Origin: a virus
Reading direction: 5' to 3' (one strand)
DNA length: 39,106 nt
Virus record (IMG/VR): IMGVR_UViG_3300035130_000073
Span: 1 to 39,106 of that record
Below the pieces are notes generated by a model, which made no database searches, was not told the origin of the DNA, and saw only the letters and a list, made by a program, of their open reading frames with translations. How positions within the stretch are numbered: the stretch's first letter is position 1; every line of letters begins with the position of its first letter. Of the stretch, positions 1 through 39,106 are shown piece by piece. Made by a program: the position numbers and the translations under genes.

Positions 1-127
1 AAAATATCCGATATAATATAAATATAGTAAGTATTAAATTTCTAGGAGGTAATTATATTATGGATATAAGTAAAATGAGTTTTAACAAAAGGATTAGACT
101 AGTTAAAAAAGAGACTTTTGACGCGGT
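1..127. repeat. Direct terminal repeat, left copy (circular overlap)
   Basis: These 127 bases are identical to 38980-39106. The repeat cuts through a promoter and the first 68 bases of the ERF gene, which is what an assembler leaves when it runs round a circle. A length of 127 also equals a common assembler k-mer size. I read it as an assembly overlap on a 38979-bp circle rather than a biological terminal repeat, though a short physical repeat cannot be excluded from sequence alone. Confidence 0.95.
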
Positions 128-824
128 AATTGAGTCGAGCGAACTTGGCGAAATTTCATCAAGAACAAAGGACGGCAAAAAAATTAATACAGGTAAGGGC
201 TATTATACACTTAGAACTATATTTAGTGCTTTGCATCCTGCTATGGATAAGTACGATATAGACTTAGAAATAATGATAAACAAAGATAATATTTTATGCA
301 TCTGGTACGATTGTATAGAAGATAAAAAAAGAGAGGTATTAATTGATTTTAGTAGTATTTCAGGGATGCAAAAGTTACCACTTATGAATAATATGGTCCA
401 ATCAGATGGAGCCGTAAAAAGTTATATTAGGCGTTATGCTCTTACAACACTGCTAAATCTAAATAGTACGGACGATATAGAAGAGAGACAGCCAAAAGAT
501 CAACCCAAAAGCCAGTATACTCCAAGACAACAACAACCAAAACAACCTACACAACCAAAGCAACAACAACCAAAAAAGATTACAAACACAAACTTAAAAG
601 CGTATTATGCTACGATTAAAGAAAAAGGCTTTACTACAGAAGAAGACAAAGAATTGATTGATAGCCTTGTAAAAGAAGCTTTCCAATTGAAGTCTAAAAA
701 TGATTGGCTAGATGTACACTATGGGCCATTTATGAAATTCATGAAAGAAGCGGACAAAGAAACTATTAAAATGTCATTAGAAAGAAAAATACAAAAAAGA
801 AAGGAAAAAGAAGGGGCGAAATAA
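60..824 (+). CDS. ERF-family single-strand annealing recombinase
   Basis: A phage recombination protein of the ERF superfamily, which anneals complementary single strands during recombination-dependent replication and genome circularisation. The ERF core spans roughly residues 5-140. It holds a YYTLRTIFSALHP helix near residue 48 and the family signature GAVKSYIRRYALTTLL followed by an acidic DDIEE near residues 117-143. A Gln/Pro/Lys-rich linker (about 145-180) leads to a helical, charged C-terminus, as is usual for ERF proteins. The ATG follows CTAGGAGGTAATT. Its promoter lies across the contig join at 38968-38996 and carries the shared palindrome. A Gam-like gene follows, a common partner in phage recombination modules. 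Confidence 0.9.
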   Translation: MDISKMSFNKRIRLVKKETFDAVIESSELGEISSRTKDGKKINTGKGYYTLRTIFSALHPAMDKYDIDLEIMINKDNILCIWYDCIEDKKREVLIDFSSISGMQKLPLMNNMVQSDGAVKSYIRRYALTTLLNLNSTDDIEERQPKDQPKSQYTPRQQQPKQPTQPKQQQPKKITNTNLKAYYATIKEKGFTTEEDKELIDSLVKEAFQLKSKNDWLDVHYGPFMKFMKEADKETIKMSLERKIQKRKEKEGAK

Positions 825-861
825 TTCCCCTCTTTAATTCCTTTGGTAGAGGGGGTTTAAT

Positions 862-1368
862 GTGAGTTTAGAAAGGGATATAACTATAGAAAAATTAATA
901 AAAGATTTTAAAGAATACGAGCAAGAAAAAGAAAGAATGATTAACGTTTGTTTAGGGGTTATAAATGATTATAACAGGAAAATAGATCAATATACTTATG
1001 ATATATTATCCAAAAGAAACGGACTTGAAAATCAAATCAAGTCTATGATGGATATAAAAGAAATGAAGGAAAATAAGACGGAGTACGCTTATAATTTGCC
1101 GTCTTGTAAAGTTAGCTTTAAAAAAGAACGTCACTTAATGAAGCTAAAAGAAGAATTTAATATTGATAATGTTCCAAGTAAGTTTATTAAAGAAGTAAGG
1201 AAAGTCGATTGGAACAATTATAAAAAGGTTCTTCAAGTAAAGGGCGAAGATATTATAAACATTCAAACAGGTGAAATTGTGGAGGACGTTGTATTAGAAA
1301 AGACAGGTGGCGGCGAGCTTGTTTTAAAAATATTTGAAGATAAGGAGATAGAAGAAAATGAAAAGTAA
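862..1368 (+). CDS. Gam-like host-nuclease inhibitor (or Gp157-like) protein
   Basis: A protein of 168 residues with a GTG start after GAGGGGGTT. It has a long N-terminal coiled coil (about 5-75), then a compact beta-rich end containing LPSCKVSFKKERH, an FIKEVRKVDW helix and a closing IQTGEIVEDVVLE motif. This arrangement is typical of Firmicutes phage proteins annotated as Gam-like host-nuclease inhibitors or Siphovirus Gp157. Gam-type proteins bind DNA ends and block RecBCD/AddAB. Position directly after the ERF recombinase supports a recombination role. The family assignment rests on pattern only and the split between Gam and Gp157 is not certain. Confidence 0.6.
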   Translation: MSLERDITIEKLIKDFKEYEQEKERMINVCLGVINDYNRKIDQYTYDILSKRNGLENQIKSMMDIKEMKENKTEYAYNLPSCKVSFKKERHLMKLKEEFNIDNVPSKFIKEVRKVDWNNYKKVLQVKGEDIINIQTGEIVEDVVLEKTGGGELVLKIFEDKEIEENEK

Positions 1369-1453
1369 AAGGGAAATAGGGGATATTCTAAACAATGATT
1401 ATTTCGAAAAATTATTAGAAGAAATTGAAGCGGAGGCGAAAAAGAATGAATGA
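1358..1453 (+). CDS. Small acidic helical protein, 31 aa
   Basis: A 31-codon ORF beginning ATG AAA AGT, preceded by AAGGAG at a good distance. It overlaps the end of the Gam-like gene by 11 bases and the start of the next gene by 8. Tight overlaps and the ribosome site suggest translational coupling. The product is a single charged helix (FEKLLEEIEAEAKKNE at its end). I recognise no family and cannot assign a function. Confidence 0.5.
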   Translation: MKSKREIGDILNNDYFEKLLEEIEAEAKKNE

Positions 1454-1622
1454 ATCTGTTATTGCTATGATGCACGATAACAAGGGGAATTATAAATTTG
1501 TAGAGACGTTTATTAGTTTATATGATAGCGATCAATTGTCAACAATCGTAATGATAATACAAAGAGAGATAAGAAAGAGGAATATAGCAAGTATTAACAA
1601 TGAATGTAAAAGTGTGGTATAA
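1446..1622 (+). CDS. Hypothetical small protein, 58 aa
   Basis: The frame is open from a TTG at 1425, but the ATG at 1446 is preceded by GGAGGCGAAAAAGA and is the better start; it also overlaps the stop of the preceding 31-aa ORF. The product is mixed alpha/beta with an STIVMIIQREIRKRN amphipathic helix in its second half. I recognise no family. It is the last well-supported gene before the terminator at 1730, in the recombination operon. Confidence 0.6.
   Translation: MNESVIAMMHDNKGNYKFVETFISLYDSDQLSTIVMIIQREIRKRNIASINNECKSVV
1591..1620 (+). promoter_or_regulatory. Candidate promoter for a short transcript
   Basis: TTAACA, an 18-base spacer and GTATAAT lie inside the end of the 58-aa gene. 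A transcript from here would start close to 1627 and meet the terminator at 1730-1757, giving an RNA of about 130 bases. Promoter-like matches are frequent in DNA this AT-rich, so this is a suggestion only. Confidence 0.3.
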
Positions 1623-1626
1623 TATT

Positions 1627-1740
1627 ATGCAAGTGATTATATTGTTTGTTATATTTATGGTAATGTTGATATTTTCAACGTTAATACCTTCAGTAATTTT
1701 TTTCACAATTAAAGCAGTAAGAAAACTACAAAGCCTATGA
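1627..1740 (+). CDS. Putative single-span membrane peptide, 37 aa
   Basis: A 37-codon ORF made almost entirely of one hydrophobic segment (VIILFVIFMVMLIFSTLIP) followed by a basic tail (KAVRKLQSL). No clear ribosome site precedes the ATG; a TATAAT box ends only 6 bases upstream, so translation might be leaderless or weak. The stop codon lies inside the terminator stem. It could be a real membrane peptide or a chance frame within a small RNA. Confidence 0.35.
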   Translation: MQVIILFVIFMVMLIFSTLIPSVIFFTIKAVRKLQSL

Positions 1741-1757
1741 TATCATAGGCTTTTTTG
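1730..1757 (+). terminator. Intrinsic terminator closing the recombination operon
   Basis: A perfect 12-bp inverted repeat (AAAGCCTATGAT against ATCATAGGCTTT) runs straight into six T residues. It separates the early recombination genes from the virion operon that starts at 1805. Confidence 0.9.
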
Positions 1758-1804
1758 TGTTTTAATTCAAATTATCATATAATTATAATAAAGGAGGGTT
1801 TTAG

Positions 1805-2017
1805 ATGGCTATTTACAAGAAAAGACTTGACACGGCGAAATCAGTTAGACAATATTTAGCTAACGTTGTCCACGCGGTCCATGATGATAAAATGGATAGT
1901 GAAAAGGCCCGTTGTATAGGTTATTTATGTAACATTATGATAAAATCCTTTGAGGTTACGGACTTTGAAGACCGCTTGACAGTGTTAGAAGGGTTATTAA
2001 AAAATGAAAAATCATAG
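1805..2017 (+). CDS. Small pre-terminase protein (possible small terminase role)
   Basis: A helical protein of 70 residues starting after a strong AAAGGAGGG site. The pattern SVRQYLANVVHAVHDDKMDSEKARCIGYLCNIMIKS followed by a DFEDRLTVLE helix (quoted here in pieces: SVRQYLANVV, DSEKARCIGYL, EDRLTVLEGLL) resembles short helical proteins often found just ahead of terminase genes in Firmicutes phages. No canonical small terminase is otherwise visible, so it, or the next ORF, may do that job. Function is inferred from position and not shown by a motif. Confidence 0.6.
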   Translation: MAIYKKRLDTAKSVRQYLANVVHAVHDDKMDSEKARCIGYLCNIMIKSFEVTDFEDRLTVLEGLLKNEKS

Positions 2018-2144
2018 TAGGTTAAGAGAGTTAGAGCAATTAATAAAAGATAAATCATGTATATTAATTCTGGATGAAGAACCAACCAAAGCACAGGAAA
2101 ATAAATATAAGATTATTATAATAAATGATATACCGAGGGGTTAA
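2004..2144 (+). CDS. Hypothetical 46-aa protein upstream of terminase
   Basis: A 46-codon ORF that overlaps the previous gene by 14 bases and stops one base before the terminase ATG. Its product has a charged N-terminal helix and two beta strands (SCILILDEE and YKIIIINDIP). The GAGGGG ribosome site for the terminase lies inside its last codons, suggesting coupling. I recognise no family. Confidence 0.5.
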   Translation: MKNHSRLRELEQLIKDKSCILILDEEPTKAQENKYKIIIINDIPRG

Positions 2145-2145
2145 A

Positions 2146-3435
2146 ATGGATAAGATATATTTAAAAGAATGTATAGGCCCGGCGTATTATAAAATGTTTT
2201 GGGATATTGAAGAAAAAGAACATATCCATTATGTTATGAAGGGCGGCCGGGGTTCTTTGAAATCTTCATTTGCATTTTTATATATTATTTATAAAATGAC
2301 TCAAGATGCTTTAAATGGTGATATAACACATTGTGTAGGCCTTCGAAAAATAAAAGATACTATCAAAGAAAGTGTATTTACTAATTTCTTATGGGCCATT
2401 AATATGTTAGGGCTAAATGATTATTGGAATAGCACAAAAACACCAATGAGAATTTGGTTTAAGAATAACACTATTTTATTTAGGGGTTGTGCTAATCAAG
2501 ACGATTACAATAAAATAAAGTCTATTAAATTTGAAAAGGGTTATTGTAAATATGCTGTTTTTGAAGAATTAACCGAGTTCGCCGGAATGGATGAAATATT
2601 AAGTATATTACAATCATTGTTTAGAGGTGGAAATGAAGCGGCGGCCTTTTATATGTACAATCCACCGGCTAGTCGTAAAAATTGGGTTAATGAAGAAATG
2701 GACAAAAAAGTCGATAATCGTTTTGTCCATCATTCAACTTATTTAGATGTTCCGGAAAAATGGTTAGGAAAAGTATTTATAAAAGAAGCCGAAGAGATCA
2801 AAAAGAATAATAATAGAAAATACCGACATATGTATTTAGGTGAAGTATTAGGGGAAGGACTCGAAATATATCCAGAACTAACTAAAGATAATCCAGACGG
2901 GCTTGTTGAGTATAGGACGATAACAGATGAAGAAATACAGGAAATGACTAAAATATACCGAGGTCTTGACTTTGGATATTCACACGCAACATGTTATAGT
3001 GAAGTATTTTACAATTTAAAAAAAGACTGGATTTATATTCTTGGTGAAGTATACTTATATCATGCATCAAACAAAATGTTAGCTATGCAAATAAAACCCA
3101 AGGCCGGAAGTACTTATATAAATGGTGACAGCGAAGACCCTCGGACAATTAATGAAATGAATTTATACGGCCTTAATGTGGGAAAAGCTAAAAAAGGCCC
3201 TGACTCAAAACATCATGGTATAAAGTGGGTACAAGATCGAGCTAGAATAATAATAGACAAAAAAAGAACTCCGAATATAGCCTCGGATTTTGAAAATTAT
3301 GAGTATGAAAAAGACAAAAAAACAGGCAAAATAATATATGATTTCCCTGACGAGCCAGACGGAAGTGCAAGCGTACGTTACGCATTAGAGCGCTTTATAT
3401 TACATAGCAAACTAAAATTTGGTGTAAGGAGGTAA
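2146..3435 (+). CDS. terL: Terminase large subunit
   Basis: The packaging motor ATPase and nuclease. The Walker A variant GGRGSLKS lies near residues 32-40, the Walker B-like YAVFEELTEF near 136-145, and the nuclease domain opens with RGLDFGYSHATC near 272. The pattern fits the PBSX/Xtm type (Terminase_3). An ATG at 2125 is in frame, but GAGGGG sits between it and the ATG at 2146, so 2146 is the likely start and gives 429 residues, normal for the family. The portal gene follows after five bases. Confidence 0.95.
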   Translation: MDKIYLKECIGPAYYKMFWDIEEKEHIHYVMKGGRGSLKSSFAFLYIIYKMTQDALNGDITHCVGLRKIKDTIKESVFTNFLWAINMLGLNDYWNSTKTPMRIWFKNNTILFRGCANQDDYNKIKSIKFEKGYCKYAVFEELTEFAGMDEILSILQSLFRGGNEAAAFYMYNPPASRKNWVNEEMDKKVDNRFVHHSTYLDVPEKWLGKVFIKEAEEIKKNNNRKYRHMYLGEVLGEGLEIYPELTKDNPDGLVEYRTITDEEIQEMTKIYRGLDFGYSHATCYSEVFYNLKKDWIYILGEVYLYHASNKMLAMQIKPKAGSTYINGDSEDPRTINEMNLYGLNVGKAKKGPDSKHHGIKWVQDRARIIIDKKRTPNIASDFENYEYEKDKKTGKIIYDFPDEPDGSASVRYALERFILHSKLKFGVRR

Positions 3436-3440
3436 GAAGA

Positions 3441-4796
3441 ATGGATATTGTTAAAATTATTAAAGAGGATATAAAAAAGAAGAGAGATAAATACAAGGCT
3501 AGAGATTATTATAACTATAAGCTTAAAGAGGATGAAAGCGACGAAATCCACACGGCCTCGAATGGTGAAATACACACATTTAAAAAAGAAAATAAAAGAG
3601 AGCTTTATGTTAATTATTTTAAAATATTAGTTAAGCAAAAAATTAATTATTTGCTTGCTAAAACTCCGGAACTTGAAACAAAAGACGATTACACAGTTAC
3701 AACGATTAAAAGTATGTTAAAAGAGGCCGGGCTAAATGCTTGTTTAGATTCGACTGCTTGGCTACATTTTTATGTTGAGGATAATAAATTAGATTGGATA
3801 TTCGTTGAAGATAAAGAGATAATTCCTAAGTATGATAAATATAAAAAGAATATCATTGAAATAATAAGATACTATGAAATTGATAAAGATACAATAAGGG
3901 CTGAAATATGGTCTAAAACAGGGGTAACTATTCAACTTGTTGAGAAAGAAAAAGTTATTCAAGAAAAAACCGATTATCATTACTATGATGAATATCAATA
4001 CAATGATAATTTAGAGGATGTACAGGGGCGTAACTTCACTTTTATTCCGTTTATACCTATGTTTAATAATGATGAAAAAAAGAGCGAATTAACTGGGGAT
4101 TTAAAGGCCTTATTAGATATGTTCAATGAAATATCTAGTGGTTTTGTTTCAAACATAAATAAATTTCAAGAATCCATTATTAAATTAAAAGGTTTTGCCG
4201 GTGATGGTGAAGAGCTAGAGAAAACAATGGCTCATATGAAAAAATATAAAATGGTTGGAATACCTTCGGCCGGTAATGATGGGGCCGACATTGAATATAT
4301 GGCGGTGGAAATACCAGTTGAAGCTAGGCAAGTTATATTAGAACTTTTAAAAGACGCTATATTCCAAGTCGGTGAAGGTATGGACCCAAATAAAAAAATA
4401 TCAGAAAGTAATATAACAAATGTAGTTATTAAATCTAGATATTCAGCTCTAGACATGAAGGTAAATGATTTTGAGACGGAAATGAAGTTGTTTTATGAAA
4501 AGTTTGTTAATTCCTTGAATGAGTATTATAGGACTTCTTTAAGTGAAGAAATAACTTTTAATAGGTCTATGATATTTAATGAATCCGAACAAATAGACAA
4601 TTGTATTAAGTCTATGGGGCTTGTTCCAATGGAAATTATATTAGATAATCATCCTTGGATAAGTGACAGTAAAAACGCTCTTACAATGCTTGAAAAAGAA
4701 AAAGAAGAAAATATAAAACAGCAACAAAAAATGATGGAAGTACAAGACAACGGCGAAAAAAACATGAATAGTGAAGATTTAAAGAATAAGTCATAA
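3441..4796 (+). CDS. Portal protein, SPP1 gp6-like
   Basis: A 451-residue portal protein, the dodecameric ring at the packaging vertex. Typical features of the SPP1 family are visible: a helical N-terminus, the NYFKILVKQKINYLLAKTPEL segment (beginning near residue 54), the beta-rich middle (FTFIPFIPMFNNDEKKSEL), the long clip/stem helices with LLDMFNEISSG, and a Glu/Lys/Gln-rich C-terminal tail. The ATG follows AAGGAGGTAAGAAG. Location between terminase and scaffold is the standard order. Confidence 0.9.
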   Translation: MDIVKIIKEDIKKKRDKYKARDYYNYKLKEDESDEIHTASNGEIHTFKKENKRELYVNYFKILVKQKINYLLAKTPELETKDDYTVTTIKSMLKEAGLNACLDSTAWLHFYVEDNKLDWIFVEDKEIIPKYDKYKKNIIEIIRYYEIDKDTIRAEIWSKTGVTIQLVEKEKVIQEKTDYHYYDEYQYNDNLEDVQGRNFTFIPFIPMFNNDEKKSELTGDLKALLDMFNEISSGFVSNINKFQESIIKLKGFAGDGEELEKTMAHMKKYKMVGIPSAGNDGADIEYMAVEIPVEARQVILELLKDAIFQVGEGMDPNKKISESNITNVVIKSRYSALDMKVNDFETEMKLFYEKFVNSLNEYYRTSLSEEITFNRSMIFNESEQIDNCIKSMGLVPMEIILDNHPWISDSKNALTMLEKEKEENIKQQQKMMEVQDNGEKNMNSEDLKNKS

Positions 4797-4919
4797 ATTT
4801 ATGATATAATAGTTTTAAATAATAGTTTAAGTTAAATTATTATTATGTCATTGAACAAAACAATGTAAAAAAATGTCAAGTCTTCGCGGTCTATCGCGTA
4901 AAAAATAGGGGGAAATTTC
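4797..4919 (+). promoter_or_regulatory. Structured 123-bp leader before the scaffold gene
   Basis: This is the longest gap inside the head module. It holds an extended -10 box (TGATATAAT, 4802-4810), a CATTG/CAATG inverted repeat, and a GC-rich CGCG-GTCTAT-CGCG hairpin just before the GGGGG ribosome site. It may give the scaffold/capsid pair their own promoter or control their translation. No experimental type of element can be named. Confidence 0.35.
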
Positions 4920-5483
4920 ATGAGTGATAAAATTAGGAATAAAATTGGTGATGAGTTATATAATAAAATTCTTGAAACTGGGTTAAAGCCAAATGAATTT
5001 GACTTATTAAATGGATATGTTCCAAGAGATAGACTAAATGAAGTTAGCAACAAGCTAAAGTCAACCGAGGCAAAAATAACAGATTATGAAAGTCAAATAG
5101 AAGAGACAAAGCAATTATTAAAAGGTAATGACGAATTTAAATCTAAGTATAACGAATTAAGCGAAAAATATAAAAATGACTTAGCTTTAAAAGATAAAGA
5201 AATTATTAATAATAAAAAGCAGTATAGAATAGTTGATAAGTTAAAGGGTGAAGGAATGAAGCATCCAGAGGTATTTATGAATCAAATTGACTTTGAAAAG
5301 TTATCTTTTGATAATGATAATTTGTTAGGGCTTGACGATGTTGTAAAGGATTTAAAAGAGAAATATAATGATATGTTTGTAACTAAAACATCAACCAATA
5401 ATGTTACACAAAGTAACAAAAATGATAATGATAATGATAATAATAATGATGATGATTGGGGCGAGATATTTAAACAATTTTGA
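4920..5483 (+). CDS. Scaffolding protein (phage minor structural gp20-like)
   Basis: A 187-residue protein placed between portal and major capsid. The N-terminal third binds a short helix-turn region (LKPNEFDLLNGYVPRDRL). The middle is a long coiled coil (about 40-115) rich in Lys, Glu and Asp, and the C-terminus is an Asn/Asp run followed by DDWGEIFKQF. This matches the gp20-like scaffold proteins of Firmicutes siphophages, which guide capsid assembly and then leave. Length is near the usual 160-220. No protease gene is seen next to it. Confidence 0.8.
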   Translation: MSDKIRNKIGDELYNKILETGLKPNEFDLLNGYVPRDRLNEVSNKLKSTEAKITDYESQIEETKQLLKGNDEFKSKYNELSEKYKNDLALKDKEIINNKKQYRIVDKLKGEGMKHPEVFMNQIDFEKLSFDNDNLLGLDDVVKDLKEKYNDMFVTKTSTNNVTQSNKNDNDNDNNNDDDWGEIFKQF

Positions 5484-5503
5484 TGTTTAAAGGAGTGTAA
5501 GAG

Positions 5504-6412
5504 ATGGCAAATAGTATATCTTATGCAAAAGCCTACAAAGATAAGCTTGACGAAATATTTAAGGCCGGGGCTGTTACTGCTATGATGGAAGCGGCGGAAG
5601 GTACTTATAAATTTAATCCGGAAAATGCACAGGAAATTTTATTACAAAAAGTAAGTGTAAATGGATTGGGTGATTATTCAAGATCAAATGGTTATGTTTC
5701 CGGTGATGCGACAGTTACATGGGAAACGCATTCATTTGGACAAGATAGGGCAAGAAAATTTAATCTTGACACTATGGACGCAAAAGAAGCTATGTTCATG
5801 GTTGGCCGTTTAATGGCTGAAATTATGAGAACTCAAATTATACCGGAAATTGACGCTTATAGGTTCCATAAAATCTGTAATTTATGTAGTGTTGATGCAA
5901 CTGCCGATTTAACAGTTGATACCGTTGTAAATGCAATTGACACCGGTGTACAGACTTTAAATGATGCAGAGGTACCGGAAGAAGGTAGAGTGTTATTTTT
6001 AAGTAATACAGTTGATAACCTATTAAAGAACTCTGGCGAATTTTACAAAACTAGAGTAACGCATGATAATGCAGTTCAAAAAATTCAAAGAAAAATTTCT
6101 ATGCTTGACGATATGCCAATAATAAGAGTGCCTAAAGCAAGGTTCTATAGTGCTTTTGATTTTTATGATGGTGAGTCAGGCGGAGAAACAGCCGGAGGAT
6201 TTACTCCAAGTGCTGGGTCAAAAGAGCTTAATTTTATGATTGTACCTATCCAATATGTAATAGGTGTTATTCGTCATATGGACCCTAAATTAATTCAACC
6301 ACAATACAACGCCGATCATGACGGTTGGATATTTGCACCGAGACTATACCATGAATTGTTTATTCCAGAAAATAAATTAGGCGGTATTTACATACATAAA
6401 AAATCTTCATAA
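5504..6412 (+). CDS. Major capsid protein
   Basis: A 302-residue protein directly after the scaffold, preceded by AAAGGAGTG. The sequence shows an N-terminal helix (MANSISYAKAYKDKLDEIFK), a SYSRSNGYVSGDATVTWETH-like E-loop/beta region (pieces YSRSNGYVSGD and TVTWETHSFGQDR), and a C-terminal stretch ending in RLYHELFIPENKLGGIYIHK. The order and size match HK97-fold capsid proteins that pair with gp20 scaffolds. With no delta domain or protease visible, the scaffold is probably the separate protein upstream. Expected to be the most abundant virion protein. Confidence 0.88.
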   Translation: MANSISYAKAYKDKLDEIFKAGAVTAMMEAAEGTYKFNPENAQEILLQKVSVNGLGDYSRSNGYVSGDATVTWETHSFGQDRARKFNLDTMDAKEAMFMVGRLMAEIMRTQIIPEIDAYRFHKICNLCSVDATADLTVDTVVNAIDTGVQTLNDAEVPEEGRVLFLSNTVDNLLKNSGEFYKTRVTHDNAVQKIQRKISMLDDMPIIRVPKARFYSAFDFYDGESGGETAGGFTPSAGSKELNFMIVPIQYVIGVIRHMDPKLIQPQYNADHDGWIFAPRLYHELFIPENKLGGIYIHKKSS

Positions 6413-6427
6413 TTGAGGGGTTTTATA

Positions 6428-7021
6428 ATGAGTGATGTTCAACAAAATTTAATTAAATATTATGAAAATGTTTCTAATATGGCATTAAAAAACTTGAAGG
6501 CTGAAAAGTCTTTTCAGTTTAGAAAAATGCTTACTAATCATAGTTTATTACAGGTTGTTCAATCTCATTATGAAAGCATAAGCAAGTCAGAAGAAGCTAA
6601 GAAAATGATAAAAGATTATATGTCTAGCATGAATGGAATGTATAAAAGTGCTAGGGATGATTACAATAAAACTTTAAAATTGTTAAAGGCGACAAGTGAC
6701 CCTATAGTAAAACAAAGAATTTTAGACGAATACGCAACAAGAGGGATTCATGGTTTTACTGCGAAAAATGGGGCCAGATGGAATATAGAAACATATAGTA
6801 ATATGTGTACTACTCACTTTAACAATGAGATCACAAGGTTGAGTGTTTTAGAAAATGTACCTCAAGATGGTAAAGTACAAATAACGACAAGTTCAAGACC
6901 TTGTCCGTTGTGTATACCTTGGGAAAATAAAATTTTAACTTTACAAGAATTAAACTATGCAAGATCACAAGGACTATTTCATGTAAGATGTAAGCATTTT
7001 GCTTATCCAATTAGGGGGTAA
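6428..7021 (+). CDS. Minor head protein, C-terminal Phage_min_cap2-like domain
   Basis: A helical protein whose last 60 residues carry the minor capsid protein 2 signature: TTSSRPCPLCIPWENKIL, then a GLFHVRCKHFAYP end with paired cysteines and histidine. Such proteins sit inside the head near the portal. At 197 residues it is shorter than usual (300-400) and lies after the major capsid gene, whereas normally it follows the portal. An in-frame TTG at 6413 exists, but GAGGGG precedes the ATG at 6428. It may be a trimmed or split form of the family. Confidence 0.75.
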   Translation: MSDVQQNLIKYYENVSNMALKNLKAEKSFQFRKMLTNHSLLQVVQSHYESISKSEEAKKMIKDYMSSMNGMYKSARDDYNKTLKLLKATSDPIVKQRILDEYATRGIHGFTAKNGARWNIETYSNMCTTHFNNEITRLSVLENVPQDGKVQITTSSRPCPLCIPWENKILTLQELNYARSQGLFHVRCKHFAYPIRG

Positions 7022-7023
7022 AA

Positions 7024-7188
7024 ATGAGATCAAAAAAAGAAGTTGAAAAACTTTTAATGGATAACATAGAAACTGAAACTTTAAAACGTAAATGGATAAG
7101 GCGGTATTATGTATCTTTGACAGAGGACCACAAACAAAAATGTTTATATTTTATTAAATTATATGGTGGAAATGAGGCCGAATTATGA
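7024..7188 (+). CDS. Hypothetical 54-aa head-region protein
   Basis: A 54-codon ORF starting three bases after the minor head gene, with TTAGGGGG as its ribosome site. It ends with an ATGA overlap with the next start. The product is basic and aromatic in its middle (LKRKWIRRYYVSL) and likely helical. I recognise no family; tight packing in the head operon suggests a real gene. Confidence 0.6.
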   Translation: MRSKKEVEKLLMDNIETETLKRKWIRRYYVSLTEDHKQKCLYFIKLYGGNEAEL

Positions 7189-7442
7189 ACACGGAAAAAG
7201 GCTCAATTGTTGCATCAATGGGCGGTTATGGTGGCGAAGTTATAGACGATACCGATGCACATACACCAACAAGCCCCTACAATTATGTAGCAATACAAGC
7301 AATAGAAGATTCGACAGTTACGGCGGTCGGTGACATTACCGGTTTAAGTGGTGTTTCAGTACCGGCCGGGTTTGTTATTTATGGAACTTTCACAAGTATT
7401 ACTTTGGGTAGTGGTAGCGTGATTGCTTATTTAGGGGGATAA
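7185..7442 (+). CDS. Small beta-rich virion protein, possible head decoration protein
   Basis: An 85-residue protein rich in Gly, Val, Thr and Ser with almost no basic residues. The second half alternates beta strands and glycines (GLSGVSVPAGFVIYGTFTSI, ending SGSVIAYLGG). Small beta proteins of this design are common next to capsid genes and often decorate the head or form fibre bases. The start overlaps the preceding stop, showing translational coupling. The decoration role is inferred from composition and place. Confidence 0.55.
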   Translation: MNTEKGSIVASMGGYGGEVIDDTDAHTPTSPYNYVAIQAIEDSTVTAVGDITGLSGVSVPAGFVIYGTFTSITLGSGSVIAYLGG

Positions 7443-7445
7443 AAC

Positions 7446-8294
7446 ATGTTAGGTTTAGGACTAGGGTTAAATAAAAATAATTATAGTGGTGCTTTTACGG
7501 GGCCATTAGACTATTATAGTCAACTAAATTATACTTTTATGGGCCTTAGCATTTATAGACTTACAAAAGAGTATTCCGGATATTGTATGAAAATTAGAAG
7601 AAGCTCTGACAATGCGACAAAAGATATCGGCTTTTCTGGTAGTTTTGTTAATCGTGGAGCTATACAAAGTTTTTGCGGTTCCGGTGATGGTTACGTTCAT
7701 ACTCTTTATGACCAGTCAGGAAATGGCAATAATGCAGTCCAAACTAATAGCAGTTATCAACCTAAAATTTGTGAAAGTGGAGTCTTTATTGAAAAAGGTA
7801 TAAAATTTGATGGGGTTGACGATAGGTTAGACGTTGGCGACACTGGCGGGACTATGTGGAGTGGATATATAAGCTTTGAAACTAATCAAGAAATTACTTA
7901 TAATTCTTCACGAAAACTATCGTTTAATCTCGAAGATAATTACGGCGGTATTCGCTTTGGTAATACTACCGGATATCTTACAAACGAATTATTGGCGGTT
8001 TATGCGGCTGATAGTAATAGATCGGGTTGGGTATCAATATATGACACAATTACCACCGGCACAGTGCATAAACTTTTAACTATATTTAATACAGGGGCCA
8101 ATTTATTTGATATGAGGTATGATGGAACCTATCGAGGAATAACTAAAGTTAATACCCCAGCCGCTATATCTTGTGACAATGTAAGATTAGGGGCAACTAT
8201 GGACGGGGCTGATTGGTTAGATGGGTATGCAAGGTCATTTATATTGTTAAATACAACAATATATGTATCATGGAATTGGTTAAGTACTGTATGA
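7446..8294 (+). CDS. Beta-sandwich (LamG/arabinofuranosidase-B-like) virion protein
   Basis: A 282-residue protein with the pattern seen in concanavalin-like domains related to the catalytic fold of arabinofuranosidase B: YCMKIRRSSDNATKDIGFSG near residue 45, VHTLYDQSGNGNNAVQTN near 87-104, and IKFDGVDDRLDVGD near 119-132. In phages this fold usually serves in carbohydrate binding on head or tail surfaces. I cannot say whether catalytic acids are present. Position after the capsid genes and before the repeat protein suggests a head-surface or fibre component. Confidence 0.7.
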   Translation: MLGLGLGLNKNNYSGAFTGPLDYYSQLNYTFMGLSIYRLTKEYSGYCMKIRRSSDNATKDIGFSGSFVNRGAIQSFCGSGDGYVHTLYDQSGNGNNAVQTNSSYQPKICESGVFIEKGIKFDGVDDRLDVGDTGGTMWSGYISFETNQEITYNSSRKLSFNLEDNYGGIRFGNTTGYLTNELLAVYAADSNRSGWVSIYDTITTGTVHKLLTIFNTGANLFDMRYDGTYRGITKVNTPAAISCDNVRLGATMDGADWLDGYARSFILLNTTIYVSWNWLSTV

Positions 8295-8349
8295 CAACTT
8301 AGATATTTTCGAAAATGGTAATAAAATTACTTATAAAGGAGTGTAGCAA

Positions 8350-9264
8350 ATGGCATACACATTAAAAGGTAAGTTGGATTCTATTGGCGATGGTCTGTCT
8401 AGTATAGCGACCGCGTCAAGTCAAATAGCTTCAAATGCAACGGTTTTTGATTCTCTAATTACAGCGGAATCAACAAATGTTAGTTCTTTAACAAGTGCCG
8501 CAACTGATATATCAACCGGTGCTAGTACTATAGTAAGTGCCGGAGCGGCAATAAGTACGGCGAATGATGGAATTGATTCAGTTGGAACTTTAGTTAGTAC
8601 TGGTAATAGTTCGGCCGTAAGCGTTGGAACTTTGGTTAGTACTGCAAATGCTAAAAATGATAGTATTGGAGTTTTACAAAGTACGGGGAATAGTTCAGCG
8701 GTTAGTGTTGGAACCTTAGTTAGTACTGCGAATAGTTTAGGCACTGTTAACGGTTCTAAGATTACTAGTGTTGGAACTTTAGCAAGTACAGGAAACAGTC
8801 TTATAGCTAGTTATGGAACTAAAACAGATAGTGTCGGAACTGCAACAAGTACGGCAAATAGTACAAATTATTCAGCGATTCAAAGTGTTGGAACTTTGCA
8901 AAGTACGGGCAATAGTTCAGCGGTTAGCATAGGAACATTGTTGAGTACTGGAAATTCTAAGACAGATAGTGCGGCAACGGCGGCCAGTACTGCAAATAGT
9001 TCAAGCTTGTCAGCTATTACTAGTTACGGTACGGCCGGAAGTACTGCAAATAGTTCTAGTTTGTCAGCTATTGCTAGTTATGGCACAGCCGGAAGTACTG
9101 CAAATAGTACTAATTTGTCGGCGGTAGATAGTGCGGCGGTAGCGGCTTCAACTGCTAATAGTTCGGCTTTGTCTGCGGTTGTATCACTTGCAACGGTTGT
9201 ATCAACTGGATTTAGCACAACAGATAGTAAGGTAGATTCAGTTGGTGTTGTAGCGGCCGGATAA
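8350..9264 (+). CDS. Ser/Thr/Ala-rich repeat protein, probable virion fibre
   Basis: 304 residues that are almost all Ser, Thr, Ala, Val, Gly and Asn, with no Cys, Trp or Pro seen. After residue 60 it consists of imperfect repeats of 14 residues (SVGTLVSTGNSSAV and variants) and, towards the end, 18 residues (SYGTAGSTANSSSLSAIA). The DNA repeats too, so copy number may vary by recombination. A long, thin oligomeric fibre is likely, as coiled coil or beta structure. The many exposed Ser/Thr and the glycosyltransferase gene directly downstream suggest it may be O-glycosylated. ATG follows AAAGGAGTG. Confidence 0.75.
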   Translation: MAYTLKGKLDSIGDGLSSIATASSQIASNATVFDSLITAESTNVSSLTSAATDISTGASTIVSAGAAISTANDGIDSVGTLVSTGNSSAVSVGTLVSTANAKNDSIGVLQSTGNSSAVSVGTLVSTANSLGTVNGSKITSVGTLASTGNSLIASYGTKTDSVGTATSTANSTNYSAIQSVGTLQSTGNSSAVSIGTLLSTGNSKTDSAATAASTANSSSLSAITSYGTAGSTANSSSLSAIASYGTAGSTANSTNLSAVDSAAVAASTANSSALSAVVSLATVVSTGFSTTDSKVDSVGVVAAG

Positions 9265-9279
9265 TAGGAGGATTTTAAA

Positions 9280-10344
9280 ATGATTATTGTACATATTGCC
9301 CCTTTTGCCCCTAATGCTTGTGGTCTTTATGAGGCGGCTAGAGACATGAGTAGAGCGGATATCCTTGGAGAAAACAACGTATATTTTATTGATGCAGGTG
9401 TTTCAAGAAATGGGATAAGGGAAAACGGGATAATAGGGCAAGTTGATGAAAGGGGCGACTTTAGGCTAGAAACAAGCGACCCCTTATTTATAAATGAAGC
9501 TGATATTATTATTATGCATACTGGATGCAATGATAACTGGATAGTCAAAACACAAGCCCCAATATTGTGGGCCGTTCATGGGCGGCCGTTAGCTTGTTTT
9601 AGGCCGGAGCGTATTAGCAGTAACAACTTTAATTCTTTTACTTTGTATCATGATATAAGCAAGTGGAAAAGGGTAAAAGGAATGTTATATTTTTGGCCTG
9701 AATTTAAGTCATATTGGGAAAATGTATTATCAAGTAAAGATATTGTTTTAGACTATCCGGTTATTGACGAAAAAAGGTTTTTTATAAAAAATGTTAATGT
9801 ATTAGAAAATAAGGGTGAAATAAATATATTATTATGTGATAGTGAACGTGAGGACATATGCAATTATGAAGTTGTTAATGGATTAATACAAGCATGTAAA
9901 AGGTTTAAAAATATTAAAGTGCATATTTGCGGAATGGATTTATTAGAAGGTGGGAAAATTCCTAATTGTTGGGGTATTGTTTTAGATAAATTAAAACAAT
10001 TGGGCGGCCTTGGTAATGTTTATGGAAGATTAACCAATATGTTAGATGTTTATAATTCTGTGGATTGTGTTATAAGTCCAAATAGAATTATAACTAGAAC
10101 TATTGGAGAGGCTTTAACTTGTGGGGTTCCGGTTATTAGTGAAGTCAACGAAACTAACCTTGTTAGTGATTATACATGTAATATGTCTAATCCTAAAGAT
10201 ATCATACAAGCTTTAGAATGGTTTATTGATGATTTCAAAAATAATAAAATTGATCGAGAGGCTATAAGAAAAAGGGCCGAAGTTTTCAGTTTAAAAAATT
10301 ACTCTGACAAGATGAATAAAATATATAAAAAGGTGTTGTCATGA
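9280..10344 (+). CDS. GT-B glycosyltransferase (GT4-like)
   Basis: A 354-residue enzyme with two Rossmann halves. The N-terminal half opens with IIVHIAPFAPNACGLYEAAR, the glycine-rich acceptor loop typical of GT-B enzymes. The C-terminal half carries the donor-site motif TIGEALTCGVPVIS near residue 275, with the conserved Glu of the GT4 family. It transfers a sugar from an activated donor; the acceptor is unknown. It sits between two virion genes and overlaps the gp10-like gene by four bases (ATGA), so it is made with structural proteins. Likely acceptors are the repeat protein just upstream or the capsid; action on host polymers is possible. Confidence 0.85.
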   Translation: MIIVHIAPFAPNACGLYEAARDMSRADILGENNVYFIDAGVSRNGIRENGIIGQVDERGDFRLETSDPLFINEADIIIMHTGCNDNWIVKTQAPILWAVHGRPLACFRPERISSNNFNSFTLYHDISKWKRVKGMLYFWPEFKSYWENVLSSKDIVLDYPVIDEKRFFIKNVNVLENKGEINILLCDSEREDICNYEVVNGLIQACKRFKNIKVHICGMDLLEGGKIPNCWGIVLDKLKQLGGLGNVYGRLTNMLDVYNSVDCVISPNRIITRTIGEALTCGVPVISEVNETNLVSDYTCNMSNPKDIIQALEWFIDDFKNNKIDREAIRKRAEVFSLKNYSDKMNKIYKKVLS

Positions 10345-10667
10345 TAAGAATAGTAAATCGAACAGGCAAATTTATGAGACAATTAAAAGAAAATGAACTT
10401 GCGGCTTTAAATGCAATGGGTGTTTTCTGTGTTTCTAAAATGGATTATCATGTAGCCGTTGACACTGGATATTTGAAATCAAGAAATACATATGTTATTA
10501 ATCGCAATGAATTGTTTTTAATGAATGACACGCCATATGCAAAATACCAAGAACTTGGGACTTATAAAATGGCGGCTCATCCATTTATGAGGCCGGCGGC
10601 CTTAAATTATGTAAGTACATTAAAACAAATAAGTGCTTCTTATATGTCAAAAGGTATGAAGGGGTAA
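10341..10667 (+). CDS. HK97 gp10-like head-tail joining protein
   Basis: A 108-residue protein with the gp10 pattern: a VDTGYLKSRNTY segment near residues 42-53, YAKYQELGTYKMAAHPFMRPA near 70-90, and a helical end. Proteins of this family act at the neck between connector and tail. The start overlaps the glycosyltransferase stop. In most phages connector and stopper genes come right before this gene; here they lie 3 kb downstream at 13803 and 14388. Confidence 0.85.
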   Translation: MIRIVNRTGKFMRQLKENELAALNAMGVFCVSKMDYHVAVDTGYLKSRNTYVINRNELFLMNDTPYAKYQELGTYKMAAHPFMRPAALNYVSTLKQISASYMSKGMKG

Positions 10668-10679
10668 AAGGGGTAAAAC

Positions 10680-11075
10680 ATGGAATTGATCGAACTTAAA
10701 ACATATGTCAAGGAAAGGCTTGAAAATTTATCAAATATTAATGTTTATGATACTAAGGTTCCAGATGAAGCGACTTTTCCATACCTAGTTTATAAGTTTA
10801 ATGCTTGTAACTATCTTGTAAGAGAAAGAAAAGACTGGATATTAGAGCTTAATTTTTGGAATGATAGTTATGATGATAGTGAAATTTTACAAGCGGCCGA
10901 ATATGTTAAGAATGGAAGAACAGAAGGAGAGACAGAGTATATCGGATTGAATATTTCAACTCAAAATGAAAGTGAAGGCTTTTATTATTGTCATATTGAT
11001 TTTGAGAGTGAAATTGAAGACCCAGAACCAAATATAACAAGATATAACCAAAGATATATTTTAAAAGTTGATTAG
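10680..11075 (+). CDS. Tail terminator / tail completion protein
   Basis: A 131-residue protein with an N-terminal helix (ELIELKTYVKERLENL), a VPDEATFPYLVYKF strand pair, and alternating strands ending in YNQRYILKVD. Size, fold pattern and place between the gp10-like protein and the major tail protein fit the tail terminator family, which caps the tube at the head end. Preceded by AAGGGGTAAAAC. Confidence 0.7.
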   Translation: MELIELKTYVKERLENLSNINVYDTKVPDEATFPYLVYKFNACNYLVRERKDWILELNFWNDSYDDSEILQAAEYVKNGRTEGETEYIGLNISTQNESEGFYYCHIDFESEIEDPEPNITRYNQRYILKVD

Positions 11076-11089
11076 AAAGGAGTGATTTT

Positions 11090-12193
11090 ATGTCAATAAC
11101 TGCGGTAACGCCTACAGTACCAGTCGCCAATGATGTTATAATGGGAAAGTTTAAAACTTATGCCAATTATGGTTTGCCAACACAGACACTACTAGGGGCA
11201 ACTAGAGAAGGTTGTAAAGTTGATATATTACGTCAAATTAAATTAATTGAATTTGATGGTGCTTATGGTCCCACTTTAGACAGTGACGGAGTGCCATTAG
11301 TAAGATATGAAAGATTAGTTGGAAAAATTACTTTAAAAAGTTTGTATTTAAAATATTTTAATAGAAAAATTATTTCAGATTGTGAAAGCGACGGAACTTG
11401 GGAAAGTGGAAACTGGGGAAATGACGGGGGTACTTATGCGGCTGAAACTACTATTGTTAATAGTGGAGATCAATCGGCTAAATGTAGTATAGCGTCGGCA
11501 CAAACCGGACATGGTATCCATGAAGTTTTTGCAAGTGCGAAAGACTTAACGGCTTTTGATAACTCCGAAACTTCCGACACGGCCGATTATATTGGATTTT
11601 CAATATATATTACTACTGCTATGCTTGCTATACTTGGAACAGATAGTATTCAATTAAGAATACATAAGGATGCAGAAGAAACCGAAACAAATTATTATTG
11701 GTATGATGTTGAAGCGTCGGCCTTAACCGCCGATCAATGGACTAATTTAAAAGTCCTTAAGTCAGCATTTACAGAAGAAGGAACGGCTTCATGGAGTGCC
11801 GTAACTGGTATATCTTTTGAAGTACCAGACGCAACCGACGACGCTTTAGAGTTCTATGTTGACTCAATAGACTTAATTCAAGCACAAACTGATAGTTCAG
11901 TTTTGCCGGTAAATGGCTCAACATTTACATACACAGACGAAACAACGTATAAACAATATTCGCCAGATTTAGAGATAGGCAATGACGATTATTTAGAAAA
12001 TATTACTATTATCGGCCAAAGAATGGACGGTAAAAAAATGAAAATAGTCTTGAAAAATGCTTTTAATGATGGAAAATTAGAACTTGCTTTTGAAGATAAA
12101 GACGAAAGTGTAAATGAAACTGAATTTACCGGTCATTATAAGTATGGGTCCGGGTTAATTTGTCCAATCGAAATATATGAATATGTTGCATAA
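11090..12193 (+). CDS. Major tail protein paralogue with inserted beta-sandwich domain
   Basis: A 367-residue protein whose ends (about 1-102 and 275-367) match the neighbouring 187-residue tail protein: shared landmarks are TLLGATREG, the IEFDGAYGPT loop, DGKKMKIVLKNAFN and FTGHYKYG. Between them an insertion of about 170 residues begins DCESDGTWESGNW and ends near YVDSIDLIQ; its strands and FDN/SDYI/LRIH pattern resemble a jelly-roll carbohydrate-binding module. Tail tube proteins often carry added surface domains. Two paralogues in tandem suggest either a mixed tube or one minor tube form. Start follows AAAGGAGTG. Confidence 0.8.
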   Translation: MSITAVTPTVPVANDVIMGKFKTYANYGLPTQTLLGATREGCKVDILRQIKLIEFDGAYGPTLDSDGVPLVRYERLVGKITLKSLYLKYFNRKIISDCESDGTWESGNWGNDGGTYAAETTIVNSGDQSAKCSIASAQTGHGIHEVFASAKDLTAFDNSETSDTADYIGFSIYITTAMLAILGTDSIQLRIHKDAEETETNYYWYDVEASALTADQWTNLKVLKSAFTEEGTASWSAVTGISFEVPDATDDALEFYVDSIDLIQAQTDSSVLPVNGSTFTYTDETTYKQYSPDLEIGNDDYLENITIIGQRMDGKKMKIVLKNAFNDGKLELAFEDKDESVNETEFTGHYKYGSGLICPIEIYEYVA

Positions 12194-12206
12194 GGAGGTG
12201 TAAGAC

Positions 12207-12770
12207 ATGGGAATAAATACTTTTGCCCCGGCGGTTCCTGAAAAGGCCAAGGATATCATGTTAGGTGAAGGGCTAGTTTACAAAAACCTTGGAGAATCCG
12301 GAGAGGCTTTAATTGGAGCAACACGCGGCGGTTCTAAACTTACGATTGATAGAGTAATTCGTGAGGTTGAATATGATGGAGCAATGGGACCAACTAAAGG
12401 AATGAGGCAATATGATACGTTTGTTGCAAAATTGATAATTAATTTTTTAAAAATAAATTATGTTAATATGGCGTATGGTTGCAATGTTACCGTTTCAGAT
12501 GGTAGCGATCAAGACGGAACATATAAAAAAATATCTTTTGATACTGATTTTGCGGCGGCTGACGTTTTAACAAATGTAGGTTTCCAAGGTTATAAGGCCG
12601 ACGGAACTTATTGTAAAATTATTGTGCAAAATGCTTTCAATATGGATGATATCGGATTTGAATTTAATGGTATGGACGCGGTCGTAAGCGAAATGGTATA
12701 CACTGGGTTTTATACTTATGCGGCCCCAAGTACGCCGCCATTTAATATGCAAGAAGAGATAAGTGCATAA
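12207..12770 (+). CDS. Major tail protein (short paralogue)
   Basis: 187 residues; aligns by eye with both ends of the preceding gene. Common marks are ALIGATRGGSKLTIDRVIRE, VEYDGAMGPTKG, KADGTYCKIIVQNAFN and MVYTGFYTYA. Without the inserted domain it has the length of ordinary siphovirus tube proteins, so it is the likely main tube subunit. Starts after AAGGAGGTG. The product ends just before the tail chaperone gene, the standard order. Confidence 0.82.
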   Translation: MGINTFAPAVPEKAKDIMLGEGLVYKNLGESGEALIGATRGGSKLTIDRVIREVEYDGAMGPTKGMRQYDTFVAKLIINFLKINYVNMAYGCNVTVSDGSDQDGTYKKISFDTDFAAADVLTNVGFQGYKADGTYCKIIVQNAFNMDDIGFEFNGMDAVVSEMVYTGFYTYAAPSTPPFNMQEEISA

Positions 12771-12819
12771 TTTACATACTATATTTTGTGTATTTTATTA
12801 TATCAAAGGAGTGTTTCGA

Positions 12820-13218
12820 GTGAGTGAGAGAAAATTGAGGAAAAAAGAAGTTATGATAGTTAGCAGAATATTAGACGAAGTGAATTTTAAACACTATGCA
12901 GAATATTTGCTATCTACAAAACTTGATAAAATACTTAGTAAGTCCGAGGGGCAAAAGGAAAAAGTTTTAATAGTTGTAATTGATATTTTTGCTTTTGTCC
13001 TTCAAAACATGTATAAAGCTGAATCGAGCATTGACAAGTTAATAATGTCTTACAAGGGTTTAAATCAAACTGAAATTGATAATTTGGAAGAAGATGCTTT
13101 TATAGAAGTTTTAAAAGATGTTTTTATTGCCGGAGTGCCTAAAGTTATCGGTAAAATAGTTGATTTGTCCGAGTTTAAAAAAAAGTTTCAAGAGATAAAA
13201 GCGGAGCATTTCAACTAA
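12820..13218 (+). CDS. Tail assembly chaperone, short form (gpG-like)
   Basis: 132 residues from a GTG start at 12820, placed 7-9 bases after AAAGGAG; the frame is open further upstream to 12763, but no ribosome site is seen there. The helical product lies between tail tube and tape measure genes, where lambda gpG-like chaperones are found. Near the end the frame reads TTT AAA AAA AAG at the slippery heptamer 13179-13185; a -1 shift there joins it to the 13179-13607 frame. The unshifted product ends about 10 codons later. Confidence 0.8.
   Translation: MSERKLRKKEVMIVSRILDEVNFKHYAEYLLSTKLDKILSKSEGQKEKVLIVVIDIFAFVLQNMYKAESSIDKLIMSYKGLNQTEIDNLEEDAFIEVLKDVFIAGVPKVIGKIVDLSEFKKKFQEIKAEHFN
13179..13185 (+). 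other. Programmed -1 frameshift site A AAA AAG
   Basis: In the gpG frame the codons are AAA (13180-13182) and AAG (13183-13185), preceded by A, giving the heptamer A AAA AAG that drives -1 frameshifting in bacterial dnaX and many tail chaperone genes. The -1 frame is closed by stops at 13152, 13161 and 13176 and becomes open exactly at 13179, then stays open to 13607. The geometry leaves little doubt about the shift. Confidence 0.88.
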
Positions 13219-13607
13219 CCGACAAAGAAATAATCGAAAATCTTATAAAAAATTATATCTTTATAATAGATTTTTTTACAGATGAAAACATCATTGAACC
13301 AATGATGAATTATTATAAGGATTTTACATATATAGAATATATTTTAGGCCTACCTTTTGAAAGTGGGCTTAAATTATATCTAAAAGCAATAGAACGAACA
13401 CAAGAGGAAAATATGTATAAATTATGGTTGGTTGAAATTGCTAATGGTTGTGAAATGGATTTTGATACTTATTTTAAAAATCAAAAAAATAAATCTGAAG
13501 AAAAATACATGAATGTTGATGAAAAAGAAGAAGAAGAAAAAAGAATTATTGATAAAATAGAAAATAGAAAACTTGGCAAAATGAAAAAAGTTAACTTGCT
13601 AAATTAG
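13179..13607 (+). CDS. Tail assembly chaperone, frameshift extension (gpT-like)
   Basis: This is the second frame of the gpG-gpGT pair. It has no good start of its own: the ATG at 13302 lacks a ribosome site. Reading by -1 shift from 12820 gives a fusion of about 262 residues, whose extension includes a YIEYILGLPFESGLKLYLKA segment and a charged C-terminus (EEEEKRIIDKIENRK). Fusion proteins of this type bind the tape measure while tube subunits assemble. Only a fraction of ribosomes are expected to make it. Confidence 0.82.
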   Translation, partial: KKVSRDKSGAFQLTDKEIIENLIKNYIFIIDFFTDENIIEPMMNYYKDFTYIEYILGLPFESGLKLYLKAIERTQEENMYKLWLVEIANGCEMDFDTYFKNQKNKSEEKYMNVDEKEEEEKRIIDKIENRKLGKMKKVNLLN

Positions 13608-13782
13608 AAATAAAACTAAAATTTGCTTGCTAGATTTGATCTTGCTAAGTTAGAAATATAACTATTTACTAGGTTTGCTTGCTAGGTTTAAATTTTGCTA
13701 AGTTAGAAATATAATTAGTTTTTGCTAGGTTTGTTTGCTTGCTAGGTATAAAATTTTTGCTAGGTTTGCCCTTGCTAGGTTA
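13595..13782 (+). repeat. Cluster of ten TTGCTARRTT repeats
   Basis: About 190 bp between the chaperones and the connector gene hold ten copies of TTGCTA(A/G)(A/G)TT or one-base variants. Three copies (from 13595, 13641 and 13694) are extended by AGAAATA-type sequence. The spacing is irregular. No long ORF crosses it. The first copy overlaps the stop region of the gpT frame. Possible meanings are protein-binding sites, a recombination scar or a decayed coding repeat; none can be chosen from sequence. Confidence 0.8.
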
Positions 13783-13802
13783 TTAAAAAGGAGGTTAGCA
13801 AC

Positions 13803-14387
13803 ATGATTGTAACAGTAACAGAAGTTAAAAATTTATTGCAAATTAGCAATTCAACTTATGATTCTTTTATTAAGATTATGATTCCAATTGTTGAAAATGT
13901 TATATGTGATTATTGCAATAAAGATTTTACTGATAGAAATTATGTTTATTTTTCATCAAATACAATAAGCTTTACAGGCTCGACCAATGAAATAAATTTT
14001 ACTGGTATAGGTAATAAACAATTAGTTGAGAATGATACTATTAGGGTTTATGGTTCGTTAAGAAACGATAATCCTTATACGGTCCAAACTGTAAACGATA
14101 ATAGCATAGTTGTAAATGATGTAAATAGGTTGATAGATGAAGACGAAGGGGAAGGAGTATTTATTGCTAGGATTAAATATCCTACTCCACTTAAAATGGT
14201 TGCGGCGAAAATGATTAAATATGATATTTCCTTGTCCGAGAAAGAAGTCGGTGTAAAATCTGAAAAAATAGATGATTATAGTATTACATATGACGACAAG
14301 ATAATGGGATATCCTAGCCATATTATGACTCAATTAAATGATTACAGAACATTATATAAAAGTACAATATTGTCAGGGGGCTTTTAA
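13803..14387 (+). CDS. Head-tail connector protein (gp6-like)
   Basis: A 194-residue protein with helices like those of gp6/gp15 connectors: TEVKNLLQISNSTYDSFIKI at the start, then PIVENVICDYCNKDF. After a beta-rich insert (about 55-115) come PTPLKMVAAKMIKYDI and a tail ending PSHIMTQLNDYRTL. Connectors bind the portal ring and receive the stopper. The gene is unusual in lying after the tail chaperones; the stopper gene follows directly, so the pair moved together. ATG follows AAGGAGGTTAGCAAC. Confidence 0.72.
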   Translation: MIVTVTEVKNLLQISNSTYDSFIKIMIPIVENVICDYCNKDFTDRNYVYFSSNTISFTGSTNEINFTGIGNKQLVENDTIRVYGSLRNDNPYTVQTVNDNSIVVNDVNRLIDEDEGEGVFIARIKYPTPLKMVAAKMIKYDISLSEKEVGVKSEKIDDYSITYDDKIMGYPSHIMTQLNDYRTLYKSTILSGGF

Positions 14388-14717
14388 ATGGCTATAGAAC
14401 GCTTTTATATATCATGTAGTAGATTAAGACCAACGACAACATTAAACGCTTATAACAGGCCAATTAAAACATATGTAGAAACATCTATAAATGGTTATTT
14501 GGGTAGTTCTTCGGATATAGTGATAAAAGTAGCAGACAAGGAGACATTTGAAGTTAGAAGTAAATTTTATTGTGATGATTTTGACTTAGAATCTACGGAT
14601 TTAATAAAGTATGAAGGAAATACTTATGAAATTATTGGAGAACCAAGAAATACAGTTCACAGAGGCCACCATGTAAGGGCAACTGTTAAAATGATTGGTG
14701 ATGTAAAACAGGAATAA
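14388..14717 (+). CDS. Head closure (stopper) protein, SPP1 gp16-like
   Basis: A 109-residue beta protein typical of the head-tail joining family: FEVRSKFYCDDFDLESTDLI near residues 52-71, then KYEGNTYEIIGEPRNTVHRG and HHVRATVKMIG at the end. The motif of a beta strand, 'I.YEGN.Y.I' and a late 'R.H' matches gp16-type stoppers, which close the portal channel after packaging. It begins right at the end of the connector gene, without a gap. Confidence 0.75.
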   Translation: MAIERFYISCSRLRPTTTLNAYNRPIKTYVETSINGYLGSSSDIVIKVADKETFEVRSKFYCDDFDLESTDLIKYEGNTYEIIGEPRNTVHRGHHVRATVKMIGDVKQE

Positions 14718-14731
14718 AGGGGGTGTAATAC

Positions 14732-16870
14732 ATGCAATTAGCTGATTTATTTTTTAGTGTAAGAACCGAGGGAACACAACAAGCCCATGACAACATCGGG
14801 AAATTAGGAAAATTATTTGATTCAGTTGGTCAAGGTTTAAGCAATGTTGGAAATGGAATTGTTAATTTTGGGCAAACTCTTACAAATAAAATAACATTGC
14901 CTTTAATTGATGCGGCAATCGAAGGGGTAAAATACAATGCTACACTCCAAGAACTTGAATCAAGTTTTAGTGTTTTGCTTGGTTCTGGTGATAAAGCCGC
15001 TGACATGGTCCAAAGGTTAAAAAAAATGGGAGCTGAGACACCATTTGAAATAACAGGATTAGCAGAGTCAACAAAAATGCTTTTAAGTTATGGATATACA
15101 CAAGAAGAAGTTATCCCACTTATGAGAATGATTGGTGATGTCTCACTAGGTAATAAATTAAAATTTAAAGACTTAGGAATTATAATGGGCCAAATAAGTT
15201 CTTTAGGTAAATTACAAATGGGTGATTTGAAACAACTTAGGGAACGTGGTTGGGATCCAATGCAACAAATAATTGAAAAAACAGGTGAAAAATCAAGCGA
15301 ATTTTACGAAAGAATGAGAAAAGGAAAAGTTACTTATAAAGAAGTTGAAGACGCTTTAAGAAAAGTTACAGGTGAGGGCGAAAGATTTTACAAGGGAATG
15401 GAAAAGGGAAGCCAAACCTTGCAAGGTAGACTTTCAACCTTAAAAGATAATTTTATGGAATTGTTAAGTAATGCTATGAAACCAGTATTTGATTTTGTTC
15501 AAAATATAGCGGTTCCTGCTTTGTTAAATTTGATAGAGCGTTTTAATGGTTTATCTCAACCTATTAAAACAGCTATAGTTATTTTAACAGGGCTTGTTGG
15601 CTTTTTGCCTATTGTTATCACAGCGTTTGGTGGTTTAGTTGTTGCCGTTGGTGCGGTTGTTTCTGGTATTGGTGGTCTTGCTTTATTAATATCTACAATA
15701 GGTCTTCCAATACTTATCGCAATCGGAGGGGCTATTACTACATTGACAATGCTATTTGTTGCCTTTGTTGCCCCAATTGCTTTAGTGGCCGGCGGGCTTG
15801 CGGCTTTAGCTATTAAAACCGGGGCGGTAAGTTGGGCCTTTGAAAAAGTAAAAACTTTAATAAATGCTATTATTCAAATTGTTACAGGTAATATGGTTGG
15901 CGCTATGGATTTATTAGTTAATAAATTTGGGATGAGTCAGGCACAGGCTGAAACATTTGCACGTAAAATACAACTTGCCAAGTATTGGGTTGGAAAATTA
16001 ATTGAAGTAGTTCAAAATGTAAGTCAATTGCTAGGTGCTATTTTTACGGCTGACAAACAAAAAATGATTAATATACTTATTGAAAAATTTGGGATTAGTA
16101 AAAAACAGGCTCAAGAATTTGCTAAAAAAGTTTTAGACTTAAAAAATAAAGTTAAAGAATTGGCTGATAAATTTATTAATGCGGCAAGTGGAGCATTGCC
16201 TAAAATAATTAATAAATTAATTGAATTTGCAAAATGGATTTATAATAATCGTGATAAAATTGTTGCTTTGATATCAAAAATAATAGACTTTATTAATAAG
16301 TTGATGCAACTTGCTAGATGGGTTCAGAATAACTCTGATAAAATAAAATCTTTTGCTAAATTTTGTATTAATTTAGGCAAAACAATGGTAACTTTAGCAT
16401 CAATAGCAATAAAACAATTCGGAATAATAAAGAAAACTATTACCGCCGCCATGAATGTAGCAAAAATGACTATTGATGGGGCCAAAAACGCTTTAAATGC
16501 ACTTGCTAGAATAGCCGGTTCAACTGCTAAAGCATTATTAAGTATAAAGTTGCCAAATTTGCCGGGGCTAGGGGCTTTAAAATCATTAGTAGGCCATGCA
16601 AGTGGGATTATGAATAGTCCAATTGGCCATTATGCATTAGTCGGAGAAAAAGGCCCTGAATTGATGTATGTTCCTAAAGGGGCAAGTATTTATAGTAATC
16701 AACAAACTAGACAAATGGCATCTAATACTAGGGGAGCCGAAGCAATAGGAGCCGGAAGCATGTACAATATTGATAAAATAATAATTGATGCTAAAAACGT
16801 AAAAGAATTTAATGACGTTGTAAAAATAATGGAAAATATGAAAGTAGAATATAATACTAGAAAATACTAA
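14732..16870 (+). CDS. Tape measure protein
   Basis: 712 residues. The N-terminal part (about 70-230) has the conserved tape-measure domain: FSVLLGSGDKAADMVQRLKK, TPFEITGLAESTKMLLSYG and MGQISSLGKLQMGDLKQLRE. A hydrophobic block around 275-365 probably spans membrane during DNA entry, and the rest is mostly helical with a Lys-rich stretch. Tape length usually scales near 0.15 nm per residue, which would give a tail of about 105 nm; this is a rule-of-thumb estimate. No peptidase domain is evident. Preceded by AAAGGGGGTG. Confidence 0.92.
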   Translation: MQLADLFFSVRTEGTQQAHDNIGKLGKLFDSVGQGLSNVGNGIVNFGQTLTNKITLPLIDAAIEGVKYNATLQELESSFSVLLGSGDKAADMVQRLKKMGAETPFEITGLAESTKMLLSYGYTQEEVIPLMRMIGDVSLGNKLKFKDLGIIMGQISSLGKLQMGDLKQLRERGWDPMQQIIEKTGEKSSEFYERMRKGKVTYKEVEDALRKVTGEGERFYKGMEKGSQTLQGRLSTLKDNFMELLSNAMKPVFDFVQNIAVPALLNLIERFNGLSQPIKTAIVILTGLVGFLPIVITAFGGLVVAVGAVVSGIGGLALLISTIGLPILIAIGGAITTLTMLFVAFVAPIALVAGGLAALAIKTGAVSWAFEKVKTLINAIIQIVTGNMVGAMDLLVNKFGMSQAQAETFARKIQLAKYWVGKLIEVVQNVSQLLGAIFTADKQKMINILIEKFGISKKQAQEFAKKVLDLKNKVKELADKFINAASGALPKIINKLIEFAKWIYNNRDKIVALISKIIDFINKLMQLARWVQNNSDKIKSFAKFCINLGKTMVTLASIAIKQFGIIKKTITAAMNVAKMTIDGAKNALNALARIAGSTAKALLSIKLPNLPGLGALKSLVGHASGIMNSPIGHYALVGEKGPELMYVPKGASIYSNQQTRQMASNTRGAEAIGAGSMYNIDKIIIDAKNVKEFNDVVKIMENMKVEYNTRKY

Positions 16871-16885
16871 AAGGAGGTGGACGCT

Positions 16886-19222
16886 ATTCCTTGGTTATAC
16901 AGTAATACAAGTGGTACGCCTACAAATTGGGCTTGGAGTGCTTTAAATACATATAATCAACATGCGGCGGCGGTCACTGGAATACCGGCCAATTGTGCCA
17001 TAACATATTTAAAAGTATTTGCCGCGGCTAGATCGTCAACTGTTTATACAAGACTTTGCTTATGGAATCCGGGCGGCTCAATGATACGCCAAACTTCAAC
17101 TTTTACAATGGCGGTTGGTTCCGAGTCCGGTGGTGGTCAATATTGGTATACCAAAACAATAGACTATTATACATTTAGTGCCGGGGGTACTTTATGGGTT
17201 GGATTGTACAGAAATCCTTCAGGAGGTCATATTTTTGGTACTATGACCGGTTCGGGGGATGGATTTAGAAAAACAAATACAAGTGGTTTTCCTAGTGTTA
17301 AAAGTATGACAGGTTGGAACGTTGATTCTAACGACGAGCCGACAGTTGCATTATTTTATATTACTGCACCGGGTACCCCTTCGAGTGCGGCAGTGTCTAG
17401 AGTGTCAGACACAAAGCACACCGTAACATGGACAATAAATAGCTCAGCCGATCAACCTGCTTGGAATCACATGGTTGAAAGATGGGACAATGTTACTAAT
17501 GGTTGGTATCACAAAGCAACCTTATCAAGCTCGGCAAACTCTTACAGTGATACAACAACTATAGCAAATAGGGAATATAGATACAGAGTTAAAGCGTGGA
17601 ATGGAGCCGGCAATAGTAGTTATTCGACAACAAGTTATATTAATACAACTCCGGCGGCCCCTACAAGTGTTGTTGCGACAAGGGTAACAACAACGGTCGA
17701 AATTACTTGGAGTAATCCGGCTACAAGTGAAAGTGGATTGACTATTCAGCGTAAAACTTCAACAGATGGCGTGTCTTGGTCGAGTTATAGTACTTTAAGT
17801 AGTTCAATAGCCGCCGACGAAACAAGTTACACTGATAACAGCCCGGCAAATTATAATCAATATCAAGTAAGAGCAGACGACGACAACCCTGCTTTACATA
17901 GTAATTATGTTGAGTCTAATATAGTTATTGTTATTCAGCCGCCAGATGCACCAACGGGTTTGGACCCAGATAACGACGAAGCTATTGACGCGGATGAAGC
18001 AAACACTTTTACATTTACACATAATCCATTAGATGGAACCGAACAAAGCAAATTTTCAATAAGATATAGGGCCGTTGGAGATAGTTGGCCGGGAACACCG
18101 CAAGCGAATGAGGTTGCAAGTTCTGTAAGTTCTTATAGTTGGTTAGCTTCAACGTTTACTAATGGCACTGATTATGAATGGCAAGTTCAAACGTGGGGCG
18201 AACATGCGACGGCCTCGGATTGGTCAGCAACAGCAACATTTAAGGCCGTTAGTACTCCGGTAGCTACAATAACAAGCCCGTCGGCGGTAAGCGACTACGG
18301 TCTTAGTACTTTAACAATGGAATGGGATTATACACAGGCCGAAAGTGAAGGACAAACACAATATATTGCAACCTTGAAAGATTCAAATGATAATATATTA
18401 GAAACTAGAAATTATGCGTCAAGTGTTGCGGCCGGTGCTTCGGGTAGTACTGTTTTTGGTTATGCTTTAGAAAATGAAACTACCTACAAAGTTACTCTAC
18501 AAGTAAAATGTACTAGCGAGTTATGGAGTGAAGAAACCGAAGTCGAGTTTGATACTGATTTTTATGTTCCACCAACACCGACAATTAGCTTAGAACTTGA
18601 CGAAGATGTTGGGGGTATAAATGTTACTATAACTAATCCTTCGCCGACTGGTGACGAAGTCGAAGCAGTTTCTAATAGTTTATATAGGTCGGTTGATAGT
18701 GGTGATTGGGAACTAGTAGAGGATGAAATCGACATAAATACAACGGTAACTGATTACTTGCCAAGTATCGGCGGTAATACTAATTATTATGTTAATGCGG
18801 TAAGTGCTACGCCTACGGTTGCCGCGTCAAGTGAGAGCGATCTAGATGTAGAAATGACCGGATATTTTTTCTTAAACGGTGGTGACGGTTACGGCGATTA
18901 CGCTAAACTTAGAGGTGATATATCTTACAACGAAGATTTTGGAAGAGAAACAGTAACAAGAGGTTATGAAGGTAGAGACTACCCGGTAAAATATCAAGGT
19001 ACAAATTTAAACCAAGTAATGTCTTTTAGTTGTGATTTGCCTAAAGAAGATTATTCAACGCTTAAAACTCTTATAGAAACAGCCGGCGAACACTTTTTCA
19101 GAGGTTGGAACGGTAGGTATATGCATTGTTCAATTACAGGGGCGAAAATTACAAGAAAAAGCAATACATCTTACCAGTTTTCGTGTATCCTAGAAAGGAC
19201 GGAAGTAGAAAATGGCAACTAA
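16886..19222 (+). CDS. Tail protein with jelly-roll N-terminus and fibronectin type III repeats
   Basis: About 778 residues. The N-terminal 150 residues look like a jelly roll (WAWSALNTYNQHAAAVTGI, then LWVGLYRNPSG). Several FN3-like domains follow (about 160-650; linkers such as TPAAPTSVVATRV and PPDAPTGLDPDN), then a C-terminal tail-specific domain (YPVKYQGTNLNQVMSFSCDL). It probably forms the distal tail or a side fibre that meets the host surface. No ATG is available: the open frame includes a GTG at 16877, but that GTG overlaps the AAGGAGG ribosome site. The ATT at 16886 is at ideal spacing and is the better start. Confidence 0.78.
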   Translation: MPWLYSNTSGTPTNWAWSALNTYNQHAAAVTGIPANCAITYLKVFAAARSSTVYTRLCLWNPGGSMIRQTSTFTMAVGSESGGGQYWYTKTIDYYTFSAGGTLWVGLYRNPSGGHIFGTMTGSGDGFRKTNTSGFPSVKSMTGWNVDSNDEPTVALFYITAPGTPSSAAVSRVSDTKHTVTWTINSSADQPAWNHMVERWDNVTNGWYHKATLSSSANSYSDTTTIANREYRYRVKAWNGAGNSSYSTTSYINTTPAAPTSVVATRVTTTVEITWSNPATSESGLTIQRKTSTDGVSWSSYSTLSSSIAADETSYTDNSPANYNQYQVRADDDNPALHSNYVESNIVIVIQPPDAPTGLDPDNDEAIDADEANTFTFTHNPLDGTEQSKFSIRYRAVGDSWPGTPQANEVASSVSSYSWLASTFTNGTDYEWQVQTWGEHATASDWSATATFKAVSTPVATITSPSAVSDYGLSTLTMEWDYTQAESEGQTQYIATLKDSNDNILETRNYASSVAAGASGSTVFGYALENETTYKVTLQVKCTSELWSEETEVEFDTDFYVPPTPTISLELDEDVGGINVTITNPSPTGDEVEAVSNSLYRSVDSGDWELVEDEIDINTTVTDYLPSIGGNTNYYVNAVSATPTVAASSESDLDVEMTGYFFLNGGDGYGDYAKLRGDISYNEDFGRETVTRGYEGRDYPVKYQGTNLNQVMSFSCDLPKEDYSTLKTLIETAGEHFFRGWNGRYMHCSITGAKITRKSNTSYQFSCILERTEVENGN

Positions 19223-20882
19223 TAGATATACACAAACTTATTTAGTCCAATCCGACGATGGATACGTTGACCACACTGCCGGAGATATAGGGACCTCGGA
19301 TAATCCTTTAAGCTTGTTGCTATATTGGAATATATGGAACACTGACGGTTTTTGTGATTGGTTTGCTTTGTTTGGTCCTGTTAATATACCTAATGGCTCG
19401 ACAATAGTTAGGGCCGAATTGCTTTTTAGTTTGTATTATGTTGCTAATGGTTGGGTATCTTCTGAAATACGAATATCAGACAGGCAGAGTGTTTATAGTG
19501 CATATTCGGATTATACAAACCAAGTTGGAACCAATGAAGCTAAGGAGTTTACACTCGATCAAGTAAGTGAAACACAAATAGTCCAAATGGATATAACCGA
19601 TCTTGTGCAAGAAAAAGTTAATCAAGAGGATTGGACCGCCGGAAGTAATATGTTGTTTTATACTTCAAATACAGATGGTGAAACGGTCGATAGTGGAGCC
19701 GATATTGATTCATATGAATACAATCCAGTAATGACTTTAACTATAGTATATGAGCCGCCGGTTGTTCCATCATTACAAAGCATTTTAGGCGGTTCTAGGA
19801 TTGAGGGGTTTAAATATGAATGGTTAACTTTAAGCGGTGGGATATATGTTCATAATGGGTATTTAGATAATTATGTGAGAAATGCTAATATAAAAATTGA
19901 TTTTACTAGAGATATTATCGGAACTATTAATTTAGAAATGAAAAATTATGATAGTGTTAACTTTCTATCTGACTTGATAAGGCCGTATTATTACACTATA
20001 TACAATGGGACGACATACACATTCCCATTAGGGACTTACATGTTATCAAGCCCTAAAAAGCGTTCTGACGGTAATTTTATTACAAGATATGTCCAAGGAT
20101 ATGACTTATTAAAAGCATTAGAAGATGATAAGACGACAACAAGTACATATTATGCGGCCGGTACGGATGTTTATGACACCATAACAACTTTACTTGATGG
20201 GGTTGGCAATTGGGTAAGGTATTCTATTGAGCCAAGCACTGAAACACTTGTGGAAGATATGAGCTTTGAGTTGGGAAGATCAAAACTATTTATAATTAAT
20301 AGCTTGCTAAATACTATTAATTATTATCCTTTATGGTGTAATGGTGAAGGTGTTTATTGCTCTATTCCTTGGGCCGATTATAATAATATTGCTTGGGAAT
20401 TTGAAGACAATAGTTATTCCTTGTATGAGCCGGGAGTAACTCAAGATATTGACTTTTCTGAAATGTATAATAGAGTGGTTGTGATAGCAAGACAATTAAC
20501 AGAAGACACGGCCCCACTGTATAAGGTATGGACTTTTGAAGATGAAAGCATGGATTCTCATCCTTTAAGTTATACCAGTTTAGGTCGTTATATAACTAAA
20601 ATATTTGATAGTGAAGCAGTAAGTCAAACCTACGTAGATTTAAGGGCAAGACGCGAAATATTAAAAATGTTAGAAATAGAAGAAACTTTGGAGTATAATC
20701 ACGCATATATTACGTCAAGGTTAAATGATGGCCTTCCGTTCCAAGGCGATTGTTTTAAATTTAAAAATGATAAACTAGATATAAATAGCGAGACATATAA
20801 AATTGAAACACATGAGTGGTATTTAAAAGTAGGCGAATTGGTTAAATCTACAATAAGGAGGATAACGGCAAGCTATGATTAA
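19212..20882 (+). CDS. Tail hub / baseplate protein with N-terminal carbohydrate-binding-like domain
   Basis: 556 residues in two parts. Residues 1-185 show the pattern of the DNRLRE/CBM96-like beta sandwich: DDGYVDHTAGDIGTSDN, a VNIPNGSTIVRAELLFSL core, and DITDLVQEKVNQ. Residues 190-556 resemble tail-associated hub proteins (gp27-like): PLGTYMLSSPKKRSDG, then FELGRSKLFIINSLLNTINY and RREILKMLEIEETLEY. The hub closes the tail tube and anchors fibres. The start overlaps the previous gene by 11 bases, and the stop overlaps the next by 8, so all three tip genes are probably coupled. Confidence 0.78.
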   Translation: MATNRYTQTYLVQSDDGYVDHTAGDIGTSDNPLSLLLYWNIWNTDGFCDWFALFGPVNIPNGSTIVRAELLFSLYYVANGWVSSEIRISDRQSVYSAYSDYTNQVGTNEAKEFTLDQVSETQIVQMDITDLVQEKVNQEDWTAGSNMLFYTSNTDGETVDSGADIDSYEYNPVMTLTIVYEPPVVPSLQSILGGSRIEGFKYEWLTLSGGIYVHNGYLDNYVRNANIKIDFTRDIIGTINLEMKNYDSVNFLSDLIRPYYYTIYNGTTYTFPLGTYMLSSPKKRSDGNFITRYVQGYDLLKALEDDKTTTSTYYAAGTDVYDTITTLLDGVGNWVRYSIEPSTETLVEDMSFELGRSKLFIINSLLNTINYYPLWCNGEGVYCSIPWADYNNIAWEFEDNSYSLYEPGVTQDIDFSEMYNRVVVIARQLTEDTAPLYKVWTFEDESMDSHPLSYTSLGRYITKIFDSEAVSQTYVDLRARREILKMLEIEETLEYNHAYITSRLNDGLPFQGDCFKFKNDKLDINSETYKIETHEWYLKVGELVKSTIRRITASYD

Positions 20883-21555
20883 TAATATAAAATTGTTTCA
20901 AAGCATATTAAACAAGCCAGATAATAAAACATATTTAACGGCGACCGTGTCTGACTTAAACCCTCTTAAGGTTAAACTTTATCCGGGTGATGATGAAATT
21001 TTGGCGATTCCTACTACTAATTTATGGGGTGTTACTGTGGGTTCTAGAGTCCTTTTACTTCGACAAGGAAATCAATTTATATGCACTTCGGTAATTGGTA
21101 GCCCTAAAGTTGATAGTATAACAATAAAAAGAACTTCAAATCAATTGTTTACTGGGACAAGTAACACCAAGATAGCTTATGATAGCGAAGATCAAAAAGT
21201 TGGGAGTAACTTGACTTATGATGCTGTAAATTATGGAATAGAAATTGGTGGTGGTGTTTCAATGGTTGAAGCCCACGCCATGACATGGGCTAATTGTGAA
21301 GCTTCGGGAGCCTATTCAGCACAATACATTTACAAAAACTCTAGCGAAGCGACTTACTCAATTGAAAGAAAACGCGATACAAACTCGGAAAAGTGGAGAC
21401 CCCATTTTGGAAGTGTATTAATACCAGTAACAGAAGGAGACATGATATATTGTTACATTAGGTTTAGTGTTTCGGATGCTTCAAATGGTGTAATTGGTGC
21501 TTATGCAAATTCATGTAAATTGATGGTAAGAGTTGTAGAATATGATTTAACTTAG
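20875..21555 (+). CDS. Tail tip protein: OB-fold plus C1q/TNF-like jelly roll
   Basis: 226 residues. Residues 15-80 look like an OB fold of baseplate spike proteins (YLTATVSDLNPLKVKLYPGD, GSRVLLLRQGNQFICTSVIG). Residues 90-226 resemble a C1q/TNF-like trimeric jelly roll (TKIAYDSEDQKVGSNLTYD, then VPVTEGDMIYCYIRFSV-like strands ending LMVRVVEYDL). It probably sits at the tail tip as the receptor-binding or spike subunit. It is the last virion gene; an inverted repeat follows. Confidence 0.68.
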   Translation: MINNIKLFQSILNKPDNKTYLTATVSDLNPLKVKLYPGDDEILAIPTTNLWGVTVGSRVLLLRQGNQFICTSVIGSPKVDSITIKRTSNQLFTGTSNTKIAYDSEDQKVGSNLTYDAVNYGIEIGGGVSMVEAHAMTWANCEASGAYSAQYIYKNSSEATYSIERKRDTNSEKWRPHFGSVLIPVTEGDMIYCYIRFSVSDASNGVIGAYANSCKLMVRVVEYDLT

Positions 21556-21568
21556 AGGGATGTTTAAT

Positions 21569-21619
21569 ATGACAATTAAAATTGGGGGAATTTTATTGAA
21601 AATATTTTTTAAAGAATAA
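21569..21619 (+). CDS. Possible 16-aa leader peptide
   Basis: A 16-codon ORF that follows AGAGGGATG and precedes the large inverted repeat at 21624. The product is hydrophobic and basic (ILLKIFFKE at the end). It could be a leader peptide for attenuation or simply chance. Weak evidence. Confidence 0.2.
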   Translation: MTIKIGGILLKIFFKE

Positions 21620-21623
21620 TTAT

Positions 21624-21658
21624 TTGAATCTAACACAATGTTATTGTGTTAGATTCAA
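21624..21658. terminator. Perfect 15-bp inverted repeat after the virion operon
   Basis: TTGAATCTAACACAA and its exact complement are separated by a five-base loop. No T run follows on either strand, so it is not a standard intrinsic terminator. It nevertheless marks the boundary between virion and accessory modules. Alternatives are an RNA processing site, an operator or a recombination site. Confidence 0.5.
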
Positions 21659-21722
21659 CAATATGGTTATAAGATAGCATTAATGCACGTTTTGAAAGTT
21701 TTTGTATTGACAGAAAAAAAAT

Positions 21723-21765
21723 GATATGTTTCAAACAATACATATCGTATATTGGGATACAATAT
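21723..21765 (+). promoter_or_regulatory. Two adjacent dyads upstream of the first accessory HTH gene
   Basis: GATATGT and ACATATC face each other across 10 bases (21723-21746), followed by ATATTG and CAATAT across five (21749-21765). A TTGACA at 21707 lies just upstream, but I find no well-spaced -10 box. This looks like an operator region, plausibly for the HTH protein encoded directly downstream. Confidence 0.4.
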
Positions 21766-21783
21766 GTTAGATTGGGGGTAAAT

Positions 21784-21984
21784 ATGCAAGATGAAATTTT
21801 AAACATACTAGATTTATGCGAAGTTTTAAAAATATCAGATATCGAAGCTAAAAAATTAATGAAAAGATTAAATGCAAAAATGATTTTTGGAAGGTATTTT
21901 ATCACAAGGAAAATGTTAACCGACTATATTGAAAATGATGCAATACTTAAAAATGATAAAGGCTTTTTACCTCCAAATTTATGA
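21784..21984 (+). CDS. Excisionase/MerR-type HTH protein 1
   Basis: 66 residues from the ATG at 21784, preceded by GGGGGTAAAT; the frame extends upstream to 21721 without another ribosome site. The core ILDLCEVLKISDIEAKKLMK followed by GRYFITRKMLTDYIEN matches the HTH_17 excisionase family: a helix-turn-helix, then a beta hairpin ('G.YFIT') and a helix. Such proteins bind DNA as small architectural or regulatory factors in plasmids, ICEs and phages. No integrase is present for it to partner. Confidence 0.7.
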   Translation: MQDEILNILDLCEVLKISDIEAKKLMKRLNAKMIFGRYFITRKMLTDYIENDAILKNDKGFLPPNL

Positions 21985-21997
21985 AAGGGGATAGTTT

Positions 21998-22282
21998 ATG
22001 TTTGATTTAACACTATTAGATGATTTGACCAACGCCGAACTTGATGAAGTTCTGAAATATATTCATGATAAAAAAAAGAAAACAAAAGATATTTTTGGAG
22101 AATTTTTAGATAATTATGTTTTTGAAGAAAACAAAAAATATACAACTAAAAGTTTATACAAAGACTTTGAAAAGCATTGCAAGGATAAAAAAAAGGTTTG
22201 TCCTATGATTGGGCCATTTACAAAGAGATTAATTAAGTTTAAAGAAGATAATCCAGAAAAAGGGAAGAATATCGAAATTTAA
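21998..22282 (+). CDS. Small basic protein, possible winged-helix domain
   Basis: 94 residues, Lys-rich. After an acidic N-terminus (LDDLTNAELDEVLKYI), the segment YTTKSLYKDFEKHCKDKKK leading to MIGPFTKRLIKFKED resembles the C-terminal winged-helix part of D5-like primase-helicases, where 'ly..y..wc' precedes 'F.k.l'. It could be a stand-alone DNA-binding domain of the accessory module. Preceded by GAAAGGGGA. Function unproven. Confidence 0.45.
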   Translation: MFDLTLLDDLTNAELDEVLKYIHDKKKKTKDIFGEFLDNYVFEENKKYTTKSLYKDFEKHCKDKKKVCPMIGPFTKRLIKFKEDNPEKGKNIEI

Positions 22283-22343
22283 TAAAATGTCAAATTATGA
22301 TAATATATACAGATTGAAAAATACAGAAAATGGGGGAAAAACA

Positions 22344-23396
22344 ATGAAAAAGTTAACTATATTGTTAATAATTGTTACATTATTTACTTTAAACTTTGCT
22401 TTTGTCAATGCAGAAGAAACAGAACAGCCATCTTGCAGTCAACAGCCTACATGTGAGCCAAGTCCTAGTATAGATAATAGTGATAATTCTGATAATAGCG
22501 ATAATTCTGATAATAGCGATAATAGTACTAATGTTGACGTTGACCAAAGTACAGAAACAAACGAAGAAACAACAACTACTACAACAACTGAAAATGACAC
22601 AGAAGTAAGTAATGAGAACGAAGTTGAAAACAACACAGAAAATGAAACAGAAACAACAACAACTACAACACAAAATAATAATAAGGATTCAGAAATTAAT
22701 AATAATACTGAAAATACTACAACTAACGAAACAACTACAGTAAATAGCAATAACCAAATTAATAGCAATAATACAACAACTAATAATATTACAAATAATA
22801 CTTATGTTCAAAGCGTTGAATGTAGTCAAAATGAATTAGGTGTTGATAAGGTAAAAGTTGATTTTGGTAAAACATTTAGTGTTGAAAGTGGAAAAGCTTT
22901 AAAAACTGTTTATTATAAAGGGGAAAAAGTTATAAAATTAACTGGAAACAAACTTAATGCAACTCTTTATTTATACGGTAAAGAATTTAAAAATGCTTAT
23001 TGTAAGGCAAAAAGTTTCAAACTTAAAAAAGGTTTAAATAAACTTAAGCATGAAGTATTTATTAATGGGAAAAAGTGTGTTGTAAATATGACTGTTTACT
23101 CTCACAAAGCGAATGTATTATGCAATGTTAATACCAATACAAACAATGGAAAAGTGGTAGACACTAAAAAAATTATTGTAACAGATAAAAAAGCAGACGA
23201 AGTTAAAACAACAACAAGTGTTGTTAGTGCCTCCGGAGTGTTGGCGGCAAAAACACCAGTCGAAGCTGTTCAAGTTTCAAGTAACGGAAGTTTACCACAA
23301 ACAGGTGAAGGAACTCCGATACTTCCAATTATAATAGGTGCTTTGTTAATAATGGTAGGTATCGCAGCAACATTTAAATTGAAACATGCAAAATAA
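22344..23396 (+). CDS. LPXTG cell-wall-anchored surface protein
   Basis: A secreted protein of about 350 residues. The ATG at 22344 follows GGGGG and opens a signal peptide (MKKLTILLIIVTLF, cleavage expected after FVNA); an ATG at 22287 has no ribosome site. A Ser/Asn/Asp and Thr/Glu/Asn-rich stalk (about 25-165) includes tandem SDN and T repeats. A small globular domain (about 175-275) holds several cysteines, unusual for Gram-positive surface proteins. The end has the full sortase signal: LPQTG near 317, a hydrophobic span and a basic tail. It will be linked to peptidoglycan of the carrier cell. Roles could be adhesion, receptor masking or cell contact during transfer. Confidence 0.88.
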   Translation: MKKLTILLIIVTLFTLNFAFVNAEETEQPSCSQQPTCEPSPSIDNSDNSDNSDNSDNSDNSTNVDVDQSTETNEETTTTTTTENDTEVSNENEVENNTENETETTTTTTQNNNKDSEINNNTENTTTNETTTVNSNNQINSNNTTTNNITNNTYVQSVECSQNELGVDKVKVDFGKTFSVESGKALKTVYYKGEKVIKLTGNKLNATLYLYGKEFKNAYCKAKSFKLKKGLNKLKHEVFINGKKCVVNMTVYSHKANVLCNVNTNTNNGKVVDTKKIIVTDKKADEVKTTTSVVSASGVLAAKTPVEAVQVSSNGSLPQTGEGTPILPIIIGALLIMVGIAATFKLKHAK

Positions 23397-23433
23397 AATA
23401 ATATAATAGTTTTAACCTTGAATTATTAATAAG

Positions 23434-23463
23434 AAGACTCTGGGCCGTTTAGGTCTTTTTTTT
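23434..23463 (+). terminator. Terminator after the LPXTG gene
   Basis: AAGAC and GTCTT form a short stem around a GGGCC-containing loop, followed by about eight T residues. A promoter-like TTGAAA/17/TATAAT lies just upstream (23379-23407), but the transcript would be only about 45 bases long, so that box may be chance. Confidence 0.6.
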
Positions 23464-23465
23464 GT

Positions 23466-23494
23466 TTGACTTGTGCCGCAAAATGACATAAAAT
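23466..23494 (+). promoter_or_regulatory. Promoter for HTH-2 and the DNA translocase
   Basis: TTGACT, a spacer of exactly 17 bases, and TAAAAT. It sits directly behind the LPXTG terminator, so the HTH-2/translocase pair forms its own transcription unit. It lacks the GGATA-N3-TATCC palindrome found in four other promoters here, so control is probably separate. Confidence 0.65.
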
Positions 23495-23528
23495 AATGCA
23501 AAATAACAAAAAAAAGGGGGTAATTGAA

Positions 23529-23723
23529 TTGGATGATAAATTATATTCAGTTGAAGAAGTCGCGAAAATGTTTGGGGTAGCAAATACAACTATTAGAAAG
23601 AAGCTAAGAAAAAAAGAATTGCATGGATTTAAAATCGGAAAAGCTTGGAGAATAAAAAGGACGGAGATTCAAAGGTATTGTAAGGAGGGAATTGACAAGG
23701 CCGAAAAAGAAGGGTTAAGGTGA
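23529..23723 (+). CDS. Excisionase-type HTH protein 2
   Basis: 64 residues from a TTG at 23529, spaced correctly from AAGGGGG. The ATG at 23496 lies only two bases after the -10 box, so it would not be on the transcript with a leader. The core YSVEEVAKMFGVANTTIRKK with LHGFKIGKAWRIKRTEIQRY is a textbook HTH_17 domain (helix-turn-helix, wing, helix). Proteins like this often precede FtsK-type coupling genes in ICEs and plasmids, where they regulate transfer or replication genes. It ends four bases before the translocase ATG. Confidence 0.8.
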   Translation: MDDKLYSVEEVAKMFGVANTTIRKKLRKKELHGFKIGKAWRIKRTEIQRYCKEGIDKAEKEGLR

Positions 23724-23727
23724 TTTT

Positions 23728-25542
23728 ATGAAATTTTTGGGTAAAAACTTATATAACTTATTTGTATATTTAAAAGCAAAAAAAATAAAGCGAATACCAG
23801 TCGCTTTATATATAATAATATTATTATTTGTTTTTGTAAGTTTCTCAACAAAAAAAACATGTTTGAGTCTTTGTATTGTCGTCCTTACATGGATATTAAT
23901 GTATAGTTGGTCATTTTCCAAATCCATAAAATATTATAACACAAGATTTGAAGTTTATAATTTAATAAAAAATAACAGAAGTATTAAATTTGTAGGGCTA
24001 ACTTATCAAGATCAATTTATACTATATAGATTTAAAACCAATATTCCTTTGGAAGAGTTAAGGAAAAGAAAGTCAAGCTTAGAAATGGCATTAAAAACTA
24101 ATATTATCGAAATGGAACTTTATGGTAGGAGTAAAAGTATTTACCAGTTCGTAACAAGTAAGAAAAAAATTGACTTCAAGGCCAAGGCTAAATTATCTAG
24201 TCAAATTCAAGATAAGTTATTTGCGGCTTTTAGAGAATGTAATATTAAGATATCAAATATCGAGGTTATCAAGGAACCCTATAAAAAAACTATATGTTTT
24301 GACTCGAATGAGAATAAGAAAGCTCTAGAAAATAGCCTATATGAAATTGAACATTTAACAGGATTAAGAAATTTAAAGCTTTATTCTGATATAAATTATG
24401 ATTACAAAATAGTATTAAATAAAAATATTGGTATTATAAGCTTTTATACTTTAGTTAAAAATACAAATCTAACCAATAAGGAGAATATGATTGTAGGGCT
24501 AAAAAATAGTGGTAGTTTAGAAATATTAGATATAAAAAAAATATATCATTCAATTGTTGCCGGTTCTACTGGGAAAGGGAAGAGTAACTTTAGTCATGTT
24601 GTTTGTAGTTCTCTAATTAAATCTAATTTAGATATTGCTATGTTCTTATTGGACCCAAAGAAATCAGAGCTAAAGAGATATCGTGATATTGACCGGGTGT
24701 TTTACTCCGGAGATCACAAGGAAATAAACAATATATTAAGTGAAATAGTTAAAGAAATGGACCGTAGGAACATTATGTTTGAAGGAGACAAATTTATTAA
24801 TAATATTGAAATGTGGAACAATTCCAAAGAAGATAAGTTGAATTATATTATAGTTTATGTTGAAGAGATCGCCGACTTAATTATGTCAAGTGATGAAAAA
24901 GACGAAAACTCTTTCAAGAATAATGTAACTAGATTATGTCAGTTAGGCCGTTCCGTTGGTATCAGAGTCTTTTTAAGTACACAAAAGCCAAATGCTGAAA
25001 TAATACCAACTATTATCAAAGGAAATTGCTATACTAGATTTGGTTTTGCTACAACTAACATTATAGAATCAAGGGTAATTTTGGATAACTCAATGTGCTG
25101 TGATCTTAAACAAGCCGGTGACATGATATTCCAAAATAACGGCGAAAATATCAAATTAAAGGTTCCTTTGATTGAGGAAAAATTCATTGTAAATATTGTT
25201 GAATATTTAGAAAAAAATCATAATAAAAAGGCCGATTATCCATTGTCCGGTCGAATGGTCGAAATGGTTAAATCTAAACTTGGAGTTAAAAAAACAGGCG
25301 ACCAATGCGACGGTCGCGACCCGGTCGCAACCATTATAAAAAATAAGCATGATTTGCTTGATTTTTATAAAAAATACTGTGAAAATGAAATTTTTTCTTC
25401 AAGAATAACAAGTGAAAAAGTTGACATAGGAAAAACAAAAATTCAAGAATACAGAAAAGAATTAATAAAAGATGGTACATTAATTGAAAAAGGTAAAAAA
25501 ACATATTTAAATAAAAAAATTAACATCATTAGACTAAAATAA
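23728..25542 (+). CDS. Membrane-anchored FtsK/SpoIIIE-type DNA translocase
   Basis: 604 residues. Two membrane spans lie near 24-42 and 45-63. The motor domain has Walker A AGSTGKGKSN near 279, SMFLLDPKKSELKRY-like sensor sequence after it (seen as FLLDPKKSELKRY), Walker B YIIVYVEEIADLI near 371 and FLSTQKPNAEIIPTIIKGN near 416. The C-terminal 90 residues resemble a winged helix (ITSEKVDIGKTKIQEYRKEL). Relatives include TcpA, Tn916 Orf21 and actinomycete TraB, which pump DNA at the membrane in conjugation. No relaxase gene is nearby, so single-strand transfer is unlikely; dsDNA transfer, segregation or dimer handling are options. It is unusual in a phage. Confidence 0.88.
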   Translation: MKFLGKNLYNLFVYLKAKKIKRIPVALYIIILLFVFVSFSTKKTCLSLCIVVLTWILMYSWSFSKSIKYYNTRFEVYNLIKNNRSIKFVGLTYQDQFILYRFKTNIPLEELRKRKSSLEMALKTNIIEMELYGRSKSIYQFVTSKKKIDFKAKAKLSSQIQDKLFAAFRECNIKISNIEVIKEPYKKTICFDSNENKKALENSLYEIEHLTGLRNLKLYSDINYDYKIVLNKNIGIISFYTLVKNTNLTNKENMIVGLKNSGSLEILDIKKIYHSIVAGSTGKGKSNFSHVVCSSLIKSNLDIAMFLLDPKKSELKRYRDIDRVFYSGDHKEINNILSEIVKEMDRRNIMFEGDKFINNIEMWNNSKEDKLNYIIVYVEEIADLIMSSDEKDENSFKNNVTRLCQLGRSVGIRVFLSTQKPNAEIIPTIIKGNCYTRFGFATTNIIESRVILDNSMCCDLKQAGDMIFQNNGENIKLKVPLIEEKFIVNIVEYLEKNHNKKADYPLSGRMVEMVKSKLGVKKTGDQCDGRDPVATIIKNKHDLLDFYKKYCENEIFSSRITSEKVDIGKTKIQEYRKELIKDGTLIEKGKKTYLNKKINIIRLK

Positions 25543-25605
25543 GATATAATATTGTTGAATAAAAATAAACTTTGTAGTCCTATTTATAAAAATACTAGCT
25601 AAAAT

Positions 25606-25637
25606 AAAAAGCCTTTTTTAGGGGCTTTTTATTTTTT
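25606..25637 (+). terminator. Terminator after the translocase
   Basis: AAAAAGCC pairs with GGCTTTTT around a short T-rich loop and the T run continues for several bases. It closes the rightward accessory module. Confidence 0.85.
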
Positions 25638-25777
25638 GTAATTTAATGTATAATATTCAAGAATAGTAATGATAATAGAGTGCTAGTAATGATGAGAATT
25701 GATTTAACGTTATTCTAATCCTTAATTAAGATTTTCTTAAAGTGTTTTTTTTGTAAAAGTAGTGTTTGATTCAAAAC
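25638..25777. other. Intergenic AT-rich gap between converging modules
   Basis: This gap holds no ORF with a ribosome site. A TGTATAAT box (25649) and repeated AGTAATGAT/TAGTAATGATGA sequence are present. I see no further interpretable structure. Confidence 0.4.
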
Positions 25778-25802
25778 TTAACCCCTCTAAGTGAGGGGTT
25801 AA
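25778..25802 (-). terminator. Terminator of the left accessory operon
   Basis: TTAACCCCTC and GAGGGGTTAA form a perfect 10-bp stem around TAAGT. Read on the minus strand it follows the stop of the 73-aa gene and is succeeded by GTTTTG, a weak T run. Its arms match those of the palindrome at 37371-37392. Confidence 0.65.
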
Positions 25803-25806
25803 ACTG

Positions 25807-26028
25807 TTAGATAAATATTTCTATTAATTTTGTTCCGTTCCCGTTATCAGTTATTTTATAAAAACTAAAATTTATAAAAGTGTATTCTTTTCCTTTTGAT
25901 GGTATATTTATAATTATTTCATTTCCAACTATTGAAATAATAGCTTCGTCTGAATAGTCAATTGTTTCAACTGAAACATTCCTATATGTGATTCTAACCA
26001 TAAATCCTTGAAATTGTTTACTTAACAT
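25807..26028 (-). CDS. Hypothetical 73-aa protein
   Basis: A small beta-rich protein (MVRITYRNVSVETIDYSD, then ISIVGNEIIINIPSKG) preceded by AAGGAGGAAATAAAA. It is the last gene of the three-gene leftward operon driven by the promoter at 26837-26865. I recognise no family. Small, non-essential genes of this kind often act against the host or other phages. Confidence 0.6.
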   Translation of the reverse strand: MLSKQFQGFMVRITYRNVSVETIDYSDEAIISIVGNEIIINIPSKGKEYTFINFSFYKITDNGNGTKLIEIFI

Positions 26029-26041
26029 TTTTATTTCCTCC

Positions 26042-26476
26042 TTAAAATGGTAGTGGTGATATAATACTACTGTAAAATCGTTCTACCTCTTCAAGATTAC
26101 TAAAATATGTATATACGTCTACGCCTTTTTTATTTACTGTTAATGCATATTTACTGCAATTGTTATTTATTTCAATTAAATTTTTATTATAGTATTCACT
26201 AAAAATATTATTTTTATAATAATAATCTTTTGATTTAAAAGCTTTTTGCAACTCTTCAAAAGTTTTCATTTTATGTATTTGCCATTCCATTAAATTAAAT
26301 TCTGATAAAGAATCAATATAATAAAGTGATGTTTTCCAGTAATCACGATTTAGGGGGTTAAATCCTAAATCGTTTAAAGTTCTGTTATAATATACTTTTT
26401 CTATTAATCCGTCTTCATCTTCTAAATACATTCCGGGCTTTATTTCAAGCCCGTTTTTATCGTAATATTTTTTCAT
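26042..26476 (-). CDS. Hypothetical 144-aa protein
   Basis: Opens with YYDKNGLEIKPGMYLEDEDG, a pattern like small SH3-like barrels at the start of some phage proteins, followed by a helical, Tyr/Asn-rich middle. Ribosome site GGGAGGTATAAG. Middle gene of the leftward accessory operon. I recognise no family. Confidence 0.6.
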   Translation of the reverse strand: MKKYYDKNGLEIKPGMYLEDEDGLIEKVYYNRTLNDLGFNPLNRDYWKTSLYYIDSLSEFNLMEWQIHKMKTFEELQKAFKSKDYYYKNNIFSEYYNKNLIEINNNCSKYALTVNKKGVDVYTYFSNLEEVERFYSSIISPLPF

Positions 26477-26477
26477 C

Positions 26478-26795
26478 TTATACCTCCCATTTGTACGACT
26501 GTAATACTTTGATCAATTCATCTTCTAGATTCATACCTTGAACCATATCATTATATAAATCTTCGTATTTTCTTATTATATTTTCTTTTGTTGTATCTTC
26601 ATTCGCTGTTATATAGGCAAATCTCCAATTATTGTTTTGTATTTTTTCAATTGCCGCTTTTTTTAATTCTTGGTTATTGCTTTGTTTACAAGCTTTTTTT
26701 AAATCTTTTATATCCTCATTTTGTTTTTTACATGTTGTTTCTAAAATCCTAAAGTTTTTTAACATTGTTTTTTTATTCATTCTCATATTTAACAT
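26478..26795 (-). CDS. Hypothetical 105-aa helical protein
   Basis: A charged helical protein (LKKACKQSNNQELKKAAIEK, then WRFAYITANEDTTKENIIRK), first gene of the operon controlled by the GGATA-N3-TATCC promoter. The ATG follows GGGGGAAATTAAT. The transcript would start about 35 bases upstream. No family recognised. Confidence 0.6.
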   Translation of the reverse strand: MLNMRMNKKTMLKNFRILETTCKKQNEDIKDLKKACKQSNNQELKKAAIEKIQNNNWRFAYITANEDTTKENIIRKYEDLYNDMVQGMNLEDELIKVLQSYKWEV

Positions 26796-26836
26796 ATTAA
26801 TTTCCCCCTTGATTTGTTGTCGTTGACTATGATTAC

Positions 26837-26865
26837 ATTATATCGGATATTTTATCCGTTGTCAA
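26837..26865 (-). promoter_or_regulatory. Promoter with GGATAAAATATCC operator (leftward)
   Basis: On the minus strand TTGACA and TATAAT are separated by 17 bases containing GGATAAAATATCC (26845-26857 on the plus strand as its complement). Three bases lie between the palindrome and the -10 box, as in the other operator promoters. Drives 26795 to 25807. Confidence 0.85.
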
Positions 26866-26976
26866 TACTTTTTTTATATTTTTTATTTTGTGATATAATT
26901 AAAACATTATTCTATTAAGTTATTTTGTAAGATTTGTTTTTAATGTTTTTGATATTATAATATACTCATTTTTATT

Positions 26977-27008
26977 TAAAAAAAGACCGGATTAAATCGC
27001 CGGTCTTT
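26977..27008 (-). terminator. Terminator after the lipoprotein gene
   Basis: On the minus strand AAAGACCGG and CCGGTCTTT pair around nine bases and run into a T tract. It closes the AbrB-to-lipoprotein operon. Confidence 0.85.
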
Positions 27009-27016
27009 GCTCTATC

Positions 27017-27466
27017 TCACTTTATAAAAGTTACATTGTTAACATCTACATTGATTCCTAGTCCTTTGATTTCTCCTTTAACTGTTACCTTATCGCCTTT
27101 TTTCAATTCTGCTACAAAATTTTTGTGGCTGTCTTCAAGCAATAAGCTTACTTGAGGAAAAGATATTTCATCGTCAGCTATTGTAACCGTTAACATTCCG
27201 AGGACTTCTGAAATTGAAATCACTTTTCCGGTTATTTGAGCGTATTTGCCCTTATATTTGATATCGGCCTTGACTTCGTTTTCTTCGTAAGCTTTACATA
27301 ACTCTTTGCTAGTTACTTCTAGGTCAATTTTTTTCTTTTCTTGTGTTGGTAAAGCGGTTTTTGATATTTGTTTTTTCTTTGTTTCAGTTGGTACAGTCGG
27401 TTCACAACTTCCAAATATTAATCCTAACAACCCGATTGTTATAAAAAAAATAATTGCTTTTTTCAT
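27017..27466 (-). CDS. Lipoprotein with tRNA_anti-like OB fold
   Basis: 149 residues. A basic start and hydrophobic segment end in a lipobox-like LIFGSC (Cys 21), so it is probably a lipoprotein on the outer face of the membrane. A Lys/Thr linker leads to an OB-fold domain (about 50-149): DIKYKGKYAQITGKVISIS and KGDKVTVKGEIKGLG are typical of the tRNA_anti-like family. Phage lipoproteins made during lysogeny can block DNA entry of related phages (for example Ltp of TP-J34), so superinfection exclusion is a reasonable guess. Ribosome site AAGGAGG. Confidence 0.75.
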   Translation of the reverse strand: MKKAIIFFITIGLLGLIFGSCEPTVPTETKKKQISKTALPTQEKKKIDLEVTSKELCKAYEENEVKADIKYKGKYAQITGKVISISEVLGMLTVTIADDEISFPQVSLLLEDSHKNFVAELKKGDKVTVKGEIKGLGINVDVNNVTFIK

Positions 27467-27479
27467 TTTAAAATCCTCC

Positions 27480-27794
27480 TTAAGATTTTCTATATGTGCA
27501 TATTCCTAATATTTCGCACGATTTTTCGCATACATCACATGGTAAACTTGGTTCCATACATTCAATTATTAATGGTTTAAACTTCACATGTGGGATGCTT
27601 TTTGTTGCATTTTTTATTATACAATATCCGTAATTATAATTTACCTCTATCAAAGTAAACTTAGTTTCTAAAAATTCAATTTCCTTTTGAAAGTCAGCTA
27701 ATTGCTTCCCCTTTAAACCTTTGTCATTATCCTTATAATCGTCGTTATATAGTTTTATTATATCTCTGTAATCAACAAACAAGTATTTATCCAT
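27480..27794 (-). CDS. Hypothetical 104-aa protein with C-terminal cysteine cluster
   Basis: Mixed alpha/beta protein whose end has CDVCEKSCEILGIC, spaced like a small metal-binding knuckle, plus an earlier Cys in IIECMEP. Located between the membrane ORF and the lipoprotein in the AbrB operon, with AGGAGGTTCTAGA before its ATG. I recognise no family. Confidence 0.6.
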   Translation of the reverse strand: MDKYLFVDYRDIIKLYNDDYKDNDKGLKGKQLADFQKEIEFLETKFTLIEVNYNYGYCIIKNATKSIPHVKFKPLIIECMEPSLPCDVCEKSCEILGICTYRKS

Positions 27795-27810
27795 TCTAGA
27801 ACCTCCTATT

Positions 27811-27939
27811 TTAAAATGGCTTGTAAAATGCCATTACACCTAAGATTATTGTAATTATTATCATTACAACAAGAAATTCAATTGCACGTATAAAAGCCTT
27901 GTCAAGTTCTGTCTTCTTCTTCTTCTTCTGAAACTTCAA
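27811..27939 (-). CDS. Putative 42-aa membrane protein overlapping the AbrB-like gene
   Basis: A 42-codon frame from a TTG at 27939 encodes a basic head with five consecutive lysines, then one membrane span (AIEFLVVMIIITIILGVMAF). It overlaps the AbrB-like gene by 38 bases in another frame: the GAA repeat gives Glu residues there and AAG gives Lys here. AAAGGA lies some 12 bases upstream. The good membrane topology (positive inside) favours a real gene, but the start is uncertain. Confidence 0.45.
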   Translation of the reverse strand: MKFQKKKKKTELDKAFIRAIEFLVVMIIITIILGVMAFYKPF

Positions 27940-28096
27940 TTGGAAAATCAATCCTTTCTATTATTATTTTAAAATCTTCTTCGCTTATCCTTAGATAATC
28001 GCCGGGCTTTACTTGAAGCCTTGTAATATATGGGATTGGTAAGTTTACTAAAATGCTTTTAGTGCCTTTTTTAAAATGTGCTTTTCGTATATACAT
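27902..28096 (-). CDS. AbrB/MazE-like DNA-binding protein
   Basis: 64 residues. The first 48 show the swapped-hairpin AbrB pattern: KGTKSILVNLPIPYITRLQV, then KPGDYLRISEEDFKIII. The C-terminus is very acidic (a run of Glu). Such proteins bind DNA as dimers, as transition-state regulators or antitoxins; no toxin gene is evident beside it. AAAGGAGGTAATT precedes the ATG. Three 9-bp tandem repeats lie in its promoter and could be its own operator. Confidence 0.72.
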   Translation of the reverse strand: MYIRKAHFKKGTKSILVNLPIPYITRLQVKPGDYLRISEEDFKIIIERIDFPIEVSEEEEEDRT

Positions 28097-28118
28097 AATT
28101 ACCTCCTTTGTATTTTTG

Positions 28119-28167
28119 GTATGCTTAGTATGCTTAATATGCTATATGTTATTGAAAAGTTTGTAAA
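28119..28167 (-). promoter_or_regulatory. Promoter and tandem 9-bp repeats before the AbrB-like gene
   Basis: GTATGCTTA occurs at 28119 and 28128, with the variant ATATGCTA at 28137, at exactly 9-bp period. On the minus strand TTTACA (28167-28162), a 17-base spacer and TAGCAT (28144-28139) form a candidate promoter whose -10 box lies in the last repeat. Repeats over the start region suggest an operator, probably for the downstream AbrB-like protein. Confidence 0.5.
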
Positions 28168-28202
28168 GGTGAAAAAGGATGCTTTTAAATTGGTTAAAAT
28201 AA

Positions 28203-28225
28203 AATAGCTGAAGTTTTCAGCTATT
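28203..28225 (-). terminator. Terminator after the zinc-finger primase-like gene
   Basis: AATAGCTGAA and TTCAGCTATT pair around three bases; on the minus strand the stem is followed by TTATTTTA. It ends the long leftward replication transcript. Confidence 0.65.
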
Positions 28226-28288
28226 AAATAAATAATGATTTTAATTTTTAGAACGTGTGATATTTAAATATTAACCATAGTATTAACA

Positions 28289-28906
28289 TTATATCAAATG
28301 TTCTATTTGATACAAAGCATTTAATAAAGATTCGTTTTTTATAAAATTATTATATTCCATTTCAAAATCATCAATAAATGGGCCGTCAAACATTTTTTTA
28401 TAATTTTCTGGATTATATTCTATAAATATATTGGTCCATTTCTCTAGAAATCCAAGTAACCAAACATTAAATGGCGTTTTTTTGTCAAGTTCTTCAACTC
28501 TTTTTCTTAGCTTCTTTTCAATATCAACTAACTTATTAAAATAATTGTTATAGCCTACCTCTTTTGATTCCGTGATAATTTCTTGTAATTGCTTGTTTAT
28601 TTGTATTTTAATGAGTTCTTTATGGGTTACTTTTTCTCTCTCTAGTCCAGATATTTTTAAAACTTTGTTTACTGCATCTTTTCTGGATAAGTTTTCACTT
28701 TCAATAAACCAATCAACTATTGACCCACCTTTACAACATTTACTTTGACTTTGGTAACAGTTGTCGTGTGTTGTGATTGTAAAGTGGTCATTATGTCCAC
28801 AAATAGGGCAAGGATTTATAAAAGTCCATTTACCTGTTTTTTTTCTACTTCCCGGAATAATATCTATTAATTTTATTTTTTGTTTTGCTAAGTCTAAGTT
28901 ATCCAT
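28289..28906 (-). CDS. CHC2 zinc-finger protein, primase N-terminal domain only
   Basis: 205 residues. The first 70 have the DnaG zinc-binding pattern: IDIIPGSRKKTGKWTFINPC, CPICGHNDHF (Cys 33 and 36), then Cys 50 and KCCKGGSIVDWF (Cys 57/58). After an SRKDAVNKVLKISG helix the rest is coiled and helical with no Toprim or AEP catalytic motif. Full primases are 350 residues or more, so this is either a primase subunit or a zinc-finger adaptor acting with another enzyme. It has its own operator-containing promoter and a 110-base leader. Confidence 0.78.
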   Translation of the reverse strand: MDNLDLAKQKIKLIDIIPGSRKKTGKWTFINPCPICGHNDHFTITTHDNCYQSQSKCCKGGSIVDWFIESENLSRKDAVNKVLKISGLEREKVTHKELIKIQINKQLQEIITESKEVGYNNYFNKLVDIEKKLRKRVEELDKKTPFNVWLLGFLEKWTNIFIEYNPENYKKMFDGPFIDDFEMEYNNFIKNESLLNALYQIEHLI

Positions 28907-28946
28907 TTTTTTGCCTCCTAGATTTTAAATTTAAGGCCATATTTAA

Positions 28947-28992
28947 CGTTTTAAAGTTCTAACTTGTCTAAATAAGTCCAAGTGTTAAAACG
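28947..28992 (-). promoter_or_regulatory. Nested hairpin in the leader of the zinc-finger gene
   Basis: CGTTTTAA (28947-28954) pairs with TTAAAACG (28985-28992), and inside it ACTTG pairs with CAAGT. The element lies between the promoter at 29020-29048 and the ribosome site of the 28906 gene, so the mRNA leader is folded. It may regulate translation or stability; no known riboswitch class fits. Confidence 0.45.
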
Positions 28993-29019
28993 CTCAAATT
29001 TGCTTATTTGATATGTATA

Positions 29020-29048
29020 ATTATATAGGATATACTATCCGTTTTCAA
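29020..29048 (-). promoter_or_regulatory. Promoter with GGATAGTATATCC operator (leftward)
   Basis: On the minus strand TTGAAA, 17 bases and TATAAT; the spacer holds GGATAGTATATCC (29028-29040). The position of the palindrome in the spacer is the same as in the three other operator promoters, with only the centre changed. It overlaps the end of the VRR-NUC gene and gives the zinc-finger gene its own control. Confidence 0.82.
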
Positions 29049-29343
29049 GTATCTTTTTTACATCATTCATATTATATGCAATACCGGCGTTAAACCCGGC
29101 GTTTTGCATTTGTTTGATAAAGTTTAGCTGTGCTTTAGTTGGCTTGTTGCGTCCTGTCTTTAATTCTATAAAATATGTTTTCCCTTCTTTCAAAGCAATA
29201 AGATCACTAAAGCCGTTTGGAAGTCCTGTTTTAAAATATCTTTTATCTTGTGTTTGAATTTTTCCGACATTGGTCCTAAATGTAATGTAACCTAATTTAG
29301 ATAATTCTAACCTGACTTGGTTTTGTAATTCATGCTCGGTCAA
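29035..29343 (-). CDS. VRR-NUC domain nuclease
   Basis: 102 residues, the size of stand-alone phage VRR-NUC enzymes of the PD-(D/E)XK fold. Motifs: an N-terminal helix EHELQNQVRLELSKLGY, the catalytic GLPNGFSDLIAL (Asp) and TYFIELKTGRNKPTKAQ (E-x-K), then QNAGFNAGIAY. Such nucleases act on branched or structured DNA with replication helicases. The start is TTG at 29343, overlapping the helicase stop, with AAGGAGGT inside the end of the helicase gene. Confidence 0.9.
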   Translation of the reverse strand: MTEHELQNQVRLELSKLGYITFRTNVGKIQTQDKRYFKTGLPNGFSDLIALKEGKTYFIELKTGRNKPTKAQLNFIKQMQNAGFNAGIAYNMNDVKKILENG

Positions 29344-30797
29344 TTTGCATACCTCCTTAAAATATTGTATTGATTAGGTATATCAACATTTAAAGCTTTA
29401 GCCTTATGAATGCACCACATAAATTTAAAATTATGCATTTTTTGAATAGCTATTAAATCATCAAAAGCAATGTTCATTTTATATCCGTATTTGTCTAGCT
29501 GATAATTAATCCAATTTGGTTTATACCCTTTACATAACTGAAACTTTAACAGTGTCTTAGCGTCCTTTATTTCCTTGGCATAATCATGCGGTTTTGTTGC
29601 TAAGATATTTTCACTTTTGATCTCTTCTAGAATTATGTCTTTTATTTCCATTGGTTTACTGTCTCTTACCATAGTTAAAAATTCATTTCCGCAATAGGGG
29701 CAAACTTTTGCCCCAGTTGGAACGACAGCAAAACATAATTTACATTCTTTGATTGTGCTTACCTCTTTAGTCTTTTTGCTTTCTAAACTCCATTCTCTAT
29801 TATCATCTGGCAACCCGTGGATATAGCAGTTGCCAACTTGGTCTATGATAATTGCCTCTTTATTTTCTTTATATCTCATACAACGCATTGATTGTTGTAT
29901 GTACAATGATAGGCTTTTAGTTGGTCTTAACAATATTACACATTCACAATCCGGAACGTCAAACCCTTCTCCAAATAAATCAACATTACACAATACTTTT
30001 ATTTTGTTTTTCCTAAACGAATTTATAACTTTTTCGCGTGTTTTCTTGCTTGTTGTTGCGTCAAGATGGGCCGAAACTATTCCCGCTTGGGAAAATTCAA
30101 AGCTTAATTCCTTTGATGCCTTGATAGAGCTACAATAGACGATAGTTTTTTTGTCATTGGCCAACTTTGTCCAATTCTTGAGCGTTTTACCATATACTAT
30201 CTTTTGTTCTGTGAGTTCGTTTACTTCATCTTTCTTGAAATCTCCATTTCTTATGTGTAATTTACTTGTATCAATTATACGATTACTGTATAATCGAAAA
30301 GAAGAAAGAAATTGGTTAGAAATTAACCATTTTACGGAAGGCCCTTTTACAAGTTTTTTATACACTATTCCCAGTCCTCCTTGGTTCAGGCGGATTGGGG
30401 TAGCTGTAAACCCCAACAATATTGACGCGTCAAAATGTTCGTATATTTTTGTGTAGCTATTAGCTAAGCAATGGTGGTTTTCATCTGTTATTATGATATC
30501 GGGTTTTGGTTCATTGGTTAACCTCCTAGAAACTGTTTGAACCATTCCAATATTACAATAATTAAAATCAACACCACAGGTAATAAATGTTTGTTCGATT
30601 TGCTGTAAGAGTTCTTTTCTATGTACAAGAAAAAGAACTCTATTTTTTTTCTTTGTTGCTTGTGCCGCTATGTAACCCTGTATTATACTTTTCCCGCTTC
30701 CACAAGGACTTACTACACATATGGCCTTAAATTTTTGCTTTAAGGCCATTTTAATATGTTTTATCAGCTCTGCTTGGTAATTATATAATTTAATCAT
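29340..30797 (-). CDS. SF2 DEAD/DEAH-box helicase with C-terminal zinc ribbon
   Basis: 485 residues. Motif Q/I region YQAELIKHIKMALKQ, Walker A SPCGSGKS near 31-37, motif II IITDENHHC near 97-104, motif III FTATPIRL, and C-lobe motifs including FGEGFDVPDCECVILLRPT and IQQSMRCMRY (arginine finger). CKLCFAVVPTGAKVCPYCGN near 350-370 forms a zinc ribbon. This is the common phage helicase that pairs with VRR-NUC, directly downstream, and probably unwinds DNA during replication or recombination. Strong AAGGAGG before the ATG. Confidence 0.92.
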   Translation of the reverse strand: MIKLYNYQAELIKHIKMALKQKFKAICVVSPCGSGKSIIQGYIAAQATKKKNRVLFLVHRKELLQQIEQTFITCGVDFNYCNIGMVQTVSRRLTNEPKPDIIITDENHHCLANSYTKIYEHFDASILLGFTATPIRLNQGGLGIVYKKLVKGPSVKWLISNQFLSSFRLYSNRIIDTSKLHIRNGDFKKDEVNELTEQKIVYGKTLKNWTKLANDKKTIVYCSSIKASKELSFEFSQAGIVSAHLDATTSKKTREKVINSFRKNKIKVLCNVDLFGEGFDVPDCECVILLRPTKSLSLYIQQSMRCMRYKENKEAIIIDQVGNCYIHGLPDDNREWSLESKKTKEVSTIKECKLCFAVVPTGAKVCPYCGNEFLTMVRDSKPMEIKDIILEEIKSENILATKPHDYAKEIKDAKTLLKFQLCKGYKPNWINYQLDKYGYKMNIAFDDLIAIQKMHNFKFMWCIHKAKALNVDIPNQYNILRRYAN

Positions 30798-30810
30798 TGG
30801 TTATTCCTCC

Positions 30811-31050
30811 TTAAAAAAAGTTTCCTTCTCTGGCTTTCATTTTTATTGCTTCAAATGCTCTAGCATTAATACTTGTTTGTTCATCAATATGCTTTGTTAA
30901 CATGGAAATACATTCTATTAAATCAATTCTAACCTCACCAACTATGTTATTTATATCTCTTCTATCTAGTCGGCCACTATCGTCGTCCGTTATTTCTTTT
31001 AAATCATTAATGCAACTACTTAATATTTTGTTTATTTCTTCAATACTCAT
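30811..31050 (-). CDS. Hypothetical 79-aa helical protein
   Basis: Charged helical protein (EEINKILSSCINDLKEITDD, later DLIECISMLTKHIDEQ). An ATG at 31056 is closer to the AGGAGG than normal; the second ATG at 31050 (MSIEEI) has correct spacing. In the replication operon ahead of the helicase. No family recognised. Confidence 0.6.
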   Translation of the reverse strand: MSIEEINKILSSCINDLKEITDDDSGRLDRRDINNIVGEVRIDLIECISMLTKHIDEQTSINARAFEAIKMKAREGNFF

Positions 31051-31061
31051 TGTCATTCCTC

Positions 31062-31325
31062 CTATAATTCGTCAAAGTTAATCATGGTTTTACCATTTTC
31101 AATCATTCTTGAAATATGTTCTATACAGCCAATACATGAATTTTTTGTGTCAAGTTTTCTTGCTAAAGCGTCAACCGTTCCAAATTTATTTTTATATGGT
31201 GATATATAAATTTTAACCAAATTTTTTTGTGTCATATCTCTATAGTCAATTATTTCCTCATACATAACATTTGTTACTTTTGCAACTGTAATATTGTTAT
31301 CATCATCTTTAAATTTAATATACAT
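31062..31325 (-). CDS. Hypothetical 87-aa protein
   Basis: An alpha/beta protein starting YIKFKDDDNNITVAKVTNV and ending with a helix holding CIGCIEHISRMIENGK. TAAAGGAGGAATAAC precedes the ATG. Part of the leftward replication operon. No family recognised. Confidence 0.6.
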   Translation of the reverse strand: MYIKFKDDDNNITVAKVTNVMYEEIIDYRDMTQKNLVKIYISPYKNKFGTVDALARKLDTKNSCIGCIEHISRMIENGKTMINFDEL

Positions 31326-31342
31326 TGTTATTCCTCCTTTAT

Positions 31343-31699
31343 TTATTTAGTATTTTTATTCCATGCAACAAAATTTTCTATTTGTCCTATTAATTCTTTT
31401 GTTTTACCATTGAAACAAATACATCTATCATCAATGGTTAAATAGGCAATCCCTTTTTTATTTGATATTTCATGATAAGGAATACTATAATAACTACAAT
31501 AATTTTCAATACATCTTATTCCGTCTAAATCATTACATCTAGATGAATAAATTACTATATGATATCCCATATTAATTAATCTATCCAAAGTTTCTCTTAT
31601 ACCTTCTACTGGTTCATCTATAGCAACATTTATTCCTTGCCATCCAGATGTATAACTATGTATTACTCCGTCAAAATCAAATAATAATCGTTTCTTCAT
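31343..31699 (-). CDS. Small HAD-type phosphatase
   Basis: 118 residues with the HAD motifs in order: DFDGVIHSY (nucleophile Asp in DFDG) at 8-16, YSSR near 50 (motif II Ser), and a conserved Lys plus IDDRCICF near 90-97 (motif III/IV). The pattern of 'W.G.......P..G....' between is typical of small phage HAD proteins related to the phosphatase half of polynucleotide kinase. Substrates could be nucleotides or DNA/RNA 3' phosphates. The start overlaps the stop of the next upstream gene by one base. Confidence 0.8.
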   Translation of the reverse strand: MKKRLLFDFDGVIHSYTSGWQGINVAIDEPVEGIRETLDRLINMGYHIVIYSSRCNDLDGIRCIENYCSYYSIPYHEISNKKGIAYLTIDDRCICFNGKTKELIGQIENFVAWNKNTK

Positions 31700-31851
31700 T
31701 ATTCTTTATCCTCCTGTTTTTGAATTTTATTATCATTATCAAATTCTTTAAAATTGCCCCAAAATCCATGTGGGTCTAATAAATCCATATCATTTTTATG
31801 TGGATGTTTTTGTTTATTTTCTGATAATTTATCTGTTTTCTTTTTGTTCAT
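31699..31851 (-). CDS. Hypothetical 50-aa polar protein
   Basis: A 50-codon ORF with AAAGGATAAGC before its ATG and a stop that overlaps the HAD start by one base, showing tight operon packing. Very polar and charged, with a central MDLLDPHGFWGNFKEF motif. The strong ribosome site of the HAD gene lies within its last codons. No family recognised. Confidence 0.6.
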   Translation of the reverse strand: MNKKKTDKLSENKQKHPHKNDMDLLDPHGFWGNFKEFDNDNKIQKQEDKE

Positions 31852-31931
31852 ATGCTTATCCTTTCTTGGAAGAGGGTTTTTGTGTTTTTAACCCTGTTTT
31901 GGATCCTTTTATTTATTTATCATTCTTCTTT

Positions 31932-32390
31932 TTAGTTTTGTTTATTTTGACCACGTTCCCAATCATAAGCTATGCAAAAATTTTTTTCACTATAAAGCAA
32001 TAATATGCTTTTATCTTTACTTTCATATTTATAAATATGATAATTATTTTTTTTACTTTCTATTGTTTTTGTTTCTATTAGTTTTAAATCATCTTTGAAA
32101 GTAGTATTAATATAGCTTATAGTTTCTTCTATAGGTTTTTCTCTAAAATTAATTAAATTTTCATCCATTAAAAGTGAGTATCTTTCAGCATTATAATATT
32201 TTTTTGTTGAAGTCGGTTTAACTGTTTTTACTTCTTTTGTTTTTGTTGGAGTAGGTTTTTTAGTGGGTTCTTTTACTAATATTGTTTTAGAATTATTAGC
32301 AGAAAAAATGACATATTCATTCGATATTAATATAGTAAAATACATAAGAACTATTACAATTCCTATTCCAATTATCTTTTTATTACTCAT
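31932..32390 (-). CDS. Membrane-anchored or secreted protein, 152 aa
   Basis: From the ATG at 32390, spaced after AAAGGAGAATAAACAG (the frame extends to 32447 without a site). A membrane span (KIIGIGIVIVLMYFTILI) is followed by a Lys/Pro/Thr linker (KEPTKKPTPTKTKEVK) and a small C-terminal domain of about 85 residues. It probably stays attached with its domain outside the cell. Role unknown; it is odd to find it inside a replication operon. Confidence 0.65.
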   Translation of the reverse strand: MSNKKIIGIGIVIVLMYFTILISNEYVIFSANNSKTILVKEPTKKPTPTKTKEVKTVKPTSTKKYYNAERYSLLMDENLINFREKPIEETISYINTTFKDDLKLIETKTIESKKNNYHIYKYESKDKSILLLYSEKNFCIAYDWERGQNKQN

Positions 32391-32409
32391 CTGTTTATTC
32401 TCCTTTATT

Positions 32410-32664
32410 TTAGTATAATTCCATTTTATGTTTTGCTTTATTTGCATCTTTTAGCGTAAATGCGTTATTTTTATCTAAATCATTTTCACTACAACCTTTT
32501 ATTATTTTCCAAATTTGATTGTTCATTTCTCCAAATGCTTCTTTAACTTCTTTTTTTAAAGAATTATCTGTGTATAACTCCATTGTTAAGTCTTCTAATA
32601 CCATGACTATATTGTATGATATTGTTTTTTGTCTTTTACTAGCTTTTTTTAAATATATACTCAT
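32410..32664 (-). CDS. Hypothetical 84-aa protein
   Basis: Helical, with a basic N-terminus (KKASKRQKTISYN) and Glu/Lys-rich middle. Starts after CAAAGGATGATAAATAA and lies just after the VapE-type helicase. No family recognised. Confidence 0.55.
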   Translation of the reverse strand: MSIYLKKASKRQKTISYNIVMVLEDLTMELYTDNSLKKEVKEAFGEMNNQIWKIIKGCSENDLDKNNAFTLKDANKAKHKMELY

Positions 32665-32671
32665 TTATTTA

Positions 32672-34165
32672 TCATCCTTTGTTTATTTTGCTTTCATCTT
32701 GTTTTATTATGCTCTCTCTTTCAATGGTTTCATAAACTTGTTCATATTTTTGTTCTAAAAAAACACTTAATATATTTTTCTTTATTTTTCTTGGTACTGG
32801 AACATAGTATAATTTTTGCTTAGTTTTTTTGTCTTTTATTTCATATTCAACATCCATTTTCTTTAAAGCTAACCCAAGATTTGTATTATTTATTTTGCTA
32901 TTAATGCTGCTATCATTCGTTATAAGTGTTATAATATCAGTATTAGGAACCTTGTAGCGTGGTTCTGATTGCCAATCAAATGTATTCATCAATAAGGATT
33001 CGACATAATCCTTTTTCCTAAATTCTTTGTTGTGTTTATTTAATATTTTTAAACCTTCTTTTCCTAGTTCATGACAATTCTTAGGATTTTCTAAATACAT
33101 TTGATACAATTCAGCATATAGTAATTCATAATTTAAATTGTTTAATCTCCCAAAATAATCAATTATTTTTATAGGCCACCACCTACGATCAACATCATCA
33201 ACTAAAAATTCGTCCTTGTCAACGGTAGCAGTGTAGACAGTTCTTCTTTTATGTTTTTCTGATTTTGATTCGTACCAATCTCTATAAGTATCTGTTTTTG
33301 TAGTTATAAAGGCTTTTGTAGCGTCAACTTCTTTTAATGTTCTCCCAACCTCCGCAAACTCAACACTCCAAGCTCTAATATTTTTCATTTTGTTGTCTCT
33401 ATCACCGGGAATATATCTTGATTCACTGACATGATAGTTTCTTAACTCTGGCGGTGTTAAGTTTTCACACCAAGTTGTTTTTCCGGCCCCTTGTTTTCCT
33501 GTAAAAGTCAAAGCCCCTTGGCAAGCAAAGTCAGGATTAAACTGACAACTTATTCTGCTTAACATATAAGTTTTGAATAACATATAATTTATTTTTTCGT
33601 CTTCTTTTCGGCCTTTTATTGTTTTAAATAATTTATCAAGCTCTAATTTATTATAATTAATTTTGTTTTTAAATTTATCATATGATTTTAAGATATAATC
33701 TTTTATTGGGTTGATAGAGTTTTCTTTTCCTAAATTTTTTAATTTTCTGCAAAGAATATCATAATTTGTTTTTGAAAAAGTTTGTTTTTGTAATTCGTCC
33801 TCAACTTTATTGCTTATTTCACTAAACTCATATTGTTTATTATTTTTTGTAAATAAAATATCTTGCAAAATTTCATCATAAATTATTTTATAACCCAATT
33901 TATTTATTAAAATACCTATATTCCTTGTAGTTAAATGAGGCTTGACTAACCCTCCGGCCGTTGTTGTAAAGTCAGGATAATCAAAAGAATGTTGTCGAAC
34001 GATAGTTTTAAATTTCTTTAAAAGTTTTTTTGTATCTTTTATCTTTCCAATGTCAAAATCTATTCCAATTTCTTTTAATAACTGTTTACACTCCGATTTG
34101 TCGTCTTCATATAGTGATCTTTTTTTTTCTTCTAATGATGTTATTGGACTTATTTTATTTGACAT
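32672..34165 (-). CDS. VapE/VirE-type replicative helicase
   Basis: 497 residues. Walker A TGKQGAGKTTWCENL near 222-236, FAEVGRTLKEVDATKAFITT, then RRTVYTATVDKDEFLVDD and RRWWPIKI are the marks of the virulence-associated E (PF05272) superfamily-3-like helicases found in Firmicutes phages and islands. The N-terminal 200 residues are not clearly a primase. It probably melts or unwinds the origin: the iteron cluster at 34590-34888 lies just upstream. The gene follows the ribbon-helix-helix regulator. Confidence 0.9.
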   Translation of the reverse strand: MSNKISPITSLEEKKRSLYEDDKSECKQLLKEIGIDFDIGKIKDTKKLLKKFKTIVRQHSFDYPDFTTTAGGLVKPHLTTRNIGILINKLGYKIIYDEILQDILFTKNNKQYEFSEISNKVEDELQKQTFSKTNYDILCRKLKNLGKENSINPIKDYILKSYDKFKNKINYNKLELDKLFKTIKGRKEDEKINYMLFKTYMLSRISCQFNPDFACQGALTFTGKQGAGKTTWCENLTPPELRNYHVSESRYIPGDRDNKMKNIRAWSVEFAEVGRTLKEVDATKAFITTKTDTYRDWYESKSEKHKRRTVYTATVDKDEFLVDDVDRRWWPIKIIDYFGRLNNLNYELLYAELYQMYLENPKNCHELGKEGLKILNKHNKEFRKKDYVESLLMNTFDWQSEPRYKVPNTDIITLITNDSSINSKINNTNLGLALKKMDVEYEIKDKKTKQKLYYVPVPRKIKKNILSVFLEQKYEQVYETIERESIIKQDESKINKG

Positions 34166-34174
34166 ATTTTACAC

Positions 34175-34420
34175 CTACTTCCCTACTATCTTTTTTAATA
34201 CTAAAGTTGTTAATTCCTTTTCGCTAATCCTAGCTTTTGATGTTATTTTTCTTATTTTTGAGTCGATATCATCATCAAAAATTTTATCTAATTTTTTCAA
34301 TGCCATTTCAATTATTTCCGACTGGCTATATCTAGTTTTAGTTGATAATTCTATTAATTTATTATTAATTTTTTGATTTAACACAATATTTTTCCTAACC
34401 TTAATTTCTTTTATATCCAT
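34175..34420 (-). CDS. Ribbon-helix-helix (CopG-like) regulator
   Basis: 81 residues. EIKVRKNIVLNQKINNKLIE forms the basic beta strand and first helix, and TRYSQSEIIEMALKKLDK the second helix of the ribbon-helix-helix fold; a second helical stretch (RISEKELTTLVLKKI) follows. Proteins of this type repress plasmid rep genes or act in partition. Being first in the leftward operon and beside the iterons, it is a strong candidate for copy-number or operon control. ATG after AAAGGAGTTG. Confidence 0.7.
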   Translation of the reverse strand: MDIKEIKVRKNIVLNQKINNKLIELSTKTRYSQSEIIEMALKKLDKIFDDDIDSKIRKITSKARISEKELTTLVLKKIVGK

Positions 34421-34466
34421 TGTTTTACAACTCCTTTACATATAATATTTGATTGCTATACATATA

Positions 34467-34495
34467 ATTATACACACATTTTTAAAATAAATCAA
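34467..34495 (-). promoter_or_regulatory. Promoter of the leftward replication operon
   Basis: On the minus strand TTGATT, 17 bases, TATAAT, 47 bases before the RHH start. The downstream part of the spacer region and leader holds TATA/GTATA dyad sequence that could serve the RHH protein. No GGATA-N3-TATCC palindrome is present. Confidence 0.6.
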
Positions 34496-34589
34496 TAATT
34501 GTTTATTTTTTAACACAATTTTAGTGTTTTTTTATCCGATTTTGGTTTTATTTAAAACAAGTCGAATAGTTTTTTAACTGTCCGCTAAA

Positions 34590-34888
34590 ACCTTTCCGAC
34601 AAACCTTCCGACTTATAGCCGTTCTGCTAGTTTTGTTTTGAAAGTTTTCGGAGAGCCGGAAAGGTTTTAACAAAAAAAAGTTTCTATATAAAAAAAAAGT
34701 GTGTATATACATATAAAAAATATAATTGTGTGTATCTTTTTTTTTCTATAGAGAAATACTATAAAAACTTTCCGACTTTCCGAACTTTCCGATTATACTT
34801 CTTTATTATCTTCTTTTCTCTTCTTAGAGAAAGAAAGAAAGAAAAAGAATATAAGTCGGAAAGTTTGTCGGAAGGTTGTCGGAAGGTT
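34590..34888. other. Iteron cluster, probable replication origin
   Basis: Nine near copies of (A)CYTTCCGAC: forward at 34590 and 34603; reversed at 34656 (CCGGAAAGGT); three forward in tandem at 34767, 34775 and 34784; three reversed at 34855, 34867 and 34878 (GTCGGAAAGT, GTCGGAAGGT twice). Between them lie a very AT-rich stretch (34676-34765) and a polypyrimidine/polypurine block (34798-34850). Repeated binding sites around easily melted DNA beside a helicase gene are the design of iteron origins. The initiator protein is unknown. Confidence 0.8.
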
Positions 34889-35220
34889 TGATTTTTTTTT
34901 AAATAACTATCCTATAACATTTTAATAACATTAAACCAACTCTATCAGCATCAATGTGATAATTTTGTGCTTAAGTTGAAATATGAACATGGCAAATAAT
35001 TAACTTAGAGTTAACATTGTTAATTTGGCTGAAATGAATTTTGTAGTCTTTTGATAATTTCGTAACATATGCAACGTAATTTTGTAATAAATTATGGCTT
35101 GTAGTGTTGACCACATGTTTAATATGCAATAATGCCTATTATATGTAGATTAGTTGACATTTATTTACAATTGATCTCAATACTGATAGATTCAAGAATA
35201 GAATAAATTCCTTTGTATCC
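34889..35220. other. Gene-free AT-rich DNA right of the iterons
   Basis: No ORF with a ribosome site. It holds a T run, and a double dyad TTAACT-TAG-AGTTAA sharing bases with TTAAC-ATT-GTTAA (35000-35023). Otherwise I see nothing specific; it may be part of the origin. Confidence 0.45.
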
Positions 35221-35248
35221 TTGAAAGAGGGTTTTTTTATGATATAAT
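35221..35248 (+). promoter_or_regulatory. Promoter of candidate small RNA
   Basis: TTGAAA, 16 bases and TATAAT preceded by TGA (extended -10). The next feature downstream is a terminator, with no ORF between. Confidence 0.55.
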
Positions 35249-35254
35249 TGTATT

Positions 35255-35362
35255 AGTTTTTACATACTTTAAGTAATTTTTTTTTGGAACTGAAATGACA
35301 TATTGTTTAGTTTTCCCTAAACAAACAAAAATACAAAAAGCCCATTTTTTTGGGTTTTTTGT
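35255..35362 (+). ncRNA. Candidate small RNA next to the origin
   Basis: A promoter at 35221-35248 and an intrinsic terminator at 35334-35360 (AAAAAGCCCA stem with TGGGTTTTTT) enclose about 105 bases with no coding potential. A hairpin TTGTTTAG/CTAAACAA lies at 35303-35324. Sited between origin and lysis genes, it could control replication or lysis, but no target pairing was searched. Confidence 0.5.
35334..35362 (+). terminator. Terminator of the candidate small RNA
   Basis: A stem with CCCA/TGGG core extended by A/T pairs, then a T run. It stands immediately before the -35 box of the lysis promoter. Confidence 0.75.
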
Positions 35363-35390
35363 TTGCTTTTTGTAACAAAAATGATATAAT
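35363..35390 (+). promoter_or_regulatory. Lysis-module promoter
   Basis: TTGCTT, 16 bases and TGA-TATAAT. The -10 box overlaps TGATA-TAA-TATCC (35382-35394), one base away from the operator half-site rule, so the same regulator might touch it weakly. The transcript would have a leader of about 200 bases. Confidence 0.5.
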
Positions 35391-35530
35391 ATCCATTAAG
35401 GGTTGTTATTTAAAAATGGTTGTGTTCGCTATAGATTGGTTTTACAATAAATATAGTAGTTAGTGAAATAGTATTGATAATACTTATTGAAATAGTTTTA
35501 AGAAGAATTACTTCCTTGATTTAATGTTTG

Positions 35531-35565
35531 GGCTATAGGTTTGTTATATAAATACACCTATAGCC
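35531..35565 (+). promoter_or_regulatory. Large hairpin in the lysis leader
   Basis: GGCTATAGGT and ACCTATAGCC pair perfectly around 15 bases, followed by TTTATC. It lies 38 bases before the holin-like start. It could act as attenuator, terminator or timing element for lysis; the T run is short. Confidence 0.55.
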
Positions 35566-35602
35566 TTTATCAATAAAAAATACTAAAGAAAGGAGAAAAT
35601 CA

Positions 35603-35878
35603 GTGTCAGAGGATAGAATTGTTGATATGGTACAAGAAAATTTTAGAAATCTTAGGGAAGATTTAACCCACCGTTTAGACCGAATTGAATCCAAAATAGA
35701 TCAAATGGTAACGAAAGACGATTGTAAAAAAAACCGTCAAAATTGTATAAGAGATACAACAATAAGACAGAGTGAATTGAGCCTTAAGAAGGTTACGGCG
35801 ATAGGTGGAATAATAACGGCAACTATTACCGCCTCGGCTACGGCTGTTTTGTCCATTCTTAAGGTATTTTATCCATAA
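35603..35878 (+). CDS. Holin-like / XhlA-type membrane protein
   Basis: 91 residues from a GTG preceded by AAAGGAGAAAATCA. A coiled N-terminal part (RNLREDLTHRLDRIESKI) is followed by one membrane span (VTAIGGIITATITASATAVL), the topology of XhlA/haemolysin-type lysis proteins. The amidase gene follows within 12 bases, the usual holin-endolysin order. Confidence 0.75.
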   Translation: MSEDRIVDMVQENFRNLREDLTHRLDRIESKIDQMVTKDDCKKNRQNCIRDTTIRQSELSLKKVTAIGGIITATITASATAVLSILKVFYP

Positions 35879-35890
35879 GGAGGGCTTTAG

Positions 35891-36667
35891 ATGAGTTGGT
35901 ATAACATTGAAGGATTAGGAACTATTAAGCACGATCAAGACCCAACAAACGACTGTTTATATCTTGATGCAGGGCACGGAGGCACAGACACAGGCTGTAT
36001 ATTTTACGACGGAACATACGAAAAGACTTATGTTTTAGACATATTTAAAAGGGTAGAGAAAATATGTAAACCTTATTTTAGTAGGGTATATGTTACAAGG
36101 ACCACTGACACAAGCGTATCTTTAGAAACAAGAACCAAGTCAATGAAAAGTTTAGCAAGTAAATTTAAATCAGTTCAAGCCTACTCAATACATTGCAATG
36201 CTTATAATGGAATATCTAAAGGGGCCGAATGGTTGTTAAGTATATCTACGCCAAAAAGCCATAGTGATTATATTTTTTGTACAAATTTTTTGAAATATTA
36301 TTGTAAAGAATTTAGTTTAAATAATCGTGGTATAGTCCAAAGGCGTGGCAACAATGGCGATTATTATTATTTACACAGAAATACACCGTCTAACTGCAAA
36401 GTAAAATTTATTGAAATGTTTTTTGGAGATAACCGCGATGACTGCAAAAAGGGGCAAACAGAAGCTTTTAAGGATAAGGCAAGCTTTTTCTTAGCTTCTT
36501 ATATATTAAGGCGTTATGGTGTAATATTAAAAAAGCCAGAGACTAAACCAGATAAGCTTTATATAGTTCAGGCCGGTGCATATACTAAGAAGGAAAACGC
36601 GGACCAACAAGTCAAAGCACTGGCGAAAAAGGGTTTTGATGCTTTTGTGAAAATAGAAAAACAGTGA
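35891..36667 (+). CDS. N-acetylmuramoyl-L-alanine amidase endolysin (Amidase_3, SPOR)
   Basis: 258 residues. The catalytic domain has LDAGHGGTDTG (zinc His near residue 27), a Glu in TYEKTYVLDI, AYSIHCNAYNG (zinc His near 100) and KFIEMFFGDN (catalytic Glu near 173). It cuts the bond between muramic acid and the stem peptide. The C-terminal residues 217-258 (KLYIVQAGAYTKKENADQQV...) form a SPOR-like domain that binds peptidoglycan lacking stem peptides. No signal peptide, so release depends on the holin. Confidence 0.95.
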   Translation: MSWYNIEGLGTIKHDQDPTNDCLYLDAGHGGTDTGCIFYDGTYEKTYVLDIFKRVEKICKPYFSRVYVTRTTDTSVSLETRTKSMKSLASKFKSVQAYSIHCNAYNGISKGAEWLLSISTPKSHSDYIFCTNFLKYYCKEFSLNNRGIVQRRGNNGDYYYLHRNTPSNCKVKFIEMFFGDNRDDCKKGQTEAFKDKASFFLASYILRRYGVILKKPETKPDKLYIVQAGAYTKKENADQQVKALAKKGFDAFVKIEKQ

Positions 36668-36707
36668 TATAATAATTTTGATGCGTAATAGAAAACGAAT
36701 TTATTTG

Positions 36708-36728
36708 AAAGTTCTGTGTAGAACCTTT
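36708..36728 (+). terminator. Weak terminator after the endolysin
   Basis: AAAGTTCT and AGAACCTTT pair with one bulge around GTGT. The T-rich stretch (36751-36771) starts some distance away, so efficiency is uncertain. An extended -10 box (TGATATAAT, 36664) lies just before. Confidence 0.4.
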
Positions 36729-36782
36729 AAACCTTTCAATTTAGATTGGTTTATTTTTTTTGTGTTTTTTTAAGAAAAACAC

Positions 36783-36811
36783 TTGACTTGGGATAAAATA
36801 TCCGATATAAT
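36783..36811 (+). promoter_or_regulatory. Promoter with GGATAAAATATCC operator (early operon)
   Basis: TTGACT, 17 bases, TATAAT; the spacer contains GGATAAAATATCC (36791-36803). The sequence from the palindrome through the start region (to TATAGTAAG) is the same as in the promoter at 38968. Drives the early operon from 36861. Confidence 0.88.
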
Positions 36812-36860
36812 ATAAATATAGTAAGTCGCAACACAATAATAAATCAAGGGGGATTAGATT

Positions 36861-37037
36861 ATGACTAATCAAAAATTTAGAAACACAGTGGCAAGCGAAC
36901 TAAAAGCGTGGGAATTAACAGAAGAGCAATACAATGAAATAATGGAGTGTCCGTTGCATATGACACTAAGTCAATATGAAGATTATAAGGCTTCAAAAAT
37001 GGAAGTTGAAGAAATGGAAGATGAAGACATATTTTAA
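36861..37037 (+). CDS. Hypothetical acidic protein, 58 aa
   Basis: First gene of the operator-controlled early operon, with AAGGGGGATTAG before its ATG. The product is helical and strongly acidic at its end (MEVEEMEDEDIF); its middle reads AWELTEEQYNEIMECPLHM. A perfect palindrome overlaps its stop. Small acidic early proteins can be DNA mimics or host-protein inhibitors; none is shown here. Confidence 0.65.
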   Translation: MTNQKFRNTVASELKAWELTEEQYNEIMECPLHMTLSQYEDYKASKMEVEEMEDEDIF

Positions 37038-37048
37038 AATATGTCTTC
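37023..37048. promoter_or_regulatory. Perfect 26-bp palindrome across a stop codon
   Basis: Two 13-base arms (GAAGACATATTTT and its complement) meet with no loop. There is no T run, so it may control RNA stability or bind a protein. Confidence 0.5.
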
Positions 37049-37077
37049 CCAAAAAATAAATCTAGGAGGATTAGAGT

Positions 37078-37368
37078 ATGAGTCAAATAATAAATCAAAT
37101 TAAAACAGAACTAAGAGGGCTAGAGAATACAGTATATAAGTTGAAAAATGATAAAGCTAATCAAGCTATATACAACAAAGTATTAAGCAAAATAAATGTT
37201 GCAAAACAAAGAGTTTCAAAAGCCGAAGGGATAGAGAAAGAAATAGCCAAAGTAATATTAAAAGATGTTGCCAAGGCGGCAAAACTTCAAAAACAAATGG
37301 AACTTGAAATTACTAGGGCAACAGTAGCGATCACAGAAGCAACTATTTTGATCGGTACCATAAAATAA
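37078..37368 (+). CDS. Hypothetical helical protein, 96 aa
   Basis: Nearly all alpha-helical with a coiled-coil look (IKTELRGLENTVYKLKND, then RVSKAEGIEKEIAKVILK) and Lys/Ala/Ile-rich. CTAGGAGGATTAGAGT precedes the ATG. Second gene of the early operon. No family recognised. Confidence 0.6.
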   Translation: MSQIINQIKTELRGLENTVYKLKNDKANQAIYNKVLSKINVAKQRVSKAEGIEKEIAKVILKDVAKAAKLQKQMELEITRATVAITEATILIGTIK

Positions 37369-37370
37369 AA

Positions 37371-37392
37371 TTGGAGGGGTTAACCCCTCCAA
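37371..37392. promoter_or_regulatory. Perfect 22-bp palindrome between early genes
   Basis: Arms TTGGAGGGGTT and its complement meet at GTTAAC. The right arm ends just before the AAAGGAGG ribosome site of the next gene, so a hairpin may hide or expose it. The arms match those of the terminator at 25778. Confidence 0.5.
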
Positions 37393-37405
37393 AGGAGGTA
37401 AACAA

Positions 37406-37669
37406 ATGGATAAATTCCAGTTAATAAAAAATGATATGTTAAATACAATTGAAAGTATGATGTCACTTGCATATTTAACAAAACAATGGTTACATTTTGA
37501 TATGAACTCAATTGAGTATAAAAAAGCGGCAAAACATTTATTAAAAATAGAAATCTATTTAAGATACGCTAAGACCAAAATTAAGGTATATAACGACATA
37601 ATGCAAGCAACGTACATAATGAAATTTGCAAATGATGAAATGGACCAAATATTAAGTCTAGCTGAATAA
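37406..37669 (+). CDS. Hypothetical helical protein, 87 aa
   Basis: Helical, with repeated Met/Tyr/Ile positions (SMMSLAYLTKQWLHFDMNS, later YNDIMQATYIMKFAND). AAAGGAGGTAAACAA before the ATG. It is similar in size and style to the 96-aa protein upstream, and both may pair. No family recognised. Confidence 0.6.
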   Translation: MDKFQLIKNDMLNTIESMMSLAYLTKQWLHFDMNSIEYKKAAKHLLKIEIYLRYAKTKIKVYNDIMQATYIMKFANDEMDQILSLAE

Positions 37670-37725
37670 ATTTTGTAAGCGAATTTCATGGGGTGTATAG
37701 GGAACTTTAAAAGGAGGGATTTACA

Positions 37726-37881
37726 GTGAAAACGACAACAACAAGCACAAGGGTTAAACTGGTGTGTTATGGCCATGATTGGTATAAGGAATATATAGAA
37801 GGGGTTAGAGTACCAATCACTGAAATGGAGGCAATGAAATTATTGGCTTTACATACACCAATAAAAATATTTAAGAGGTAA
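37726..37881 (+). CDS. Hypothetical 51-aa protein
   Basis: GTG start after AAAAGGAGGGATTTACA. The product opens with a Thr run and continues KLVCYGHDWYKEYIEGVR-like (pieces LVCYGHDWYKEY and VPITEMEAMKLLA), possibly a small alpha/beta fold. No family recognised. Confidence 0.55.
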   Translation: MKTTTTSTRVKLVCYGHDWYKEYIEGVRVPITEMEAMKLLALHTPIKIFKR

Positions 37882-37885
37882 AAAA

Positions 37886-38041
37886 ATGAATGATAAAGAT
37901 TATGAGTCGTTGTTTAAAGGGTGTTTATTGTATGTTTTAGTAGGTATATTAGGAATATTATTTACAGGCTTTATAATAGGCCTAACATTTGGAGGTGACT
38001 TAGATTGGATATTCAAGACATTAGAAACATTGTTAAAATGA
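37886..38041 (+). CDS. Small membrane protein, 51 aa
   Basis: One long hydrophobic segment (CLLYVLVGILGILFTGFIIG) between a polar head and a short tail. It starts four bases after the previous stop; GAGGTAAAAAA is the ribosome site. It overlaps the next gene by 37 bases. Function unknown. Confidence 0.6.
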   Translation: MNDKDYESLFKGCLLYVLVGILGILFTGFIIGLTFGGDLDWIFKTLETLLK

Positions 38042-38145
38042 TTGAAAAAGATTGTGAAAAGATTGATTCTATACTTGGTAGAGTTGGTTGTAACATAGAA
38101 ATGTTAAAAAATCAAATAAAGGTGGACAAGGAAAATGAGTTATAG
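38005..38145 (+). CDS. Hypothetical 46-aa helical protein
   Basis: TTG start six bases after GGAGGTGA, inside the end of the membrane-protein gene and in another frame. The product is a single helix-rich chain (IRNIVKMIEKDCEKIDSIL). It overlaps the next ATG by 11 bases. The excellent ribosome site supports it. Confidence 0.55.
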   Translation: MDIQDIRNIVKMIEKDCEKIDSILGRVGCNIEMLKNQIKVDKENEL

Positions 38146-38344
38146 GTTTAATGGTGAAAAGTTTAAAAGGCTGTTAGGTGAAAAGGGCCTAACAGTCCAT
38201 GACATGGCCGCCAAGTTAGGAATAAAATATGATAGTCTCTATCGGAAAATAGTAAATATAAATGGGTTTAAGATGTCAGAGATAATAATAATATTAGAAA
38301 CTTTAAACAAAACATTTGAGGAGGTTTTCATGGATAATGAATGA
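38135..38344 (+). CDS. Cro/CI-type HTH regulator
   Basis: 69 residues. LGEKGLTVHDMAAKLGIKYD with SLYRKIVNINGFKMSEIIII is the XRE/Cro helix-turn-helix (helices near 11-45). Lacking a C-terminal oligomerisation or protease domain, it resembles Cro more than CI. It lies in the early operon under an operator promoter, so it is one candidate for binding GGATA-N3-TATCC. Ribosome site AAGGTGG/AAGGAAA. Confidence 0.8.
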   Translation: MSYRFNGEKFKRLLGEKGLTVHDMAAKLGIKYDSLYRKIVNINGFKMSEIIIILETLNKTFEEVFMDNE

Positions 38345-38702
38345 TAAAGACTTAGATATATTAATGAATTTAGTAAATAGCGAATTAATCCAAGCAAATA
38401 AAAAGTTTCCTCAATTCCAGTCGAGACATGAATCGTATGCAGTTATGAAAGAAGAAATCGAAGAAGCCAAAGAGGAAATATTAAATTTATGGGATTATTA
38501 TTTAGAATATAATTTTTGGGCCGCAACAAGACAGGACAAAGAGAGAGCAGAAGTGAAGCCAATATTGGAAAGTATGGAAAATACAGCAATTGCGGCAATA
38601 CAAGAATTAATCCAAGTTGTCGCTATGATACAAAAAGCTATAAGACTGGAAAGTTATCAAGAGCAAGTATTTAAAAATGAACAAGTGGAGGAACAATTAT
38701 GA
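38337..38702 (+). CDS. MazG-like nucleotide pyrophosphohydrolase family protein
   Basis: 121 residues from the ATG at 38337; its start overlaps the HTH stop. The pattern KKFPQFQSRHESYAVMKEE with EEIEEAKEEILNLW, and a late AIQELIQVVAMIQKAI, matches short MazG-like phage proteins (the first Glu-rich helix supplies metal ligands, and the final helix packs on it). They may hydrolyse non-standard NTPs or alarmones. Catalytic activity is inferred. Confidence 0.65.
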   Translation: MNDKDLDILMNLVNSELIQANKKFPQFQSRHESYAVMKEEIEEAKEEILNLWDYYLEYNFWAATRQDKERAEVKPILESMENTAIAAIQELIQVVAMIQKAIRLESYQEQVFKNEQVEEQL

Positions 38703-38959
38703 GTGTTTATGAAAATATAAAAATAACAAAAAATGCTTTTAATACCAGTTACCAAATAAATAGAAGGGCCGAAGACATTGTTGCAAGTGTAGCAGTAAGG
38801 GAAGGAATAAATATAAATAAAGATGAATTAATAGAAGTTGTAAGTACTTATGCGACAAAGTCAATATTATCTATGGATTCATGCTTGCAACTATTTTCAT
38901 TACATTTATTCCAAGGTAACAGCTACGAAAAAACATTAAAAAGATTTAGAGAAAAGTAG
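38699..38959 (+). CDS. Hypothetical 86-aa protein
   Basis: Helical protein (INRRAEDIVASVAVREGINI, then ELIEVVSTYATKSILSMDS), last gene of the early operon, overlapping the previous stop by four bases (ATGA). GTGGAGGAACAATT ahead of the ATG. The operator promoter of the ERF gene begins nine bases after its stop. No family recognised. Confidence 0.6.
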   Translation: MSVYENIKITKNAFNTSYQINRRAEDIVASVAVREGININKDELIEVVSTYATKSILSMDSCLQLFSLHLFQGNSYEKTLKRFREK

Positions 38960-38967
38960 ATAAAAAC

Positions 38968-38996
38968 TTGACAAAGGATAAAATATCCGATATAAT
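38968..38996 (+). promoter_or_regulatory. Promoter with GGATAAAATATCC operator (recombination operon)
   Basis: TTGACA, exactly 17 bases, TATAAT; the spacer holds GGATAAAATATCC (38976-38988). On the circle it drives the ERF gene at 60 (copy at 39039). Its -10 half is repeated at 12-17 in this window. Confidence 0.9.
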
Positions 38997-39106
38997 ATAA
39001 ATATAGTAAGTATTAAATTTCTAGGAGGTAATTATATTATGGATATAAGTAAAATGAGTTTTAACAAAAGGATTAGACTAGTTAAAAAAGAGACTTTTGA
39101 CGCGGT
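38980..39106. repeat. Direct terminal repeat, right copy
   Basis: Exact copy of bases 1-127; see the left copy. The unique circular length is 38979 bp. Confidence 0.95.
39039..39106 (+). CDS. 5' end of the ERF gene, duplicated by the contig overlap
   Basis: The first 68 bases of the gene at 60-824, truncated by the window end. It is the same gene seen twice and not a second copy. Confidence 0.93.
   Translation, partial: MDISKMSFNKRIRLVKKETFDA

Follow-up and report, generated by a model that had tools for sequence, protein, structure and literature searches.

Does the region between the tail genes and the replication genes of this phage genome (positions 21624 to 25637) encode one machine or two cassettes that happen to adjoin? 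A first-pass annotation had described it as a plasmid-like unit with its own promoters and terminators, in which a sortase-anchored surface protein and a membrane FtsK/SpoIIIE-type motor could jointly serve cell contact and double-stranded DNA (dsDNA) transfer, and had named segregation or surface conversion as the simpler alternative. The evidence favors that alternative. With somewhat better than even confidence, we propose two neighboring, separable cassettes, one for surface conversion and the other encoding an HTH-FtsK pump that acts on phage DNA inside the cell.

Genome context and transcription units

The window, meaning the whole 39,106-nucleotide stretch analyzed (IMG/VR record IMGVR_UViG_3300035130_000073), represents a complete circular phage genome (38,979 bp), since the same 127 bases stand at both of its ends and a second contig (L002, 99.7 to 99.9% identical) reads across the end-to-start junction. 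The genome is of siphophage type, with terminase, tail, and tape-measure genes on the plus strand and replication genes on the minus strand (VapE-like helicase, DEAD helicase, primase zinc domain, and VRR nuclease); these are followed by an endolysin, early genes, and an ERF recombinase. A Sie-like lipoprotein gene is also present. A Pfam scan of 40 window proteins revealed no relaxase or integrase, as annotated earlier, and no resolvase, ParA, or type IV secretion system (T4SS) protein; Rfam and tRNA searches of the window gave no matches. The lack of an integrase in that scan, an RHH protein, and iteron-like repeats would be compatible with a phage-plasmid lifestyle, whereas a ParA would have been expected and none turned up. 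The plasmid-like flavor and parts list of the annotation hold. Downstream of the last tail gene, five plus-strand genes bounded by terminators precede the replication operon, which is convergent with them. The features discussed here are as follows:

21624..21658, no strand: perfect 16-bp inverted repeat, terminator ending the tail operon
21784..21984 (open reading frame listed from 21721), plus: small HTH-like protein, 66 aa; weak match to PHROG 4370, excisionase (E = 9.5e-4)
21998..22282, plus: 94-aa basic protein, probable winged-helix DNA-binding protein; resembles a protein in the same slot of relative G630
22344..23396, plus: LPXTG sortase-anchored surface protein; signal peptide, N/T/E-rich stalk, ~110-aa domain, LPQTGE anchor
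23442..23456, plus: terminator-like site separating the LPXTG and HTH-FtsK units
23466..23494, plus: promoter-like TTGACT-17-TAAAAT ahead of the HTH-FtsK pair; consensus match only
23496..23723, plus: HTH_17 excisionase-type DNA-binding protein, 75 aa (Pfam, 3e-13)
23728..25542, plus: FtsK/SpoIIIE-family membrane DNA translocase, 604 aa; domain layout given below
25601..25635, plus: terminator that divides the FtsK unit from the convergent replication operon
34592..34884, no strand: CTTTCCGA(C) repeat cluster, both orientations, inside a 1.2-kb noncoding region

Two excisionase-type HTH proteins had been annotated. The 75-aa protein is a clear case, whereas the 66-aa protein, whose start (ATG at 21784) was inferred from a ribosome-binding site, has the weak PHROG match. 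The small basic protein noted earlier is present; it matched no Pfam family and resembles a winged-helix-like protein of G630 (Z = 4.3; 2 of 500 shuffled sequences score as high).

Terminator-like sites exceeded expectation in the scanned region (7 observed versus 1.4 expected), in keeping with the terminators claimed before. Promoter-like matches as a class were no commoner than in shuffled sequences, and the TTGACT-17-TAAAAT site is thus suggestive at most. Because a terminator-like site and this promoter-like site separate the LPXTG gene from the HTH-FtsK pair, the region probably comprises two transcription units and not the single unit first described.

The surface protein and its separability from the translocase

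The LPXTG protein likely starts at the ATG at 22344, which gives a signal peptide, and not at 22287. Its C terminus consists of LPQTGE, a hydrophobic stretch, and a basic tail, and it scored 18.1 bits against the NCBIfam LPXTG_anchor model (cutoff, 15.9); the match to Pfam Gram_pos_anchor fell slightly under the cutoff (E = 0.0035), and LPXTG proteins of kin phages matched that family at 7e-9 and 9e-8. The annotated sortase-anchored surface protein is thereby borne out. Its ~110-aa domain is probably all-beta and similar to the beta domain of the LPXTG protein in G630 (Z = 5.8, a score reached by 0 of 500 shuffles); a structure prediction for the domain was discarded (pLDDT 34). The protein shares with LPXTG sortase substrates the signal peptide, stalk, LPXTG motif, hydrophobic stretch, and basic tail but differs in being phage encoded, in a fixed slot after the tail genes. 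Phage-encoded LPXTG proteins are a known kind, for example, the prophage-borne surface proteins of staphylococci.

Kin genomes were located through the DEAD-helicase gene, and slot occupants through the adjoining tail gene (35 loci). Alignments of TerL and of the FtsK motor were too general to serve as relative finders, and scans of IMG/VR and bacterial genomes with the FtsK, the LPXTG domain, and the capsid protein singly returned the near-identical contig only. The family consists of siphophages of 38 to 41 kb in which the slot follows the last tail gene. Sortase-anchored proteins were encoded by 10 of 16 complete or near-complete family genomes, most of them in the post-tail slot. Scored by a motor HMM and, for LPXTG, by regular expression, these 16 genomes comprised 4 with both genes, 6 with LPXTG only, 1 with FtsK only, and 5 with neither, with G653, G654, G655, and G659 read to 39 kb only and G670 read in part; co-occurrence was not significant (Fisher P = 0.59; n = 16).

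The composition of the slot varied among relatives. In G630, which has the best helicase match among kin (58%), it holds a winged-helix-like gene, an HTH gene, and an LPXTG gene and no FtsK; G635 and G653 carry an HTH gene, a gene for a protein with two transmembrane (TM) segments, and an LPXTG gene; in G661, G666, and G671, the LPXTG gene stands immediately behind the tail genes; and in G632, G651, and G633, the slot is empty. L350 has the tail gene, an HTH gene, and then directly an FtsK orthologue, with no LPXTG gene between. This FtsK, the sole orthologue found, is 46% identical over aa 3 to 580, and the accompanying HTH protein matches the HTH_17 protein of the window (Z = 16.8); the contig (11.7 kb) ends inside FtsK, so that an LPXTG gene may still lie downstream of it. 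The FtsKs of G654, G655, G659, and G670 are distant types. Those of the first three are membrane proteins encoded on the strand opposite the tail genes; G655 and G659 have an LPXTG gene too, ~8 to 10 kb from FtsK if the contigs are circular, and in the 70-kb G670, one of two FtsK-like genes lies ~5 kb from an LPXTG gene. Thus, four family genomes, including the window, hold both genes, and they are adjacent in the window only.

The proposal that HTH, LPXTG, and translocase genes travel together does not survive this comparison: LPXTG occurs without FtsK in six kin, and the HTH-FtsK pair occurs without an intervening LPXTG gene in L350. Since LPXTG and FtsK are not conserved together in relatives, the reading of the region as one module fails; for the joint cell-contact and dsDNA-transfer system, lack of joint conservation had been named beforehand as refuting, and such a system lacks support here. 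The two look like separable accessories adjoining by chance in this genome.

The small DNA-binding proteins and the LPXTG protein would form a surface-conversion cassette. Sortase would be expected to attach the LPXTG protein to the host cell wall during infection or lysogeny, and the protein would then probably mask or alter the host surface, with superinfection exclusion or adhesion as the possible effect. The varied sortase-anchored proteins in the post-tail slot suggest that these phages widely convert the surface of their Gram-positive hosts, a matter of interest for both superinfection exclusion and adhesion.

Affinities of the membrane motor

The motor matches Pfam FtsK_SpoIIIE (7e-22) and PHROG 1358 (6e-56). 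Two N-terminal hydrophobic segments form a predicted TM hairpin (aa 18 to 64), followed by an alpha-like domain with the RecA motor (~118 to 503) and a gamma-like winged helix (~540 to 604). Walker A is intact (GSTGKGKS), and Walker B reads VEE, not VDE. An AlphaFold model built with 60 homologues had a pLDDT of >90 over most of aa 160 to 500 and low confidence at the C-terminal winged helix, which is supported by a weak Pfam match to Phage_rep_O and by a collinear profile alignment with the FtsK gamma domain. The annotated membrane motor with a winged-helix end is consistent with these results.

The best profile match of the motor, taken with its L350 orthologue, was chromosomal FtsK (E = 9e-33; 338 columns, from the motor into gamma), compared to 2e-8 over 158 columns for Tn916 Orf21 and 7e-8 over 171 columns for pIJ101 Tra, a comparison that favors FtsK in that a five-sequence profile was set against single Orf21 and Tra sequences. 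FtsK was also the best PDB sequence match, and Foldseek with the motor model placed Escherichia coli and Pseudomonas aeruginosa FtsK on top, with TcpA a close second. In a maximum-likelihood tree, the window motor was a long unplaced branch outside the chromosomal FtsK clade. Forcing it into that clade was not rejected (AU test, P = 0.066), nor was joining it to pIJ101 Tra (P = 0.16) or to Bacillus phage cassette motors (P = 0.24), and constrained trees with Orf21, a Sarcina phage-plasmid, or the linear plasmid pELF were likewise not rejected. On its profile, PDB, and fold matches, the motor is best described as closer to FtsK/SpoIIIE than to transfer motors, and its grouping with chromosomal FtsK as a leaning. 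Searches with aa 60 to 256 gave no match by tblastn against phages and plasmids and weak or motor-linked matches only in 587 genomes of two bacterial classes; with a full-length profile against 395 genomes, the matches listed covered the motor alone, as chromosomal FtsK does.

The likeness to chromosomal FtsK/SpoIIIE translocases thus extends to the best profile match (gamma included), the PDB and Foldseek matches, the Walker motifs, and the membrane anchor, but the window motor has two TM helices and not four, lacks the long linker, is 604 aa in length, and is phage borne. Tn916 Orf21 and TcpA coupling proteins share the two-TM anchor and FtsK-like motor; however, Orf21 has no winged helix, and the Pfam scan of 40 window proteins showed neither a relaxase nor T4SS components.

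A third comparison, with actinomycete TraB, concerns transfer itself: the translocase might pump double-stranded phage DNA into a neighbor held by the LPXTG protein. pIJ101 Tra has the same order of TM segment, motor, and C-terminal winged helix, and TraB needs no relaxase; the motor has a weak match to NCBIfam TraB (1.6e-7; 30 bits versus a cutoff of 800), and the AU test tolerates the grouping with Tra. However, the Tra profile match is much weaker than that to FtsK, no Spd-like spread genes were recognized in the window, LPXTG and FtsK are not conserved together, and the phage already has virions for transfer. The search for recognition sites proposed earlier brought out no KOPS-like 8-mer with strand bias; of the KOPS-like or TRS-like candidates, only the 8-bp CTTTCCGA cluster was conspicuous, and it would suit a TraB-like loading site, but it lies ~9 kb from the FtsK gene in an origin-like region. 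The repeats may be origin iterons or, possibly, a loading site for a DNA-binding protein. On balance, we judge TraB-like transfer improbable. Its minimal form, in which LPXTG adhesion and a TraB-like pump would pass naked dsDNA into a neighbor and bypass the virion, is very improbable.

The motor could also be imagined to act against rivals, blocking or ejecting the incoming DNA of competing phages in the manner of HerA or SspH. PADLOC models of the SspH (9.5e-21) and MADS8 (7e-14) motors match, and the Sie-like lipoprotein gene of the same phage would suit such a role. Nevertheless, the PADLOC matches reflect the shared generic ATPase core only, the SspH model is very long, and no nuclease or effector partner is present, leaving exclusion or defense a doubtful explanation, on a par with TraB-like transfer.

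Parallels in other elements and the proposed role of the pump

Membrane FtsK pumps recur in phages without a tested role. In Bacillus phages SpaA1 (P26 to P28) and phi18-2 (gp30 to gp32) and in plasmids of Bacillus arachidis and Geobacillus (pLW1071 among the members), a membrane protein, a soluble FtsK, and a Replic_Relax winged-helix protein are encoded by consecutive genes, which in the phages follow the lysis genes and precede the replication genes and in the two plasmids lie near ParM partition genes. The three functions, their order, and in the phages the late/replication slot are those of the window. However, three genes stand there for one fused gene here, the Replic_Relax domain is present there but had no Pfam match, and no full counterpart, in the window motor, and the motors fall elsewhere in the tree, although joining them was not rejected. 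A single polypeptide with a hydrophobic N terminus, a motor, and a winged-helix C terminus is found in Sarcina phage-plasmid p1, an FtsK-bearing element with a tail tape-measure gene; its motor is distant (hhalign, 1.5e-8), and its longer C terminus resembles Replic_Relax. The window motor looks like the Bacillus three-gene function set in one polypeptide.

Phage FtsK cassettes and phage LPXTG proteins are both already known kinds. As far as our searches show, what is new is the fused one-gene FtsK with its HTH partner and the post-tail LPXTG slot across a phage family.

We propose that the HTH_17-FtsK cassette encodes a membrane-anchored dsDNA pump. The TM hairpin would hold the motor at the membrane, the gamma-like winged helix would load it on chosen phage or plasmid DNA sequences, and a hexamer would move that DNA within the cell. 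Most likely, the pump would segregate an unintegrated prophage or clear it at the division site, in a putative prophage-plasmid lifestyle, or else it would handle replicating concatemers. Segregation is suggested by the FtsK/SpoIIIE likeness, the gamma-like end, the lack of an integrase, and the partition genes beside the plasmid parallels. Against it, the 40 proteins scanned included no ParA.

Alternatively, the membrane FtsK may serve the lytic cycle, in replication or host takeover (concatemers, clearing of host DNA, or a division block), and not prophage maintenance. FtsK/SpoIIIE genes are common in phages, large Bacillus phages included; that of phage Fah was reported as delayed early (PMC4113786); and the membrane FtsKs of G654, G655, and G659 are opposite in strand to the tail genes. 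In the window, however, FtsK follows the tail genes and has a promoter-like site and a terminator of its own, and kin without any FtsK exist. We consider a lytic-cycle role unlikely, though less so than transfer or defense.

Literature proposals for phage FtsK cassettes, offered as suggestions only, comprise a replication module, sporulation, and prophage induction. Two Bacillus subtilis phages from Tumamoc Hill, 96% identical in genome sequence, differ mainly in a four-gene FtsK unit; it is present in 268TH007 and missing from its sister, indicating that the unit is accessory in these phages (PMC9476937). The one-gene FtsK of the window, paired with an HTH gene and absent from close relatives, offers a clean natural comparison.

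Promoter palindromes and an origin-like region

Three promoters in the window, each with near-consensus -35 and -10 boxes, have in common a spacer palindrome, GGATA-AAA-TATCC.

26826-26873 (-), promoter with spacer palindrome
36773-36826 (+), promoter with spacer palindrome
38958-39011 (+), promoter with spacer palindrome
38135-38344, XRE-type protein
34421-35602, non-coding region of 1.2 kb, adjoining the RHH gene

The three palindromes are probably operators of a single repressor. The non-coding region carries CTTTCCGA(C) repeats in both orientations and appears origin-like.

Virion-region, Sie-like, and lysis genes

7446-8294, virion-region protein with an arabinofuranosidase-like stretch (ArabFuran-catal, 4e-9)
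8350-9264, Ser/Thr-rich repeat protein, virion region
9280-10344, adjoining glycosyltransferase-like gene, virion region
27017-27466 (-), lipoprotein with a tRNA_anti-like domain (match to a Sie-like superinfection-exclusion PHROG, 9e-17)
35891-36667, endolysin, Amidase_3 with a C-terminal SPOR domain

The repeat protein, encoded beside a glycosyltransferase-like gene, may be a glycosylated virion protein. The pair is retained in several kin phages.

FtsK forms and slot genes in kin phages and a plasmid

The membrane FtsKs of kin phages L342, L347, and L353, at 585-590 aa, make up a second family; a multi-TM gene of 332-348 aa lies near each of them.

L342 11464-13221 (-), second-family membrane FtsK
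L347 12019-13791 (-), second-family membrane FtsK
L353 11741-13507 (-), second-family membrane FtsK

The FtsK of another kin phage, L364, is of a third form, and a tyrosine recombinase and a TM protein accompany it. From about 6350, the L349 slot behind the last tail gene holds a serine resolvase-like gene, an HTH protein 45% identical to the HTH_17 of the window, and a four-TM protein of 438 aa. On a linear plasmid of Enterococcus faecium (L272 1-7889), a class C sortase gene lies a few kilobases upstream of an FtsK gene. pELF1 is a self-transmissible linear plasmid of the same species, where FtsK is only suspected (PMC6863802).
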